From the NCBI GenBank assembly GCA_021815365.1, contig JAKAGZ010000004.1, positions 13,064 through 77,063 on the forward strand: a stretch of DNA of 64,000 bases. Reading direction: 5' to 3'. This stretch comes from Bacteroidota bacterium. Its GTDB lineage: Bacteria; Bacteroidota; Ignavibacteria; Ignavibacteriales; Ignavibacteriaceae. The translations under genes and the position numbers were made by a program. Of the stretch, positions 1 to 64,000 are shown piece by piece. Every line of letters begins with the position of its first letter. Position 1 is the stretch's first letter. The notes under the pieces were generated by a model, which was not told where the DNA came from, made no database searches, and saw only the letters and a list, made by a program, of their open reading frames with translations.

Positions 1-209
1 AAGAAGTAAGAGGCAAAGGCTTTATGATAGGTGTTGAATTAACCAGTGGGTTCTCTGCCAAAAAACTCGCCGGTAAACTTTTGGAGGAAGGATTACTGGT
101 TGGCACATCAGGAGAAAATGTTTTCAGAATATTACCGCAGTTTATAATCGGAGATAGCGAGATTGAAAAGTTCTTAAAAATATTCGGAACCGTGATTGGA
201 TCAGCTTAA
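1..209 (+). CDS. argD: Acetylornithine aminotransferase, C-terminal fragment (argD-like)
   Basis: The reading frame is open from the left edge (first whole codon at 3) and ends at 209, so only about 68 C-terminal residues are visible. They begin E-V-R-G-K-G-F-M-I-G-V-E-L, the typical small-domain strand of class III PLP aminotransferases of the acetylornithine/succinyldiaminopimelate type. The tail matches the usual pattern of these enzymes (G-L-L-V then R-I-L-P). ArgD transfers an amino group from glutamate to N-acetylglutamate semialdehyde. The PLP lysine lies outside the window. Its position just before argR-argG-argH supports argD over other class III aminotransferases, but ornithine or GABA aminotransferases share these features. 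Confidence 0.8.
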   Translation, partial: EVRGKGFMIGVELTSGFSAKKLAGKLLEEGLLVGTSGENVFRILPQFIIGDSEIEKFLKIFGTVIGSA

Positions 210-310
210 AAAAATCTTAGTTACCCAAAAACTTTGTGAGACTTGGTGTGTACTTTTCACATTGTGATCACTTCGTGAGTGTAACTTTTGGCATAGCTAT
301 CGCTTCGCGA

Positions 311-336
311 GTGATCCCTTCCTTTAGTTACACAAA
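311..336 (+). repeat. 26-bp direct repeat, left copy, flanking the GxxExxY gene
   Basis: The 26 bases at 311-336, starting gtgatcccttcc, recur identically at 784-809, just beyond the GxxExxY gene. Around both copies are degenerate cacaaagt/actttgtg strings. The pair brackets a 473-bp unit lying between argD and argR. Confidence 0.85.
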
Positions 337-381
337 GTTTCACAGAGGAAACACAAAGTCGCACAAAGGAGGGAACAAAAA

Positions 382-753
382 ATGAGTGAAAATGAGATTA
401 GTAAAATTATTCTTGATTCTGCATTCAAAATACATACAGCGTTAGGACCCGGATTACTGGAAAGTGCTTATAGAGAGTGCTTGGCTTATGAAATTACTAA
501 GAAAGGATTGATTGTAGAAAAAGAAAAAGCGATACCATTGATTTATGAGGAAGTTAAGATGGATTGTGGATATAGAATTGATTTGCTCGTGAATTCCAAG
601 GTTGTCGTTGAACTAAAAGTAGTCGAAGCTTTCAATGATGTTCATATTGCACAAACACTGACATATATGAAATTATCAGGATGCAAATTAGGATTACTAC
701 TTAACTTTTATACAAAGTCTCTGAAAAATGGGATCAAACGATTAATACTTTGA
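382..753 (+). CDS. GxxExxY family protein (PD-(D/E)XK-like)
   Basis: This 123-residue protein carries the family signature G-P-G-L-L-E-S-A-Y at about residues 23-31. It has a nuclease-like core: Y-R-I-D-L-L-V (about 64-70) followed by V-V-V-E-L-K-V-V (about 74-81), matching the D...ExK arrangement of PD-(D/E)XK folds. The biochemical role of the family is not established; nuclease activity is inference from the fold. A strong Shine-Dalgarno site (aaggaggg, 367-373) sits eight bases before the ATG, better than most neighbours, and is built from the surrounding cacaaagga repeat. The gene separates argD from argR and is bracketed by a perfect 26-bp direct repeat, suggesting arrival as a mobile cassette. 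Confidence 0.85.
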   Translation: MSENEISKIILDSAFKIHTALGPGLLESAYRECLAYEITKKGLIVEKEKAIPLIYEEVKMDCGYRIDLLVNSKVVVELKVVEAFNDVHIAQTLTYMKLSGCKLGLLLNFYTKSLKNGIKRLIL

Positions 754-783
754 GAAACTTTGTGAAGTACTTTGCGGAACTTT

Positions 784-809
784 GTGATCCCTTCCTTTAG
801 TTACACAAA
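784..809 (+). repeat. 26-bp direct repeat, right copy, flanking the GxxExxY gene
   Basis: Identical to 311-336. It ends 27 bases before the argR start codon, so it lies in the argR leader. Confidence 0.85.
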
Positions 810-836
810 AGTTACACGAAGAATAACAGGGATATT

Positions 837-1292
837 ATGTCATCAAAACTGAAAAGATTAAATCGTATAAAAGAGCTGCTGACTGAAGAAGTGATAACAT
901 CACACGAAAGTCTTCTGCAGCTTCTTGCAGAAGAGGGTATTGAAGTTACTCAGGCAACACTGAGCCGCGATTTTGCAGAGCTTGGTGTCATTCGCACAAT
1001 TACTGAAAATGGTCCGCGGTACATTCTCGACACACAGGAATCAGGAAGGCAGGTTGCAAAACTTATCGGCTTTGAAATAATGAACGTTGACTACAATGAG
1101 TCATTAATTGTCGTCAGAACATTAGCCGGACGGGCACAGGGAGTAGCTCATTACATTGACCGGTTGAACGACAAACAAATTTTGGGTACTGTTGCCGGAG
1201 ATGACACAGTGCTGGTAATCCCAAATTCACGAAAGAGTATTCCGGATCTTGTCCAGTTAATTAAAAAAATGATGACTGAACTAAAATTTTGA
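837..1292 (+). CDS. argR: Arginine repressor ArgR
   Basis: ArgR is the arginine-sensing transcription factor of arginine metabolism. It works as a hexamer that binds ARG-box operators when arginine is bound. The 151 residues match the family length. The N-terminal winged helix carries the recognition helix T-L-S-R-D at 41-45, and the C-terminal oligomerisation domain holds the arginine-binding stretch G-T-V-A-G-D-D-T at 117-124. It sits between argD and argG, so autoregulation and control of the arg genes is likely. I could not identify convincing ARG boxes by eye. The stop TGA (1290-1292) lies inside a 9-bp string (attttgaaa) that recurs at 1577-1585. Confidence 0.95.
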   Translation: MSSKLKRLNRIKELLTEEVITSHESLLQLLAEEGIEVTQATLSRDFAELGVIRTITENGPRYILDTQESGRQVAKLIGFEIMNVDYNESLIVVRTLAGRAQGVAHYIDRLNDKQILGTVAGDDTVLVIPNSRKSIPDLVQLIKKMMTELKF

Positions 1293-1294
1293 AA

Positions 1295-1576
1295 ATATTA
1301 GAGCTCCACAAAACTCAAGACGATGGAGTGAAATTAGGCAAGAAGAACTTTGACATTACAGAGAGTTAGATAATAAGGTGATAAGGTTTGGTTTGTGTTT
1401 TTAGTGTGTGTTGCTAAGGTCTGAAGAAAGAGATAAATGAGGTTTTGAATGAAACATTATTATAAAATGAAAAATCTTAGTAACAAATCTAACCCTCCCC
1501 AACCCTTAACCTTATTACTTTAGAAACTAAAATAGTTTGTCATTTTTTAAAACATTAACTGAGTTTTGTAAAGAAC
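1295..1576. repeat. Non-coding nested-palindrome region between argR and argG
   Basis: No gene is seen in the roughly 315 bases between argR and argG. Instead there are three layers of inverted repeats. The outermost is acaaaactca (1308-1317) against tgagttttgt (1560-1569). Next is 1372-1391 (AATAAGGTGATAAGG...) against 1499-1516 (...ACCTTATT). Innermost is GTTGCTAAG (1410-1418) against CTTAGTAAC (1476-1484). The two inner layers have the same design as hairpins in the elements at 35257 and 61998. A 9-bp direct repeat, ATTTTGAAA, flanks the region (1286-1294 and 1577-1585), but the outer inverted repeat is not flush with it, so the exact borders are uncertain. It also forms the leader region of argG. 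Confidence 0.6.
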
Positions 1577-1607
1577 ATTTTGAAATTATTTATAAGGAGA
1601 AAATAAA

Positions 1608-2828
1608 TTGTCAATCAAAAAAATTGTTGTTGCTTATTCAGGCGGGCTTGATACTTCAGTCATGGTTAAATGGCTGAGCGAAAAATATAATGCTGAGATA
1701 GTTACTGCTACCGGGTTTTTAGGACAGGTAAAAGAAATCCAGGGCGTGGAAGAAAAAGCAAAACGAACCGGTGCTGTAAAATCTTATGTGATGGACCTGA
1801 GAGAAGAGTTTCTTAAAGATTATGTGTGGAAAGCATTGAAAGCCGGAGCGCTGTATGAAGGAGTTTACCCGATGGCTACTTCAATCGGCAGACCACTGCT
1901 TGCAAAAATGCTGGTTGATACTGCAATTAAAGAAGGTGCTGATGCCGTTGCTCACGGATGCACCGGCAAAGGAAACGACCAGGTAAGGTTTGAAGTTGCT
2001 GTGCAGACTTTAGCTCCTCATCTGAAAGTTATTGCACCATTGAGGGAATGGGAATTCAAAAGCAGAGAAGAGGAAATGGACTACGCAATTAAAAATAATA
2101 TTCCTGTTAATGCTACAAAAAGTTCTCCATATTCTACTGATGAAAATCTCTGGGGAATTTCAATCGAATGCGGCGTGCTTGAGGATCCGACAGTCGCACC
2201 TCCTGAAGATGCTTACCAGATTACCGCAAATCCAAAATTCGCTCCCGACCAGCCTGAAAGTGTTGAGATCGGGTTTGAAAAAGGAATACCGGTAAGTCTG
2301 AATGGGATCGAACGAAGCGCTGTGGAATTAGTAACTGAATTAAGAAATATTGGCGCCAAACATGGCGTAGGAAGACTTGACCTGGTTGAAAACAGGGTTG
2401 TGGGAATTAAGTCAAGAGAAATATACGAAGCTCCTGCAGCAGTAATTCTTCACACTGCTCATTCCGAGCTTGAAAGGTTGGTTCTTGATAAAGAAACATT
2501 CCGATTCAAGCAGGATGTTTCAAACAAAGTTGCAAATTTAATTTACGATGGTCTCTGGTATTCGCCGTTGCTCAAATCGTTAACTGCTTTTGTTGATGTA
2601 ACGCAGGAAAAAGTTACCGGTGAAGTCAGGCTTGAGCTTTTCAAAGGAAGCATAAAAACTCTGTCGAGACAATCACAATTCAGCCTCTACAGCAAAGAGC
2701 TTGCAACATACACTTCCGATGATACTTTTGACCATAAAGCTTCTGAAGGATTTATAAAATTATTTGGATTGCCTTACAAAACTTTATCGCAGGTGCAAAA
2801 CGCAGTAAAAGAAGAGGAAACAATTTAA
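1608..2828 (+). CDS. argG: Argininosuccinate synthase
   Basis: ArgG joins citrulline and aspartate with ATP to give argininosuccinate, the penultimate step of arginine synthesis. The 406-residue protein has the PP-loop Y-S-G-G-L-D-T-S at 10-17 and the family signature [12 protein letters not shown] at 118-129. The start is TTG, supported by aaggaga (1594-1600) seven bases upstream and by the position of the PP-loop. The stop overlaps the argH start by one base (taATG), so the two are translationally coupled. The leader holds the nested-palindrome region described separately, which could affect transcription entering argG. Confidence 0.97.
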
Positions 2829-4198
2829 TGCTCTGGGGCGGAAGGTTTAATGAGGAACTTGATTCAAATGCTCTTAAGTTTTCTTCATCACTTAATGCAG
2901 ATATTAATTTAATTGAAGAAGACATAGCAGGAAGTAAAGCCCACGCATTGATGCTCGCAAAAGTAAAGCTAATTTCAAAAGAAGAAGCAAAAAAAATCAC
3001 AGCAGGTCTCGATAAAATTCTAAAGGAATGGAAAAACAGAAGCTGGAATCCCGATCCTGAAAAATTTGAAGACATACATTCCGCAATTGAGTTAAAACTT
3101 TTTGAGCTGATCGGTGACACAGCGGGAAAACTTCACACTGGCAGAAGCAGAAATGACCAGGTTGCAACAGATTTGAGATTGTGGATAAAAAAAGCCTGCG
3201 GTGAATTAACAAAACTTGCTGAAAACTTGCAGCATGTACTTTTGAAAATTGCAGATAAAAATACAGGAACAATCATTCCTGGCTACACACATCTTCAGAG
3301 AGCGCAGCCCATCTCACTTGCATTTCATTTATTAGCTTATGTAGAAATGTTAGAGAGAGATAAAAAGAGATTTAAGTTCGTAAAAAAATCTGCGAACTCC
3401 TCCCCTCTTGGTTCGGGTGCGCTTGCCGGCTCAACTCTTCCGCTCGACAGAAATTTTACAAGTAAACAATTGGGATTTGAAACTCCGACTGCAAATGCGC
3501 TCGATTCAGTTTCAGACAGAGATTTCATACTCGATTTTCTGAACGCCTGCTCAATCGGGATGATGCACCTCAGCAGGCTTTCTGAAGAAATAATAATCTG
3601 GTCAACTGCCGAATGGAATTTCCTGGAATTAGGCGATGCATTCACTACAGGTTCATCGCTGATGCCTCAGAAGAAAAATCCCGATCTTGCAGAATTGATC
3701 AGAGGTAAAACGGGAAAAGTTTACGGCAATTACATTGCGCTGGCAGCGGCAATGAAATCGCTTCCGTTAAGCTACAACAGGGATCTCCAGGAAGACAAGG
3801 AACCAATGTTCGATTCATATTTCACTTACGGAGCTTCGCTTGAAATAATGTCAGCGATGTTAAGCTCAGCTAAATTCAACAAAGAAAGATTTGCATCCGA
3901 ATTAAAAAACGATTTCCTTCTGGCTACTGATCTTGCAGACTGGCTCGTGCTAAAATCTATACCTTTCAGGGAAGCACATCGCATAGTTGGAGAAATAATA
4001 AAAAGACTCGAAGCTGAGAGAAAAAATTTTGGTTCCGTCTCTTTAGAATTTTTACAAAGCATTCATCCTGCATTTGATAAGACTGTGCTTAAATGTTTTG
4101 AAATTAATTCAGCGCTTAAAAACAAAAAAACTTACGGCTCGCCAAATCCTGAATTAGCAAAAAAAGAAATTAAGGAATGGCTGAAAAAAGTAAGATAA
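2828..4198 (+). CDS. argH: Argininosuccinate lyase
   Basis: ArgH splits argininosuccinate into arginine and fumarate, completing the pathway begun by the upstream genes. The 456 residues match the fumarase/aspartase superfamily: T-G-R-S-R-N-D at 104-110, Y-T-H-L-Q-R-A-Q-P at 153-161 with the catalytic threonine-histidine pair, and the signature loop G-S-S-L-M-P-Q-K-K-N-P-D at 275-286. It is coupled to argG by a one-base overlap. Its stop codon TAA (4196-4198) lies inside the 7-bp target duplication (ATAATAA, 4195-4201) of a miniature element. The insertion therefore sits exactly at the gene end without changing the protein. Confidence 0.97.
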   Translation: MLWGGRFNEELDSNALKFSSSLNADINLIEEDIAGSKAHALMLAKVKLISKEEAKKITAGLDKILKEWKNRSWNPDPEKFEDIHSAIELKLFELIGDTAGKLHTGRSRNDQVATDLRLWIKKACGELTKLAENLQHVLLKIADKNTGTIIPGYTHLQRAQPISLAFHLLAYVEMLERDKKRFKFVKKSANSSPLGSGALAGSTLPLDRNFTSKQLGFETPTANALDSVSDRDFILDFLNACSIGMMHLSRLSEEIIIWSTAEWNFLELGDAFTTGSSLMPQKKNPDLAELIRGKTGKVYGNYIALAAAMKSLPLSYNRDLQEDKEPMFDSYFTYGASLEIMSAMLSSAKFNKERFASELKNDFLLATDLADWLVLKSIPFREAHRIVGEIIKRLEAERKNFGSVSLEFLQSIHPAFDKTVLKCFEINSALKNKKTYGSPNPELAKKEIKEWLKKVR

Positions 4199-4201
4199 TA
4201 A

Positions 4202-4285
4202 CTGAAGTTACGCAAACAATAGCAAAGCAAGAGATGACATCTTTATAAAAGAAAAGACGTCATCTCTATATCTGAGTAAGTTCAG
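4202..4285. mobile_element. Family II miniature element, 84-bp internally shortened copy
   Basis: The element begins CTGAAGTTACGCAAAC and its reverse complement begins CTGAACTTACTCAGAT. Both arms then run into GAGATGAC(A/G)TCTTT. It is flanked by perfect 7-bp direct repeats ATAATAA at 4195-4201 and 4286-4292. The left and right arms match those of the 7707 and 58539 copies, but the middle is missing. The 3' end of the hsdR remnant reads through it on the minus strand. Confidence 0.85.
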
Positions 4286-4975
4286 ATAATAAGATATTTC
4301 AACATCATAACCATCATTAACCTTAAGAGTATATTCGCTTACAATATTTTCGTGGAAGAATGCGAAGGTTCTTTTATCAGGAGTTGCAGTTAAGCCAATC
4401 ATAAATGCATCGAAGTAATCAAGCACCTGTTTCCAGAGGTTGTATATTGAACGGTGGCATTCATCAATAATTATAAAATCAAACGTCTCAATCGGAATAG
4501 CAGGATTGTAAGCAACCTCAAACGATAAAGATGTCATCTTTAATAATCTCTGTCTTAAGCTATCTTCCTGTTTACTCCATTCATATAAAGTTTCAGGTTT
4601 ATGGAAATGAAATATTTCTCTTTGTCGTGGTGAAGGATCACGGGCATCTGTAAATAAAGTTTCTGTTCCCGTTGATTCATACTGGAAGGGAAGTATTTCA
4701 TCTTTGCGGATGTATTTCAGATTATCAGCAGAATAACGAGTAGTCTGATCATGAACAGCACTAAGGGTAACACCTTCTTTTTTTGCTTCGATTACTCCAA
4801 TAGGTTTTCTATCAACGAACAGAATATAATCTGCGGAACCTGATTCGGTAGGATATTCACGCACAGCAATCCCCGGTGCTGAAGAAGGATTAAAATCTTT
4901 TAAATCCTGAACAATCCAGCCAGCTTGCTGAAGCTGCTTATCAATATTTTGCCGTGCCAGTTGTTCAGGGGTCAA
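4208..4975 (-). pseudogene. hsdR: Type I restriction enzyme R subunit (HsdR), internally deleted and truncated
   Basis: HsdR is the ATP-driven translocase/nuclease of type I restriction systems. The preferred start is TTG at 4975-4973, with aagggg six bases upstream and the usual family opening L-T-P-E-Q-L-A-R-Q; an in-frame ATG lies at 5011. The N-terminal nuclease region has S-A-D-Y-I-L-F-V then I-G-V-I-E-A-K-K, the D...ExK site. Helicase motif II (D-E-C-H-R-S) and motif III (L-T-A-T-P) are present. The stretch that should hold Walker A (GxGKT) is absent: the sequence jumps from the [10 protein letters not shown] region straight to [10 protein letters not shown]. The frame then ends about 30 codons into a miniature element. 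Only about 255 residues remain of the roughly 800 or more expected, and no hsdM or hsdS is nearby. Confidence 0.85.
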
Positions 4976-5161
4976 TATTATCCCCTTCGAAGTATATAAC
5001 CACGAAACCAATGTAAAATACTTTCCTCATCTGCAAACTACTATTACTAAAGCTCCTAATTTTTAAGCGTTAACCCCAAATTAATAAGAAAAGCAGTAAT
5101 GCAAAAGAAAAAAAATTGTAAAATTCGTCACGTGAAAATTTTATGTATTACCTAAAACTAA

Positions 5162-5190
5162 AAAAAGGAGCGTTCTTCACGCTCCTTTTT
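5162..5190 (-). terminator. Rho-independent terminator of the metalloprotease gene
   Basis: A perfect 11-bp stem AAAAAGGAGCG (5162-5172) / CGCTCCTTTTT (5180-5190) with a 7-base loop lies 14 bases beyond the metalloprotease stop on the minus strand. A T-rich tail follows. The symmetric A/T flanks could let it work in both directions. Confidence 0.9.
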
Positions 5191-5203
5191 CAACTGTTGA
5201 GAT

Positions 5204-7663
5204 TTATTTCTCCGGAAATAAAATTTTCTGTATTCGGTCTCTGCTGTCCTGAAGATGTGCTTTCGTTTCTCTGTTAGCAGACCTTGAAATATTTTTTTTA
5301 ATCATTAAATCCAGATCAGTCAGTCCTGCTCTGAGTAATGCTCTTGCTTCACCAGGAAGCGGCGTGGGAGGAGGCAGCCTGAAACCAGGCGGAAGGTTTG
5401 CCGGCGGTGTGAATGGTTTCGGATTTAATTTGCCGTCAATGGCATCAAGATATGCGCTCTGCAAATTACGCCGGTAAATATCAATATTGATACCCTGTGA
5501 TTTTAATTCACTCCAGATTCCACTCTGCAGTTCAGTCAACATTTGTGAAAGAGTATATGAATCAGCATTTAATGCTGTCGTATTTATGATCCTTGCCATC
5601 CTGTCATTATTGAGTAAAATGTTCAGCAGATTTCTCTGACCTGCCAGAACTCTATCCATCGTCCCTGTCGGTTCAATTCTGTAAATAATATCATTCTTAA
5701 TCAATTCTTTCGGAGTAGTGAAGCCTTCTTTCTGCAGAAAAGTCATCGCTTCTGTTTGTTTAGCTTTTGGTACCGGTGTATGAAGCACTCCTTCCTGCCC
5801 TGCAACACGCTCTGTGTTAACAACTCCGCCTATGATATTTGCCACGTGACCAAGTTCCCTGTTCCTCTGTGCAAATAACTGGTTATACATTTCTGCAAGT
5901 GTGCTGTAATCTTCACCAGGTTTAGTTGTTGCTTTCATGAGCATATCGGAAATTCTCAAAAGATTTTTTAATCCATAAGCTGTAGATTTAACAGCGTCAT
6001 CTCCCAGGTCTTCAGTCTGTGCAGTTGGATCAATTCCATCTGCACTGCCAAACCTGAGATAAGGTTCTGTCTCCTGCCTGTCAGCAATTTTATTCAGTTC
6101 AGGTTTTTCTTCATCAGGAGTCTTTGCGTCAAAGATCGGTTTATATCCCCACTCAACAGCGAATTTATCATAAGGACCGATCATTGGAATTAATCTTGCA
6201 TTATCGCCCGGCTGTGCAACATAATTAAATCTGCCGTAGTCCATTATAGAAGGCTCGTCACCATATTTTGCTGTAAATGCTGCACTGCGCAGACTATCAA
6301 CTGGATATTGTGAACTCGCTTTCATATTGTGAGGGAAACCAAGCGTATGCCCGACTTCGTGTGCGGCTACATATTCTAAAAGCTGTCCCATCAGTGAATC
6401 AGGCAGCGGTAAGTGAGAAGCTCGCGGATCAAGATCACCAACCTGTATAAAGTACCAGTTTCTTACGAGATTCATTACATTGTGAAAGAATCCAATGTCT
6501 GAATCAAGTATTTCACCTGTCCTCGGGTCGCTGATATGCGGACCGTAGGCATTTTCAGTTTCAGAAGGCAGCCATCTTATCGTTGAATAGCGTGCATCTT
6601 CGGAACTCCAGTTTGGATCTTGTTCAACTGTCGGTGCATCTTTTGCAATGATTGCATTTTTAAATCCGGCTTTTTCAAAAGCAGGCTGCCAGTCTTCAAC
6701 GCCCTTTTTTAACCACGGGCGCCATTTATCAGGTACGCCTCTGTCAATATAATAAACGATTGGTTTAACAGGTTCGCTTAATCCACCGTGCATTATTGCT
6801 GCAGTATCTTTTGGTTCCAGTCTCCATCTTGCGATAAAACTTCTTTTCTCTGCCCGCTGCGAATCGTATCCGTAATCATAATGTGTAACGCTAAAATAAC
6901 CAACGCGTGCATCAACAAGACGCGGCTTCATCGGTTTTTCAGGAAGCCTTACCATCGAATGATGCATAGTTATAGAAATAGTACTCAACGAATTATCAAC
7001 CGGTACAGCCGAAGCTGCATAAGTCAATGTAGCCTGAATTTCAAGATTATCGGGAAACACTTTTATAAAATCAATGAATGACCTTTTCGGATCGAGTCTT
7101 TGCACTTTAAATCTTTCTCTGTTAAATCTGCTTAACCCGAGTTCTGCAACATCAGTTGTAAACAGTTCCGTTACATCAATTACAACTGCAGAGCTGTCAT
7201 TATTATAAGCTTGAATGTTAAAAGCCATTAACACTGGCGGCTGATTAGCCTTTTTTACAGCATAAGAAATTGGCAGTGAATCGGCAGCCATAGATGCGAA
7301 CAAAACACTTCTCAGCAAAACTTTATCTCCTTTTTCTTCCCATCGCACCACCTGCTGATTAACAGCATCTCCGCCATACCCCAAACCTGATTGAGTTTTA
7401 GCCTGCGTGGTTACCAAAAGAAAATCTTTATCAAATTCCTTGAACGGGATCTCGAAATAATATTTATCCTTGACGAGATGAACAATAAAAAGTCCCTTCC
7501 AGGTTTTTGCATCCTTTGTGATCACTTCGCTGTATTTCTTTAACCCGCCCTTGCCCTGATTTTCTTTGGCTTTATTCATGTCAGGTTTTTCCTGTGCAGG
7601 TAAATTCGCAGGCAGCAAAATGTACAGAAGAGTAACAAAAAACAGCAGAATTATTTTTTTCAT
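5204..7663 (-). CDS. Secreted zinc-dependent metalloprotease (DUF5117/DUF4953 type)
   Basis: This 819-residue protein starts with a signal peptide (K-K-I-I-L-L-F-F...A-Q, about 1-24) and is probably exported. The zinc site H-E-V-G-H-T-L-G-F-P-H-N lies at about 434-445, giving the HExxHxxGxxH form of metzincin proteases. A nearby S-I-M-D-Y-G-R could be the Met-turn. The order of regions (N-terminal DUF5118-like segment, DUF5117, catalytic DUF4953 region) fits a broad Bacteroidota/Ignavibacteriota family of uncharacterised secreted proteases; substrates are unknown. Family II element copy 2 sits 43 bases upstream of the start codon, so it may affect the promoter. A strong terminator follows the gene, and it appears monocistronic. 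Confidence 0.9.
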   Translation of the reverse strand: MKKIILLFFVTLLYILLPANLPAQEKPDMNKAKENQGKGGLKKYSEVITKDAKTWKGLFIVHLVKDKYYFEIPFKEFDKDFLLVTTQAKTQSGLGYGGDAVNQQVVRWEEKGDKVLLRSVLFASMAADSLPISYAVKKANQPPVLMAFNIQAYNNDSSAVVIDVTELFTTDVAELGLSRFNRERFKVQRLDPKRSFIDFIKVFPDNLEIQATLTYAASAVPVDNSLSTISITMHHSMVRLPEKPMKPRLVDARVGYFSVTHYDYGYDSQRAEKRSFIARWRLEPKDTAAIMHGGLSEPVKPIVYYIDRGVPDKWRPWLKKGVEDWQPAFEKAGFKNAIIAKDAPTVEQDPNWSSEDARYSTIRWLPSETENAYGPHISDPRTGEILDSDIGFFHNVMNLVRNWYFIQVGDLDPRASHLPLPDSLMGQLLEYVAAHEVGHTLGFPHNMKASSQYPVDSLRSAAFTAKYGDEPSIMDYGRFNYVAQPGDNARLIPMIGPYDKFAVEWGYKPIFDAKTPDEEKPELNKIADRQETEPYLRFGSADGIDPTAQTEDLGDDAVKSTAYGLKNLLRISDMLMKATTKPGEDYSTLAEMYNQLFAQRNRELGHVANIIGGVVNTERVAGQEGVLHTPVPKAKQTEAMTFLQKEGFTTPKELIKNDIIYRIEPTGTMDRVLAGQRNLLNILLNNDRMARIINTTALNADSYTLSQMLTELQSGIWSELKSQGINIDIYRRNLQSAYLDAIDGKLNPKPFTPPANLPPGFRLPPPTPLPGEARALLRAGLTDLDLMIKKNISRSANRETKAHLQDSRDRIQKILFPEK

Positions 7664-7706
7664 ATAGCCCTCTGATTGGTTTTGAGTTTTATTTTTTAAT
7701 TACTAA

Positions 7707-7850
7707 CAGGACTTACGCAGATAGAGAGATGACATCTTTTTGCTTCTAAAAAATATACCGATAAAAACAGCATTACTTTCGAAAAAATAAATATCAATTC
7801 TTTTATAAAAGATGTCATCTCTTGCTTCGTTATTGTTTGCGTAACTTCAG
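7707..7850. mobile_element. Family II miniature element, 144-bp copy
   Basis: It is flanked by perfect 7-bp direct repeats TTACTAA (7700-7706 and 7851-7857). Its ends are CAGGACTTACGCAG and, on the other strand, CTGAAGTTACGC, each followed by GAGATGACATCTTTT. The interior is nearly the same as the 58539 copy (shared tctaaaaaatataccgat). It contains no reading frame of note. It lies between the metalloprotease start and the HEPN/MNT genes. In 7858-8077 I see nothing else I can name. Confidence 0.88.
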
Positions 7851-8077
7851 TTACTAACCGAATTATGAGACGAACTGAAAGACAAATTTAATCTAAACAT
7901 TGATGCTCTGACTTGCAATAAAAATTTGATGTGTGGTATAGCACTGTGGTGCGAGCACGGTATTTCTGCTACTAAAACTTTCAGCTTATTACTTTCAATA
8001 TCCAACCACAATCATCATAAATAGAAATTGTTAATAGACGGAGGTTATCATATATTAGCAAATAATAATTTATCATT

Positions 8078-8476
8078 ATGAACAAAACAAAAGAACGGAT
8101 AGAATATTGGCTTGACTTAGCAAACTATGACCTTGCTACAGCAAAAGTAATGTTGGAATAGAAAAGATATTTATATCTCGGATTCATGTGCCATCAGGTT
8201 ATTGAAAAAAGTATTAAGGCATATTACTGGCATAGTAAGAAATCTGAACCACCTTATATTCATAATCTTTTTCTGCTTGCTGAAAAATCGGGGTTTATAA
8301 ATTTAGTCGATGACGGGAAAAAGGAATTGATCAATGAATTAATACCCTTAAATATTCAGGCACGATACCCAGAAGATAAGGTGGCATTACTTAAAAAGCT
8401 GAATTATAACAAATCACGTTCTTTATATAAAAGAACGAAGGAACTACTCGAATGGATAGAAAAATTATTAAAATAG
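8078..8476 (+). pseudogene. HEPN-domain protein with in-frame amber stop
   Basis: From the ATG at 8078 the frame encodes a HEPN protein opening (E-R-I-E-Y-W-L-D-L-A-N-Y-D-L-A-T-A-K). It meets TAG at 8159-8161 (codon 28) and then continues in the same frame with R-Y-L-Y-L-G-F-M-C-H-Q-V-I-E-K to 8476. The typical family sequence runs across this point without a break, so TAG is a nonsense change. Restart at the ATG at 8186 would give 96 residues lacking helix 1. HEPN proteins of this type pair with MNT nucleotidyltransferases in toxin-antitoxin modules. The downstream MNT gene overlaps it by 25 bases. It is probably an inactivated toxin; suppression or a sequencing error cannot be excluded. Confidence 0.8.
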
Positions 8477-8757
8477 TTAAGCAATATGCTGAATTGGTTA
8501 AAGATGTTACTGACGTTGACATGATTGTACTATACGGCTCGGCAGCAAAAGGAAAAATGAAGGAATACAGTGATATTGATGTTGCGATAATTGTAGATGA
8601 TTTGACTGAAGATTATTTAGAACTAAGTACGAAATTAGTAAGGCTAATACATAAAGTAGACATACGAATTGAGCCTAACTTATTAATTCGTAAGTACAAT
8701 AAGAGCGGATTTATTGACACTATTTTGAAAGAAGGAAAAATTATTTATGCTGCGTAA
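8452..8757 (+). CDS. MNT-domain nucleotidyltransferase (antitoxin of HEPN/MNT pair)
   Basis: This 101-residue minimal nucleotidyltransferase has the pol-beta signature G-S-A-A-K-G (about 29-34) followed by S-D-I-D-V-A-I-I-V (about 41-49), with both metal-binding aspartates in place. In known HEPN/MNT modules the MNT protein neutralises the HEPN RNase, in some cases by adding AMP to it. The start overlaps the HEPN frame by 25 bases, as is usual for translational coupling. The MNT gene looks intact although its HEPN partner has a stop codon. Confidence 0.85.
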   Translation: MDRKIIKIVKQYAELVKDVTDVDMIVLYGSAAKGKMKEYSDIDVAIIVDDLTEDYLELSTKLVRLIHKVDIRIEPNLLIRKYNKSGFIDTILKEGKIIYAA

Positions 8758-8951
8758 ATTACAAGCCGCTATATAATCTGCAATCAGTTAGTAAAATGCC
8801 TCCCCGTCTTCCTGCTCAAAAGTACTTCTCTGTTATCAAACAACATTTATTATAGATCATTTAATATTGGATAGTCAGTCCAGAAATTTTTAAGTTAAGG
8901 CGTCTTCTGAAATTCATTTTATCATCGCTTACTAACAATGCGAGGTCAGAA

Positions 8952-10346
8952 ATGTTTGATACTAAAATTTACATTCAAAGAAGAGAGATATTAAAAAAAT
9001 CTCTGGGAACAGGATTTATTCTTCTGCTTGGAAATGAAGAAAGCCCAATGAATTATACTGACAATCAGTATCCTTTCCGGCAGGACAGCACATTTCTATA
9101 TTACTTTGGAATAGATCACCCCGGTTTTGCTGCCGCAATAGATATTGACGAAGATAAAGAATATATTTTCGGTGACGACATTACAGTAAGCGATATAGTA
9201 TGGATGGGTCCGCAGCCTTCTGTGGCAGAAAGGGCTGCCAAAGCAGGAGTAAAAACTTCAGCTTCGCTCAGGGAGATGGAAGATATAATTAAAAGAGTCA
9301 TTGCCCGCGGGCGTCAGGTGCACTATCTTCCCCAATACCGCGCTTTCAACATTTTAAAGATTGAACACTTGCTTGGCATTCATCCTAAAAGAATGAAAGA
9401 ATACTCCTCGCAGTTATTAATAAATGCTGTTGCATCGCAGAGACTAAAAAAAGCTCCCGAAGAAATAAGAGAAATTGAGAAAGCTCTTGACATCGCTTAT
9501 GAAATGCAAACCACAGCAATGAGGGTTGCTTCCCCCGGTAAAAATGAAAAAGAAATTGCAGGCATAATGGAAGGCATCGCTGTATCAAGAGGAGGAAGGC
9601 TCGCATTCCCGACTATCTTTTCAAAAAACGGGCAGACACTGCACAATCATTTCCAGGGAAATAAACTGAAAGCAGGCGACATAGTTGTCAACGATTCAGG
9701 TGCAGAAACTGCCATGCATTATGCAAGCGATATTACAAGAACCTTTCCAGTAAAAGGAAAATTTACTAACATCCAAAAAGATATTTATCAGACTGTCCTC
9801 GATATGCAGCTAACCGCAATTGCTGAAATTAAACCTGGAGTAACTTACCGCTCAGTCCATCTTTCTGCTGCAAAAATTCTTGCAGAAAATTTTATAGCAG
9901 CCGGACTTATGAAAGGCAATGCAGAGGAAGCAGTAAATGCAGGTGCACACGCTCTCTTCTTCCCTCACGGGCTTGGCCATTTAATGGGGCTTGACGTTCA
10001 CGACATGGAAAATTTAGGCGAAAGCAACACAGGGTATGACAATAAAACAAAAAGAAGCGATCAGTTTGGTCTTACTTATTTACGCTTCGCAAAAGAATTG
10101 GAACCAGGAATTGTGCTTACTGTTGAACCGGGAATTTATTTTATTCCTGAACTGATTGATATGTGGAAGAAAGAAAATAAGTTTAAGAATTTTATTAATT
10201 ATGACAAGGTTAACAAATTTAAAAAATTCGGCGGTATCAGGATTGAAGACGACATTTTAGTAACGACAAAAGGCTGTAAGGTTTTGGGAAAGCCAATACC
10301 TAAAACAATTAAAGAAGTTGAGAAGCTTGCTTCGATGAGGAAATAA
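8952..10346 (+). CDS. pepP: Xaa-Pro aminopeptidase (M24B, PepP-like)
   Basis: It removes the N-terminal residue from peptides with proline in the second position, using two metal ions in a cytoplasmic creatinase-fold enzyme. The 464 residues have an N-terminal aminopeptidase P domain (about 1-170). The five metal ligands are D248 (V-V-N-D-S-G), D260 (Y-A-S-D-I-T-R-T-F-P), H343 (P-H-G-L-G-H), E392 (V-E-P-G-I-Y-F) and E432 (R-I-E-D-D). gagg precedes the ATG. It is followed 42 bases later by proline dehydrogenase and then a HOGA-like aldolase on the same strand, suggesting that the operon recovers proline and perhaps hydroxyproline from peptides. Confidence 0.95.
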   Translation: MFDTKIYIQRREILKKSLGTGFILLLGNEESPMNYTDNQYPFRQDSTFLYYFGIDHPGFAAAIDIDEDKEYIFGDDITVSDIVWMGPQPSVAERAAKAGVKTSASLREMEDIIKRVIARGRQVHYLPQYRAFNILKIEHLLGIHPKRMKEYSSQLLINAVASQRLKKAPEEIREIEKALDIAYEMQTTAMRVASPGKNEKEIAGIMEGIAVSRGGRLAFPTIFSKNGQTLHNHFQGNKLKAGDIVVNDSGAETAMHYASDITRTFPVKGKFTNIQKDIYQTVLDMQLTAIAEIKPGVTYRSVHLSAAKILAENFIAAGLMKGNAEEAVNAGAHALFFPHGLGHLMGLDVHDMENLGESNTGYDNKTKRSDQFGLTYLRFAKELEPGIVLTVEPGIYFIPELIDMWKKENKFKNFINYDKVNKFKKFGGIRIEDDILVTTKGCKVLGKPIPKTIKEVEKLASMRK

Positions 10347-10388
10347 TTTCCATTTTAATTTTTCAACTCATTTAAAGGAGAATAACAA

Positions 10389-11321
10389 ATGGGTGCGATG
10401 AGAAACGTTCTTCTTTGGGCTTCTGAAAACCCAACGCTTAAAAAGAAAGTCCCGCAGATGAAATTTGTTCAGAGAGCATTAAAAAGATTTATGCCGGGAG
10501 AAAATGCTGAGGATGCACTCTTAGCGGCGAGGCTTTTAATGAACAACAACATCCCGGCAGTATTCACAAGGCTGGGAGAAAATCTTGTTAACATTTCTGA
10601 AGCTACTGAAGTTACGCATCACTATTTAGACCTGATAGATAAAATTTTCGCAGAGAAACTTGATGTGGAAATTTCTCTGAAGCTTACACAGCTTGGTTTC
10701 GACCTTTCAGTTGATGAGACGCATAATAATTTAAAGAAGATTTTACAGAAGGCGAAAGAACTTCTGCATAACACAGTCTGGATTGATATGGAAGGAAGCG
10801 CATATACTACAAAAACAATAGACTTCTATAAAAAAATAAAAAGCGAAGAAGAGAATGTAGGCTTATGCCTGCAGGCATACCTCTTTAGAACCCATGAAGA
10901 TTTGAACGAACTAATTAAGATTAACCCTTCAATCAGGCTTGTTAAAGGGGCATACAATGAACCGCACGATATTGCATTAAAAGATAAATTCAGAGTTGAT
11001 GAAAATTATCTTGACCTTTCACAAAAAATGCTGGCAAAAGTAAAGGAAGGCAAACTGAAAGCAGTATTCGGTACACACGACTTAAAAATTCTGAATGCAA
11101 TTGATAATTACTCAAGCACGATCGGACTTGAGAAGAACAAGTATGAGTTCCATATGTTATATGGAATAAAAACAAACGAACAACTGCGGCTTGCAAACGA
11201 AGGACATAAAATTAGAGTGCTTATAAGTTATGGTTCAGCCTGGTACCCATGGTATATGAGAAGATTAGCTGAACGACCTGCAAATGTAAATTTTGTGCTA
11301 AAAAATATTTTTTCAAATTAA
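10389..11321 (+). CDS. Proline dehydrogenase (monofunctional, PutB-like)
   Basis: This 310-residue protein matches the single-domain FAD proline dehydrogenases, which oxidise proline to pyrroline-5-carboxylate and pass electrons to quinone. The barrel motifs are recognisable: W-I-D-M-E-G-S at about 131-137, R-L-V-K-G-A-Y-N-E-P (about 178-187), and the C-terminal F-H-M-L-Y-G-I ... Y-G-S-A-W-Y-P-W-Y-M-R-R-L-A-E-R, where the arginines bind the substrate carboxylate. aaggag stands before the ATG (10375-10380). It lies between pepP and a HOGA-like aldolase. No pyrroline-5-carboxylate dehydrogenase is visible in the window. Confidence 0.93.
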   Translation: MGAMRNVLLWASENPTLKKKVPQMKFVQRALKRFMPGENAEDALLAARLLMNNNIPAVFTRLGENLVNISEATEVTHHYLDLIDKIFAEKLDVEISLKLTQLGFDLSVDETHNNLKKILQKAKELLHNTVWIDMEGSAYTTKTIDFYKKIKSEEENVGLCLQAYLFRTHEDLNELIKINPSIRLVKGAYNEPHDIALKDKFRVDENYLDLSQKMLAKVKEGKLKAVFGTHDLKILNAIDNYSSTIGLEKNKYEFHMLYGIKTNEQLRLANEGHKIRVLISYGSAWYPWYMRRLAERPANVNFVLKNIFSN

Positions 11322-11329
11322 CGGACAAC

Positions 11330-12220
11330 ATGATAAAAGGAATTTTCCCGCCGATTACAACACCATTCGTAAACGACGAAATAGCTTTCGATAAACTCGC
11401 TGAAAATATTTCCCGGTGGAACGACACCGAATTAGCGGGATATGTTGTTTTAGGCTCCAACGGTGAGAGCGCTTTTTTAACCAGGGAAGAAAAATTAAAA
11501 CTTATTGAATCTGTAAAAGAAAATTCGGCTGAAGATAAAAAAGTAATAGCAGGCACAGGCTCAGATTCGATCAAAGAAACTATCGCTCTTACAAATGCTG
11601 CCGCAGAAAGTGGTGCCGATTATGCCCTCATACTGACCCCATCTTTCTTCAAAGAAAAGATGGATAGCAATTCTTTCATAAAATATTTTACGGCTGTCGC
11701 TGACAAATCTGAAATTCCTGTTATCATTTACAACGTTCCGAAATTCACAGGAGTAAATATAGAAGCGCACGCTGTTTCTAAGCTTTCCGAACATAAAAAT
11801 ATAATCGGCTTAAAGAACAGTTCTGAGAACACGGCACATCTGTCCGAGATAATCTACAATACTCCAAAAGATTTTGTAACGCTTGTTGGGACAGCATCGG
11901 TATTATATCCGGGGCTGTGTGCCGGTGCAGCCGGAGGTATTGTTGCTTTAGCAAACATCGCTCCTAAAGAGTGCGTAAATATTTACAAATTATTTATAGA
12001 AAATAAACACGGCGAAGCTCTTGAATTGCAAAACAGAATGATACCCGTCAATAAAGCTGTTACTGGCAAATACGGCGTAGCTGGTTTGAAAGCAGCAATG
12101 GATATGCTCGGCTATTTCGGCGGAGAGCCAAGAGCTCCTTTCAATATTCTTAGCCCAAATGAAATTGAAAACCTGAGATGTATTTTAATAAAAGCTGGTT
12201 TACTAATGTTGCAGAATTAA
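11330..12220 (+). CDS. DapA-family aldolase, probable 4-hydroxy-2-oxoglutarate aldolase
   Basis: A 296-residue lyase of the DHDPS/NAL superfamily with the Schiff-base lysine K162 (I-I-G-L-K-N-S) and catalytic Y134 (V-I-I-Y-N-V-P). The substrate loop reads G-S-N-G-E (42-46), as in 4-hydroxy-2-oxoglutarate aldolase, rather than the G-T-T-G-E of true DapA. The C-terminal third (A-V-T...G-V-A-G-L-K-A-A-M-D...G-Y-F-G-G-E-P-R-A-P) also resembles eukaryotic HOGA1. HOGA splits 4-hydroxy-2-oxoglutarate into pyruvate and glyoxylate, the last step of hydroxyproline breakdown. The start lies nine bases after proline dehydrogenase. A DapA role is the alternative. The stop TAA lies inside the 7-bp target duplication of the following miniature element. 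Confidence 0.8.
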   Translation: MIKGIFPPITTPFVNDEIAFDKLAENISRWNDTELAGYVVLGSNGESAFLTREEKLKLIESVKENSAEDKKVIAGTGSDSIKETIALTNAAAESGADYALILTPSFFKEKMDSNSFIKYFTAVADKSEIPVIIYNVPKFTGVNIEAHAVSKLSEHKNIIGLKNSSENTAHLSEIIYNTPKDFVTLVGTASVLYPGLCAGAAGGIVALANIAPKECVNIYKLFIENKHGEALELQNRMIPVNKAVTGKYGVAGLKAAMDMLGYFGGEPRAPFNILSPNEIENLRCILIKAGLLMLQN

Positions 12221-12223
12221 TAA

Positions 12224-12366
12224 CTCATTTTAAGCTGAGCTGAAAAATAACATCTTTTCTGAATAAAATAGATAAACACTCTTTTTAAAAAGTATCATTT
12301 TAGTGGACTACCAGCTAAATAGTAAAGATGTCATCTTTTACACTATCTGATTACCTATAAGATGAG
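12224..12366. mobile_element. Family II miniature element, divergent 143-bp copy
   Basis: Perfect 7-bp direct repeats TTAATAA at 12217-12223 and 12367-12373 flank it. The ends read CTCATTTTAAGC and, on the other strand, CTCATCTTATAGG. Inside are aacatctttt and gatgacatcttt, the core motif of the family. The termini differ from the other three copies (CTCAT instead of CTGAA), so this is a subfamily or a decayed copy. The left repeat contains the stop codon of the aldolase gene. Confidence 0.75.
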
Positions 12367-12427
12367 TTAATAAATGAATCTTAATTGAACCGATCGTTGC
12401 TGAGTCAAAAACTAATTCATTTCCCTT

Positions 12428-14290
12428 TTACTGAAGAATTTTAGGAAGAATAAAATAAGCTTTTGTACCTTCATCCTTTTTGCTTTCTATTTTTATACTT
12501 CCTTCCAGCAAATCAATATATCTTTTTGTTATTGCCAGACCAAGTCCTGTACCTTCAAATTTTCTGCTGAGACCAGTATCTTCCTGGCTGAAAGTTTCAA
12601 ACAAATGTTTCTGATATTCTTCAGACATGCCTATCCCTTCATCAAGCACAGAGAAAAATATCTTATCGTCTCTCTCTTCCGCAGTGATTAAAATGCTTCC
12701 CTGGTTGCTGTACTTTATCGAGTTGCTCAGCAAATTCAGGATCACGCCGTTAAGACAATATTCGTCAGTGGTGATCTGAATGTCCGGCGGATTAATATCA
12801 GTTTTGATCACGAGATTCTTTTCACCGGCTAATGGCTTAACGACGTGTATCACATCGCTGATAACTTTTGCTATTGAAACAGGTTTAATTTTAAGCCGGA
12901 AATCCCCCGCTTCGAGCCTTGATATATCAAGTATCTGTGTAATAGTGCTCAGCAGACGCTGGCTCGCATTATTGATACCCTCAAAGAAATACTTATCTTC
13001 AGGGTTTATAACATTCGAGTAAGCTGCATCTAAAATTTGTGTATATCCTAAAATGGCGTTAAGTGGTGTGCGTATTTCGTGCGACATGGTTGACAGAAAG
13101 GCGGTTTTTAATCTGTTGGCTTCTTCCGCTTTTTCTTTTGCAGCTATTAACTCAGTCATTATTTTTCTTCTTTCAGTAATATCTCTCGCAACACCGATCA
13201 GTGCAATAGCATTACCGGAATTATCTTTAACTATTGAGGTTGATAAAAAGACCGGGAACTCCGTGCCGTCCTTTTTTTTATTTATCATTTCACCGTGCCA
13301 TCCTCCTTTCAGGGTCTTTTCGAGAATTTCCCGGTGTAATTTATCTGAATTCGTTCCGGAGCCTACAATTGAAATGTCTTTGCCTAATATCTCTTCCTCT
13401 TTAAAACCGTAGGTATTCTGGAAAGCTTCATTAACGAAGAGTGTTTTATTATTCGTATCTGTAATGCTCACACATTCGGAAATGCTTTTAAGAGATTGCG
13501 CAAGCATTACCAGTTTTTCCTGTGTAGTTTTTTCTTCAGTTACATTTCTGGCTAAAGCAATCCTTGCTTTGTGTCCTTCATAATCAATTTCATGAGAGAT
13601 CATTTCAACATAAAAAACCGTTCCGTCTTTTTTAATATGACGCCAGTATTTTAACTGATGTACTGCGGTTTTTGAATCTGCCGGATAATCTGTTAACGAA
13701 TGGTGATCTTCTTTGTGAAGTATGTCACTCATAGTTAATTTCAAAAATTCCCTCAAGGTATATCCATACTCACGAATTGCTGCAGCGTTTACAGCAAAAA
13801 TTTTAAGGGAACTGGCATCATAAACAAAAAACGGGATCGGGCTATTTCTAAAGAGCTTCCTGTATTTCAACTCGCTCTTTCTCAATTTTTCGACTGCGTT
13901 TTTTTTCTCTCTTTCTGATTTTCTGAATTCAACTGCATTCAAAACTGCTGAAGGTAATCTTGTCAAACTCTTTTTGAGAATATAATCGTAGGCTCCTTGT
14001 TTAATACATTCTACTGCAACTTCTTCAGATTGTGTGCCTGTAACTAATATAACAGGAATGTCAGGATGATTGTTCCTGATATAATGTATTGCATCAAGAC
14101 CGCTAAATTCATCTAATTGATAATCGGCAAGTATAACATCCGGGTTAAGATCACGTACTGACTTAATAAAATCTTTTTTGTTTTCGATGCGGTAAGCAGT
14201 GAACTGGATCCGCGAGCGGGAAAATGCCTGTACCATAAGTTCATAATCATGCACAAGGTCTTCTAAAACAAGTATAACTAATTTATTCAT
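12428..14290 (-). CDS. Hybrid sensor histidine kinase: receiver-PAS-PAS-HisKA-HATPase
   Basis: The 620 residues start with a receiver domain (about 1-120, phosphoacceptor D56 in I-L-A-D-Y-Q-L-D). Two PAS domains follow (about 140-255 and 265-375, each closing with a T-E-E/T-E-R motif). Then come HisKA (H404 in M-S-H-E-I-R-T-P-L-N) and an HATPase with N-L-L-S-N-S-I-K-Y, D-E-G-I-G-M and G-T-G-L-G-L-A-I. No transmembrane segment is seen, so it is probably a cytoplasmic sensor. The kinase half closely resembles that of the upstream gene (F-S-Q-E-D...L-S-R-K/R-F-E-G-T-G-L-G-L-A-I-T-K-R-Y), pointing to duplication. The signal is unknown. Confidence 0.93.
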   Translation of the reverse strand: MNKLVILVLEDLVHDYELMVQAFSRSRIQFTAYRIENKKDFIKSVRDLNPDVILADYQLDEFSGLDAIHYIRNNHPDIPVILVTGTQSEEVAVECIKQGAYDYILKKSLTRLPSAVLNAVEFRKSEREKKNAVEKLRKSELKYRKLFRNSPIPFFVYDASSLKIFAVNAAAIREYGYTLREFLKLTMSDILHKEDHHSLTDYPADSKTAVHQLKYWRHIKKDGTVFYVEMISHEIDYEGHKARIALARNVTEEKTTQEKLVMLAQSLKSISECVSITDTNNKTLFVNEAFQNTYGFKEEEILGKDISIVGSGTNSDKLHREILEKTLKGGWHGEMINKKKDGTEFPVFLSTSIVKDNSGNAIALIGVARDITERRKIMTELIAAKEKAEEANRLKTAFLSTMSHEIRTPLNAILGYTQILDAAYSNVINPEDKYFFEGINNASQRLLSTITQILDISRLEAGDFRLKIKPVSIAKVISDVIHVVKPLAGEKNLVIKTDINPPDIQITTDEYCLNGVILNLLSNSIKYSNQGSILITAEERDDKIFFSVLDEGIGMSEEYQKHLFETFSQEDTGLSRKFEGTGLGLAITKRYIDLLEGSIKIESKKDEGTKAYFILPKILQ

Positions 14291-14324
14291 TGTAATCTAT
14301 TCCTTAACACCGAAACCCGGCACT

Positions 14325-16946
14325 TTAAATATTTTTAGGGAGTCTGAACGTCATAGTAGTTCCTTCCCCCTTCTTGCTTTTTACGTCAATAGTCCCTCCG
14401 AGCAGTTCAAGATATCTCTTGGTAATAGCCAAGCCCAGACCTGTGCCTTCAAACCTTCTGCTTAATCCAACGTCTTCCTGGCTGAAAGTTTCAAAGAGAT
14501 GTTTTTTATATTCTTCTGACATACCTATGCCCTGATCCATAACAGAACAAATAACAGAATTATTATCGCAGGTAAGTTCGGTAGTGATTGTTCCTTTGTT
14601 ACTGTACTTTATTGCGTTGCTCAGCAGATTAACAAGAACACCGCCGAGACAATATTCGTCAGTATTAATTATTATTTCTTCTGCGGGCAGCAGCATTTTC
14701 ATTTCTAATTTTTTCTTTTCTGCCTGAAGATGCAGCACATTATAAGCTGACCCGATACATTTATTGATTGAAAGAGGTTTTATATTTAATGAAAAATCAT
14801 CAGCCTCAAGCCTTGAAATGTCCAGAACATGTGTAATTGTATCGAGCAATCTGTTTCCGGCTTCTTCCATCGAAATAAATAACTGTTTATCTTCCTGTCC
14901 TGCACTATCATAATAAACTTCTTTCAAAATACTGCTGAAGCCGAGAATAGCGTTAAGCGGGCTTCTGATCTCGTGAGAGACCATAGATAAGAATGCACTT
15001 TTAAGGCGATTGGCTTCCTCAGCATTTTCTTTAGCTTTGATGAGTTCGAGTTCAGCTTTTTTCCTGTCACTGATATCGCGGACAAAGCCCTCAAAATATG
15101 GCTTATTTTTTCCAGAGTTTTTTATTACGTGAGCATCAAGCTGAACCCAGATTTTCTCGCCGTCCTTCTTCAGCCATTCTAACTCAATACCGGCAACTGT
15201 ACCTACCGGCTCAAATTCCCTGATCAGTTTTTCTCTTAATTTTTTGTTGGAATAAAATTCATTTATATTATGCTGCATTAATTCATCAGCAGAACTATAT
15301 CCAAGTATTTGCGCCAATCTTATATTTGCGGTAATTATTTTTCCATCGAGAGTTGACTGATAAACACCAACAGGCGCAAGCTCAAACAGGTCTCTGTACT
15401 TTTCTTCTGACTCTCGTAAAACATCCTCAGCTCGTTTGCGGTCTGTTATATCTCTGTAAATACCCTGAATAGCCTTTCTTCCTTGCCAGACAATTTCAGA
15501 AACACTGACTTCAAGATCTTTAACTTCCCCGCTTCGTGTCAGACCCTTCATTTCATATCTTGCAGGTGCAAACTTACCTTCATCAACTGCCTTAAAACGA
15601 TTGAGAATAAAAGGCATGCTTTCTTCTGCAACAATCCGAAGAGGATGAAAACCGGGCGAAGTAGCTTCTTCTGCAGAAATGCCAAAAAGTTTTTCCCACG
15701 CAGGATTAACAAGCACAAGTTTTTTATCCTGCAGCACATAAACAGCATCGCCCGAAGAATTGATAAGGTTCCTATAGTTCTCTTCTTTTTCGCGCAAAGT
15801 TTCTTCAGCTTCTTTACGTTCGGTTATATCCAATAAAGTTCCAATGACTGCCGGCTTTCCCTGGTAACTTGTTCTTGAACCGAATACCTCAACGTAAATT
15901 GTCTTCCCGTTTTTTTTCACGCCTCTAAATGCATAATGCATTGAATCAATTTCACCCGCTACTCTTTTGCGAAGGTTTTCCCCCACAGTTTCCCAGTCTT
16001 CAGGCAAAGTAACAAACTGTGGTCCCTTTTTATTAAGAAGCTCATCTACGGTGTAACCAAAGATATCAGCTAATTTTGGATTTAAATATTTAAAGATACC
16101 ATCCTGGATTAAATAAACCCCTGCGATCGAATTTTCTACCAGCGACCTGAACTTTTGCTCAGACTCTTCAATGGCGCTAATTGCTTTTTTCCTTTCAGTA
16201 ATATCCGAATGAACACCCAAAGAACCTATAACATTTCCTGATTTATCGTAAACCGGCGTCCCGCTGACTTCCAGATCAATAGGCGTCCCGTCTTTCTTCT
16301 TCATTTTTATTTCATATTTATCAGTGATGCCTTTTGTCCTGTCAAGATTTTTCTTTTTAATCAGCTCCTCGTTTTCTTTGTCTAAAAGAACCTCATAGCC
16401 CACTTTGCCTATTAATTCTTCTTTAGAGTAACCAAGCATTTCGCAGTAACGCTTATTTACAAATTTGATTATATCATCATTGTCGGCTAAAACAATCCCC
16501 TCACTGATAGTCTCGACTAAAGTTTTGTATTTTATTTCTTCTTCTATCAAAGCTTCTTTTGATTTTATGTTTTCAGTTACGTTGGTAACGGAAATAAATC
16601 TTGCCGGAGCTTCTTCGTACAGAATATTAGCGCCTGTTATATCAACATATACAATTGTACCATCCTTCTTCCTGTGTTTCTTTGTACCGATAAAATTATT
16701 TTCCGGATTGGAGCGGAGATGGTTCAGCATAAGTGGTCTTTCTTCTTCGGGTCTGATATCTAAAACGGTAAGGTCTAAAAACTCTTCCAACGAATAGCCG
16801 TAAAAATCTATTGCAGCTTTGTTAACAGATAAAAATTTTAGTGAATCCCTGTGAAAGACAAGCAGAGGGTTTGGATGATTCTCGAAGAGGAGTCTGTATA
16901 AATTTCCCTTATCAATGTTTTTTATCGCTTCTTTTTTTTCTTTCAT
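14325..16946 (-). CDS. Multi-PAS sensor histidine kinase
   Basis: An 873-residue protein with five successive PAS/PAC units (roughly 12-130, 135-255, 260-385, 388-510, 515-635), each with the typical N-x-x-x-x-x-x-x-G-Y/F or D-I-T-E/D-R-K features. HisKA follows (H658 in V-S-H-E-I-R-S-P-L-N), then an HATPase domain with N-L-L-S-N-A-I-K-Y, D-Q-G-I-G-M and G-T-G-L-G-L-A-I. No membrane segment or receiver is visible. It lies 34 bases upstream of the hybrid kinase and 88 bases downstream of a lone receiver, all on the minus strand, so the three probably form one signalling unit. The ligands of the PAS domains cannot be told from the sequence. Confidence 0.93.
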   Translation of the reverse strand: MKEKKEAIKNIDKGNLYRLLFENHPNPLLVFHRDSLKFLSVNKAAIDFYGYSLEEFLDLTVLDIRPEEERPLMLNHLRSNPENNFIGTKKHRKKDGTIVYVDITGANILYEEAPARFISVTNVTENIKSKEALIEEEIKYKTLVETISEGIVLADNDDIIKFVNKRYCEMLGYSKEELIGKVGYEVLLDKENEELIKKKNLDRTKGITDKYEIKMKKKDGTPIDLEVSGTPVYDKSGNVIGSLGVHSDITERKKAISAIEESEQKFRSLVENSIAGVYLIQDGIFKYLNPKLADIFGYTVDELLNKKGPQFVTLPEDWETVGENLRKRVAGEIDSMHYAFRGVKKNGKTIYVEVFGSRTSYQGKPAVIGTLLDITERKEAEETLREKEENYRNLINSSGDAVYVLQDKKLVLVNPAWEKLFGISAEEATSPGFHPLRIVAEESMPFILNRFKAVDEGKFAPARYEMKGLTRSGEVKDLEVSVSEIVWQGRKAIQGIYRDITDRKRAEDVLRESEEKYRDLFELAPVGVYQSTLDGKIITANIRLAQILGYSSADELMQHNINEFYSNKKLREKLIREFEPVGTVAGIELEWLKKDGEKIWVQLDAHVIKNSGKNKPYFEGFVRDISDRKKAELELIKAKENAEEANRLKSAFLSMVSHEIRSPLNAILGFSSILKEVYYDSAGQEDKQLFISMEEAGNRLLDTITHVLDISRLEADDFSLNIKPLSINKCIGSAYNVLHLQAEKKKLEMKMLLPAEEIIINTDEYCLGGVLVNLLSNAIKYSNKGTITTELTCDNNSVICSVMDQGIGMSEEYKKHLFETFSQEDVGLSRRFEGTGLGLAITKRYLELLGGTIDVKSKKGEGTTMTFRLPKNI

Positions 16947-17034
16947 AAAACGTTCAGCAGCTATGCAATATTAATATCTGGAGAATTATTTTAATGCCCG
17001 CCGTACACAAAAGAGTATACTAAAAATTCACGTA

Positions 17035-17406
17035 TTAAAGAGATAATACTTCTTTAACCAAAGTCTTAATGGTGATGCTCTCGAAAGGTTTTGATATATA
17101 ATGAGTACAACCAGCATTAAGGAACTCTTCTTTGTCTCCTCTCATAGCGTAAGCAGTTACAGCTACAACAGGAACATTTTCATAGCCCGGAATTTTTCTG
17201 ATACGCCTGGTTGCTTCCAATCCGTTCATTTCGCGTCCCAGTCCTATGTCCATTAATATTGCATCATATTTTTTCTCGCCTGCCATTTGAACAGCGCTGT
17301 ATCCGTCAAAAGCAATGTCAGCATCGCAAATCTCTTTCAGGAAAAGCCTCGTTACATCGCGGCTTGCTTTGTCGTCATCAACAATAAGTACGGTTGGTTT
17401 ATTCAT
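17035..17406 (-). CDS. Stand-alone receiver (CheY-like response regulator)
   Basis: 123 residues make a single receiver domain: acidic triad D10-D12, phosphoacceptor D53 (A-I-L-M-D-I-G-L-G) and the conserved lysine in I-S-K-P-F-E near 106. There is no output domain. It is the first gene of a minus-strand trio with two multi-PAS kinases. Likely roles are phosphotransfer to a partner or protein-protein control. No clear Shine-Dalgarno site precedes the ATG. Confidence 0.93.
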   Translation of the reverse strand: MNKPTVLIVDDDKASRDVTRLFLKEICDADIAFDGYSAVQMAGEKKYDAILMDIGLGREMNGLEATRRIRKIPGYENVPVVAVTAYAMRGDKEEFLNAGCTHYISKPFESITIKTLVKEVLSL

Positions 17407-17567
17407 AAAAAATTTTTAGAAATTTATTTCTCACACTTTTAAGTTACAAAATATTTCGTAAAATCAGGAATCGGTTATTGAAAATTTTTCACATGTAAAA
17501 TAATTACACGGTAATAATGTCCGATATTTTTTTTAATTTTCACCAACTCAAATAAAAAGGCTAACTG

Positions 17568-18011
17568 ATGAAATCAAATATAAATATAATACTGTTATTG
17601 CTTGTAATTTTCAGCGCTTCTGTATTTGCTCAGCGTGAATTTCATAGCTGGAAAAAACTGAATGTTAAGGATAAAAAAGTCTGGTACGATGAAGCTGGCT
17701 TAGATACCTCTAACACTAATTATATCGAAGTATGGGTATTGCAGCAGTTTACCCCTCCATTAACAATTAAAGAACTACCGGGAACAATTTACAGATCAAA
17801 AACTCTTTACACGATAAGCCTTAAAACTGCTAAGTATGGCATTGAACAAGTAATATATTATGATTCATCAGATAAAGAGCTTTACAATTTCAATTACGGA
17901 ATTGCTGATTATCCTGATAAATACAAATTTACTTATCCGGTTCTTGCAGACTCATTCCTTCATAAAATATTGAAAGAGTATTTTAAAAAGAAAGGAGTCA
18001 CAAACAATTAA
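17568..18011 (+). CDS. Small secreted protein of unknown function
   Basis: A 147-residue protein with a clear signal peptide (N-I-N-I-I-L-L-L-L-V-I-F...V-F-A-Q, cleavage near 22). The mature part is a short beta-rich sequence (W-Y-D-E-A-G-L-D...I-E-V-W-V-L-Q-Q-F...). A loose resemblance to surface-adhesin protein E-type domains (a W near the start, a D-x-x-S segment, then alternating strands with a Y-Y-D-S-S turn) is only a suggestion. It is transcribed alone on the plus strand, and its 3' end overlaps the 3' end of pepD by four bases. Confidence 0.7.
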   Translation: MKSNINIILLLLVIFSASVFAQREFHSWKKLNVKDKKVWYDEAGLDTSNTNYIEVWVLQQFTPPLTIKELPGTIYRSKTLYTISLKTAKYGIEQVIYYDSSDKELYNFNYGIADYPDKYKFTYPVLADSFLHKILKEYFKKKGVTNN

Positions 18012-19474
18012 TTACTCACTGCTATTCGTTTAAGAATGCCTTTCAGAAGTTCATAGAATTTTTCAACTGTTTCTATGTTTACTTTTTCATCTGGCGAATG
18101 CGCACCCTGAATTGTAGGACCGAATGAAACCATATCAATCCCGGGATTTTTTCCTTCTAAAATTCCGCATTCAAGCCCCGCGTGTATTGCCTTTATTTCC
18201 GGTTCCTTGTTGAACAATTCTTTATAAACCTCTTTTGAAATTTTCAGGGTATTCGAGTCCAGGTTTGGCTTCCATCCCGGGTAGCCGTCTGTTGTTTCAA
18301 ACTTCGCTCCAGCAATGCTGAATATTGCGCCTACACTTTCAGCAATATATTTCTTTGCCGAGTTTATTGAACTTCTCTGGCTTGTACCGATTGAGAGAAG
18401 TTTATTTGTAGTTTTAATCGTAGCAAGATTAGTCGAGGTCTCTACCAGGTCAGGAATGTCCTGGCTCATTTGAATTACACCATGAGGAATTGCAAGAAGA
18501 GTATTAACAATTTTTTGTGCAAAAGTTTTTTTAAAAACCTTCTTAACAGTTTCATCAGATTTTCTGAGCTCTATTTTTAATCCTGCATCAGCAGATTGAA
18601 ACTCGTTCATTACTTTAGATTCAAAATCTTTTATGATTTTTTTTACCTTGCTTACATTTGCTTTTTTGATAAGCAGAACTGCTTCAGCTTCACGCGGTAT
18701 AGCATTCCTCAAACTCCCGCCTTCTAATTTTGAAATTGAGATATTTAAATTTTCCAGTTCTTTCAGAACTCTTGCTAAAATTTTAATAGCGTTTGCGCGT
18801 CCTGTATTTATATCCAAACCAGAATGACCACCTTTCAGCCCTGTAACCAGTAATTCAAAAGTCTCGGTCCCTTTTTGGGCTGAAGCGAGATCTAATTTAA
18901 ATTCAGCTAATGTATCAACGCCGCCTGAACAACCGACATAAAAAACCCCGTCTTCTTCAGAATCAAGATTCAATAAGATTTTTCCTGTGATTAATCCTTT
19001 TTTAAGATTAGCTGCGCCGGTCAAACCTGTTTCTTCATCAACTGTTAATAAGATTTCAAGCGGACCGTGAACGACATCCTTATCAGTAATAACTGCAAGA
19101 GCAGCAGCCACACCGATCCCGTTATCACTGCCAAGCGTAGTGCCGTTTGCTGTAATCCAGCCATCCTGCCTGATCATTGTGATCGGGTCGTTTTCAAAAT
19201 CGTGTGTCTTACTTTTATTTTTTTCGCAAACCATATCAACGTGCCCTTGCAGAACAACAGTTGGAGAATTTTCATAGCCAGGTGTGGCGGGTATATTGAA
19301 TACGAGATTATCTGCTTTATCCTGTTTATAATTTAGATTTAATTCCTTTGCAAGATTTTTCAAGTGAGCTAAAATCTTACCTTCTTTTTTTGAAGGTCTG
19401 GGAACTTGAGTAATCTCATAAAATCTTTGCCATAAAATTTCCGGCTGTAAACCTTGTATTGCTTCCTGAGACAT
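18008..19474 (-). CDS. pepD: Aminoacyl-histidine dipeptidase (PepD, M20C)
   Basis: A 488-residue zinc dipeptidase that cleaves dipeptides such as Xaa-His in the cytoplasm. Metal-site motifs are G-H-V-D-M-V-C (H78, D80), G-S-D-N-G-I-G-V (D117), the general-base pair D-E-E-T-G (E147-E148) and the following L-N-L-D-S-E-E (about 172-178). The C-terminal H-A-G-L-E-C-G-I-L region gives the last ligands. aaggagg lies just upstream of the start. It overlaps the plus-strand gene 17568-18011 by four bases at their 3' ends and is followed by no obvious terminator. Confidence 0.95.
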   Translation of the reverse strand: MSQEAIQGLQPEILWQRFYEITQVPRPSKKEGKILAHLKNLAKELNLNYKQDKADNLVFNIPATPGYENSPTVVLQGHVDMVCEKNKSKTHDFENDPITMIRQDGWITANGTTLGSDNGIGVAAALAVITDKDVVHGPLEILLTVDEETGLTGAANLKKGLITGKILLNLDSEEDGVFYVGCSGGVDTLAEFKLDLASAQKGTETFELLVTGLKGGHSGLDINTGRANAIKILARVLKELENLNISISKLEGGSLRNAIPREAEAVLLIKKANVSKVKKIIKDFESKVMNEFQSADAGLKIELRKSDETVKKVFKKTFAQKIVNTLLAIPHGVIQMSQDIPDLVETSTNLATIKTTNKLLSIGTSQRSSINSAKKYIAESVGAIFSIAGAKFETTDGYPGWKPNLDSNTLKISKEVYKELFNKEPEIKAIHAGLECGILEGKNPGIDMVSFGPTIQGAHSPDEKVNIETVEKFYELLKGILKRIAVSN

Positions 19475-19506
19475 ATATGATCCTCCTTAAAATGTAACTA
19501 AATTTT

Positions 19507-21348
19507 TTATGCTGCTTCGTTTTGCTTTTGCCTTGCAGCAAGCTTGGCATTTTTCTTATCCATATCTGTCAGATATTTTTTCCTGATCCGAATACTCTCA
19601 GGAGTTACTTCAACATATTCATCATCTGTGATCCATTCAATTGCCTGCTCGAGTGTTAAAATGGTTGGCGGTTCAAGCCTTATAGCTTCATCAGCACCCG
19701 ATGCACGCATATTCGTAAGCTGTTTTGTTTTAGTAACATTAACGCGCATATCATTGTCACGGGAATTTTCGCCGACGACCATACCTTCATAAACCTTTGT
19801 ACCCGGCTCAATAAAGAATACTGCGCGCTCCTGTAATTTAAACATTGCATAGGCAGAAGCGGTCCCTGTGTCCATAGAAACCAGTGCACCTCTTTGTCTT
19901 TGTTGAATCTCACCTTTGTATGGTTCGTAAGAATGAAAATTATGGTGAAGAATTCCTGTACCTTTTGTGTCAGTCATAAATTCTGTACGGTAACCGATCA
20001 ATCCTCTTGAGGGAATAATAAATTCTACCCTTGTGTTTTCATTAAAGGTGATCATGTTTTTCATTTCGCCTTTCCTTTTACCAAGCTTTTCGATAACGAT
20101 ACCTACAAACTCTTCCGGTACGTCAATGATCACGTGCTCGACCGGCTCACACATTACATCAGAAATTCTTCTTAATATTACCTGCGGTTTGCTGAGCTGT
20201 AATTCATACCCTTCCCTTCTCATATTTTCGATAAGGATAGCAAGATGCAGTTCGCCTCTTCCGCTTACTTTAAAGCAGTCAGGTGAATCTGTCATTTCAA
20301 CACTTAAGCTTACATTTGATTTTAATTCTCTGGATAATCTTTCGCTGATATTTCTTGTAGTAACATACCTCCCTTCCTTTCCGGCAAAAGGAGAATTGTT
20401 CACCATAAAATTCATAGTGATTGTCGGTTCATCAATTGCAACGAAAGGAAGCCCTTCTGGTTTATCGGGGCTTGCAATTGTATCACCAATATTAACATCT
20501 TCAAGTCCTGCAATAGCACCAATATCTCCTGCGGAAAGTTCGTCAACTTCGGCGCGGTGAAAATCTCTGTATGTATAAAGCTTGGTTATCTTTGCATTTG
20601 ATTTTTCCCCTTCTCTTGAAATCAGGACTATGCTATCGCCAACTTTTATCTTACCTGAATTAATTCTTCCGATCCCGATCCTTCCGAGATAATCATTATA
20701 ATCAATCGCCGAGATCAGCATCTGGAAAGGAGAATTAATATTTGCCTCAGGTTCAGGAACTGATTTTAGTATTGCGTCGAAAAGCGGAAAAAGATTTTTC
20801 CCTTCATCCTCTAAATTTATTTTTGCTATCCCCTGCTTTGCAATTGCCCATATATAAGGGAAATCCAACTGCTCTTCTGATGCGCCGAGCGAAACAAAAA
20901 GATCAAATACTTCATTCAGTACTTCCTCGGGGCGGGCATCTTTCCTGTCAATTTTATTAATTACTACGATCGGTTTTAACCCGAGATCAAGAGATTTTTT
21001 CAGAACAAATTTTGTCTGCGGGAGAGGTCCTTCGGCTGCATCAACGAGCAGCAAAACCCCGTCAACCATTCTCAGCGTTCTTTCAACCTCGCCGCCAAAG
21101 TCAGCGTGACCGGGTGTATCAACAATATTAATTTTAGTGCTGTTATAATTGACGCTTAAATTTTTTGCAAAGATCGTAATGCCGCGTTCTTTTTCCAGTG
21201 CATTTGAATCCATAATCCTGGTTTCAACCTGCTGATTTTCCCTGAAAACCCCCGTCTGCTTCAGCATATGATCAACGAGAGTAGTTTTACCATGGTCAAC
21301 GTGAGCTATAATCGCAATATTCCTTATATCAGATCTGAAATTTTTCAC
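19507..21348 (-). CDS. typA: Ribosome-associated GTPase TypA/BipA
   Basis: TypA is a translational GTPase of the EF-G family that binds ribosomes and is linked to assembly and stress growth. Just after the start come N-I-A-I-I-A-H-V-D-H-G-K-T-T (P-loop), E-R-G-I-T-I (switch I), D-T-P-G-H-A-D-F (G3) and N-K-I-D-R (G4), followed by the II/III/V domains and the BipA-specific C-terminus. The family length is about 610 residues. I chose GTG at 21348, with aaagga five bases upstream, giving 613 residues. An in-frame TTG at 21363 adds five residues. Confidence 0.95.
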   Translation of the reverse strand: MKNFRSDIRNIAIIAHVDHGKTTLVDHMLKQTGVFRENQQVETRIMDSNALEKERGITIFAKNLSVNYNSTKINIVDTPGHADFGGEVERTLRMVDGVLLLVDAAEGPLPQTKFVLKKSLDLGLKPIVVINKIDRKDARPEEVLNEVFDLFVSLGASEEQLDFPYIWAIAKQGIAKINLEDEGKNLFPLFDAILKSVPEPEANINSPFQMLISAIDYNDYLGRIGIGRINSGKIKVGDSIVLISREGEKSNAKITKLYTYRDFHRAEVDELSAGDIGAIAGLEDVNIGDTIASPDKPEGLPFVAIDEPTITMNFMVNNSPFAGKEGRYVTTRNISERLSRELKSNVSLSVEMTDSPDCFKVSGRGELHLAILIENMRREGYELQLSKPQVILRRISDVMCEPVEHVIIDVPEEFVGIVIEKLGKRKGEMKNMITFNENTRVEFIIPSRGLIGYRTEFMTDTKGTGILHHNFHSYEPYKGEIQQRQRGALVSMDTGTASAYAMFKLQERAVFFIEPGTKVYEGMVVGENSRDNDMRVNVTKTKQLTNMRASGADEAIRLEPPTILTLEQAIEWITDDEYVEVTPESIRIRKKYLTDMDKKNAKLAARQKQNEAA

Positions 21349-21472
21349 ATCATTCCTTTTCAATTTGAAAGTTTAGAATGCAAATATACTCAGAAACGAT
21401 AGGACTAACAATGAATTTGGGTTTAGAATAATCACTAAGGGGGCTGAGTCCGAACAGCTAGGAGATTAAAAT

Positions 21473-21772
21473 TCAGGTTACAATTTCTGTCATAAGTGCA
21501 ATTTCTTCTAATATTCCTGAAACTTTCAGACAATCTTTCATCTTACCAGTAAAGACTACAGATTTCCCTTTCACGTGCACTTCAAAAGCATAAGCTCTGG
21601 CTTTTTCGTATGAGCAGTTTACAGCTTTTATAAGCTGAGTGATCACTTCGTCAAAGGTATGCCAGTCGTCGTTAAAAAGAATTACCTTGCTTTCCAGACC
21701 TGTTGTTGTGATGTCTTCTGTTTGTATGTCAGGTTCAGAAACAGATTTTTGTATTTCTTTTACCTCATCCAT
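21473..21772 (-). CDS. clpS: ClpS-like adaptor for ATP-dependent Clp protease
   Basis: ClpS delivers N-degron substrates to ClpAP-type proteases. The core is typical: V-I-L-F-N-D-D-W-H-T-F-D-E-V (the N-D-D-x-H-T-F-D-x-V motif for ligand binding), A-Y-A-F-E-V-H-V-K-G-K-S (E-x-H-x-x-G) and a C-terminal E-E-I-A-L. I start at the ATG at 21772 (99 residues). The same frame is open for 31 more codons upstream, but those would encode a hydrophobic stretch not found in the family. No clear ribosome-binding site supports either start. Confidence 0.85.
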   Translation of the reverse strand: MDEVKEIQKSVSEPDIQTEDITTTGLESKVILFNDDWHTFDEVITQLIKAVNCSYEKARAYAFEVHVKGKSVVFTGKMKDCLKVSGILEEIALMTEIVT

Positions 21773-21929
21773 AAATGCAACATAAAAAATTAAAAGAAAA
21801 GTAAAAAGATTTTTAAATATCTCATATTTTTCTCCAGCGATGAAAAAACACAAACTCCTGTTCATTGTATTTATAGGAATTTATGGTTATTTTTTTTCAC
21901 AAAAATAAATGTTTTTTTTCGGAGGATAA

Positions 21930-22682
21930 ATGAAAATTGCAGTATGTATCAGCCACGTTCCGGACACTGCGACAAAAATTAATATAGCAAAAGATGAAAA
22001 AACCATCGACCCGAATGGAGTTACTTACATTATAAATCCATACGATGAATTTGCAGTTGAAGAAGCCCTGAAGATGAAAGAAAAGTTCGGAGGGGACAGC
22101 GAAGTAATCGCCATCAGTGTTGGAGGTGACAATAACAAAGAAACGATCAGGAAGGCTCTGGCTATGGGTGTGGACAGAGGAATCTTGTTAAAAGATGAAA
22201 ACTTCCGTGACTCTTTTGGGATTGCAAAAGCTCTTTCTGATGAAATAAAAATACAGGGCTGCACCCTGGTTTTCTTTGGCAAGCAGTCGGTAGATTATGA
22301 TAATGCAATAACCGGTCAGTTGACGGCATCAATGCTTGGTTATTCCTGCATAGCAGTAGTTGTTAACTTAAAAATTGATGGTGATAAAATTATTGCTGAA
22401 AGAGAAATAGAAGGCGGAAAAGAAGTTGTTGAAGCAAAACTACCTGCAGTAATTACCGCACAAAAAGGTCTTAACGAACCAAGGTATGCATCACTGAAAG
22501 GCATTATGGCTGCAAAGAAAAAAATTATTGAGGAAAAACAAGCTGCTTCTTTTGAAAGTTTAACTGAAGTAATCAGGCTCAAAAAGCCGGCTCCCAAAAA
22601 ACCTGGGAGAATCCTTGGAACAGATAGTTCTGTTGTTCCTGAACTGGTAAAATTATTACACGAAGAAGCAAAAGTTATCTAA
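21930..22682 (+). CDS. etfB: Electron transfer flavoprotein, beta subunit
   Basis: The 250 residues match EtfB, which with EtfA takes electrons from acyl-CoA and related dehydrogenases. The opening K-I-A-V-C-I-S-H-V-P-D-T, the N-P-Y-D-E-F-A-V-E-E-A segment and the later E-R-E-I-E-G-G-K-E-V-V signature are visible. ggagg lies seven bases before the ATG. etfA follows after 14 bases. The likely membrane acceptor in this window is the EtfD-like oxidoreductase at 56476-58479. Fatty-acid oxidation is the likely context, though no acyl-CoA dehydrogenase is present here. Confidence 0.95.
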   Translation: MKIAVCISHVPDTATKINIAKDEKTIDPNGVTYIINPYDEFAVEEALKMKEKFGGDSEVIAISVGGDNNKETIRKALAMGVDRGILLKDENFRDSFGIAKALSDEIKIQGCTLVFFGKQSVDYDNAITGQLTASMLGYSCIAVVVNLKIDGDKIIAEREIEGGKEVVEAKLPAVITAQKGLNEPRYASLKGIMAAKKKIIEEKQAASFESLTEVIRLKKPAPKKPGRILGTDSSVVPELVKLLHEEAKVI

Positions 22683-22696
22683 AGGAATTCCAGATT

Positions 22697-23668
22697 ATGG
22701 CAAAGACAATATTAGCAGTACTCGAACAAAGAGAAAACAAATTAAAAAAATCAGCATACGAGGTTGTTACGACAGCAGTTAGTCTTTCAAAACAACTGAA
22801 CCTTAATGCGAAAGCAGTGGTAATAGGGAACGATATCGGAAATTTAGATGAAATTGTAAAATACGGGATGGGGGATATAACTCATTTTAAAAACGGCGAT
22901 CTTGCAAATTATTCTTCAACTGCTTATACTGACATTGTAACTGGCTTTGTAAAAGAAATTGAAGCTGAATATATTTTATTTTCGGACACTGCGTTTGGGA
23001 AGGACCTTGCGCCGCGGGTTGCCGCAAAACTAAATGCAGGCTGTTTGATAGACTGTGTACACCTGGAAGTATCAGACGGAAATCTGGTCGCTACACGCCC
23101 GGTTTATGCCGGAAAAGCATTGATGGAATTGAAACCAAAAAGCGAAATAAAGGTTATAACAATTCGTCCGAATGTTTTTAAAGCTCATTCTTCAGAAAAT
23201 AATGTTATTACGAATATTGTGACGAAAGAAGTAACCTCGCCTGATCTTTCGACGAGAGTAATTGAGTTTAAAAAATCTGAAGGTAAGCTCGACGTTGCAG
23301 AGGCGGATATTATTGTTTCAGGCGGAAGAGGATTAAAAGATCCGGAAAATTTCAAACTGATTGAGGACCTTGCTGAAGCTTTAGGTGCGGCTGTAGGAGC
23401 TTCCAGAGCCGTTGTAGATGCGGGTTGGAGATCACACCGGGAGCAGGTTGGACAAACAGGTAAAACTGTTTCACCCTCGTTATATATTGCCTGTGGAATT
23501 TCCGGTGCTATTCAGCATCTTGCAGGAATGTCTTCATCAAAATATATAGTGGCTATAAACAAAGACAAAGACGCACCTATTTTTTCGATTGCTGATTACG
23601 GAATTGCCGGTGATGTTTTTGAAATATTACCAAAATTAACTGAAGAAATTAAAAAGATTAAAACATAA
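22697..23668 (+). CDS. etfA: Electron transfer flavoprotein, alpha subunit
   Basis: The 323 residues match EtfA. The C-terminal FAD-binding domain shows I-I-V-S-G-G-R-G-L-K-D-P-E-N-F, then G-A-A-V-G-A-S-R-A-V-V-D-A-G-W, Q-V-G-Q-T-G-K-T-V-S-P and Y-I-A-C-G-I-S-G-A-I-Q-H-L-A-G-M, all classical EtfA signatures. The last part, I-N-K-D...A-P-I-F...A-D-Y-G-I-A-G-D, contacts FAD. aaaggaa precedes the ATG, and etfB is 14 bases upstream, so the two subunits are co-translated. Confidence 0.96.
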   Translation: MAKTILAVLEQRENKLKKSAYEVVTTAVSLSKQLNLNAKAVVIGNDIGNLDEIVKYGMGDITHFKNGDLANYSSTAYTDIVTGFVKEIEAEYILFSDTAFGKDLAPRVAAKLNAGCLIDCVHLEVSDGNLVATRPVYAGKALMELKPKSEIKVITIRPNVFKAHSSENNVITNIVTKEVTSPDLSTRVIEFKKSEGKLDVAEADIIVSGGRGLKDPENFKLIEDLAEALGAAVGASRAVVDAGWRSHREQVGQTGKTVSPSLYIACGISGAIQHLAGMSSSKYIVAINKDKDAPIFSIADYGIAGDVFEILPKLTEEIKKIKT

Positions 23669-23686
23669 GAAGTTAAGGCAAATAAT

Positions 23687-24268
23687 TTGAATAAAATTCA
23701 ATGTGAAATATTAGGGCTTTCTTCAAGTCCGGCTACTGGTGGTGCTTATGCTATTTTACTGAAAGAAACCAATGGGAACAGGCGCCTGCCGATTATCATA
23801 GGGGCTTTTGAAGCACAGGCAATAGCCTTAGAAATTGAGGGAATCAAACCGCCGCGTCCTTTAACTCACGACCTGTTAAAAAATGTAATTGACAATGTTG
23901 GAGCAACGGTTGCTGAAGTAGTAATTGACGAACTTCGGGAGAACACTTTCTATGCAAAAATTATACTTGAAATGTCTACACTGACTAATGAAATTGATGC
24001 TCGCCCCAGCGATGCTATTGCTCTTGCGGTACGTGCACAGGCTCCAATATATGTTGCAGAGTCAGTTATGGAAACAGCGGCATTTATTCCAACAGATGAA
24101 TCTGAAAAGGAAAGTAAAATTCCATCTGAAAACGAGCCGCTTCCCAACAGTAAAGAAGCAAAAATTGCAGCCCTTCAGTCGAAACTGAGGGAAGCCTTAG
24201 ACTCTGAAGAGTATGAACGTGCAGCAAAAATCCGGGATGATATTCAGAAGCTGACAAACACTAATTAA
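23687..24268 (+). CDS. Bifunctional nuclease family protein with UVR motif (DUF151)
   Basis: 193 residues. The first about 125 form a DUF151/bifunctional nuclease domain ([14 protein letters not shown]...R-P-L-T-H-D-L, then [13 protein letters not shown]). The C-terminus has a UvrB/UvrC-type UVR helix pair ([20 protein letters not shown]). DUF151 proteins have been reported to act on RNA and DNA, but the cellular role is unclear. The start is TTG, 18 bases after etfA, with a weak aagg upstream. The 3' end overlaps the convergent DUF2851 gene by eight bases. Confidence 0.85.
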
Positions 24269-25739
24269 AAACTTTTTTTCCGATCTCACATTTCAAACAC
24301 TTATTCTGTGAGCAATAATTCCTGTACAGATTTATCATCCCCTGGTGGTAAACACCCTTCTCCTTTACACGATCAACTTTCAGCAGGCTGGCAACATCAT
24401 TAACTAATCTGTTGTCACTTTTCTGGTTGAAATCTAAATAAAACATAAGGATCCTGCCCGTAATTTCTTTCTTTCCGAATACTTCAAAATATACTGAAGC
24501 AAAAGGTAAAATAACATTTATAATGATATCATCTGCACGGGAGATTCCAATAAAATAATGTATTTCAGCCTGTGCTTTTTCATCAAACACGAAATGTTTT
24601 TGCCAGTACCCTTCTGCTTTTACTATGAGCTTGTCTCTTAAAAATTTTGCTAACTCTTTATTTTTATCGGACTCTTCAAACTTTAAGAGAATTTTTTTTA
24701 CCAGGTCTCCTTTCAATAATTCAGCTAATATCCTAATTCCGCCGGCTATACGTATAGCAGGAAAATTCGGTGGTCTTAGTTTAGCAAGATTCCATTGGGT
24801 CTTTTTAAATATTTTATTATCGTAATTTTTCTTTATATCATCCCATCTCTCTTTTAATTTCCTTACATATACAGACGTGTCTTCGTTTGCATACCTGCCA
24901 TTTACCGGCAGCAAGCCGCTGACGTTAAAAAACACTGATGCCAGATCATCATTAAGATTTTCATTGCTGCACCAATTTTTAAGAAAATTTAAATCAACAG
25001 ACTGAGCTATTCTTTTCATTATGTCTTTGTTACTGGTATAACCCAGAGCTTCAAATAAAAATTCATAGAACACTTGTTCCCAAATTTCAGTATCTGAAAA
25101 ATCTTCATGTGTAAAAATTCGCTGCGTAAATTTTTCATCAAGCTCATATTGAACAACAGGCTCTCTTAAATTTAATTCTCTCAGATAAACAAGCTCCTTA
25201 AGCCTTTGAATAATCCTGTTACATTTTTTTTGTAACCTTGCTACTCCAAGCTTTTTTATAAAATCCAGTTTATATTTTTCATCTATTTGTTCAGCTACTT
25301 CAAAACACGAGATCTTATAAAGCCTCTCTTCCCTTTCCTGAAGTATTGCCTCCTGAATTGAGTTTTTTATTTCATCACTAACAAGCAAATCAATTCCGAT
25401 AGTCGGAATTTTCCTGCCATCTCTCGAAACTACAAATCTGTGCTGGGGATCATTTGAAAAAATTACATGCAGAATAACTTTATTATATTTTTTATTATAG
25501 ATGTGTCCATGTGACTTCCAGTCAGAGTAGAAACTGTCTATTTCAATGTCTCCAGAAAAAGTAATATTATCTATTTTAATCCTTGCATTTCTGAAGTCGG
25601 GCCCGTCGTTTTCCTTGTTTTCGCATCCGGGGTCGATAATTTCTATTAGCTTCCCATCGGGAGTTATGATTTGCTTATTGCAAGATTGATTCTTCCAAAT
25701 ATTTGATAAAAACTTTTCAGGTAATTTTGATGGATTCAT
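24261..25739 (-). CDS. DUF2851 family protein
   Basis: 492 residues of the conserved, uncharacterised DUF2851 family, common in Bacteroidota and Chlorobi relatives. Typical features are the N-terminal [11 protein letters not shown] and G-D-I-E-I-D...S-D-W-K-S-H-G-H...V-I-L-H-V-I (about 45-90), whose GDIEIH/HxVW-like core recalls nuclease-type beta sheets, and a cysteine pair near the C-terminus (C-S-Q-N-K-C-L-K-C). I infer no function. It is the last gene of a long minus-strand run that begins at purN. Confidence 0.85.
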
Positions 25740-25755
25740 AATTTTAGCACCGCAG

Positions 25756-26229
25756 CTATTCTCTTACAATAACGCTGGAAGAAGAAGCCGATCTTTTCTT
25801 CCCGATCCTGTAAAAAACTTCAATGTGATTTTTTCCGTGAATCAATTTAACATTTTTAAATTCATAAGTTCCGCCCTTTACCCGGTAAAACATATCCCTT
25901 TTTTCGTTGTCAACAAAAAGAAAAAGATCACACACGCCTATTGCTGACGGAATCTTCACTGATATTTTTATTTCTGAATCTGGCACTTTTATAGAATCGG
26001 GCAAATTTAATTTAGCAGGTTTTAGCTTAGAGTCAATAGTCAATTTGGAAAGATCATATATTTCAGGAATTTCAGGTGGAATTACTTCTCCGGTCTTGCC
26101 TGAATCCGTACGCAAATTCTGGACATCAGGACCGGATACTGCTTTGCTGCTGTGCTTACTTTCTTTCAGGTTGAGATAAACAAAAACAACCGCTATTAGC
26201 ATTAACACTATGATTAATAATTTTCTCAC
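25756..26229 (-). CDS. Membrane-anchored protein of unknown function
   Basis: 157 residues with one N-terminal hydrophobic helix (L-L-I-I-V-L-M-L-I-A-V-V-F-V-Y-L, about 3-18) acting as a signal anchor. A low-complexity linker rich in proline and serine follows, then a C-terminal beta-rich domain (I-K-I-S-V-K-I-P...H-I-E-V-F-Y-R-I-G) that may be Ig-like. I do not recognise the family. Its start overlaps the pyrF stop by four bases, and 16 bases separate it from DUF2851, so it is co-transcribed with the cell-wall and nucleotide genes upstream. Confidence 0.7.
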   Translation of the reverse strand: MRKLLIIVLMLIAVVFVYLNLKESKHSSKAVSGPDVQNLRTDSGKTGEVIPPEIPEIYDLSKLTIDSKLKPAKLNLPDSIKVPDSEIKISVKIPSAIGVCDLFLFVDNEKRDMFYRVKGGTYEFKNVKLIHGKNHIEVFYRIGKKRSASSSSVIVRE

Positions 26230-27038
26230 ATATCAAGAATACTTTTTACTGATCTGTTTAATCGGATAATTTCATTTTTTGCCGACACGGCAAATTCTTT
26301 ACTGTTGTCTTTATATATAATTCCTCTGCTGCTATTAATCAAGAGGTTTAGTCTGCTGTTTTTCCTGAAAACCTTTACTACTTCCTCAAGGCTGCCGCCT
26401 TGTGCACCGACTCCCGGAAACAAAACGGGAAGATTTTCAAACAGCTTAAAATTTTCTGAAAGTTCCTCAGTTTTTGTGGCGCCGAAAACTATTCCGCAAT
26501 TTTGATTAATGTTCCATCTTTTAACTTTTTCTATTACAGCCTGAAAAAGAAATGATCCATCACTAAGCCGGAGCTTTTCAAAATCGTCTGCGCCGGGGTT
26601 TGATGTAAGCGCAAGAATAAAATTTATTTTGTCTTTTCTGTCGAGAAAAGGATTTACAGAATCAAAGCCCATATAAGGATTGATTGTTACTGCGTCACAC
26701 CTGAAATAATCATAAACAGCAGAAGCGTACATTTGTGAAGTATTACTAATATCACCTCTTTTGGCATCGGCTATGATTAATATATCATCCGGGATAAACC
26801 TGATCGTTTCACTGATATTATTAAAACCGACTGAGCCTTCCCGTTCATAAAAAGCAAAATTGATCTTATAAGCGGCAGCAAATTCTGAAGTGCTTTCTAT
26901 TATTGCTTTGTTAAATTCTAAGATGGGGTTTGACGATGACATCAGATGCTTCGGAATTTTATTTTTATCTGTATCAAGTCCGACACAAATAATTTTTCCC
27001 TCGCTGTTTTTTTTGATGAGTTTTTCCTGGGCAGTCAT
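26226..27038 (-). CDS. pyrF: Orotidine 5'-phosphate decarboxylase (subfamily 2)
   Basis: PyrF decarboxylates OMP to UMP, the last step of UMP synthesis. The catalytic lysine motif D-A-K-R-G-D sits at 91-96, and the later stretches A-L-T-S-N-P-G-A-D-D-F and P-G-V-G-A-Q-G-G fit the longer (about 270-residue) OMPdecase subfamily 2. The gene begins one base after dcd and overlaps the next gene by four bases. Confidence 0.94.
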   Translation of the reverse strand: MTAQEKLIKKNSEGKIICVGLDTDKNKIPKHLMSSSNPILEFNKAIIESTSEFAAAYKINFAFYEREGSVGFNNISETIRFIPDDILIIADAKRGDISNTSQMYASAVYDYFRCDAVTINPYMGFDSVNPFLDRKDKINFILALTSNPGADDFEKLRLSDGSFLFQAVIEKVKRWNINQNCGIVFGATKTEELSENFKLFENLPVLFPGVGAQGGSLEEVVKVFRKNSRLNLLINSSRGIIYKDNSKEFAVSAKNEIIRLNRSVKSILDM

Positions 27039-27039
27039 C

Positions 27040-27576
27040 TTATTTAAAATTTTTAAACATCATTGATTCAACCGGGAATTCTGTCCTTTGATTATATTTT
27101 GCATTTTTCTTTTTGTCGTAAGGGATTTCAATATCACCGTCCATCTCAAAATAGATTAGCTGCCCTATGGGCATGCCTTTATAAATTTTTACAGGCATTT
27201 TGACTGAAATCTCAAGAGTCCAGGTGTTGCAGAATCCCGCATCGCCTTTACCTGCAGTAGCATGAATATCAATACCCAGCCTTCCTATGCTTGATTTGCC
27301 TTCAAGAAAAGGAACATAGTTCCTTGTTTCGGTATATTCTTCTGTTACACCAAGATATAATCTCGAAGGCTGAAGTATAAAACCTTCGTCGGGGATTTCA
27401 AATGTTCTGATTTTATTATGAGCTTTGGCATCGAGTACTTCGTCTTCATACACAGCCAGCCATTTTCCAAGATTAACATCATAGCTGTTTGTGCCAAGCT
27501 TTTCTCGTTTGAACGGTTCAATAACAATATTCCCCTTCTGGATCTCATCAAGAATTTTTTTGTCTGAAAGTATCAA
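27040..27576 (-). CDS. dcd: dCTP deaminase
   Basis: Dcd converts dCTP to dUTP and so supplies the thymidylate pathway. The 178 residues show the family core: E-G-K-S-S-I-G-R-L-G-I (the Ser/Arg substrate loop), I-H-A-T-A-G-K-G-D-A-G-F and W-T-L-E-I-S-V with the catalytic glutamate, followed by P-I-G-Q-L-I-Y-F. The gene lies nine bases after rodA in the same run. Whether it is monofunctional or also a dUTPase cannot be decided here. Confidence 0.92.
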   Translation of the reverse strand: MILSDKKILDEIQKGNIVIEPFKREKLGTNSYDVNLGKWLAVYEDEVLDAKAHNKIRTFEIPDEGFILQPSRLYLGVTEEYTETRNYVPFLEGKSSIGRLGIDIHATAGKGDAGFCNTWTLEISVKMPVKIYKGMPIGQLIYFEMDGDIEIPYDKKKNAKYNQRTEFPVESMMFKNFK

Positions 27577-27585
27577 TAATACTCC

Positions 27586-28815
27586 TTAAATATAATTTCT
27601 CTTTGTTCGGTAAACGTTCGCTGCTATTCCAAGCATAAACATATTGACAAGCAAAGAACTGCCGCCGTAGCTTACAAAAGGCAAAGGTATTCCGATAACC
27701 GGCATAACTCCTACTGTCATCCCAATATTTATAAAAAGATGAATAAAATAAATTGATAAGATCCCGATCAATGTAAGGCTTAAAAATTCATCCTTCGTTG
27801 AAGCTGCGATTTTGAAAATCCTGAGAAACAAGATTAAAAATAAAATCAGGGTGAAGACACTTCCAATAAATCCGAATTCTTCTCCGATAACACAGTAAAT
27901 AAAATCAGTCCATTGTTCCGGAATAAATTGTAGCTGAGTCTGATGCCCGTTCAAAAATCCTTTACCTAAAAATCCCCCGGAACCAATCGCTACTTTTGCC
28001 TGTATCGAATTATAACCGGTTCCAAGCGGATCAGCGGAAGGGTTGAGAAATGATTGTATCCTGTTTTGCTGATGCGGACTCAACGCTCTGAAAACATAAT
28101 CAGCAAAAAATCCAGCCCCAATATTTATCGCAAAAATTGATCCGCTGAAAAAAATATCTTTCTTAAAAAGGAAAAGAGCTAAAGCAACAATCACGAGCAT
28201 TACAATAAAATAAACAACACCAAATATAGAAGCTGCGGCTACAATCCCGGGAGATAGAACAAGGAATAATCCAAAAAGACTTATACCTTTCCAGTAAATC
28301 AAGACTAATATAGTTCCTATAAACACAAGCGAAGTACCCATATCCGGTTCAAGAAGAACCAGCAGAACTGGAAGCAGCCCTATTCCAAGAGTAAACAAAA
28401 TATCTTTGAACGATTCAATATCAGTATTCTTTCTGCTCAGGAAATATGACACACCGAAGACCATACCTATTTTAGCGAACTCTGCTGGTTGAAAGCCAAT
28501 CGGGCCAAAATTCAACCAGCTTTTTTGTCCTGCTATTTTTCTCCCAACAACAACAACTAATAATAAGAATAGCAATGAAAGAAGATAGGTAGGAACTGCT
28601 ATCACCCTGAAAGTATTTGTCGGCAAAGAATAAGTAATAAAAAATATTATTAATGAACCGCATCCCCAAATTAACTGTTTCTGAAAATTACCTGCTGCAA
28701 GCGGGTTATTCAAAGTCGAACTGTAAATTGCTGCGAGACCAAGGCAGTAAAGCAAAAGCAGTGGTATAAAAATACCAAAATCAAATTTATCCTGTAGTTT
28801 ATAATCAATTCGCAT
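27586..28815 (-). CDS. rodA: Rod-shape SEDS glycosyltransferase RodA
   Basis: RodA polymerises lipid II glycan strands for side-wall growth together with PBP2. The 409-residue protein has about ten hydrophobic segments and SEDS signatures: [20 protein letters not shown] in the N-terminal half, L-L-E-P-D-M-G-T-S, and the C-terminal [10 protein letters not shown]. Its ATG overlaps the end of mrdA by 11 bases. Pairing with mrdA supports RodA over FtsW. Confidence 0.94.
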
Positions 28816-30643
28816 TTGGAGTTTTCTCCGTTTTCTGACTTTGATTCAATGCAACCTTATCATCAGTTTTAAGTTCATTTTTATATTCATCTGGCTTCAG
28901 ATAAGCCTCAACAATTTTTTTTGCAATGGGGGCAGCCCACGTAGCTCCGAAGCCGGCATTTTCAATTACTACAACCACTGCAATCTTAGGATCATCAAAA
29001 GGCGCAAACCCCATGAACCATGCGTGATCTCTACCGTGCGGATTCTGGGCTGTACCGGTTTTACCAGCCATTTGAATATCTTTTATTCTGCTGCCTGCTG
29101 CCGTCCCCGAACCATTCACAACAAGAAACATCCCTTGCTTTACAATATCAAAAATTTTTTTATCAATATGAACATCGATTTTTTTTGAATTATGGAGGGC
29201 AATAAATTTATGCGTGAGATTATCAATATAACCTTTCACTAAATGCGGCGAATAACTTACCCCATCGTTTGCAATGAGAGAACAGTATTGTGCAAGCTGT
29301 ATTGGTGTGACATTTACTTCACCCTGACCGATGCCTAAACTTGCCATAATACTTTTGGGCCAGTTGGGCCCGTAAAGTTTTTCATAATATTTTGAATCGG
29401 GTATCATCCCGGCTGTTTCGCTGCCAATGTCAAGATGTGTTTCCTGTCCAAAACCAAACCTCAAAGCATACTCATGCCATTTATCAATTCCTATCTTGTA
29501 AATTAAATTATAAAAAAAATTATTACACGAGTGCTCTATTGCGTGAACTACGTTCAAAGTACCGTGAACTGCATCGCACTTAAAAAATCTGCCGTAGAAT
29601 ATTCCGCCTCCTCTGCATGTAAAAGTTGTAGAAGTATTTATTACTCCCATATCAAGCGCAGCAATAGCTTCGAGCGGTTTAAATGTTGAACCAGGGGGTT
29701 TAGCTGACATTGTTGCCCGGTTAAAAAAAGGTTTTGCAGGATCATTATATAATTTTTCCATGTAATCTTTTGACGTTACATAAGAGAATTGATTCAGATC
29801 AAAATCAGGAGCGCTTGCTAATGCTAAAATCTCCCCTGTCTTCGGTTCAATAGCAACAACTGCACCTCTCTTACCTTTCAATTCAGCTTCGGCGATTTTT
29901 TGAACATAGCTATCAATCGTTAAAACGAGATCGTCTCCTTTAACTGAAGGCACATCTGCATCGCCATTTTTGAACTTACCAATTTCTTTTCTCTTTGAAT
30001 CAACCAGGATGTAATTATTTCCTTTTTCTCCGCGTAATAAATTTTCATAAGCTTTTTCGATGCCGCTGCTTCCTGCGTAGTCGCCGGGTTTGTAATAACC
30101 TGTAGAATCTCTTTGCAAAAGCTGTAAAGAAACTTCTTTTGTATATCCGAACATTTGAGATCCCCTTACACCATCAGGGTAACCTCTCTGCATTTCGACA
30201 ATATAGTCAACACCCGGCAAATGTTCGGAGTTTTCTTCGAGCCAGGAAACTACTTTGAAATCAACACCTCTTTTTATTCTGACAGGAATATATTTTGAAT
30301 ACATTTTGTTTCCCTTCAGAATTTTATTGATATAACCAGAATCAACATCAAGAACTGTTTCTAAAAGGCGGTTTAATTTTTTACTGTAATCAGCCGGGGT
30401 TATCCTTACCGTATAAGCAGGAATATTATTTACAACAACATTCATATTCCTGTCGTAAAAAATTCCGCGCAGGGGAATTTGCTCTATCGCTTTGATGCTG
30501 TTGTTTGCAGATTTTTCGTCATAGGAATGATATTCGATAATTTGCATCTGGAAAAGCTTGAAGAGAAGCAGCGAGAACGCAGCAGCAATCACAAGATAAA
30601 TAATTGATTTTCTTCTGTCTGATGCAAAATTTTCCGATCTCAC
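28805..30643 (-). CDS. mrdA: Penicillin-binding protein 2 (elongation transpeptidase)
   Basis: The 612-residue class B PBP cross-links peptidoglycan during elongation and partners with RodA. It has an N-terminal membrane anchor ([13 protein letters not shown], about 15-27), a pedestal domain, and transpeptidase motifs S-T-F-K (nucleophile S319), S-C-N (about 373-375) and K-T-G-T-A. It overlaps mreD upstream by four bases and rodA downstream by 11. The lysine/asparagine-rich tail after about 590 is probably flexible. Confidence 0.95.
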
Positions 30644-31128
30644 GAAAAGCTCCTTCGCGGATAAAAAACAATTATTATTAAACTGAAAACTGCAGTGTAA
30701 AACCCGGGCAGCAGTCCCATTTGAAATATCATCGCAAATATATTCGTGTTCAAATCAATATTACTGAAAAATGAATTGATCACAAAGCTGATAACGGAAC
30801 ACAGCATAACTATTAGTGCAAAATTATAAGACTTAAAATAGATGTCAATCTTATTCTCATTTGAGAAGTACCCTGCGGTAAACCCTGCAAGAGTTTTAGC
30901 TATCATCGAACTGCCGAGCAAGCTGCCTGTAATTAAATCAAAAAGAAAACCATAAACGAATCCCAGCACTGTGCCGTATATCTGACCATTCCTTAAAGTG
31001 TAAAAGACCAGGAGAATAATAATTAAATCAGGCACTATTCCATTAATGGAGATAAGAGGAATGATCGTAGTCTGGATTACAAGTACTGGAAAGAATAACA
31101 AGATTGAATATATATATTCGGAACGCAT
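30640..31128 (-). CDS. mreD: Rod-shape protein MreD
   Basis: An integral membrane protein of the elongasome with about five hydrophobic segments (I-L-L-F-F-P-V-L-V-I near the start, L-I-I-I-L-L-V-F-Y, G-F-V-Y-G-F-L-F-D, and others). The motif F-V-Y-G-F-L-F-D-L-I-T-G is typical of MreD. I start at the ATG at 31128 (162 residues), which overlaps the mreC stop. The frame is open to 31182, but that would extend 53 bases into mreC. Confidence 0.88.
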   Translation of the reverse strand: MRSEYIYSILLFFPVLVIQTTIIPLISINGIVPDLIIILLVFYTLRNGQIYGTVLGFVYGFLFDLITGSLLGSSMIAKTLAGFTAGYFSNENKIDIYFKSYNFALIVMLCSVISFVINSFFSNIDLNTNIFAMIFQMGLLPGFYTAVFSLIIIVFYPRRSFS

Positions 31129-31129
31129 C

Positions 31130-31963
31130 TTACTTACGGTTATAAAAATTAAGTTCAAGATTATTTTTTTCCATGCTCTCAACTATCCCCAGCACAAATA
31201 CATGCTCAACCCTGCTGAAGTCAACAAACGGCTGAACTTTTACTTCATTAAAGATGCCGGTAGTCACTTTAGTAAGACCCGTGACAATTCCTATTGGCAG
31301 AGGCACCGGGACAATAGAACTAAGTTCGGAAGTGATAATACGGTCGCCGGGCTGCACATCATAAGTTTTCGGCACATCAACGATAACCAGGTTATCCCCG
31401 TTCCATTTCATTATGCCGTCAATCCTGCTTCGCTCATCTTTAACAGTAATTTTCAAATCAATATTTTTCAGGGTGCGTACAATACTAAAGTCATCTGATG
31501 TATCATAAACTATCCCGAGCATTCCTTCGTCGTTAATGACCGGCATCCCTGCTTTAACACCCTGTTTCCTCCCTGCATTCAAAGTTATAGTGCTTTGAGA
31601 TGTTGTCAAAGATTTTGAGACTACGTCTGCGGGAATTAAAGGATAGCTTGTGGTATCCTTCAAAGCAAGAAGACCTTTCAATTCAGAATTTTGAATACCG
31701 TATTCTCTCAGTTTGTTAACCTGAAGCATAAGCTCAGCATTGATTTTTCTAAGCCTCTCATTTTCACCTTTAATCTTTGCGATATTAGTCAGGTCTGAAA
31801 CAACAGAAGTGACGGCTGCAAAACTGCCGAAGGCTAATGCTCTTACGTTTTTTACTGCCGGGGTTTTATTCAGAGAGAGTGCAAATAAGCTAGTTATAAG
31901 AAGAACGACGAGTACAATATATTCTTTAAAGTCTTCCCAAAGTCTTAAGAAAAATCTTATCAT
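31130..31963 (-). CDS. mreC: Rod-shape protein MreC
   Basis: MreC is the periplasmic scaffold that links MreB to the wall enzymes. The 277 residues have an N-terminal transmembrane helix (Y-I-V-L-V-V-L-L-I-T-S-L-F-A-L), a coiled coil near 65-95 (N-I-A-K-I-K-G-E-N-E-R-L-R-K), and beta domains with V-I-N-D-E-G-M-L-G-I-V and the P-G-D-R-I-I-T-S segment. It lies 22 bases after mreB and overlaps or abuts mreD. Confidence 0.94.
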   Translation of the reverse strand: MIRFFLRLWEDFKEYIVLVVLLITSLFALSLNKTPAVKNVRALAFGSFAAVTSVVSDLTNIAKIKGENERLRKINAELMLQVNKLREYGIQNSELKGLLALKDTTSYPLIPADVVSKSLTTSQSTITLNAGRKQGVKAGMPVINDEGMLGIVYDTSDDFSIVRTLKNIDLKITVKDERSRIDGIMKWNGDNLVIVDVPKTYDVQPGDRIITSELSSIVPVPLPIGIVTGLTKVTTGIFNEVKVQPFVDFSRVEHVFVLGIVESMEKNNLELNFYNRK

Positions 31964-31985
31964 TGTCTGATAAACTCACTTTACC

Positions 31986-33011
31986 TTAATATCTTCTGTT
32001 GCGGATTAATACTTTAGAGTAATGATTTAAATTATCTATTACATTCCCTGCACCTCTCACAACAGCAGTCAAAGGATCCTCAGCTACATGAACCGGCAGA
32101 TTTGTTTCCATCCTGATCCTTTCGTCAAGACCTTTCAGCAATGCACCGCCGCCTGTAAGCATAACTCCCCTGTCCAATATGTCTGCAGATAGTTCAGGCG
32201 GAGTTCTTTCGAGCGATTGTCTTACAGCATCAACTATCTGTACTATAGCTTCGTTCAACGCTTCCCTTATTTCAACTGAACTTACCTCAGTAGTTTTAGG
32301 TACACCCCCGATAAGATCACGCCCTTTGACCTGGATTGTAATTTCTTCTTTAAGAGGAACTGCTGACCCCACTTCGCATTTTATTGCTTCAGCGGTTCTC
32401 TCACCGATTAATATATTATGATTTTTTTTGAAATACTGCATAATTGCATAATTCATTTCATCGCCGGCGATACGTATAGATTCTTCATTAACAATTCCTG
32501 ATAATGCAATGACTGCAATTTCTGTAGTACCTCCTCCTATATCAATAATCATATTTCCCACAGGTGCTTCAACATCAATTCCAATTCCGATAGCAGCAGA
32601 CATTGGTTCAGCAATGAGATGGACTTCTCTGGCGCCGGCATGCTCAGCACTGTCTCTCACAGCTCTTTTTTCTACTTCAGTTACGCCGCTGGGAACCGCA
32701 ACAACAACTCTCCTGGTTGAAAACGCTCCTGCCCTGACTTTTTTTATAAAAGCCCTGATCATTCCTTCGGCTATTTCAAAATCTGCGATAACGCCATCTC
32801 GCATAGGTCGAGTAACCCTTATCTCTTTATGTTCTCTTCCCTGCATTTCTTTTGCTTTATTACCCAAAGCAATTATTCTTTTTGTATTTCTGTCAAATGC
32901 TACAATTGAAGGTTCGTTCAGAACAATGCCTTTGTTCTTAACGTAAATCAGAGTGTTGGCAGTGCCAAGGTCAATTGCAATATCAGCAGAGAAAAAGTCA
33001 AAAACTCCCAT
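31986..33011 (-). CDS. mreB: Rod-shape actin-like protein MreB
   Basis: The 341-residue actin homologue forms membrane-bound filaments that guide wall elongation. Phosphate-1 motif I-D-L-G-T-A-N-T-L, V-A-V-P-S-G-V-T-E-V-E-K-R-A, phosphate-2 I-D-I-G-G-G-T-T-E and the adenosine motif L-T-G-G-G-A-L-L-K-G are present. It starts eight bases after purH, an unusual join of purine and shape genes. Confidence 0.97.
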   Translation of the reverse strand: MGVFDFFSADIAIDLGTANTLIYVKNKGIVLNEPSIVAFDRNTKRIIALGNKAKEMQGREHKEIRVTRPMRDGVIADFEIAEGMIRAFIKKVRAGAFSTRRVVVAVPSGVTEVEKRAVRDSAEHAGAREVHLIAEPMSAAIGIGIDVEAPVGNMIIDIGGGTTEIAVIALSGIVNEESIRIAGDEMNYAIMQYFKKNHNILIGERTAEAIKCEVGSAVPLKEEITIQVKGRDLIGGVPKTTEVSSVEIREALNEAIVQIVDAVRQSLERTPPELSADILDRGVMLTGGGALLKGLDERIRMETNLPVHVAEDPLTAVVRGAGNVIDNLNHYSKVLIRNRRY

Positions 33012-33019
33012 AGTTCCTC

Positions 33020-34537
33020 TTAATGTTTAAAATGTCTTATGCCTGTGAATATCATTGAAATATTATTTTTATTAGCAGCTTCAATAACTTCTGGATCGCG
33101 GACAGAACCACCGGGTTGAATAACTGCAGTAGCTCCGCAATTAATTATCTCCAGCAGCCCGTCAGCAAATGGGAAGAATGCATCTGAAGCAGCAACTGAG
33201 TTTTTAAGATCGAGACCATGTTCGTCAGCTTTCATCTTAGCAATTTTTGAAGAATCAAGCCTTGACATTTGTCCTGCACCAACACCGAGCGCTGTTTTAT
33301 CTTTTGCAAAAACGATTGCGTTCGATCTTGTATGCTTTGCCACTTTCCAGGCAAACAAAAGATCCTCAAGTTCTTTTTCTGTCGGTTTTTTTTCGGTTAC
33401 AATTTTTAACCGGTCATCAAGAACAGTTATATTATCAGAGTCCTGTACGATGACTCCGCCCGGAATATTTCTGAAAGTAACACTGCAGTCCTTTAGCGAT
33501 TTCAACTGCCGCAGAAGCCTTCTGTCCTTTTTCTTCATTAATATATTAATTGCTTCATTAGTATAAGCAGGAGCGCAAACAATCTCAAGAAAAATTTCAT
33601 TTAATTTTGCAGCAAGTTCTTCGTCTATCTTAGTAGTAAAAACCACTATTCCCCCGAATGCTGAAACAGGGTCTCCTTTTAATGCGTTTTTATAAGCTTC
33701 GATGGCTGTTCTTGCGGTTGCTGCGCCTGCAGGATTGTTGTGTTTGACAATAGTGCATGAAACTTCCCCAAGGTCCTCAACCAATTCAACAGCAGCAGCG
33801 AGGTCGAGTATATTATTGTAAGAAAGTTCTTTGCCATGGAAGACTTCAAAATATTTATCAAAGTCGCCGTATATTGCTGCTTTCTGATGCGGGTTTTCAC
33901 CGTAACGAAGCTCTTTATTTTTTTTGTAATTAATTCTGATATATGACTGGGGCTGGTCAAATTTTTTCTCAAGAAAGTTAGCTATGTATGTGTCATAGAA
34001 AGCTGTGTGAGAAAAAGCATCCACAGCTAATTTTTTTCGTGTTGCTAAACTAACTTCGCCTGAATTTAATTCTTCCAGAAAAGAATCATATTGCCCGGGA
34101 TCGGTGAGTATCGAAACATATTTATAATTTTTTGCCGATGCTCTTATCAGGCTTGGACCGCCGATATCAATGTTCTCAATAATTTTTTCCATGTCTGAAG
34201 CAGGATCTTCAGCGATTTTGACGAACGGATAAAGATTAACACAAACTATATCTATCGGGACAATATCATTTTCTTCAGCCTGCTTTTGGTCTTCTTTGTT
34301 ATCTCTTCGGAAAAGAATTCCGCCGAAAATTTTCGGATGAAGAGTCTTAACTCGTCCATCGAATATCTCAGGGAATGAAGTCAAACTGCTTATCTCAATT
34401 ACGTCAATCCCTTTTTCTTTAAGAAGCTTTGCTGTGTTGCCGGTTGCGATTATGTTATAATTTTTTTGAACGAGCTGTTTAGCAAACTCTGAAATATTTT
34501 TTTTATCAGAAACGCTTATCAGGGCTAATTTTTTCAA
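33020..34537 (-). CDS. purH: Bifunctional AICAR formyltransferase / IMP cyclohydrolase
   Basis: PurH does the last two steps of IMP synthesis. The N-terminal MGS-like cyclohydrolase part (about 1-190: A-T-G-N-T-A-K-L-L, F-D-G-R-V-K-T-L-H-P-K) is followed by the AICARFT part with L-R-Y-G-E-N-P-H-Q-K-A, V-K-H-N-N-P-A-G-A and Q-P-G-G-S-V-R-D near the C-terminus. The length, 505 residues, is typical. It lies between purN (30 bases upstream) and mreB. Confidence 0.97.
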   Translation of the reverse strand: MKKLALISVSDKKNISEFAKQLVQKNYNIIATGNTAKLLKEKGIDVIEISSLTSFPEIFDGRVKTLHPKIFGGILFRRDNKEDQKQAEENDIVPIDIVCVNLYPFVKIAEDPASDMEKIIENIDIGGPSLIRASAKNYKYVSILTDPGQYDSFLEELNSGEVSLATRKKLAVDAFSHTAFYDTYIANFLEKKFDQPQSYIRINYKKNKELRYGENPHQKAAIYGDFDKYFEVFHGKELSYNNILDLAAAVELVEDLGEVSCTIVKHNNPAGAATARTAIEAYKNALKGDPVSAFGGIVVFTTKIDEELAAKLNEIFLEIVCAPAYTNEAINILMKKKDRRLLRQLKSLKDCSVTFRNIPGGVIVQDSDNITVLDDRLKIVTEKKPTEKELEDLLFAWKVAKHTRSNAIVFAKDKTALGVGAGQMSRLDSSKIAKMKADEHGLDLKNSVAASDAFFPFADGLLEIINCGATAVIQPGGSVRDPEVIEAANKNNISMIFTGIRHFKH

Positions 34538-34567
34538 TTTAAGAATCCGGGTGAAGGTAAAATTCTT

Positions 34568-35170
34568 TTATAAAATTTTTATTTGTGAATCAGTAATTTC
34601 AACTTTGCCGTTTGCAAATTTATTCAGGACAAAAGGCAGCAGCTTATGCTCTATAACCAGAACTCTTTCAGCAATCTCTTCAGGAGATTTTGCCTGAGAA
34701 ATATCAATTTTTTCCTGCGCTATTATTCTGCCGGTATCAAAAGTCTCGTTTACAATATGGACAGTAGCACCGGAAAAACGATCGCCTGAATTAAAAACTG
34801 CACGGTGAACATTCATCCCGTACATTCCTGCACCGCCATAAGATGGAAGTAAAGCGGGATGAATATTTATAATTTTATTCTGAAAACTTTTTATAAATTC
34901 TTTCGGGATCAGTTTAAGAAATCCGGCAAGCACAATAAGCTCAATCTCCATTTCCCTGAATAATGATATAATCTCAGAATAACTCTTGCCGCCGGGTTTA
35001 TTGCTTAAAGTAAAGGTTGGAATAGAATATATACCAGCAACCTGAAAAGCTGCACAATCAATTTTTTCACTGACAACTGCTTTGACTTCAACAATATCTT
35101 TAGTGTAGCCGGATTCTAAAATAGCCTGTAAATTTGAGCCTCTTCCTGAAACGAACACAGCTATTTTCAA
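34568..35170 (-). CDS. purN: Phosphoribosylglycinamide formyltransferase (PurN)
   Basis: PurN transfers a formyl group from 10-formyl-THF to GAR in purine synthesis. The 200 residues show V-S-G-R-G-S-N-L-Q-A at 8-17, the catalytic I-N-I-H-P-A-L-L-P-S (N and H) and the later G-A-T-V-H-I-V-N-E-T-F-D-T-G segment with the catalytic aspartate. It is the first gene of an eleven-gene minus-strand run. The sequence upstream is the Family I element. Confidence 0.95.
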   Translation of the reverse strand: MKIAVFVSGRGSNLQAILESGYTKDIVEVKAVVSEKIDCAAFQVAGIYSIPTFTLSNKPGGKSYSEIISLFREMEIELIVLAGFLKLIPKEFIKSFQNKIINIHPALLPSYGGAGMYGMNVHRAVFNSGDRFSGATVHIVNETFDTGRIIAQEKIDISQAKSPEEIAERVLVIEHKLLPFVLNKFANGKVEITDSQIKIL

Positions 35171-35256
35171 AATAAAACTGTCCTAAAAAAGTGATTAAAA
35201 ATTAGCTAAATAGTAAAATATTGTCAATCGAAACACACTGTTTCTTCGTTCTTTTC

Positions 35257-35684
35257 CACAACTGTCCAAAACAAATTATAGAAATTACCTGGAACCTGTC
35301 TGCCGACAGGCAGGATTGATAACCTGATTTAGTGTCTAATGTTTTCAGAAATAAGGTAATAAGCTTTTTCTTCAGGTTCGTTATTTTTGCTACTAAGGTT
35401 TTAAACAAATCATAAGGTTTAACCTTATTGTTAAAGAAAATCTTAGTAGCAAAAGCAAAGCATAACTGCAAACCTTATTACCTTATTATTGACAAATATA
35501 TCGCTAATAATTGCCTGCTATAGTCCATCCACGCTGTAACGGAACCACATTAATTTAGCATCTGGCTGCTGTATTAACCAGCAGTTGCTTGAATGGGATT
35601 TAAAATCCGGTTTTGAAAAATCAGTCCTCAACAAACAATGTGACAACTATTTTTGTTAGCCTATATTTAATTTGGACAGCATTG
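35257..35684. mobile_element. Family I non-coding element with nested hairpins, copy A (428 bp)
   Basis: Imperfect terminal inverted repeats, CACAACTGTCCAAA at the left and CAATGCTGTCCAAA (read inward) at the right, are flanked by 9-bp direct repeats GTTCTTTTC at 35248-35256 and 35685-35693. Inside are nested stems. The outer is 14 bp, 35350-35363 with 35474-35487. The middle is 13 bp, 35385-35397 with 35442-35454. The inner is ATAAGGTT/AACCTTAT (35412-35428). A GC-rich palindrome (35295-35310) and smaller hairpins near 35560-35620 are also present. The whole element matches the reverse complement of 61998-62423 along its length. I see no credible protein. It fills the gap between purN and the TPR gene, and the right 9-bp repeat touches the TPR stop codon. 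Confidence 0.85.
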
Positions 35685-35692
35685 GTTCTTTT

Positions 35693-37198
35693 CTAAAATT
35701 TTTCCCGGCTTTTCAACGCAAAGAGCAGGTTCTTCAACTTATTCTGGTAATCATAATTTTTATAATCATCAGCTTGTTCAAGATAAAGTTTTGCATCGGC
35801 ATCTTCGCCCAATTTTTCTTTTGCACGTGCAGCAAAATAACAAGCGAAAGGTTTTATCCATTTTTCATTTTTTATCTTTAACGATTTTGCAGTTAAGGCT
35901 GTATCTGCAGAAGCTTCATATCTTTTTAACGAAAAAAGAGCATCACTAAGGTGCAGGAGAGCTTCAGCCTTAATATCATTTGAGATTGTATTTTTAGCAA
36001 GGTACGAAAGGCTGTCTACTGCAGTTTTATATCTGCCGGTCTCAACGTAATGAGTAAAACGGATAAGGTCCATATCATCTTTTGTGAATCCTTCATCGGC
36101 TAACAGTTCGCCCCTTCTTTTTGCGTAGATGTCATCATCAATATCCAGGTTACCGCGATCTGATAATTTGAAATAAGCTTTAGATACGTCTTTTTGTCCC
36201 ATAAATTCATAACAAACTCCAAGCCTGTAATTGGCAATTCCTGTGTAATCATTATCAAGCGTAGTCAGGATAAATTTATTGTAATACACAGTAGCTGAGT
36301 CAAATTTATTTTTCTTAAAAAGAACATCGCCTGTCAGAAAATTTGAATATGCGATAAGCTGTTTAAATTTTGAGGTATGGGTATTCCTGAGTCTTCTCAG
36401 AATTCTCTCAGCCTGATCGAGCTTTCTTTCTTTTATATATATTACTGCGAGTGAATAATTAAATAACAGATTATTAGGATACCTGGCAATCAAAGAATTC
36501 ATATAATTTGAAGCAGTTGAATAATCACTAAAAAAATCTGTAAGTATCTGCGAATAGTAAAACCGGGCTTCGACCCTTGAGTATGTTCCGTGGGTCATTG
36601 CTTCTTTAATATATTCCAATCCTTTCTCTTTATTACCTTTCATACCTGCCAGGCTTAAAGCCCATTGAAAGGCTTTTGGTATTTGTCCCATAGCAAAGTT
36701 GTACAAACCGAGTCCAAGATATGCATCATAAAATCTTGGATTTAGTTCGATAACTTTATTCAGAAAACTTTCTGATCTTTTTGTAGCCCAAACTGCATCG
36801 AGAAATTTTCCCTCTTGTGTGAAAGCCATAGCACGGTATGAGTAATTGGCGCCGAGTATGTACAAAATCTCAGTATTGTTCTCGTCGTTATCCAGCAGAG
36901 CAACAGCTTTTTCAATCGCCTGATCAGAATACTCAATAAATCTTTGCAGGTCAGCTTTATCCTTGTTGCTGAAATAATACCAGAAATAGATACTTGATTT
37001 GTAGTGATAGCCGCGCGGGTCATCATGATATTTATCAATTAGTCTTTGAAATGTTATTTCTGCCTGCGACCATCTGAAGCCGTAGCAATTATCAAGTCCC
37101 CTTAGAATTGCATTTTTAATTTCAGCCTGAGCAAATACAGCCTGACTAAAAATAAAAGTTATTATTAGGTATACCAGAAGAAAGGTTTTCTTTTTCAT
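35693..37198 (-). CDS. Secreted TPR-repeat protein
   Basis: 501 residues from the ATG at 37198, chosen because a signal peptide starts there (K-K-K-T-F-L-L-V-Y-L-I-I-T-F...V-F-A-Q). The frame is open further upstream to 37330, overlapping pyrG, and that is rejected. The mature protein is helical with tetratricopeptide repeats (for example Y-L-G-L-G-L-Y-N-F-A-M-G, Y-S-L-A-V-I-Y-I-K-E-R-K-L-D-Q-A-E, Y-R-L-G-V-C-Y-E-F-M-G-Q). It probably works in the periplasm or outer membrane as an assembly scaffold; no specific partner is evident. The stop TAG (35695-35693) touches the 9-bp repeat of the Family I element. Confidence 0.8.
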   Translation of the reverse strand: MKKKTFLLVYLIITFIFSQAVFAQAEIKNAILRGLDNCYGFRWSQAEITFQRLIDKYHDDPRGYHYKSSIYFWYYFSNKDKADLQRFIEYSDQAIEKAVALLDNDENNTEILYILGANYSYRAMAFTQEGKFLDAVWATKRSESFLNKVIELNPRFYDAYLGLGLYNFAMGQIPKAFQWALSLAGMKGNKEKGLEYIKEAMTHGTYSRVEARFYYSQILTDFFSDYSTASNYMNSLIARYPNNLLFNYSLAVIYIKERKLDQAERILRRLRNTHTSKFKQLIAYSNFLTGDVLFKKNKFDSATVYYNKFILTTLDNDYTGIANYRLGVCYEFMGQKDVSKAYFKLSDRGNLDIDDDIYAKRRGELLADEGFTKDDMDLIRFTHYVETGRYKTAVDSLSYLAKNTISNDIKAEALLHLSDALFSLKRYEASADTALTAKSLKIKNEKWIKPFACYFAARAKEKLGEDADAKLYLEQADDYKNYDYQNKLKNLLFALKSREKF

Positions 37199-37241
37199 TA
37201 ACATAAAAATTTTTTGCTGAAGTCTGCCTGCCGGGTATAAT

Positions 37242-38924
<1,683 letters not shown>

Positions 38925-38999
38925 TCAATTTGATTTTGTCCTTCAAAAATTTTTTTCTTACTAATAAAATCTCTCAAAAACCGCTTCCTGTTAAAAATA

Positions 39000-39029
39000 A
39001 AAAAACCTGATCAGGAGATCAGGTTTTTT
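39000..39029 (-). terminator. Terminator overlapping the citrate synthase stop codon
   Basis: A 13-bp stem AAAAAACCTGATC (39000-39012) / GATCAGGTTTTTT (39017-39029) with a 4-base loop. The stop TGA (39013-39011) and the last codons of the citrate synthase gene lie inside the hairpin. The symmetrical A and T runs allow either direction; read on the minus strand it ends in a U-tract. Confidence 0.9.
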
Positions 39030-40291
39030 ACATATTGTGTTGTAACTGATTTTGGACGGATTATCGGGTGCATCAGCGCCCTGTTCATCACCGATTGTGC
39101 AGTGAGTCCTAGGCTCCTTGAAACAGCAAAAACAACTGTATAATAAGAAAATTCCCTGAGACCAAAATGATAGAGCATCGAACCTGAAACTGCATCAACA
39201 TTGGGCCAGGGATTTTTAATTTTTTCTACTTTTTTTAATTCATTTGGCACAACGTTAAAAAATACTTCTACAGTTTTAAAAACCGGGTCATCAGGAAAAT
39301 TCTTCTTCCCGAAATCAAAGAACGCTTCAAATCTTGGATCAATAACACGCAGCACTGCATGCCCGTAACCCGGAATGACTTTCCCTGAATCAAGAGTTTC
39401 TTTGACCTGTTTTTCTGCCTGTTCTTTTGTCGGAGTATCACCAAATTTTTCCATTGTTTCGAGAATAAATTTCAGACATTCCTGGTTAGCAAGACCGTGA
39501 AGCGGTCCGGCTAATCCGTTAAAGCCGCCGGACAAAGAATAATAAACATCCGAGAGGGCTGAATTAATAGTCTGATTTGCAAAAGCACTTACATTGCCTC
39601 CTTCATGATCACAGTGCGCAACAAGATAAAGTTTCATCAGATTATTAAATTCATCTTTATCAGCATTTTCTATTCCAAGCATGTGAACATAGTCACCGGT
39701 AAGGTCCATATCAGGATCCGGTTCTATAATTTCTCCTTTGTTGAAACTCATTCTATAAATTGCCGCTGCAATCGCAGGAATTTTAGCAACAATGTTAAGG
39801 GAATCTTCTAAAGTCGGCTTCCAATAATCTTCTTTCCTTATTCCCCTGTCATATTCTCTTGCAAATAGAGATTCTTTCTGCAAAACTATAATAGCTGTGC
39901 TGAGCATCGTCATAGGGTGAGAATTTGCAGGCATTGCTTTCAAAACATTCCAGACATAATCAGGTACGAACTTTCTGGTCTTTAAATTTTCAGAAAAATT
40001 TTCAAGTTCAGTTTTATCCGGCAGTTCGCCTGTCAATAAAAGATAAAATACTTCTTCGGGAGAAATATTTATTATTTCTTTTAAAGGTTTGCCGCGTACT
40101 ATTAAACCCTGTTCCTGAGGGACCCTGGAAGTATCACAGATGAGCGATCGTACGCCCCTCATTCCGCCGTAAGCCTGTGAAACAGTAATTTCTGATAAAA
40201 CCTTTTCTCCGCCGTTTGCTAAAATATCCTTAGCTTCTCTGCGCCAAAGCTCAATTTTATCTGCTAATCTCTCAAAAATTTTCGACATCAA
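39011..40291 (-). CDS. gltA: Citrate synthase, mitochondrial-like type
   Basis: The 426 residues condense acetyl-CoA and oxaloacetate. The sequence resembles eukaryotic mitochondrial enzymes more than the E. coli hexameric type: Q-A-Y-G-G-M-R-G, H-C-D-H-E-G-G-N-V-S-A, G-L-A-G-P-L-H-G-L-A-N-Q-E with a catalytic histidine, and I-P-G-Y-G-H-A-V-L-R. Similar enzymes occur in Geobacter and several Bacteroidota-related groups. The gene stands alone, with a terminator overlapping its own stop codon. Confidence 0.95.
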   Translation of the reverse strand: MMSKIFERLADKIELWRREAKDILANGGEKVLSEITVSQAYGGMRGVRSLICDTSRVPQEQGLIVRGKPLKEIINISPEEVFYLLLTGELPDKTELENFSENLKTRKFVPDYVWNVLKAMPANSHPMTMLSTAIIVLQKESLFAREYDRGIRKEDYWKPTLEDSLNIVAKIPAIAAAIYRMSFNKGEIIEPDPDMDLTGDYVHMLGIENADKDEFNNLMKLYLVAHCDHEGGNVSAFANQTINSALSDVYYSLSGGFNGLAGPLHGLANQECLKFILETMEKFGDTPTKEQAEKQVKETLDSGKVIPGYGHAVLRVIDPRFEAFFDFGKKNFPDDPVFKTVEVFFNVVPNELKKVEKIKNPWPNVDAVSGSMLYHFGLREFSYYTVVFAVSRSLGLTAQSVMNRALMHPIIRPKSVTTQYVKNLIS

Positions 40292-40373
40292 AAAAACCTT
40301 GCTTAATTTTAATGTGGAAGGAAAGTTTTATTTGCCTGACAAAATTAGTTTTTTTGTCAGTGTAATTCAAACA

Positions 40374-41609
40374 TTATTCATACCTCAGCGCTTCGATCGG
40401 GTCAAGACTTGCAGCTTTGAACGCAGGATAAGTGCCGAAAATAATTCCGACAAAAATACAAAGAGATAAACCGATTGCGACCCAGTCATAAGGGATAGCA
40501 GACTGCGCATTTAATAATCCGCCGGCAAAGTTCCCTATTCCAACTCCCAATGTTATTCCGATCAGTCCGCCGATAATACAAAGCATAATCGCTTCAAACA
40601 AAAACTGGAAAAGAATATTGAATTTCTTTGCACCGATCGCCTTCCTTATTCCAATCTCTCTTGTTCTTTCAGTAACGGATACAAGCATAATATTCATTAT
40701 TCCTACTCCGGCAGCAAGCAAAGCGATAATTGAAACAACAACTGCACCGATCTTTACTCCGGCAGTAATATTATTAATCTGCCCGATGATTGATTCATTG
40801 CTGAAAATTTCAAAATCGTTCTCTTTGCCTGGCGGTACTTTCCTGATCGTTCTCATATAACCGATCGCTGATTCAATCACGCTTCCATAATCTTCTTTGC
40901 TCTTAGACATCACCATTATGTTTGCGCTGTAGTTGTGCTTTCCGTAATAAGATTGAAAAGTAGTTATAGGGATTACAACATAATTATCTCTGCTGCTGCC
41001 GAACATCTGCGGTTGTTTTTCAAGCACACCGATCACTCTCATCGGATGTCCGTCTACCTTAATAGTCTGACCAACAGGATCAATACTTGTGAATAGTTTA
41101 TCAACTACATCGTGACCAATCAGACAGACATCGTTTGAATAGTTAATATCAGACTGCATAAAATCGCGGCCGTATTCAACGTGCCAGTTATTTGTTTTAA
41201 TGCCGCCGAGAGTCTCTCCTGCTAATTGTATGTTAGGGTTAGATTCAATATTTCCGTATTTAACAATAATCCCAAAACGCCATTGCTCAGCGCCCATATA
41301 CAACGCTTTACCTTTCATATCATCTTCAAGCCGGTAGTAATCATTCAGTGTAATATCTTTCCTGTTCCTGAACCTGTCTCTCCAGCCCGGTCCTCCGCCC
41401 ATATTGTTAGGATATTTTTGTATCTGAAAAGTATTTTTATTTAACTGTGCAACTCCATTCTCAATACTTTTCTGAAGCATAGTAATAATTGTCATAATAA
41501 CAATTATCGAAAAAATTCCCACAACAACTCCGAGGATGGTTAAACCTGCTCTGAGCTTATTGGTCCTTACCGACTGAAAAGATAATGTAAAAATTTCTTT
41601 TATATTCAT
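40374..41609 (-). CDS. ABC transporter permease, MacB/FtsX type (second permease)
   Basis: The 411-residue protein has one N-terminal transmembrane helix (A-G-L-T-I-L-G-V-V-V-G-I-F-S-I-I-V), a large periplasmic MacB_PCD domain (about 45-260) and three C-terminal helices in an FtsX domain, with R-T-R-E-I-G-I-R-K-A-I-G-A-K at the cytoplasmic loop. It ends A-S-L-D-P-I-E-A-L-R-Y-E, as does its paralogue upstream. It lies 69 bases after the first permease. It probably works with the ATPase and adaptor of the same operon in export of a substrate that cannot be inferred. Confidence 0.92.
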   Translation of the reverse strand: MNIKEIFTLSFQSVRTNKLRAGLTILGVVVGIFSIIVIMTIITMLQKSIENGVAQLNKNTFQIQKYPNNMGGGPGWRDRFRNRKDITLNDYYRLEDDMKGKALYMGAEQWRFGIIVKYGNIESNPNIQLAGETLGGIKTNNWHVEYGRDFMQSDINYSNDVCLIGHDVVDKLFTSIDPVGQTIKVDGHPMRVIGVLEKQPQMFGSSRDNYVVIPITTFQSYYGKHNYSANIMVMSKSKEDYGSVIESAIGYMRTIRKVPPGKENDFEIFSNESIIGQINNITAGVKIGAVVVSIIALLAAGVGIMNIMLVSVTERTREIGIRKAIGAKKFNILFQFLFEAIMLCIIGGLIGITLGVGIGNFAGGLLNAQSAIPYDWVAIGLSLCIFVGIIFGTYPAFKAASLDPIEALRYE

Positions 41610-41678
41610 TTATACTCTTTTAATTTAAAATTAGCCAATTGTCTCCATCTCCCATCCTCCATACACCATATTCCATTT

Positions 41679-42914
41679 TTATTCATACCTCAACGCTTCG
41701 ACCGGATCCATCTTAGCAGCCGTATAAGCCGGCGCAAACCCGGCAATTATTCCTGTCATAAGTGAAATCATTATTGCCAGTATGACTGCACTATACTGTA
41801 CGGATGTCGGAAGAAATTGATTTACAATCATGCTTAAAATCACTGCTAAAATAAGACCGACGAGTCCGCCCATCAGGCAGATAACTGAAGATTCGAGCAG
41901 GAACTGTCCGAGTATAGTTCTCCTTTTAGCGCCGATAGCTTTCCTCAAGCCGATCTCTTTCGTCCTTTCTCTTACGGAAACAAACATAATATTCATAATA
42001 CCGATTGCACCGACAAACAGCGAAAGTCCTGTAATGAACAGTCCCGCAATTTGTATAACACCAACAACTGAATCATAACTTTGCTGCAGAGCTTCCTGCT
42101 GATTTATAGCAAAATCATCTTCTTCATTGTAAGACAGACCCCTGATCTTTCTCATAATTCCTTCTGCTTCATCTTTAGTTGCAGGAACCATCGCCGGACT
42201 TGCAGCCCGAACATTGAGCGTAATGCTGCTGCTCCATCTGCTCATAAAATATTTGAAAACGGTCCCTATCGGAACATATAGCTGGTTATCAGGATTGAAA
42301 GCCCCAAGTATAATACTACCCTGTTCTGTTAAAATGCCGATAACCTTAAAATTTTCATTACCGATTTTAATTGTTTTATTCAGCCCGTCCCTGCGCGGGA
42401 AAAGATTTTTAGCAATATTACTTCCGAGCACAACAACATTTCTTGAGCTTTTACTTTCCGTTTCAGAAAAAAATCTTCCCATATCAAAAGTGAAGTTCGT
42501 GGTATTAACATAATCAGCATCTGATCCTGTCATAATAACGTTATCAACGCTCCTGTCCTTGTACTTTGCCGATCTGATACTGTTTACAACAGGTGCGACC
42601 GCAATCGGAAGCTTTGCTAATTCCTTAAACCTTTCGAAATCAGCCATAGTAATATTTCTTCTGTTCCTTATTTTCCACCAATCCCTGTTCCCAAACCATG
42701 GCCATTTGCTGATATAAAGCACATCAGAACCAAGAGCGCTTATCCCTTTCTGGAAGGCATTATCAATACCCTTTATTGCAGTGGTCATAAGCACCACAGA
42801 AGTTATTCCGATAACTATGCCAAGCATCGTAAGGATTGCCCTGATCTTATTCGAACGAATTGCCCGAAGCGCTATCAGCATCCCCTCTTTTATCTCGAAG
42901 AAAAATGTATTCAT
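41679..42914 (-). CDS. ABC transporter permease, MacB/FtsX type (first permease)
   Basis: 411 residues, the same length and layout as the neighbouring permease: N-terminal helix (I-R-A-I-L-T-M-L-G-I-V-I-G), periplasmic domain, three C-terminal helices and R-T-K-E-I-G-L-R-K-A-I-G-A-K. The end reads A-K-M-D-P-V-E-A-L-R-Y-E. The two permeases look like tandem duplicates that diverged, so the exporter may use a heterodimer. Confidence 0.92.
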   Translation of the reverse strand: MNTFFFEIKEGMLIALRAIRSNKIRAILTMLGIVIGITSVVLMTTAIKGIDNAFQKGISALGSDVLYISKWPWFGNRDWWKIRNRRNITMADFERFKELAKLPIAVAPVVNSIRSAKYKDRSVDNVIMTGSDADYVNTTNFTFDMGRFFSETESKSSRNVVVLGSNIAKNLFPRRDGLNKTIKIGNENFKVIGILTEQGSIILGAFNPDNQLYVPIGTVFKYFMSRWSSSITLNVRAASPAMVPATKDEAEGIMRKIRGLSYNEEDDFAINQQEALQQSYDSVVGVIQIAGLFITGLSLFVGAIGIMNIMFVSVRERTKEIGLRKAIGAKRRTILGQFLLESSVICLMGGLVGLILAVILSMIVNQFLPTSVQYSAVILAIMISLMTGIIAGFAPAYTAAKMDPVEALRYE

Positions 42915-42960
42915 TTATTGCTCATAAAATATTTTTGAAAATAATCATGCCTTACAAATT

Positions 42961-43680
42961 CTAAACAACAACAGTTTTAGGTTTAGGAATAAAACGATTT
43001 TTCACTGTTTCATCAGATTCTATCAGTCCGTCCTTCAACCTAATGATGCGTGCGGCGTGTTCAGCAATATATTCTTCGTGAGTAACCAGGATAATAGTAT
43101 TACCTTTCTCGTAAATCTCATTAAAGAGTATCATGATCTCTTCACCGGTTTTTGAATCGAGATTTCCCGTCGGTTCATCAGCTAGTATAATGGATGGTTT
43201 GGTAACAAGAGCACGTGCGATTGCAACTCTCTGACGCTGACCTCCGGAAAGTTCATTGGGCTTATGATGCATCCTGTCTTTCAGTCCTACATCAATTAAT
43301 GCTGCTTCAGCTCTTTCGCGCCGTTCAGCAGAAGGAACGCCAGCATAAATCAGTGGAAGCTCTACATTATGAAGAGCGTCTGACCTGGCAAGAAGATTAA
43401 ATGTTTGAAAGACGAATCCTATTTCTTTATTCCTGATCTTTGCTAATTCATTATCAGTCATTTCACTTACATTGGCATTTGTAAATTCATATTTACCCGA
43501 AGTCGGTGTATCAAGACATCCGAGCATATTCATTAGTGTTGATTTACCTGAACCAGACGGACCCATAATAGCAACATATTCATTCTTATTTATTCTAAGG
43601 GAAACATCACGTAAAGCGTGCACTTGTTCAGAGCCAACCTCATAAATTTTAGCAATATGTTCAATATTTATAATGTTCAT
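42961..43680 (-). CDS. ABC transporter ATPase (MacB/LolD type)
   Basis: The 239 residues drive the adjacent FtsX-type permeases. Walker A is G-P-S-G-S-G-K-S-T (about 39-47), the signature L-S-G-G-Q-R-Q-R-V (about 143-151) and Walker [11 protein letters not shown] (about 163-172), followed by the H-loop T-H-E. The E-x-x-G-P-S-G-S-G-K and D-E-P-T-G-N forms are those of the MacB/LolD subgroup. The stop lies 46 bases from the first permease. Confidence 0.95.
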
Positions 43681-43692
43681 CTTAAATTCCGT

Positions 43693-44985
43693 TTATTGTT
43701 TATCTGGCTGAAAAATTTTCCTTTTTTTTTCTACTCTTACAACTGAGCCATCATGCAGGTCTCTTGAAATTGCCCTGTAGCTTCCGGTAACAACTTCTTC
43801 ACCGCCTTTTAATCCTGATTTAATTTCAATATAATTATCATCACTTATACCAGTTGTCACATTAACTGATTTAGCTTTACCATCTTTCACAATAAAAATA
43901 ATTTCCTGTGGTTTAGTATCATCTTTTTTCTTATTAACAGCCTCTTCATCCTGCTGAGAATTATTATTGCCGCCAGGCATCATTTCGTTAGCGGTTCTTG
44001 CTGTAACGCTCTGGATCGGAACGCTCCATACATCTTTAATACGCGCAGTTTCTATTTTTGCATTGCAGGACATACCGGGCCTTAAATTTGGATTTGTATC
44101 TATCAGTTTGATCTTGACTTCAAAATTCACAACCTGGTCCTGCGTACCAGTGCCTGTAGAAATAGCACTGTTGCCAATCTGTTTTACAATCCCTCTGAAT
44201 TCTTTATCGCCGAATGCATCAACTTTAACACGTGCAGTATCACCGATAGCTACTAATACAACATCATTTTCATCAACATTAACAACAGCTTCAATATTAT
44301 TCAGATCGCTGACGGTCATAATATTTGTTCCCTGGCTGAAGCCGCTTCCGAGTACCTTTTCACCAAGCTCCATATTCAACTGAGTTATTGTTCCTGCCAT
44401 TGGCGAATAGATTGTGGTTTTTCGTAACTGATCTTCCTGGTATTTAAGAGCTGCTTCATTCTGAAGTACATTAGCCTGCGCTCCTTCAAAAGAAGCCTTC
44501 GCAGAGAGGTATGCACTTTTGGAAGTTTCAAGCTCGGAATCGCTTGCTAATTTTTTAGCGTGCAATTCTTTTATTCTGTTATAGTCGGCTGTAACTTTAT
44601 CGAGGTCAGCTTTTCTCATTCCCATTACAGCTTTGGCATTAGCAAGATTTGCTTCTGATTGCTGTACCTGCGCTTTATATGCATCTGACCTGATCTTCAG
44701 AAGAAGATCCCCTTTCTTAACGACATTTCCTTCCTTGACAGGAAGAGCAACAATTTCTCCCGTCACTTCAGGAGTGATAACGACTTTAAATTCTGGATTG
44801 ATAGTGCCTGTTGCTGAAACAGTCTGTGTAATATTGCGCTTCATAGCCTTTTCAACCTGGACTGAAATAATTTCCTCTTTATTACCGCTTACAAAAGCTA
44901 TAATGATTAAAACAAGAAGCAGCAATCCAATTCCACCGAATATAAATAACTTCTTCTTTGATTTTTTTTGTTTCCCGTTAGCCAT
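43693..44985 (-). CDS. Periplasmic adaptor subunit (MacA/HlyD family)
   Basis: 430 residues: a cytoplasmic basic tail, one transmembrane anchor (L-F-I-F-G-G-I-G-L-L-L-L-V-L-I-I-I), a lipoyl/barrel-sandwich half (V-T-G-E-I-V-A-L-P-V-K-E-G-N-V-V-K-K-G), a coiled coil (about 105-180) and a returning beta-barrel. The C-terminal half has an asparagine/glutamine/lysine-rich linker (about 335-360). It bridges the inner-membrane ABC part to the TolC-like channel. aggag precedes the ATG. Confidence 0.92.
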   Translation of the reverse strand: MANGKQKKSKKKLFIFGGIGLLLLVLIIIAFVSGNKEEIISVQVEKAMKRNITQTVSATGTINPEFKVVITPEVTGEIVALPVKEGNVVKKGDLLLKIRSDAYKAQVQQSEANLANAKAVMGMRKADLDKVTADYNRIKELHAKKLASDSELETSKSAYLSAKASFEGAQANVLQNEAALKYQEDQLRKTTIYSPMAGTITQLNMELGEKVLGSGFSQGTNIMTVSDLNNIEAVVNVDENDVVLVAIGDTARVKVDAFGDKEFRGIVKQIGNSAISTGTGTQDQVVNFEVKIKLIDTNPNLRPGMSCNAKIETARIKDVWSVPIQSVTARTANEMMPGGNNNSQQDEEAVNKKKDDTKPQEIIFIVKDGKAKSVNVTTGISDDNYIEIKSGLKGGEEVVTGSYRAISRDLHDGSVVRVEKKRKIFQPDKQ

Positions 44986-45011
44986 TTAATTTGTCTCCTA
45001 TGTATTAAATT

Positions 45012-46358
45012 TTATTCATACTTTTTATAGTTCAGCGCACCTATATAATATTTAAGCTGCTTGCTTAGTTGAATATATGAGAACTGAGCGCTGATATAGT
45101 TTGTCCTTGCCGTTGTATAATCTGAGTTTGCAGTAAGGACATCCAGCAATGTGCTTGAACCAAGTGCATATCTTTCTTCCTGAACTTTTCTGTTCTGCTC
45201 TGCTGCAATTACATTGGTGCGGTTTACCTCAAGACTTTTTTCAGCAGCCTGAAGATCGAGATAAGTTTTCTGAATGTTCTGTTTAATAGTTCTTTCAAGA
45301 TCACTCAAAGCAAGTTTGGTGTTATCAACGCCTACTTCGGCAGACTGAACATTGTTAGAAATCCTGAACCCGGAAAATATTGGAAGGCTTAAAGTTAAAC
45401 CAATAGAATATGTTCTGGAATCCAAAAGATTTTTCAATTCATTTGAACGCAGGCTGTAGCTGATAAAGTTAGTCAGCCTTGGAAGATGCCCGCCTCTTGC
45501 AATATTAATTCCCTCTTCAGCACTTTTAAGATCAAACTGAGCGCTTTTATAATCAGCCCTGTTCTCCAAAGCTGTTGAAACAAGAGCCGATAGGTTACTG
45601 TAGTCTTCTGCTAATTTACTTTCAAGAATATTTTTCTCGCTTGCAGTAAGTGAGTCAGCAAATGTATAGTTATCAAAAACATTCAGAGCAAGATAACTTA
45701 ACAGGTTGCTCTTTGCAGTTTCATAACTGTTTTTTGCCTGTATTAAAGAAAGCTCAGCATTACCTTCTTTAACCTGCTGTGAATAAACATCAGCAATAGT
45801 GACAGCACCGAGTTTATTCCTTTCGATTATGGTTTCAAGATTCCGCTTGTTCCATTTAACATTATCTTCCTGCACCTTCATTAATTGTTGTGCGTTTATA
45901 ACTGCATAGTATAACGTAATGGTTTGAAAGACTATGCTCTGCTTTAAATTTTCTAACTGCAGCCTTGCTGATTCAAGATTATCCTTACTTTGCGACAAAG
46001 TAGAAAAGTTTGATAACCCGTCAAACAAAGTCCAGTTTGAGCTGACACTGGCTGAATAGCTTCTGCTTTCTGTTGTAGAGGGTGGAATTTTAATAACAGT
46101 TGAACCAACATTTATATATCCGCCTTTGTCCTCAGATCTGTTCCAGTTGAAGCTGCCGTTTGCATTTAGAGATGGCAGTAAATTTCCATAAGCTACCTTC
46201 ACGCTGCCCTCTGAAACATTGAGATTATTTTCAGCTTTCTGCAGAGTTGTATTTCTGTGTAAGGCTATTTTAATTGCTTCGTCAAGGCTTAAATTTTTCT
46301 GAGCGAATGACGATGCAGTGAAACATAAAATACATAATATGTTTATAACGTTCCGCAT
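45012..46358 (-). CDS. TolC-family outer-membrane efflux protein
   Basis: 448 residues with a signal peptide (I-N-I-L-C-I-L-C-F-T-A-S-S-F-A-Q) and two OEP repeats (L-S-L-D-E-A-I-K-I-A-L near the start; long heptad helices from about 100-215 and 330-430). It forms the outer-membrane tunnel of the export system. It is the first gene of the five-gene operon TolC-adaptor-ATPase-permease-permease, and cggag precedes its ATG. The 294 bases upstream hold no gene and should contain the promoter, but I can place no convincing motif. Confidence 0.92.
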   Translation of the reverse strand: MRNVINILCILCFTASSFAQKNLSLDEAIKIALHRNTTLQKAENNLNVSEGSVKVAYGNLLPSLNANGSFNWNRSEDKGGYINVGSTVIKIPPSTTESRSYSASVSSNWTLFDGLSNFSTLSQSKDNLESARLQLENLKQSIVFQTITLYYAVINAQQLMKVQEDNVKWNKRNLETIIERNKLGAVTIADVYSQQVKEGNAELSLIQAKNSYETAKSNLLSYLALNVFDNYTFADSLTASEKNILESKLAEDYSNLSALVSTALENRADYKSAQFDLKSAEEGINIARGGHLPRLTNFISYSLRSNELKNLLDSRTYSIGLTLSLPIFSGFRISNNVQSAEVGVDNTKLALSDLERTIKQNIQKTYLDLQAAEKSLEVNRTNVIAAEQNRKVQEERYALGSSTLLDVLTANSDYTTARTNYISAQFSYIQLSKQLKYYIGALNYKKYE

Positions 46359-46652
46359 TTTTTCTCCGTTTATAAAATTGTAATTTTTTCCTTTATCAGG
46401 ACGTTAATTATTACAAAAGGTTACTTAAAACAAAAGTCAGCTCTTATTCTGTACCGCATTTATTTTATCAGTTTTCTGACTGAAAAATATAGTTTAAATC
46501 AACTCAAAAATGATTTTAATTACAAGCGGCATAATAATTACATAACCGGTGTTTTAATTATCCCTGAATTATAGAATTTTGACAACATTTTAAATGTCCC
46601 GGTTTTATCAGCAGGAAGATAAACAGAAAGGATGAACAGCCGTACGGAATAA

Positions 46653-48074
46653 TTAATCCAAAAACTTATCCTTTATCTCCAGCAAATACTGATAAGCTTC
46701 TTCAAAATTATTGCCGATGCGTCCGTCAAGTATCGCATCTTCTATAGCCGTTTTTATCTCCCCGACTTTTCTGGAGGGTTTTAAATTGCACACTTTCATA
46801 ATAACATCCCCTCTTACAGGTGATTGAAACGACCTTAGTCTGTCTTTCTCCTCAACTTCCCAAACCTTCTTCATTACTTTTTCATAGTTGCCCAGATATT
46901 TTTTTACTTTTGCATCATTCTTACTTGTAATATCTGCCCGGCAAAGAGTGATCAGGTCTTCGAGATTTTCGCCGGCGCTTACAATAAATCTTCTGATGGC
47001 TGAATCTGTTACTTCTTCTTTTGCAAGGGCTATTGGTCTTAAATGCAACCGCACAAGTTTTTCAACGTATTCCAGTTTGTGCATAGGTAATTTTAATTTT
47101 CTGAAGATGCCCTTCATCATTCTTGCGCCAAGTTCTTCGTGACCGTGAAATGTCCACCCGACTCCGTCTATAAATTTTTTTGTCTGCGGCTTGGCAATGT
47201 CGTGTACAAGCGCTGCGAATCTGAGCCAAACATCATCAGTAACTTTCGAAATATTGTCAACTACTTTACAAGTATGTAAAAAGACTTCTTTGTGATGATA
47301 ATCTTTTCTCTGTTCCTGTCCTGCTAACTTTGCAATTTCAGGGAAAATTATTTCCATAACTCCGGTCTGCTGAAGTAATTTTAAGCCAACAGAAGGGACA
47401 GGTGATTTCAGTATCTTCAAGAACTCATCAGTAATTCTTTCCTGAGAAACTACCTGCCTGCCGTCAGGCAAGGTTCGCAGTCTTTCTTTTAATTTATTTG
47501 CAGCAATTAATATTTTCTCATCTACATCGAACTGAAGCTGGGCAGCGAATCTGAAAGCGCGTAATATCCTCAGCGGATCATCGTTAAAAGTATCAATCGG
47601 GTTGAGAGGGGTTCTTATTATTTTATTTTTAATATCAGTTAAACCGTCATATTTATCAACCAGCTTCCCGAAATCTTTTTTGTTAATTGATACTGCAAGA
47701 GTGTTAATAGTAAAATCGCGGCGGTCAATATCATCGTCAAAAGTGCCCGTTGTTACTGAAGGTTTACGGCTCCCTTTCCCGTAGGATTCTTTTCTTGCGC
47801 CCACAAATTCGAAATCGAAATTTTCGTATTTAAAATGTGCAGTGCCAAAGTTTTTGAAAATGAAAATCTTTTTAATTCCAAGTTCTTTTGCAAATTCTGA
47901 AGCAAACTTTGGCCCATCACCTACTACAAGAAAATCAATCTCGTTCCTTTGCCTTTTTAAAATGATATCCCTCACAAAACCGCCTACAATAAAAACCTGG
48001 TAGTTTTGTGAATCTGCTGTTCTCGAAGCTATACCGAGGAAAGGATATATATTTAGTTTCTTGTCAAAATTCAT
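46653..48074 (-). CDS. cca: CCA-adding / poly(A) polymerase-type tRNA nucleotidyltransferase
   Basis: 473 residues: a class II nucleotidyltransferase head (G-G-F-V-R-D at 31-36, acidic E-I-D-F-L-V-V), an R-R-D-F-T-I-N segment, an RNA-binding region and an HD-type domain (H-D-I-A-K-P-Q-T-K, and an earlier H-H-K-E). It repairs or adds the 3' CCA end of tRNA. At about residues 201-208 (L-P-D-G-R-Q-V) the reading frame contains an in-frame GC-rich palindrome (47453-47473), like palindromes found in the Family I elements; these few residues look inserted. Whether it adds CCA or only A cannot be told. Confidence 0.88.
   Translation of the reverse strand: MNFDKKLNIYPFLGIASRTADSQNYQVFIVGGFVRDIILKRQRNEIDFLVVGDGPKFASEFAKELGIKKIFIFKNFGTAHFKYENFDFEFVGARKESYGKGSRKPSVTTGTFDDDIDRRDFTINTLAVSINKKDFGKLVDKYDGLTDIKNKIIRTPLNPIDTFNDDPLRILRAFRFAAQLQFDVDEKILIAANKLKERLRTLPDGRQVVSQERITDEFLKILKSPVPSVGLKLLQQTGVMEIIFPEIAKLAGQEQRKDYHHKEVFLHTCKVVDNISKVTDDVWLRFAALVHDIAKPQTKKFIDGVGWTFHGHEELGARMMKGIFRKLKLPMHKLEYVEKLVRLHLRPIALAKEEVTDSAIRRFIVSAGENLEDLITLCRADITSKNDAKVKKYLGNYEKVMKKVWEVEEKDRLRSFQSPVRGDVIMKVCNLKPSRKVGEIKTAIEDAILDGRIGNNFEEAYQYLLEIKDKFLD
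47453..47473. repeat. REP-like GC palindrome inside the cca reading frame
   Basis: cctgcctgccg followed by tcaggcaagg forms a TGCCTG/CAGGCA stem around ccgt. It is in frame with cca. Similar palindromes sit at 35295-35314 and 62366-62385, and a half-site (ctgcctgccggg) lies between pyrG and the TPR gene at about 37225-37236. Confidence 0.65.
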
Positions 48075-48109
48075 TTGTATTTTATTTAAGAATACAAAGA
48101 TAAATTAAT

Positions 48110-50338
48110 TTACCGAGAAATTAGCTTTAGAATAATATCAGCAGCGTTATAATAGAACCAATCTGCTTTATCAAAATTTGCTTTTAATATTTCAGAAAAG
48201 TTTTCATCGCCATGATATCTCAGTGATAATGCTGCTGTTTCCCTTGCGTGAATAAAATCCAGATGATTCATCATATATTGCGAAAGTTTGTACATGGCAT
48301 AGCTGCTTTCATAATCTGTTACTTTAAAATATTTATCCTGCAGCGGTAACAGATCATTATAGTTTTTATTTAAGATTTCTGATAAGTTAATCAACACAGG
48401 AATTGAGCAGCAAACGATTTTCTTCCTGTCAATATTCTTTAGAATCATAAATTTTGTACTGTCTGTGCCGGTCAGATATTTTTGGATTTGCACAGTATCT
48501 TTTAACAATACTAACCGCAGCAGGGCAAGATTGGACAAAGCTCTGTCTGGGTTTTGAGCAGTTATTTTTTTATAAATTGAATCTGCAGAATTATAGTTTG
48601 AATTTTCTGCTTCAATATCAGCAAGGCGAAGTTCGAGATTATAATAGTAAGCGGTATTTTTATACTTATAGATAGAATCCTTTAATAGTCTTGCAGCTTC
48701 GCCTGTTCTGCCGGTTCTTTCGAGAACTGATGAAAGCCCGTACAACGCAGAGTAATTATTTGTTGTATTTAAGATTTCTCTAAAAATTTTTTCTGCATTT
48801 TTATAATTCTTTTTTCTGTAATAACCTGCTGCTGCCTTTAATCTTTCGGCTGTATAACGCGGACAAACTTTCTGAAAGATTGTCTGTCTGCCAAAATAAT
48901 AATTTGCTTTATCAGCATTATTCTCAGCCGGGATTGAATCTAAAAACTTATAATATTCGTTCACAATCCCATTAACAGGTAAACTATAAACACCTTGAAA
49001 ATTCAAGGTAGAATAAAATTTTTCAAATTTTCTAATTCCATATCTGTCAATAAGAAATTTCGAAAACGATCCCGCATATATGTACGAAAGAGATGAAACC
49101 CTGCTGAAAAAATTTAATCCCGTAAACAATTGCTCAATATTTATTTTATATTTATTTTGATACGCCATTGCAGCCATAAAATGAATTGTATTATCATCGT
49201 AAAGCGGGTCCGCTGCAACTGCGGCTCCTTCAATCAGGGCGGGATTTAAACCTTCTGCAACCTTAAAAATTCCTGTGCCGAAACCGGCGGTAAATACGTG
49301 TGCTAATTCGTGTTTGAGTGTTTGCCCATAACTTTCTGAAGATATGTAAATCTGATTCAACCACGGTTTCGCTACATCCGCATTGGCTGAACCGAACAGC
49401 ATTCCCTTCTTTCCATTAGAATAAAATACATACGATATAATTTTATGTTTTGGGGTGAGTTCAAAAAATTTTTTAAGACGGCTAAAATAATATTCGTGAT
49501 CTAATGTTATTTTTTTAGCAAGCTGATCGGGTATATGAGGAGAGTAATAAATCAGGAAATGTTCCGTTTCAAAATGTTTTTTTAATTTCTGCTGCAACAC
49601 TTTGTTAGTGGTAGAGAAACCAAGCTGCGGAGAAAGAAAAATAAACAAGCCAGCGATTATTATTGTAATCAGAAATATTTGTTTTTTCAAACGAAGCTCA
49701 CCTTCTTTCAAATACTTCAGAATGAAAAAGAACAGGCTGACAAAGAACATAAGGTTAAGCAACCTGTATAAAATCAATTTTGTGCTGACCTTTATTCCTT
49801 CATCGTAAATTGTACCCGGGAAATATCCAAACACCGGGTTGAAAAAGTAAACCTGCGGATTAAAATAAAACTCAACTACTGCAATGCTAACAATTGAGAT
49901 CGTAATCAAAATGAAAAATATTATTCTGAATTTCTTAAAATACGCGAAAGTGAAAAGTCCGAGTGCAGAACCTACAACTACTGATGGAAATGTTATAACA
50001 AGGTAAAAAATGAATCCATCACTAATCGAGCATACTATCGTAAACAGGGAATAAATTAATGATACAAGAGCAGGGATCAATAAAAAAAATAAAAATGGAA
50101 ACAAAAGTCTTTGAATTACTAATTTAAAATCCGAAGGAAATTCGATTCGACCGGAAAAGAATTTAATCGTGTAAATCCCTGAGGCAAAAACCAGCATCAA
50201 AGAATTCGCAAATGAAAATTCAAAACCGAAAACATTTAGCAGTGGAAAAAAGAGAAAAAGAATATTGATGAGGAAAATTACTGCAAGATGGATTGCCAAG
50301 CTTTTATCTTTTTGCAGTATTTTTCTGAAATCAGTCAC
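48110..50338 (-). CDS. Polytopic membrane gluzincin-like metallopeptidase with TPR tail
   Basis: 742 residues in three parts. The first about 250 hold seven or so hydrophobic segments. Residues about 260-460 form a peptidase domain with H-E-L-A-H (343-347) and a third ligand in A-L-I-E-G-A-A-V (E370), the HExxH...E pattern of gluzincins (Peptidase_MA-like). Residues about 490-700 have TPR-like helical repeats (N-A-E-K-I-F-R-E-I-L, A-L-Y-G-L-S-S-V-L-E). I recognise no described family with this order. The catalytic part probably faces the periplasm. It overlaps neither murA (two bases upstream) nor cca. Confidence 0.75.
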   Translation of the reverse strand: MTDFRKILQKDKSLAIHLAVIFLINILFLFFPLLNVFGFEFSFANSLMLVFASGIYTIKFFSGRIEFPSDFKLVIQRLLFPFLFFLLIPALVSLIYSLFTIVCSISDGFIFYLVITFPSVVVGSALGLFTFAYFKKFRIIFFILITISIVSIAVVEFYFNPQVYFFNPVFGYFPGTIYDEGIKVSTKLILYRLLNLMFFVSLFFFILKYLKEGELRLKKQIFLITIIIAGLFIFLSPQLGFSTTNKVLQQKLKKHFETEHFLIYYSPHIPDQLAKKITLDHEYYFSRLKKFFELTPKHKIISYVFYSNGKKGMLFGSANADVAKPWLNQIYISSESYGQTLKHELAHVFTAGFGTGIFKVAEGLNPALIEGAAVAADPLYDDNTIHFMAAMAYQNKYKINIEQLFTGLNFFSRVSSLSYIYAGSFSKFLIDRYGIRKFEKFYSTLNFQGVYSLPVNGIVNEYYKFLDSIPAENNADKANYYFGRQTIFQKVCPRYTAERLKAAAGYYRKKNYKNAEKIFREILNTTNNYSALYGLSSVLERTGRTGEAARLLKDSIYKYKNTAYYYNLELRLADIEAENSNYNSADSIYKKITAQNPDRALSNLALLRLVLLKDTVQIQKYLTGTDSTKFMILKNIDRKKIVCCSIPVLINLSEILNKNYNDLLPLQDKYFKVTDYESSYAMYKLSQYMMNHLDFIHARETAALSLRYHGDENFSEILKANFDKADWFYYNAADIILKLISR

Positions 50339-50340
50339 AA

Positions 50341-51606
50341 TTAATATTCGGCTCCCTTAACTCTTTCAATATCGGCGCCAAGTGCGCGAAGTTTTTCTTC
50401 AATTTTCTGGTAACCGCGGTCGAGATGATAAACTCTTAATACCTCAGTAGTGCCTTCTGCAGCGAGACCCGCAAGAACCAGGCTGGCACTTGCTCTCAGG
50501 TCGGTTGACATAACTTTTGCACCCTTAAGTTTTCTCACACCCTTGACAACAGCAGAGTTTTCCTTAACTGTTATATTTGCTCCGAGCCTGATCAGTTCGG
50601 GAACGTGCGAAAACCTATCAATGTAAATATTATCGGTAATTGTGGAAACACCATTTGCCAGAGACATATACGCAGTCCATTGTGCCTGCATATCTGTAGG
50701 ATATCCGGGAAAAACGGAGGTAGTAACGTCGGTCGGAATAATGAAATTATTACTTGTAATCAATTCGATAGTATCATTGTTTTCTAATATGTTATATCCA
50801 CTATCATTAAGTTTAATCAACAATGAATTAAAATACTCTCTTGTTATGCCGTATACTTTAATATTGCCCCCAGTAATAGCCCCAGCGATAAGCAATGTAC
50901 CAGCCTCTATTCTATCCGGGATTGTTTCAATTTCAGTAGAAGATAATTGCTCTGATCCTTGTATCCTTAATACGGAAGTACCAATTCCTTCAATTTTTGC
51001 TCCCATCTTTTTCAGATAGTTAGCCAGGTTAGTTATTTCAGGTTCAATAGCTGCATTATGAATGACTGTAATTCCGTCGGCAAGAGTTGCAGCCATTAAA
51101 ATATTTCCTGTTGCGCCTACTGAGGAAACATCGAAATGAATATCCGCACCTTTTAACTTTTTTGCTTTTGCAACTATATAGCCTTCAACAAGGTCAATTT
51201 CTGCGCCCATTTTTTTTAATCCTTCAAGATGAAGGTTTATTGGTCTTGGTCCCCAGGCGCAGCCGCCCGGTAATGAAACTTTAGCAGCTCCGTACCTCGC
51301 TAACAGAGGACCTAACACATAAACAGATGCGCGCATCTTTTTTACGTGTTCATAAGGTGCATCCTGACTTGTGATGTTTATAGTGTCAAGCTCAAGTTTA
51401 TGATTTTCGAACTGATATTTTACCCCAAGATGGTTCAACAATTTCAGCATTGTAAAAACATCATTTAGTTCCGGCGTATTGTATAGTATTGACTTTCCCG
51501 CTGCTAACAGAGAAGCTGGCATTAAGGCTAATGAAGCATTTTTAGCACCATCAATTTTTACAGTGCCTGATAATTTATTTCCGCCGTGAATAACAAATTT
51601 GTCCAA
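50341..51606 (-). CDS. murA: UDP-N-acetylglucosamine 1-carboxyvinyltransferase
   Basis: MurA transfers enolpyruvate from PEP to UDP-GlcNAc, the first committed peptidoglycan step, and is the fosfomycin target. The 421 residues have K22-N23 and the catalytic-loop cysteine C116 in L-P-G-G-C-A-W-G-P-R-P, so the sequence predicts fosfomycin sensitivity at the target (Cys, not Asp). The start is TTG, preceded by aagaggt. It is followed almost directly by the membrane gluzincin gene. Confidence 0.96.
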   Translation of the reverse strand: MDKFVIHGGNKLSGTVKIDGAKNASLALMPASLLAAGKSILYNTPELNDVFTMLKLLNHLGVKYQFENHKLELDTINITSQDAPYEHVKKMRASVYVLGPLLARYGAAKVSLPGGCAWGPRPINLHLEGLKKMGAEIDLVEGYIVAKAKKLKGADIHFDVSSVGATGNILMAATLADGITVIHNAAIEPEITNLANYLKKMGAKIEGIGTSVLRIQGSEQLSSTEIETIPDRIEAGTLLIAGAITGGNIKVYGITREYFNSLLIKLNDSGYNILENNDTIELITSNNFIIPTDVTTSVFPGYPTDMQAQWTAYMSLANGVSTITDNIYIDRFSHVPELIRLGANITVKENSAVVKGVRKLKGAKVMSTDLRASASLVLAGLAAEGTTEVLRVYHLDRGYQKIEEKLRALGADIERVKGAEY

Positions 51607-51698
51607 TAGACCTCTTGCTGTTTAAAGATTTGAATAAAAAAATGTTACAATCATGGAATGAAAATAAATATACTAATTTCTAAAAAGCAATTTGCATA

Positions 51699-53621
51699 TC
51701 ACTGGCTCATCAGGATTGTACCATTCGATCCAACGATTACAATTTTGTTTGAGGGCAGAACCGAGAGATGAGTCAGAGCACCAAACTTTCCACTTGCACT
51801 AGCTTTCCAGCTTTTCCCAGCATCGTCTGTAATAAATATTTCGCCTTTGCTGCCGAGAATAATACCATTCTTGTTATCCAGAAAAGAAACAGAATACAGT
51901 CCGGAAATTGTTTGTGCGGAAATTTTTTCCCAATCCGAGCCTCCGTCATCTGTTCTGTAAATTTCTCCACCGCCGCCAACTATAATGCCTATATCCTTAT
52001 CTGCAAAACTTATATCGCGGAAATACGAATCGCTCAGCCTGTTAGTCATTGCCCAGGAATTTCCCTGATTTGTTGTTTTTAAAAGTTCGCCGTTCCAGCC
52101 TACAGCATAACCTAATGTGCTGCCGGCAAAGGCTATGCTGTAAAGTAAATTCCTGGAAGGAGAAAGTACCCTCTGCCATGTATTCCCTGTATTTGTACTC
52201 TTAAGAATTATTCCGCTGCCCCCTGCAATAAAGCCCGTGTTGGAATTTGGTAAAATATAAATTCCAAATAAAGACTCATACACATCAGTTGTAACCTTAT
52301 GCCAGGTTTTTCCGCCATCTTCAGTCAGCAAAATAGTACCTTTTTCGCCCGCAATAATTCCTGAATTAGAATTGAAAAATTTAATATCATAAAAACTAAC
52401 TGCTGAATCCCCTACCGGAATGACCTCCCACTTGTTTCCCCCATCAACAGATTTTAAAATTGTTGAATTTGTGCCGCAAGCAAATCCAACTGAATCGTTT
52501 AAAAATGTTACCGAGTTTAAGTCAGTAGTTACAGGGCAAGTAATTGACTTCCAGCTTGACCTCGTCAGATATGATGGGTTAGACCTGTATGAATCGCCGC
52601 CATTATCAATTAGCTTTGAACTGTTGTGGTATTTCACAATCCAGAATTCAGATACCGACTGGTATACATAAAAGAATAAGGTTGCAAAAGCAAAAATTAT
52701 AAATGCAATCAGTGAATAATTTTTTAACTTTCTTAAAAAGTCTTCTGATGTGAAATCAAATTTTTTATGTTCAGTTATTTTTTTAGTTTTTTTAGCTTTA
52801 TAAGGAGTAAGTGGAATGGAATTTATGTCAGCTAAAAATTCTTCACAAGAGTGATATCTCCTCGCAGTTGATTTACTTAAAGCCTTACTCAAAATCGTAT
52901 CAACTACGGGTGGTATATAATCAAATTGACTGGTAATCTTAATAGGATTTTTCTTTAAATGCCCTTCCATAATATGAAAATCAGTCGGGGCTTCAAAAGG
53001 AGTTTTGCCGCTTAACATTTCGTAGAAAGTAATTCCCAAAGAATAAATATCACTTTGAAGCGTAGGCTCCTGTGCTTTAATTTGTTCGGGACTCATGTAA
53101 AGCACTGTTCCAAGTTTAGTCCCCGTTTTTGTTATGCCCCTGACTTCATTTACAGATTTGGAAATTCCGAAATCCATTATTTTCGCCACACCTTCCTGGC
53201 TGATAATGATATTTGAAGGTTTTAAATCCCTGTGAACAAATCCTTTTGAATGTGCATAAGCGGCGCCTTCAAGAACCTGTCGTAATATGTTGACAGACTC
53301 CTGCAATTCAAGCCTCCCTTTCCTGGCTATGAGACGCTCAAGCGTTTCACCTGCAACATACTCCATAACAATTCCGAGCAGCCCGTTGTATTCAGTAAAC
53401 CCGTAAACAGGAACAATGTTAGTGTGGTTTAATTTTGCCTGGTTCTTAGCTTCTCTTTTGAAACGTTCAATGAACTGCGGGTTCTTTAGTGCCTGCTGGT
53501 TCAGAATCTTTAAAGCGATGAACCTTTCGAGCTTAAGATCGAAGCCTTTATAAACTATTCCCATGCCTCCTTCGCCAAGCACACTGACTATTTTATAATT
53601 TTCTATTACTGAACCAACCAT
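51699..53621 (-). CDS. Transmembrane Ser/Thr protein kinase with YCF48-like outer propeller
   Basis: 640 residues. The kinase domain (about 9-265) has the glycine loop G-E-G-G-M-G-I-V, K38 (I-A-L-K-I-L), H-R-D-L-K-P-S-N-I and D-F-G-I-S-K. One transmembrane segment follows (about 303-322, L-I-A-F-I-I-F-A-F-A-T-L-F-F). The C-terminal about 290 residues are repeats with G-G-x-x-W (G-G-N-K-W, G-G-K-T-W, G-N-T-W, G-N-S-W, G-G-S-D-W, G-K-S-W) typical of the YCF48/BNR propeller. The propeller should be outside the cytoplasmic membrane and could sense a ligand. A PP2C phosphatase gene lies 27 bases upstream. Its target is unknown. Confidence 0.9.
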   Translation of the reverse strand: MVGSVIENYKIVSVLGEGGMGIVYKGFDLKLERFIALKILNQQALKNPQFIERFKREAKNQAKLNHTNIVPVYGFTEYNGLLGIVMEYVAGETLERLIARKGRLELQESVNILRQVLEGAAYAHSKGFVHRDLKPSNIIISQEGVAKIMDFGISKSVNEVRGITKTGTKLGTVLYMSPEQIKAQEPTLQSDIYSLGITFYEMLSGKTPFEAPTDFHIMEGHLKKNPIKITSQFDYIPPVVDTILSKALSKSTARRYHSCEEFLADINSIPLTPYKAKKTKKITEHKKFDFTSEDFLRKLKNYSLIAFIIFAFATLFFYVYQSVSEFWIVKYHNSSKLIDNGGDSYRSNPSYLTRSSWKSITCPVTTDLNSVTFLNDSVGFACGTNSTILKSVDGGNKWEVIPVGDSAVSFYDIKFFNSNSGIIAGEKGTILLTEDGGKTWHKVTTDVYESLFGIYILPNSNTGFIAGGSGIILKSTNTGNTWQRVLSPSRNLLYSIAFAGSTLGYAVGWNGELLKTTNQGNSWAMTNRLSDSYFRDISFADKDIGIIVGGGGEIYRTDDGGSDWEKISAQTISGLYSVSFLDNKNGIILGSKGEIFITDDAGKSWKASASGKFGALTHLSVLPSNKIVIVGSNGTILMSQ

Positions 53622-53648
53622 TGGGAATCCATCACTACGTGAAATATT

Positions 53649-54374
53649 TTAGTTTTTAGCAATGATTACAAAAGTATAATTATCCGGCGCCCCGCGTTTT
53701 TCAACAAGATTAGCGATCATTTCAGAAGCATAATGAATATTTTTATTCTCAAGCAGTTTTTCAAGCTCGCTGTCATTCAGAACAGCGGTCACACCGTCTG
53801 TACATATAAAAAATTTGCTGGAATCGTTTGGGTTAATTTTTAATTTACTTAAATCAATCTCGAGAGAGTTGTTGTCTCCCAAAGCTCTCATAATAATATT
53901 TTTATTGGGATGATTTTCAGCTTCTTTTAAGGTTAAATAACCTTCATCAATTAATTTCTGCACAAGAGAATGATCTTTTGAAAGTTGTTTTAATTTATTG
54001 TTTCTTAAATAATAAATTCTTGAATCGCCGACGTGCCCCCAGTATGCATTATCATCTTTTAAGAATAAAGCCTCAACAGTTGTAGCCATACCTTTTCTGT
54101 CAAAGTCCTTATTTGATTCGTCCACTACTGTTTTATTTGCTTCAAGAATTGAAAGCCTAATTCTTTCGAGATATTCAATACCTTTTAATTTAGTAAAGGT
54201 TTTTGAAATTGTCTGAACAGCAAGTTTAGAAGCGATATCACCTGCTTTATTACCACCCAGTCCATCGCAAACAAGAACGAGGAGTCCGTCTTCTATATCA
54301 AAAACTCCAAGCGCATCTTCATTATCCGGTCTCTTCAGACCTCTGTCAGTAAGGGTTACATATTTAAACTTCAT
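53649..54374 (-). CDS. PP2C-family Ser/Thr phosphatase
   Basis: 241 residues with the PP2C metal-binding aspartates: T-D-R-G-L-K-R-P-D-N-E-D-A (about 8-20), V-C-D-G-L-G-G-N-K-A-G-D (about 35-46), W-G-H-V-G-D-S-R (about 112-119) and C-T-D-G-V-T, then A-P-D-N-Y-T near the end. It resembles Stp/PrpC enzymes that reverse Hanks-type kinases. It precedes the kinase gene by 27 bases, so it probably opposes that kinase. Confidence 0.94.
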   Translation of the reverse strand: MKFKYVTLTDRGLKRPDNEDALGVFDIEDGLLVLVCDGLGGNKAGDIASKLAVQTISKTFTKLKGIEYLERIRLSILEANKTVVDESNKDFDRKGMATTVEALFLKDDNAYWGHVGDSRIYYLRNNKLKQLSKDHSLVQKLIDEGYLTLKEAENHPNKNIIMRALGDNNSLEIDLSKLKINPNDSSKFFICTDGVTAVLNDSELEKLLENKNIHYASEMIANLVEKRGAPDNYTFVIIAKN

Positions 54375-54765
54375 CAGTCTCCAACTGGCTAGTATTGAGG
54401 CAAAAGTTATAAGTTATATATGACTGGAATTCAAAATACATAAATCCGGTATAAAAATCCTTCTTTAAGTCAGCATAATTTTTACGGCAGGTCTGTTTGC
54501 AGTAAGATTAATAGATCTAATTAAGGCTTTTCTTTTGCTCTTTCATTATTTTTAGATTACTTTAGAAATAAAAACCCCCCTTAAAATTTTATTATTTGCC
54601 CTAACCTTAGTAGTACAAATCTACTCGAACGTATGAATAAAATTCATTTAACATCCCATATTTTCGCATTTCAGAAAATTAAAAGAGCTTTTTGAAAGTT
54701 AATTAAAAGCTTATCATTGGCTTTTTTTTTGTTCATTTGAACCGGAACAAATAATGGAGGCTGAG
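54375..54765. other. 391-bp intergenic region
   Basis: This divergent promoter region lies between the PP2C start (minus strand) and a small plus-strand gene. It is AT-rich with short A and T runs and a minor hairpin (agtag...ctact near 54607-54625). I see no gene, repeat or clear regulatory motif. Confidence 0.5.
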
Positions 54766-55026
54766 ATGTTAGAATATTTAGATAGCTCGTTAAAGTCTGA
54801 TTTTGAATACAGGGGCAAAGGAAAACTCCTGGTTGAATGTAAAAGAATCGGACTGCCTGTTAATGATGATGACAAAATTGAAACCCTGGAGTTAATTTTC
54901 TCAATAGCCAAAACCAATAATTGGACTTACAGAGGCGGAGACTCAGAAAGAGATAAAATGATTGAAAGGACAATTAAGAAAATCAGAAACTTTATAGAAT
55001 ACGGAACATACTCGATTATTAATTAG
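54766..55026 (+). CDS. Small hypothetical protein
   Basis: 86 residues beginning M-L-E-Y-L-D-S-S-L-K. The start at 54766 is preferred because ggagg (54756-54760) lies five bases upstream; the earlier ATG (54754) overlaps that site. The sequence is charged and helical, with E-T-L-E-L-I-F-S-I-A-K and I-E-R-T-I-K-K-I-R-N-F-I. There is no signal peptide and no family I recognise. It is isolated on the plus strand, and its 3' end overlaps the capA-like gene by eight bases. The good ribosome-binding site supports a real gene. Confidence 0.6.
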   Translation: MLEYLDSSLKSDFEYRGKGKLLVECKRIGLPVNDDDKIETLELIFSIAKTNNWTYRGGDSERDKMIERTIKKIRNFIEYGTYSIIN

Positions 55027-56167
55027 CAGAGTAAGGCAGAACGACAGAATATCTTTGCAGGATTTTTCTTGTGTCGGCAAATGCTTCAAACATTTTCCGA
55101 AAATCTTCTTTCGAGAGAGAGGGGTAAATATTATCTAAATCTAACATAAAATATTGTGAAGGGATTATAACATAACCTGCTTTCCCTCCTGTGTGTGATT
55201 TAAACACCCACGTTGGAACATAATCTATTCTCGAAATAAACACATGGTGCAAAAAAATATTTTTTGTGATAGATATTCTTAAGATCACACCGCAATCAGA
55301 ATATCTCCACCTCTGATTTGAAATAAAATTGCCAAGTGAATATGCTATCAGACCGGAATCCAAAGCAGCTCCGTTTGTTTTATAAAACCGCAGCGGCTGT
55401 ATAACGTGTGGGTGACCGCCGATAATTATATCAGCACCGAATTTAATTGTACTGTCAGTAACATTGTTTTCAAACTGATCAGGTTCTCTTTTGTATTCAG
55501 TGCCAAAATGAAAGTGAACAAAAACTAAGTCAGCATTTTCTTTACGCGCTTTTTGTATATCGCTTCTGATCAGGTTAAAGTCAATTTTATTGATCAGATA
55601 AGGCTTATCCTTAGGAACCTGGTTGCCGTTTGTTCCATAAGTATAAGCAAGAAATGCAACCCTTATTCCTTTAATGTCAAATATTCTTATCGAATCACGA
55701 TCACGCTGAGAGGTAAAAGTACCGTTATAATTAATTTTATTTTCGTTCATAATTTTTATAGTTCTTAAGACGCCGTACTCTCCCCTGTCAAGAGCGTGAT
55801 TATTTGCAGTCGAAAGTAAATTGAAGCCTGCATTTTTTAATGCTGAAATATATTCGTCGGGAGAATTAAACCGCGGGTAACCGGAGTATTTTTTATCTTT
55901 TCCTGCAGTTACTGTTTCAAGATTTCCAAAAGTAAAATCTGAGTCGGACAAATATTTTTTTACTAAGCGGTAGACAGGATTGAAGTCAAAGCTGTCCGGC
56001 GCAGTTTGTGCAGCAATATACTGGTATGAATGACACATCAAGTCGCCAACAGCCGAAATGGTAATTGTTATTGATGAATCTTTTTTAGTCTGAGCGTGGT
56101 TGTTACAGGCATACAAAAAAAGAGTTGTCATCACAAGAAACGGGAGTAAAAAGCGAAAGTAATTCAT
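55019..56167 (-). CDS. CapA-family lipoprotein (PGA capsule synthesis-like metallophosphatase)
   Basis: 382 residues with a lipoprotein signal (F-L-V-M-T-T-L-F-L-Y-A-C, lipobox cysteine at about 21). The CapA domain follows: A-V-G-D-L-M-C-H, G-N-L-E-T-V-T-A, A-N-N-H-A-L-D-R-G, and G-G-H-P-H-V-I-Q-P, the metal-binding motifs of the calcineurin-like fold. In Bacillus, CapA helps poly-gamma-glutamate export; no other capsule genes are here, so the role is open. A terminator of the histone-like gene lies just upstream. Confidence 0.88.
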   Translation of the reverse strand: MNYFRFLLPFLVMTTLFLYACNNHAQTKKDSSITITISAVGDLMCHSYQYIAAQTAPDSFDFNPVYRLVKKYLSDSDFTFGNLETVTAGKDKKYSGYPRFNSPDEYISALKNAGFNLLSTANNHALDRGEYGVLRTIKIMNENKINYNGTFTSQRDRDSIRIFDIKGIRVAFLAYTYGTNGNQVPKDKPYLINKIDFNLIRSDIQKARKENADLVFVHFHFGTEYKREPDQFENNVTDSTIKFGADIIIGGHPHVIQPLRFYKTNGAALDSGLIAYSLGNFISNQRWRYSDCGVILRISITKNIFLHHVFISRIDYVPTWVFKSHTGGKAGYVIIPSQYFMLDLDNIYPSLSKEDFRKMFEAFADTRKILQRYSVVLPYSAN

Positions 56168-56183
56168 AGTATTTTCATCAATA

Positions 56184-56215
56184 AAAAATAAGGCTGGAGC
56201 AGATGATCCAGCCTT
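56184..56215 (-). terminator. Rho-independent terminator of the histone-like gene
   Basis: Stem AAGGCTGGA (56190-56198) / TCCAGCCTT (56207-56215), loop of eight, followed on the minus strand by a T-rich tail (attttttatt). It lies between the histone-like gene and the capA-like start. Confidence 0.9.
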
Positions 56216-56244
56216 GTAAATGAAACTCGGGAATATGTAAAGGA

Positions 56245-56442
56245 CTAATTACCAGCTTTTTCAGCTTTCCTCTGGGCTTTAACTTCCTGGATATTCTTGC
56301 GAACTTCCTGGCATTGTTTTCTCAGGTCGCTTAATCCTTTACGCAGACGTGTACCTGCAGCAGCCTGTCCTTTAACGTAGAACTTCTCGAAATCGTGTTC
56401 GAGATTTCTTACAGCCTGCATCAGTTCTTCGAAATGGTTCAT
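56245..56442 (-). CDS. Histone H1-like protein (Hc1 family)
   Basis: 65 residues: M-N-H-F-E-E-L then a helical E-K-F-Y-V-K-G-Q-A-A-A-G-T-R-L-R-K and a basic tail (K-A-Q-R-K-A-E-K-A). It matches the short histone H1/Hc1-like proteins common in Bacteroidota and Chlorobi relatives, which are thought to bind DNA and help compact the nucleoid. A perfect aggagg stands before the ATG, one of the best sites in the window, hinting at high expression. A strong terminator follows. Confidence 0.88.
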   Translation of the reverse strand: MNHFEELMQAVRNLEHDFEKFYVKGQAAAGTRLRKGLSDLRKQCQEVRKNIQEVKAQRKAEKAGN

Positions 56443-56475
56443 TGTTACCTCCTATGGTTTATTGGAACGATTAAG

Positions 56476-58479
56476 TTAGTTAGAATTCTCCAGAACAATT
56501 TCTGCAATATCTTTTACAGCAACTTCTTCAGATTTATCAAAATGTTTAACGCCGTCTGTCAGCATTGTCATGCAAAACGGGCAGGCAGAGGCAATCGTTT
56601 CTGCACCTGTGCCGAGCGCTTCTTTAGTTCTTTCAATATTAATTCTGCCGCCTTCTTCGTCTTCAAGAAACATTCTTCCGCCTCCTGCACCGCAGCAGAA
56701 TCCTTTGCTTTTGATTCTTTTCATCTCTACTAATTCTAATTCAGTTATCTTATCTAAGGAATTCCGCGGCGAATCGTAAACGCTGTTATATCTTCCCAGA
56801 TAGCAGGAGTCGTGATAAGTAACTTTTAATCTTTTTTCACTGTCATCTTTCAACCGGATTTTACCTTCGCTAAGCATTTGATCTATCATTTGAGAGTGGT
56901 GTATTACTTCAAAATTGCCGCCAAACTGTTTGTATTCATTTTTCAGAGAGTGGAAACAATGCGGACAGGCTGTTACTATTTTTTTTACGCCGTAATTATT
57001 CAAGGTTTCGACATTTTTCATAATCATCGTCTGAGCCAGATATTCGTTACCGAGTCTCCGTGCTGTATCTCCGTTGCATTTTTCTTCAGTGCCTAAAATC
57101 CTGAAATCAATATTTGCCTTTTGCATCAGCCGTGCAAAAGCTTGTGTTACCTTTTTATAGCGATTGTCAAATGAACCGGCGCATCCCACCCAGAATAAAA
57201 TTTCTCCGTTCGGGTCTTCAGACATTTTTTTGATATTCATTCCTTCAGCCCAGTTAGCTCTGTCTGATTGGTTAAATGCCCAGGGAGTAAAATTCGTTTC
57301 GATGCTCTTGAAAACGTTATTGAGATTAGATGGAAATTGTGATTCAGTTAAAACAAGATTGCGTCTCATATCAACGATCGAGTCAACGTGTTCGATCATT
57401 ACAGGGCACTCCTGCACACAAGCCATGCAGGTCGTACACTGCCAGAGTTCAACGTCTGAGATATAATCGTGCACAAGAGTTTTTTCAAATACAGAGCCTT
57501 CTGATATTCCGTTCGCAAGTAAAGGAGCTTTCTCTTTAGTTCTTCTCCTGATATCAACAATTATTTTTCTCGGCGATAAAGATTTGCCTACAGTAGCTGC
57601 AGGACAAGCTGAAGTACATCTTCCGCATTCAGTGCAGGAATATCCGTCGAGTATTTGCTTCCATGAAAGATGCTCAATATCTGCTGCACCGAAAAATTCT
57701 GCATTTTCATCTTCAAGGTTTAACGGCTTTAATGTATTCCTTACAGGATCGAGATTGGCAAAAAAAGTATTCGGAATAGAAGTGATCACGTGAAGGTGTT
57801 TGGAGTAAGGCAAAAAATTCATAAACCCCATAACAACTATAATATGCATCCACCAGAAGATCTGATAATTAGCAGCTGCGGAAGAGGAATCTGGGCTGTA
57901 AATAATTTTACTCAAAGGAAAAGAAATCGGTCTTACTTCAAAAGAACCAAGGGTGAAATTATGCATTGCAACTAGAGAGATATTTTCACCTAACAACGAC
58001 ACACACACAAGCATTATAAGCACAAGAATAATTACAGCATCTATTTTACCGGATCTATCTACCTCAAGCCTCGGAATATGAAGAACAAATCTTCTGTAAA
58101 GCGCATAAAGACACGAAAGGATAACCAGCAAACCAAAGACGTCCTCTACAAAAGTTATGAAAGAATAAAAACCTCCGAGGAATGATAAATTAAAGGGTGA
58201 ATAAAATCCCTGTATAAGAGCTTCGAGAACAGCAAATAAGAAAAGAATAAAACCCCAGAAAATAACAAGATGTAAAATTCCTGCAGCAGGGTCTCTCATT
58301 AATTTTGTTTGAGCAAAGGCGATATTCCATACTCTTTTTAATCTTACCCCGATCCTGTTAAAGCGGTCATCCTTCTTCCTGGCTACCAGCATATATTTAA
58401 CAAGGTTCCTGCAGCTCCAAGCAAATATTCCCGCTGCGAGAATAAAGAACAATGTAAAGATTATATTTTTTAATTCCAT
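56476..58479 (-). CDS. EtfD-like membrane FeS oxidoreductase (HdrD/CCG domains)
   Basis: 667 residues. The N-terminal about 235 form a NarI-like membrane domain with five or six helices. Two 4Fe-4S motifs follow, C-T-E-C-G-R-C-T-S-A-C-P (about 275-290) and C-T-T-C-M-A-C-V-Q-E-C-P (about 340-355). Then come two CCG-type domains: G-C-A-G-S-F-D...C-N-G-D...C-P-H-C-F, and S-C-Y-L-G...C-C-G-A-G-G-G...C-P-F-C. This layout fits the EtfD family, which passes electrons from EtfAB to menaquinone. The etfBA genes are about 33 kb away. A heterodisulfide-type or lactate-type role is possible. Confidence 0.85.
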   Translation of the reverse strand: MELKNIIFTLFFILAAGIFAWSCRNLVKYMLVARKKDDRFNRIGVRLKRVWNIAFAQTKLMRDPAAGILHLVIFWGFILFLFAVLEALIQGFYSPFNLSFLGGFYSFITFVEDVFGLLVILSCLYALYRRFVLHIPRLEVDRSGKIDAVIILVLIMLVCVSLLGENISLVAMHNFTLGSFEVRPISFPLSKIIYSPDSSSAAANYQIFWWMHIIVVMGFMNFLPYSKHLHVITSIPNTFFANLDPVRNTLKPLNLEDENAEFFGAADIEHLSWKQILDGYSCTECGRCTSACPAATVGKSLSPRKIIVDIRRRTKEKAPLLANGISEGSVFEKTLVHDYISDVELWQCTTCMACVQECPVMIEHVDSIVDMRRNLVLTESQFPSNLNNVFKSIETNFTPWAFNQSDRANWAEGMNIKKMSEDPNGEILFWVGCAGSFDNRYKKVTQAFARLMQKANIDFRILGTEEKCNGDTARRLGNEYLAQTMIMKNVETLNNYGVKKIVTACPHCFHSLKNEYKQFGGNFEVIHHSQMIDQMLSEGKIRLKDDSEKRLKVTYHDSCYLGRYNSVYDSPRNSLDKITELELVEMKRIKSKGFCCGAGGGRMFLEDEEGGRINIERTKEALGTGAETIASACPFCMTMLTDGVKHFDKSEEVAVKDIAEIVLENSN

Positions 58480-58538
58480 TATGACCAGGGAATAATTAAA
58501 AAATTTAATAGAACAGAGCCCAAAAAATTAATTAGATA

Positions 58539-58678
58539 CTGAACTTATGCAGATAGAGATGACATCTTTTGCCTCTAAAAAATATACCGATAAAAACGGC
58601 ATTACTTCCGAAGAAGTAAGTAACTACTCTTTTATAAAAGATGTCATCTCTTGCTTCATTATTGTTTGCATAACTCAG
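58539..58678. mobile_element. Family II miniature element, 140-bp copy at the bioY end
   Basis: Perfect 7-bp direct repeats TTAGATA at 58532-58538 and 58679-58685 flank it. The ends read CTGAACTTATGCAG and, on the other strand, CTGAGTTATGC. The interior is nearly identical to the 7707 copy. Its last bases supply the bioY stop codon (TGA, 58677-58675). Confidence 0.88.
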
Positions 58679-59259
58679 TTAGATATTGAAAACTTTTTAG
58701 AAATCCCGAAATAAATACTAGCTGCCGCAAAAACCTTCACAACTTCCCACAGTAAGAATATGACAGCGCCCGTTTCAAATGCTTCGGTTAAGTTTCCAAG
58801 GAAAAATATTCCAAGATAAAGAGCACCTATCACAAGAATAAGAAGGACAGCAGCGAACATCGAAAAAACAAAATTTAAATAATTTTTATTTTTTTCTACC
58901 AGGTATCCGGCAACAAAAGCAGCCAAAGGATAAGAAAGCAGGTACCCTCCAGTCGGACCGAAGAGGCGGGCAATTCCTACCGAGCTGTCAGGAATTTGAG
59001 CAAAAACAGGCAGACCAATAACTCCCATTGCAAGATAAGCAAGCTGGCTGTATGCACCCTTTTTGGGTCCGAGAAAAGCACCGGAAAGTAAAACCATCAT
59101 CGTCTGAAGTGTAAAAGGAACAGGTTTAACCGGAATTGTTACCTGTGCTGCTACTGCTGTAAGAATTGCAAAAGAAAATACCCATAAAGTTTCAGCAAGA
59201 TTTGGTCTCGACAAAATCTTTGAAAGAATATTATTCTTTGTGTTTTCTTTGGTTATCAT
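58675..59259 (-). CDS. bioY: Biotin transporter BioY (ECF S component)
   Basis: 194 residues with about six hydrophobic segments: A-V-A-A-Q-V-T-I-P-V-K-P-V-P-F-T-L-Q, then L-L-S-G-A-F-L-G-P-K-K-G and R-L-F-G-P-T-G-G-Y-L-L-S-Y-P-L-A. These motifs are typical of BioY. It imports biotin, alone or with ECF energizing units (not seen here). The C-terminus reads F-S-I-S-N-stop; the stop lies in the miniature element. Reconstructing the empty site gives the same residues (aat taa), so the insertion did not change the protein. Confidence 0.93.
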   Translation of the reverse strand: MITKENTKNNILSKILSRPNLAETLWVFSFAILTAVAAQVTIPVKPVPFTLQTMMVLLSGAFLGPKKGAYSQLAYLAMGVIGLPVFAQIPDSSVGIARLFGPTGGYLLSYPLAAFVAGYLVEKNKNYLNFVFSMFAAVLLILVIGALYLGIFFLGNLTEAFETGAVIFLLWEVVKVFAAASIYFGISKKFSISN

Positions 59260-59765
59260 AGTTTCCTTACCTTATTTTAAGTTTTTATTATAAAATCTAA
59301 CCGCGTCATTCAAAACCTTATCAATTGAGAAATTACGATTATCTTTTTCAATTTCAATTTTCCGAGCTTTGTATAAAATTATATTTCAAGCTATCATTTA
59401 AAATGGTCTTAAATACAAAATTATTGCTCATTTAATCGAAATATGCTTAATATAGATAGAAAAGTCAAGAATTTCGTTAATTATGCAATTTTTAAAAATG
59501 AACCTTACAAAGGCGTACCTTATATATTCAGTATTTTCAATCGAGATTAACTAAGCTAAAAATATGTTAACTTATTATCACAATTTTTAAATTGTTATTA
59601 CTTTATATTTGTATAAAATATAGTCATAAAGAAAAGCAGGCTGATTTAGGATAAATGAAATACAGATAATTAACGATTATTAAAGCAGATTATTTTGCTG
59701 CAGATATCTTTTTATCAACACTCATCACCCTGCATTGATGCTGATTTTAACAATAAGAATAATAA
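59260..59765. other. 506-bp intergenic region
   Basis: An AT-rich gap between the divergent bioY and hisA-like genes. I see no gene, repeat or hairpin of note. TATATTTG at 59604-59611 fits the Bacteroidota -7 consensus (TAnnTTTG), but I find no matching -33 element, so a promoter for the hisA-like gene there is only a possibility. Confidence 0.4.
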
Positions 59766-60518
59766 ATGAGTTATTTATTAGTAATTCCATCAATAGACAT
59801 TAAAGACAGGAAAACTGTCAGGGTAGTAAAAGGCATACCTGAACTCCATTGCAAGGAATACGGAAATGATCCTGTTGAGATGGCAAGGATCTGGCGTGCT
59901 GAAAATGCTAAATTAATTCATGTTGTTGACTTTGACCGTGCGGCAGATCATTCAAAAAAGAATTTTAATATAATTGAAGAGATCTGTTCATCTGTTATTA
60001 TTCCGGTAGAATTTGCTGGAGGAATAAGGGAACTTGATGATATAAAAGAAATGCTGGGTATAGGAGTCAGCCGGCTGGTCATCAGTACAATGGCTATTGA
60101 AGACAGAGAAAATTTCATAAAAGCATTAGAGATTTTCGGACCGCTGAAGATTGCTATTTCATTAGACATTGTTGATGAACAAATTATTATTCACGGTAGA
60201 AAAATTAAAACAGGAATAAATTATCTTGATTTTGCAAAAGATATGCGTTCGCTTGGTGTTGAAAGATTCATAGTTACTGATGTGGAAAGGAATGGAATGA
60301 TGATAGGACCAAATATTGAAATGTCCAAAAAAGTTGCTGAAATTACAGAGGCAAAAATTACTCTTTCCGGCGGAGTCAGGAATAAAGACGAGCTTATGGA
60401 CATTCAGAATTTAATGCCTCTTGGAATTGATTCAGTTATTGTTGGGCGCGCCCTTTACGAGAACAGATTCCCCTGTCAAAAATTATGGCGTGTCGCCGAA
60501 TCAGGAATTTTTCAATAA
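59766..60518 (+). CDS. HisA-like phosphoribosyl isomerase
   Basis: A 250-residue TIM barrel of the HisA/HisF family. The two catalytic aspartates expected in HisA are kept: D11 (I-P-S-I-D-I-K-D) and D134 (I-S-L-D-I). The phosphate loops are F-A-G-G-I-R (83-88) and S-G-G-V-R-N near 205, and the tail has V-I-V-G-R-A-L-Y. HisA isomerises ProFAR in histidine synthesis. Oddities are the lone position away from other his genes, a changed early loop (K-D-R-K-T-V-R-V-V-K-G), and the link to cyclic-nucleotide and stress genes downstream. Confidence 0.8.
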   Translation: MSYLLVIPSIDIKDRKTVRVVKGIPELHCKEYGNDPVEMARIWRAENAKLIHVVDFDRAADHSKKNFNIIEEICSSVIIPVEFAGGIRELDDIKEMLGIGVSRLVISTMAIEDRENFIKALEIFGPLKIAISLDIVDEQIIIHGRKIKTGINYLDFAKDMRSLGVERFIVTDVERNGMMIGPNIEMSKKVAEITEAKITLSGGVRNKDELMDIQNLMPLGIDSVIVGRALYENRFPCQKLWRVAESGIFQ

Positions 60519-60534
60519 GGGTTAAGGAGTAATT

Positions 60535-61086
60535 ATGGAAGAAAATTACAAAGAACCAGAACATAATAGTTTCTGGGAAAATTTTTTTAATTCTTCAACT
60601 GAAAAAACCGACTTGCAAAAATCTCTCTTATCAATTCCTATCTTCAAGGGGTTGGGCAGAAGAGACTGCGCAGCACTGATAAATTTAATTCATCACAGGA
60701 TCTATGTTGCAGGAGAATATATTTTTTATCAGGGCGACCCGGGACTGGGTATTTACCTGATCCGTGAAGGTGAAGTTGAAATTCAGAGAAATATTAAAGA
60801 TGGAGAAATTTTAACGCTCGCTAATTTACAGAGAGGAGATTTCTTCGGTGAGCTGGCGCTTGTTGACGGCGAGAAAAGACCTGCTTCTGCAATTGCTAAA
60901 TCCGACTGCAAATTAGCTGTCATATTCAAACCCGACCTTGACGAATTCATAGAAAAGTTTCCGAAGAAAGGGATAAAAATTCTTGAAGGATTTTCCAAAA
61001 TTATTGCTGCACGTTTAAGAAAAGTAAACGAAGAATATTATGAAGTAAAAAGTAAATTAAAATCCGGAGTGCATTATGAAGCCTGA
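60535..61086 (+). CDS. Cyclic nucleotide-binding domain protein
   Basis: 183 residues, with a cNMP-binding beta-roll at about 30-150: G-E-Y-I-F-Y-Q-G-D-P-G, G-I-Y-L-I-R-E-G-E-V-E-I and G-D-F-F-G-E-L-A-L-V-D-G-E-K-R-P-A-S-A, the phosphate-binding cassette. No helix-turn-helix follows, so unlike Crp it probably does not bind DNA. aaggag precedes the ATG, and the next gene, uspA-like, overlaps it by 11 bases. Confidence 0.9.
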   Translation: MEENYKEPEHNSFWENFFNSSTEKTDLQKSLLSIPIFKGLGRRDCAALINLIHHRIYVAGEYIFYQGDPGLGIYLIREGEVEIQRNIKDGEILTLANLQRGDFFGELALVDGEKRPASAIAKSDCKLAVIFKPDLDEFIEKFPKKGIKILEGFSKIIAARLRKVNEEYYEVKSKLKSGVHYEA

Positions 61087-61558
61087 AATAAAAAAAGTAT
61101 TGGTACCTATTGATTTTTCCGATTACTCGAAAAGCGCATTAAATTATGCGGTGGACTTTGCCAAACATTTTAATGCTGAGCTTTTTCTGATTTACGTTGT
61201 CGAGCCTGTAATTTATCCGCCTGATTTTAGCATGGGGCAAATTGCTATTCCTTCAATCGACCTCGATATGGATAAGCGTGCTAATGAAGAGCTTGAAAAT
61301 CTTGCCCGGAAACAAATTCCAAAAGATTTGAGCACAAAAACAATTGTTAAAACCGGTAAGCCCTTCGTAGAAATAATTGATACTGCAAAGCAAATTGATG
61401 CGGACATAATTATAATCGCTACGCACGGTCATTCGGGTGTTGAACATATTTTATTTGGCAGCACAGCAGAAAAAATTGTAAGGAAAGCTCCCTGCCCTGT
61501 TTTAACTCTTAGAGAACCTCTCAAAGGTTTTAATTATAAAGAAGCAGTAAAGGATTGA
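61076..61558 (+). CDS. Universal stress protein (UspA family)
   Basis: 160 residues with the usual UspA fold: V-L-V-P-I-D-F-S-D-Y-S near the start, and the ATP-binding G-H-S-G-V-E-H-I-L-F-G-S-T-A-E-K-I-V (G-2x-G-9x-G-S/T) at about 121-138. It is probably an ATP-binding dimer. It overlaps the cyclic nucleotide-binding gene by 11 bases, so hisA-like, cNMP-binding and usp genes form one unit. Confidence 0.93.
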   Translation: MKPEIKKVLVPIDFSDYSKSALNYAVDFAKHFNAELFLIYVVEPVIYPPDFSMGQIAIPSIDLDMDKRANEELENLARKQIPKDLSTKTIVKTGKPFVEIIDTAKQIDADIIIIATHGHSGVEHILFGSTAEKIVRKAPCPVLTLREPLKGFNYKEAVKD

Positions 61559-61626
61559 AAAATACTGGGGCATTTGTTATATGTGATTAAATCCTTTGGT
61601 GGTAAGAAACAGAAAGATTTTATATA

Positions 61627-61935
61627 ATGAAAAGAAAGCCAGCCCATCCAGGAATTATTTTAAAAGAAGAATTTTTAATCCCTATGAGATTAACACAAAC
61701 GGGATTTTCTTCTTTGATAAACTCAACGCCAAAGATTGTAAAAGAAATAATTAATGAAAAAAGAAGTGTTACGACTGAAATGGCAATAAAATTTTCAAAA
61801 TTTTTCGGGACTTCCGTAGAATTGTGGCTGAACCTGCAGAACCAATATGATATTTATAGTACATTATTAAACAACCCTGCAAAGCTTAGCAGTATTCGCC
61901 CATATAAAGAAAGAAAATACAAGCTATATAATTGA
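61627..61935 (+). CDS. higA: HigA-family antitoxin (orphan)
   Basis: 102 residues of the HigA/VapI type HTH antitoxin: K-R-K-P-A-H-P-G-I-I-L-K-E-E-F at the start, an HTH around residues 22-55, and K-F-F-G-T-S-V-E-L-W-L-N-L-Q. HigB toxin genes usually lie just upstream, but only 68 bases separate it from the uspA-like stop and no toxin is there or after it. The Family I element starts 62 bases downstream. Confidence 0.85.
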   Translation: MKRKPAHPGIILKEEFLIPMRLTQTGFSSLINSTPKIVKEIINEKRSVTTEMAIKFSKFFGTSVELWLNLQNQYDIYSTLLNNPAKLSSIRPYKERKYKLYN

Positions 61936-61997
61936 AGCTAAAATTAAACAACTAATTTTATTCCAGTACACAGGTATCTGTAAAAAAGTTCGTAAAA

Positions 61998-62423
61998 CAA
62001 TGCTGCACAAATTAAATTTAGGATAGCAAAAAAGTTGTCACATTGTTTGTTGAGGACTGATTTTTTTTAACTGGATTTAAATCCCCCTTCACGCAACTGC
62101 TGGTTTAGTCCGGCAGCTACAGGATGCTAAATTAAAGTGGTTCCGTTACAGTGTTGGACTATGGCAGGCAATTATTGGCGATACTATGTCAATAATGTAA
62201 TAAGGTTTGCTGTTATGCTTTGCTTCTGCTGCTAAGGTTTTGTTTAACAATAAGGTTAAAAACCTTATGATTTGTTCAAACCTTAGCAGCTAAAAATAAC
62301 GAACCAGTATAAAAGCCTTATCACCTTATTTCTGAAAATATCTGATACTAAATCAGGTTATCAATCCTGCCTGTCGGCAGACAGGTTCCAGAGAACTTCA
62401 ATTATTTGTTTTGAACAGAAGAG
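61998..62423. mobile_element. Family I non-coding element with nested hairpins, copy B (426 bp, inverted)
   Basis: It is the reverse complement of the 35257-35684 element along its whole length, with scattered substitutions. Terminal repeats are CAATGCTGCACAAA (left) and CTGTTCAAA near the right end on the other strand. The nested stems are kept: 62191-62205 with 62316-62330; GCTGCTAAGG (62228-62237) with CCTTAGCAGC (62281-62290); ATAAGGTT/AACCTTAT (62250-62268); plus the GC palindrome (62366-62385). I found no target duplication for this copy. It lies between higA and the stop codon of the DCC gene and carries no gene. Confidence 0.82.
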
Positions 62424-62430
62424 AAAAGAC

Positions 62431-62844
62431 TCACAAAATGAATTTATCTTTTTCTTCTGCTGCAGGCACCCGGCAGGAATTTCTTTTCCCGAAAATTCTA
62501 TAGCGGTTTTCTGCGACTATGTTATAAATAAGGTCACGAACCGGTGCAGGAATTATCACTAAAAAACAAAATAATCTCCAGAACGGTGTCAGGTTCTTTG
62601 CAATCCTTAATGCTGCTGAAGATCTTACAAAATATTTTTCACCCTCAATAAGAATAACAGAGTTCATCTCATCATTGTTTATAGAAAATTTTTTGAGAAG
62701 TTTTATCCCTGCCTCCGATTGGAGGGAGGCGAACTTAAAGATATTATTTTTATCGCGGTTAATTATAAAATTTACCCAGAAGTTGCAAAAATTACAGATG
62801 CCGTCGAAAAGAATGATTTTATTCAAACTTACTGCGTTCCTCAC
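62431..62844 (-). CDS. DCC-family thiol-disulfide oxidoreductase-like protein (DUF393)
   Basis: 137 residues with the family motif D-G-I-C-N-F-C at about 14-20 (the DxxCxxC of the DCC name), then F-K-F-A-S-L-Q-S and a C-terminal Y-R-I-F-G-K. It is predicted to be a thioredoxin-like oxidoreductase; the substrate is unknown. The start overlaps the end of the CBS-domain gene by 26 bases. The 3' end is eight bases from the Family I element. Confidence 0.88.
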   Translation of the reverse strand: MRNAVSLNKIILFDGICNFCNFWVNFIINRDKNNIFKFASLQSEAGIKLLKKFSINNDEMNSVILIEGEKYFVRSSAALRIAKNLTPFWRLFCFLVIIPAPVRDLIYNIVAENRYRIFGKRNSCRVPAAEEKDKFIL

Positions 62845-64000
62845 TATTTACCATTAACTTAACCAGATCAATCCTGATATTCGAAGCCCTTACAATCTGT
62901 ATTGTAAATTTATCAATCACAATAATTTCACCCTGTTCCGGGATCCTTCCGGTTCTTGCTGAAACATAACCACCTATAGTTTCATAATCGCCGGATGGAA
63001 TATCAAGCTCATATTTTTCGTTTATAAAATCTATCTCAACTTTACCGCTTATCAGGTAGGTATCAGCAGCAATTCTTCTGCAAATATCTTCTTCAACATC
63101 ATACTCATCTTTTATTTCACCGAAGAGTTCTTCAATAAGATCTTCCATTGTAACAATGCCGGCTGTTCCGCCGAACTCATCAATTACAACGGCAATGGAA
63201 ACACGCCTGTCAAGGAACTCATTCATCATATCAATACTTTTTTTTGTCTCTGGCACGAAGATAACTTCCCTGATAATGCTTTGCATATCTTTAGGATTCT
63301 TAAAAAGATCATAAGCAAGTATAATGCCTTTGATATTATCGAGGTTATCATCGTAAACAATTAATTTCGAGAATCCTGATTCAATAAAAACATCGAGAGC
63401 CTCGTCTATAGTTTTATTGATCTCTATGCCGGCTATTTCAGTCCGTGGTCTCATTGCTTCATAAACACGCTGGTCTGCAAGGTCAAGTATCTTGCTGATA
63501 ATATCGCTTTCTTTTTCTCCGACAATACCGGCTTCGTGGCTTTCCTGCACAAGAGTTTCAATATCCTCCCTGCTGAAAATATTCCTGATATTTTCTTTGC
63601 TTACGTTAGAAGGCTGTACAAGTAAAGTACTGATCGAAGAAAATAATCTTACAAATGGATAAAGGATAACAGAAATAATTCTTGTCGGAATTGCAGTAAG
63701 AAGCACTATCCTGTCTGCATGCTCGCGTGAAAAATATTTCGGGATAAGCTCGCCGAAGATCAGGATAGTAAAAGAGGAAACTAAAAGTATGCTTAAATTA
63801 TCCCACCCGAAAAGCGAAGCAAGAAGGACAGTGCTGATCGAGGCAAAACCTATGTTGACAATATTGTTGCTGATTAAAATCGCAGAGAAAAATTTCTCCG
63901 GGTGATTCATAAAATAAAGTGCGCTCTTTGCTGCAAGATTATTTTTGCGCGCTTTAATTTCAATCTTTATTTTGTTAGCTGCAACAAAAGCTATTTCTGA
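62819..64000 (-). CDS. CNNM/CBS-CorC_HlyC domain protein, 5' end outside the window
   Basis: The frame is open to the right edge. The visible 393 residues begin S-E-I-A-F-V-A-A-N-K, part of the first transmembrane region of the CNNM domain, followed by helices I-V-N-I-G-F-A-S-I-S and L-V-S-S-F-T-I-L-I-F-G-E. Two CBS domains (about 190-310; M-R-P-R-T-E-I near 183) and a C-terminal CorC_HlyC domain (about 315-390) follow. Such proteins (often called hemolysins or MpfA/CorC) are linked to magnesium or cobalt export; the exact substrate is unclear. Confidence 0.9.
   Translation of the reverse strand, partial: SEIAFVAANKIKIEIKARKNNLAAKSALYFMNHPEKFFSAILISNNIVNIGFASISTVLLASLFGWDNLSILLVSSFTILIFGELIPKYFSREHADRIVLLTAIPTRIISVILYPFVRLFSSISTLLVQPSNVSKENIRNIFSREDIETLVQESHEAGIVGEKESDIISKILDLADQRVYEAMRPRTEIAGIEINKTIDEALDVFIESGFSKLIVYDDNLDNIKGIILAYDLFKNPKDMQSIIREVIFVPETKKSIDMMNEFLDRRVSIAVVIDEFGGTAGIVTMEDLIEELFGEIKDEYDVEEDICRRIAADTYLISGKVEIDFINEKYELDIPSGDYETIGGYVSARTGRIPEQGEIIVIDKFTIQIVRASNIRIDLVKLMVNSEERSKFE

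Follow-up and report, generated by a model that had tools for sequence, protein, structure and literature searches.

MITEs, which are moved by DDE transposases, and REP-like repeats, which are moved as single strands by HUH enzymes, are usually treated apart. Among the former, the IS4Sa subgroup of the IS4 family has ends of the form 5'-CA------T, target duplications of 8-10 bp and a length of 1150-1750 bp (De Palmenaer 2008, PMC2266710). Among the HUH systems, known IS200/IS605 members generate no larger target duplications (PMC2817692), the published survey of TnpA_Y1 transposases gives no REP for subclass 1.2 (Quentin 2018, PMC6006769), and the TIRYTs belong mostly to Y1 subclass 2.1, many of them with a GGGGWSAS motif that is not obligatory (PMC3733652). 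Here we describe an element in a 64,000-nucleotide stretch of DNA (the window) that appears to join the two kinds. We read it as a composite, probably immobile, in which a MITE shell of IS4Sa type encloses an inverted pair of the repeats that flank a Y1 (HUH) transposase gene, the whole having been spread by IS4 machinery (probability roughly 0.87).

The window comes from contig C45 of a draft genome of 3.09 Mb (G000, 99.95% complete), and all copy counts given for this genome rest on sequence searches of that draft assembly. The complete element, copy A, was recognised by blastn, repeats and genome search and occupies positions 35257-35684 (plus strand, 428 bp) between a purN-like gene (34568-35170, minus strand) and a TPR gene (35693-37330, minus strand), both gene names being those of a sequence-only reading of the window. 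The flanking 9-bp direct repeat GTTCTTTTC is perfect at 35248-35256 and at 35685-35693, where it overlaps the reported TPR ORF by a single base, the last of the repeat and the first of the ORF, and therefore the coordinates and the 9-bp target duplication proposed in that reading are exact. Copy B (61998-62423, minus strand), noticed at the same time as an inverted relative, indeed matches copy A over its whole length (blastn, 85.3% identity over 430 columns, E 9e-134); it is complete and decayed, with degenerate ends and without a target duplication. Neither copy holds a plausible protein gene, as had been stated, the ORF over copy A (89 aa) running through both element and flank. Beside copy B, an ORF of 102 aa (61627-61935) looks by eye like a HigA-type antitoxin.

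A search of the whole genome with copy A returned 29 matches, which by position represent about 22 loci ranging from full-length copies down to solo ends; a lack of further copies would have refuted the sequence-only reading. When copies were aligned together with their flanks, homology ended at the same points, the proposed ends, and no homologous flanks continued past them. Copy A also contains a small palindrome, CCTGTCTGCCGACAGGCAGG (35295-35314), which recurs in copy B at 62366-62385 and is present in most, not all, MITE copies, being absent from L004, L016 and L021. It is dispersed in the genomes of relatives (G001, G014 and G030), in places in G001 at a spacing of about 121 bp, and is probably a third, separate nested repeat family or insertion. 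Four copies in the window's genome (L010, L012, L014 and L021) look chimeric, with part of the core fused to another repeat, GTTATGTTAAAAGTCAATATCGCC..., that is similar to the sequence flanking one unit pair of G028 (L069).

Copy A begins CACAACTGTCC and finishes GGACAGCATTG, with a left IS4Sa-type terminal inverted repeat, CACAACTGTCCAAAACAAAT, at 35257-35276 (plus strand) and a right one (reverse complement CAATGCTGTCCAAATTAAAT) at 35665-35684 (minus strand). The ends of the MITE shell read 5'-CANNNCTGTCCAAA, and its target duplications are 8-9 bp long. The positions of these duplications in several copies show that the element reaches 5 nt beyond CTGTCC at each end. Of the earlier description of the ends as inverted repeats of CTGT(C/T)CAAA type in both copies, the inversion is thus real, while the true limits lie farther out and the ends of copy B are degenerate. 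A paired-end scan of all fetched loci found 8-bp duplications in L212 (GTGAATAC), L205 (GTTTAAAT), L104 (TTATGATT), L006 (AAGAAAAC), L211 (ATTCTAAT) and L002 (TAATACAC), and inspection of the sequence showed a 9-bp repeat, GCACGATAA, at a derivative of about 75 bp that has kept both ends (L085). Within G000 a clear duplication was seen at only four loci (L001, L002, L006 and the derivative L085), most copies being decayed. The IS4Sa-type end pattern, a CA start with T at position 9, is found in copy A as CACAACTGT and CAATGCTGT, and the duplications fall within the 8-10 bp of that type, though they are absent from copy B and from the majority of decayed copies. The end motif was found in 77 of 164 genomes of the order and is multi-copy in many of them, although single matches to so short a pattern can be chance. 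We have very high confidence that the element is a MITE.

The same ends also bound a transposase-bearing element in relatives. In G066, two inverted ends lie 1356 bp apart around a 391-aa ORF whose product has DUF4372 and DDE_Tnp_1 domains and a YREK motif, and scores 233.7 bits against the NCBIfam IS4 model (cutoff 115). A homologue with 72% identity in G025 lies within an intact 1366-bp IS whose ends read CATATCTGTCC / GGACAGCACTG and whose 8-bp duplication, AAGAAAAG, is perfect; the IS4Sa end pattern on these two insertion sequences reads CATATCTGT. The sequence-only reading had pointed to a full-length relative with a transposase and the same ends as something to look for, and the IS4 element of G066 and G025 is such a relative. 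Its view of the block as a non-autonomous transposable element agrees with all of this: the element is multi-copy and gene-less, has inverted ends and target duplications, and shares its ends with an autonomous relative.

Compared with the described IS4Sa subgroup (PMC2266710), the ends, the 8-bp duplication, the YREK motif and the 1366-bp size of the parent are alike, the MITE being a derivative without an ORF. Unlike a simple derivative of such a parent, the MITE has an interior with no recognisable deletion remnant, which instead holds an inverted repeat pair of an unrelated HUH transposase, and no transposase was found in its host genome. There, neither PF01609 nor the IS4 protein of the relative gave a match; the copies in the window's genome therefore look stranded, a status that is not absolute since a draft assembly can lose repeats, and their parentage rests on the ends and duplications seen in other genomes. 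We place high confidence in IS4Sa parentage of the shell and consider current mobility of the element in the window's genome to be unlikely. We also considered as parent a fragment of an ISNCY-like transposase (C56:7317-7601) that neighbours a solo end, and rejected it, as it seems by eye to have different ends of its own, TACTGACATTTC. The locus in question (L088:7208-7642, on C56 of the window's genome) is an ISNCY/IS481-like remnant, with an HTH fragment at 7317-7601 and TACTGACATTTC as possible ends, and adjoins a right MITE end that stands alone.

The core of copy A (element positions 94-231) is an imperfect palindrome whose arms recur in other genera. It consists of an inverted pair of a bipartite unit of about 50 bp, AATAAGGTAATAAGGT-N(~24)-TACTAAGGT. 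The left arm is a unit at 35350-35399 on the plus strand (AATAAGGTAATAAG ... GCTACTAAGG), the right arm a unit at 35440-35487 on the minus strand (CTTAGTAGC ... CTTATTACCTTATT), and a central ATAAGGTTTAACCTTAT palindrome at 35412-35428 forms the tip of the hairpin. The corresponding units of copy B lie at 62191-62238 (AATAATGTAATAAGG ... GCTGCTAAGG, plus strand) and 62280-62330 (CCTTAGCAGC ... CCTTATCACCTTATT, minus strand). The spacer within a unit is variable in sequence and nearly fixed in length, and units occur in inverted pairs and in alternating arrays. Of the 164 genomes of the order, 18 had exact matches to the bipartite motif; these belong to two families, and a reversed control pattern gave 0 matches. 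In the 80 Y1 transposase loci described below, 273 units were counted vs 2 in shuffled sequence, and their consensus consists of AATAAGgTAATAAGGTt and (c)TACTAAGGTt, with about 40 nt from the start of one to the start of the other. One further unit-like match in the window (55608-55675) appears to lie within a coding region and was put down to chance. Close to contig ends in G016, G021 and G102, genomes of two families, there are near-identical unit pairs (e.g. ATAAGGTAATAAGGTTGATATTCTTTTGATTATCTTGGTTACTAAGG), which may belong to a multi-copy element that bears such units and has spread recently. In the open-access literature we found no paper on the bipartite motif or on nesting of MITE plus REP, and the repeat family of this Y1 clade appears to be undescribed.

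The nested hairpins in the interior, which had been noted from the sequence along with the idea that they might make a structured RNA, are real. Their MFE is -120.7 kcal/mol (z = -6.05 vs dinucleotide shuffles). Both this strong fold and the intergenic position would suit a structured RNA, for example a regulatory one, that was selected and repeated for its usefulness. Single units, however, do not fold by themselves (mean MFE -1.8, compared with -1.4 with shuffled spacers), and for this reason a hairpin within each unit as in REPs was rejected; the z of -6 arises where the conserved motifs of two inverted units pair with one another. Rfam gave no match in the window, and among seven cores from G000, in which 95% of cells pair, only two double-changed pairs were seen, a number reached in 228 of 500 shuffles, so that pairing across these few sequences is not above shuffles. 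The arms between the ends and the core have no detectable homology between genera, and the two inverted units that make the hairpin exist elsewhere without the remaining element. Given the missing Rfam match, covariation at the level of shuffles and the inverted units, no structured RNA needs to be invoked, and we regard this explanation as very improbable. It is the inversion of the two units that yields the nested hairpin, as a by-product.

At several loci the units enclose an ORF of about 147 aa whose product, a Y1/IS200-like transposase, matches PF01797 (E 4e-19 to 2e-15). One such protein of 147 aa, with Y115 as its presumed catalytic tyrosine, is encoded at L142:1129-1569 (Ignavibacteriaceae). 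By best match, close relatives of the transposase (at least 72% identity) occur in 12 genomes, the best matches of other genomes reaching at most about 52%. Units were found near the gene in all 12 close Y1 loci vs none of 17 divergent ones, and the exact motif in 10 of the 12 genomes with the close clade vs 8 of 152 without it (Fisher p 9e-10). When 84,980 species genomes were scanned, we obtained the 80 best loci, by design the closest relatives only, with 67-100% identity to the Y1 protein. They are labelled mostly as Bacteroidota and Ignavibacteria, with Caldithrix, KSB1, Desulfobacterales and others, most records being MAGs in which some taxon labels may be binning errors. Units stand within 600 bp of the Y1 gene in 80 of these 80 loci, counted with a relaxed pattern of up to 4+2 mismatches that found 2 matches in 452 kb of shuffled sequence. 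They are usually inverted, a minus-strand unit just upstream and a plus-strand unit just downstream, a few to 30 bp from the ends of the ORF. The window's genome has only a pseudogene of the Y1 clade, with 52% identity and five stops, 16 bp away from one unit. We have very high confidence in the link of the core to this Y1 clade.

One might instead take the inner pair for a binding site of a host protein or a bidirectional terminator, its link to Y1 genes being non-functional. A unit that lacks its own fold and has two motifs at nearly fixed spacing around a variable spacer would indeed suit double-strand binding. Against this stand the units within 600 bp of the gene in 80 of 80 close tnpA loci, compared with none of 17 divergent ones, and the co-occurrence with the clade at the level of genomes (p 9e-10, as above), and we judge it improbable. 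The preferred reading, a repeat pair belonging to a Y1 transposase, is extended by how related systems work: by analogy, the enzyme would act on the units.

In a fold search, the best PDB matches of an AlphaFold model of the Y1 protein (mean pLDDT 69) were IS200/IS605-type transposases, its predicted fold agreeing with that of IS608/ISDra2 TnpA, and a REP-associated transposase came at rank 30; searching PDB sequences with the TnpA profile gave no match. In alignment A1, WQ is present in all members and YILNQ--HH in 9 of 10, and all aligned close members have EHVH, whereas divergent relatives mostly have DH-H. The clade resembles TnpA_Y1 subclass 1.2 in its Y---Q--HH motif (YILNQP-HH), WQ, a length near 147 aa, the small number of close copies in each genome and frequent occurrence in Bacteroidota. 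It differs in its HuH motif, which is EHVH instead of DH[IV]H and therefore places the clade beside rather than inside subclass 1.2, and in the specific repeat that flanks every close member examined, no REP being given for that subclass (PMC6006769). More distant Y---Q--HH genes (L242, L243, L244, L245 and L247) are flanked by other inverted repeats, e.g. of TCCCGTTAGGGA and TACCCCCGAAGCGGGG type, which in 5 of 8 cases examined were above z = 4. Cognate repeats may be a general feature of subclass 1.2.

As in REPIN/RAYT systems (REPtrons), a Y1 gene is accompanied by short repeats, in inverted pairs and alternating arrays, both near the gene and genome-wide. However, the units have neither a GTAG foot nor an internal hairpin of the kind bound by known Y1 transposases, so they are not REPIN/RAYT, and the one protein that matched the NCBIfam RAYT model scored 19.2 against a cutoff of 80. 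Closer is the likeness to TIRtrons and their TIRYTs (PMC3733652), a comparison that concerns the Y1 genes of relatives, the window element carrying repeats only. In both, inverted repeats other than GTAG hairpins enclose a Y1 gene and also occur as dispersed dimers and clusters. The present system is unlike them in its class-1 Y motif and its bipartite AATAAGGTAATAAGGT-N~24-TACTAAGGT repeat, and GGGGWSAS is absent from the consensus of the 273 units. Judged by these sequence features, the core is part of a TIRtron-like Y1 system.

Unit pairs within MITEs were also found in relatives. About 16 loci of G028 have the IS4Sa-type end; the unit pair is found in 7 of them, and at least 5 further ones hold a complete MITE of 234-323 bp that lacks it. 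A single composite (L104/L172) occurs in G081, with the pair inside a MITE with the same ends. A chance estimate for unit pairs in MITEs carries no weight, because composite copies multiply together. The arm sequences between ends and core gave no match above decoys between G000, G028 and G081, and G028 itself falls into two groups. Arm lengths are alike between G000 and G028 (left, 51 nt in a G000 copy without the small palindrome and 45-48 nt in G028; right, 176 in copy A and 158-174 in complete G028 copies), which makes both an old, drifted composite and repeated capture possible. MITEs of a second type (ends near TTCACAAAACT) carry Y1 unit pairs in G000 and G027. One of them is the third carrier in the window (1304-1573, plus strand; ends CTCCACAAAACTCA / TGAGTTTTGTAAAG), with the same inverted unit pair, whose outer motifs lie at 1372-1386 and 1510-1522. 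This MITE sits between argR-like and argininosuccinate-synthase-like genes and has related copies in the window's genome (L145 and L146) and in G027 (L155 and L156), of which L155 seems to be bounded by a 9-bp repeat, TTAAATAAT.

Unit pairs without detectable MITE ends in several genomes, and the arrays around tnpA, could suggest that the Y1 transposase moved the whole 428-bp element in a REPIN-like manner and that the outer repeats are incidental. Yet duplications of 8-9 bp lie exactly outside the CTGTCC ends, unlike in IS200/IS605 members, and the same ends are found on MITEs without Y1 units and on an IS4 element. This explanation is in our view highly improbable, slightly more so than the structured RNA, and we infer that IS4 machinery moved the element last. 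On the composite reading, the shell would derive from an IS4-family (IS4Sa-type) insertion sequence and would have spread by DDE transposition, with an IS4 transposase presumably acting in trans on the CANNNCTGTCCAAA ends and duplicating 8-9 bp of target. The interior holds two inverted copies of the flanking repeat of an HUH/Y1 (IS200-like) transposase gene, a gene that is usually found between two units, with extra units around it in alternating orientation. By analogy with the REPtron and the TIRtron, the unit pair would represent likely recognition and cleavage sites of the Y1 enzyme and, lying inside the MITE, would be co-copied by the IS4 machinery.

More tentatively, and at somewhat less than even odds, these observations may define a cross-phylum clade of class-1 Y1 enzymes with a cognate bipartite repeat that is not a hairpin. 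Its enzymes would recognise paired inverted units, as a split stem or double-stranded sites, instead of the subterminal hairpins of IS608 and RAYTs, and the pairs would switch vehicle into DDE-moved MITEs after their own enzyme had died. The shell is of a known kind, a MITE of a known IS group, and the repeats of the Y1 clade look undescribed; they may have been missed because surveys sought hairpins. In at least three genera, repeats of one mobile system are thus carried within another, and the unit is a candidate DNA target for a Y1 group close to one without cognate repeats in the published survey.
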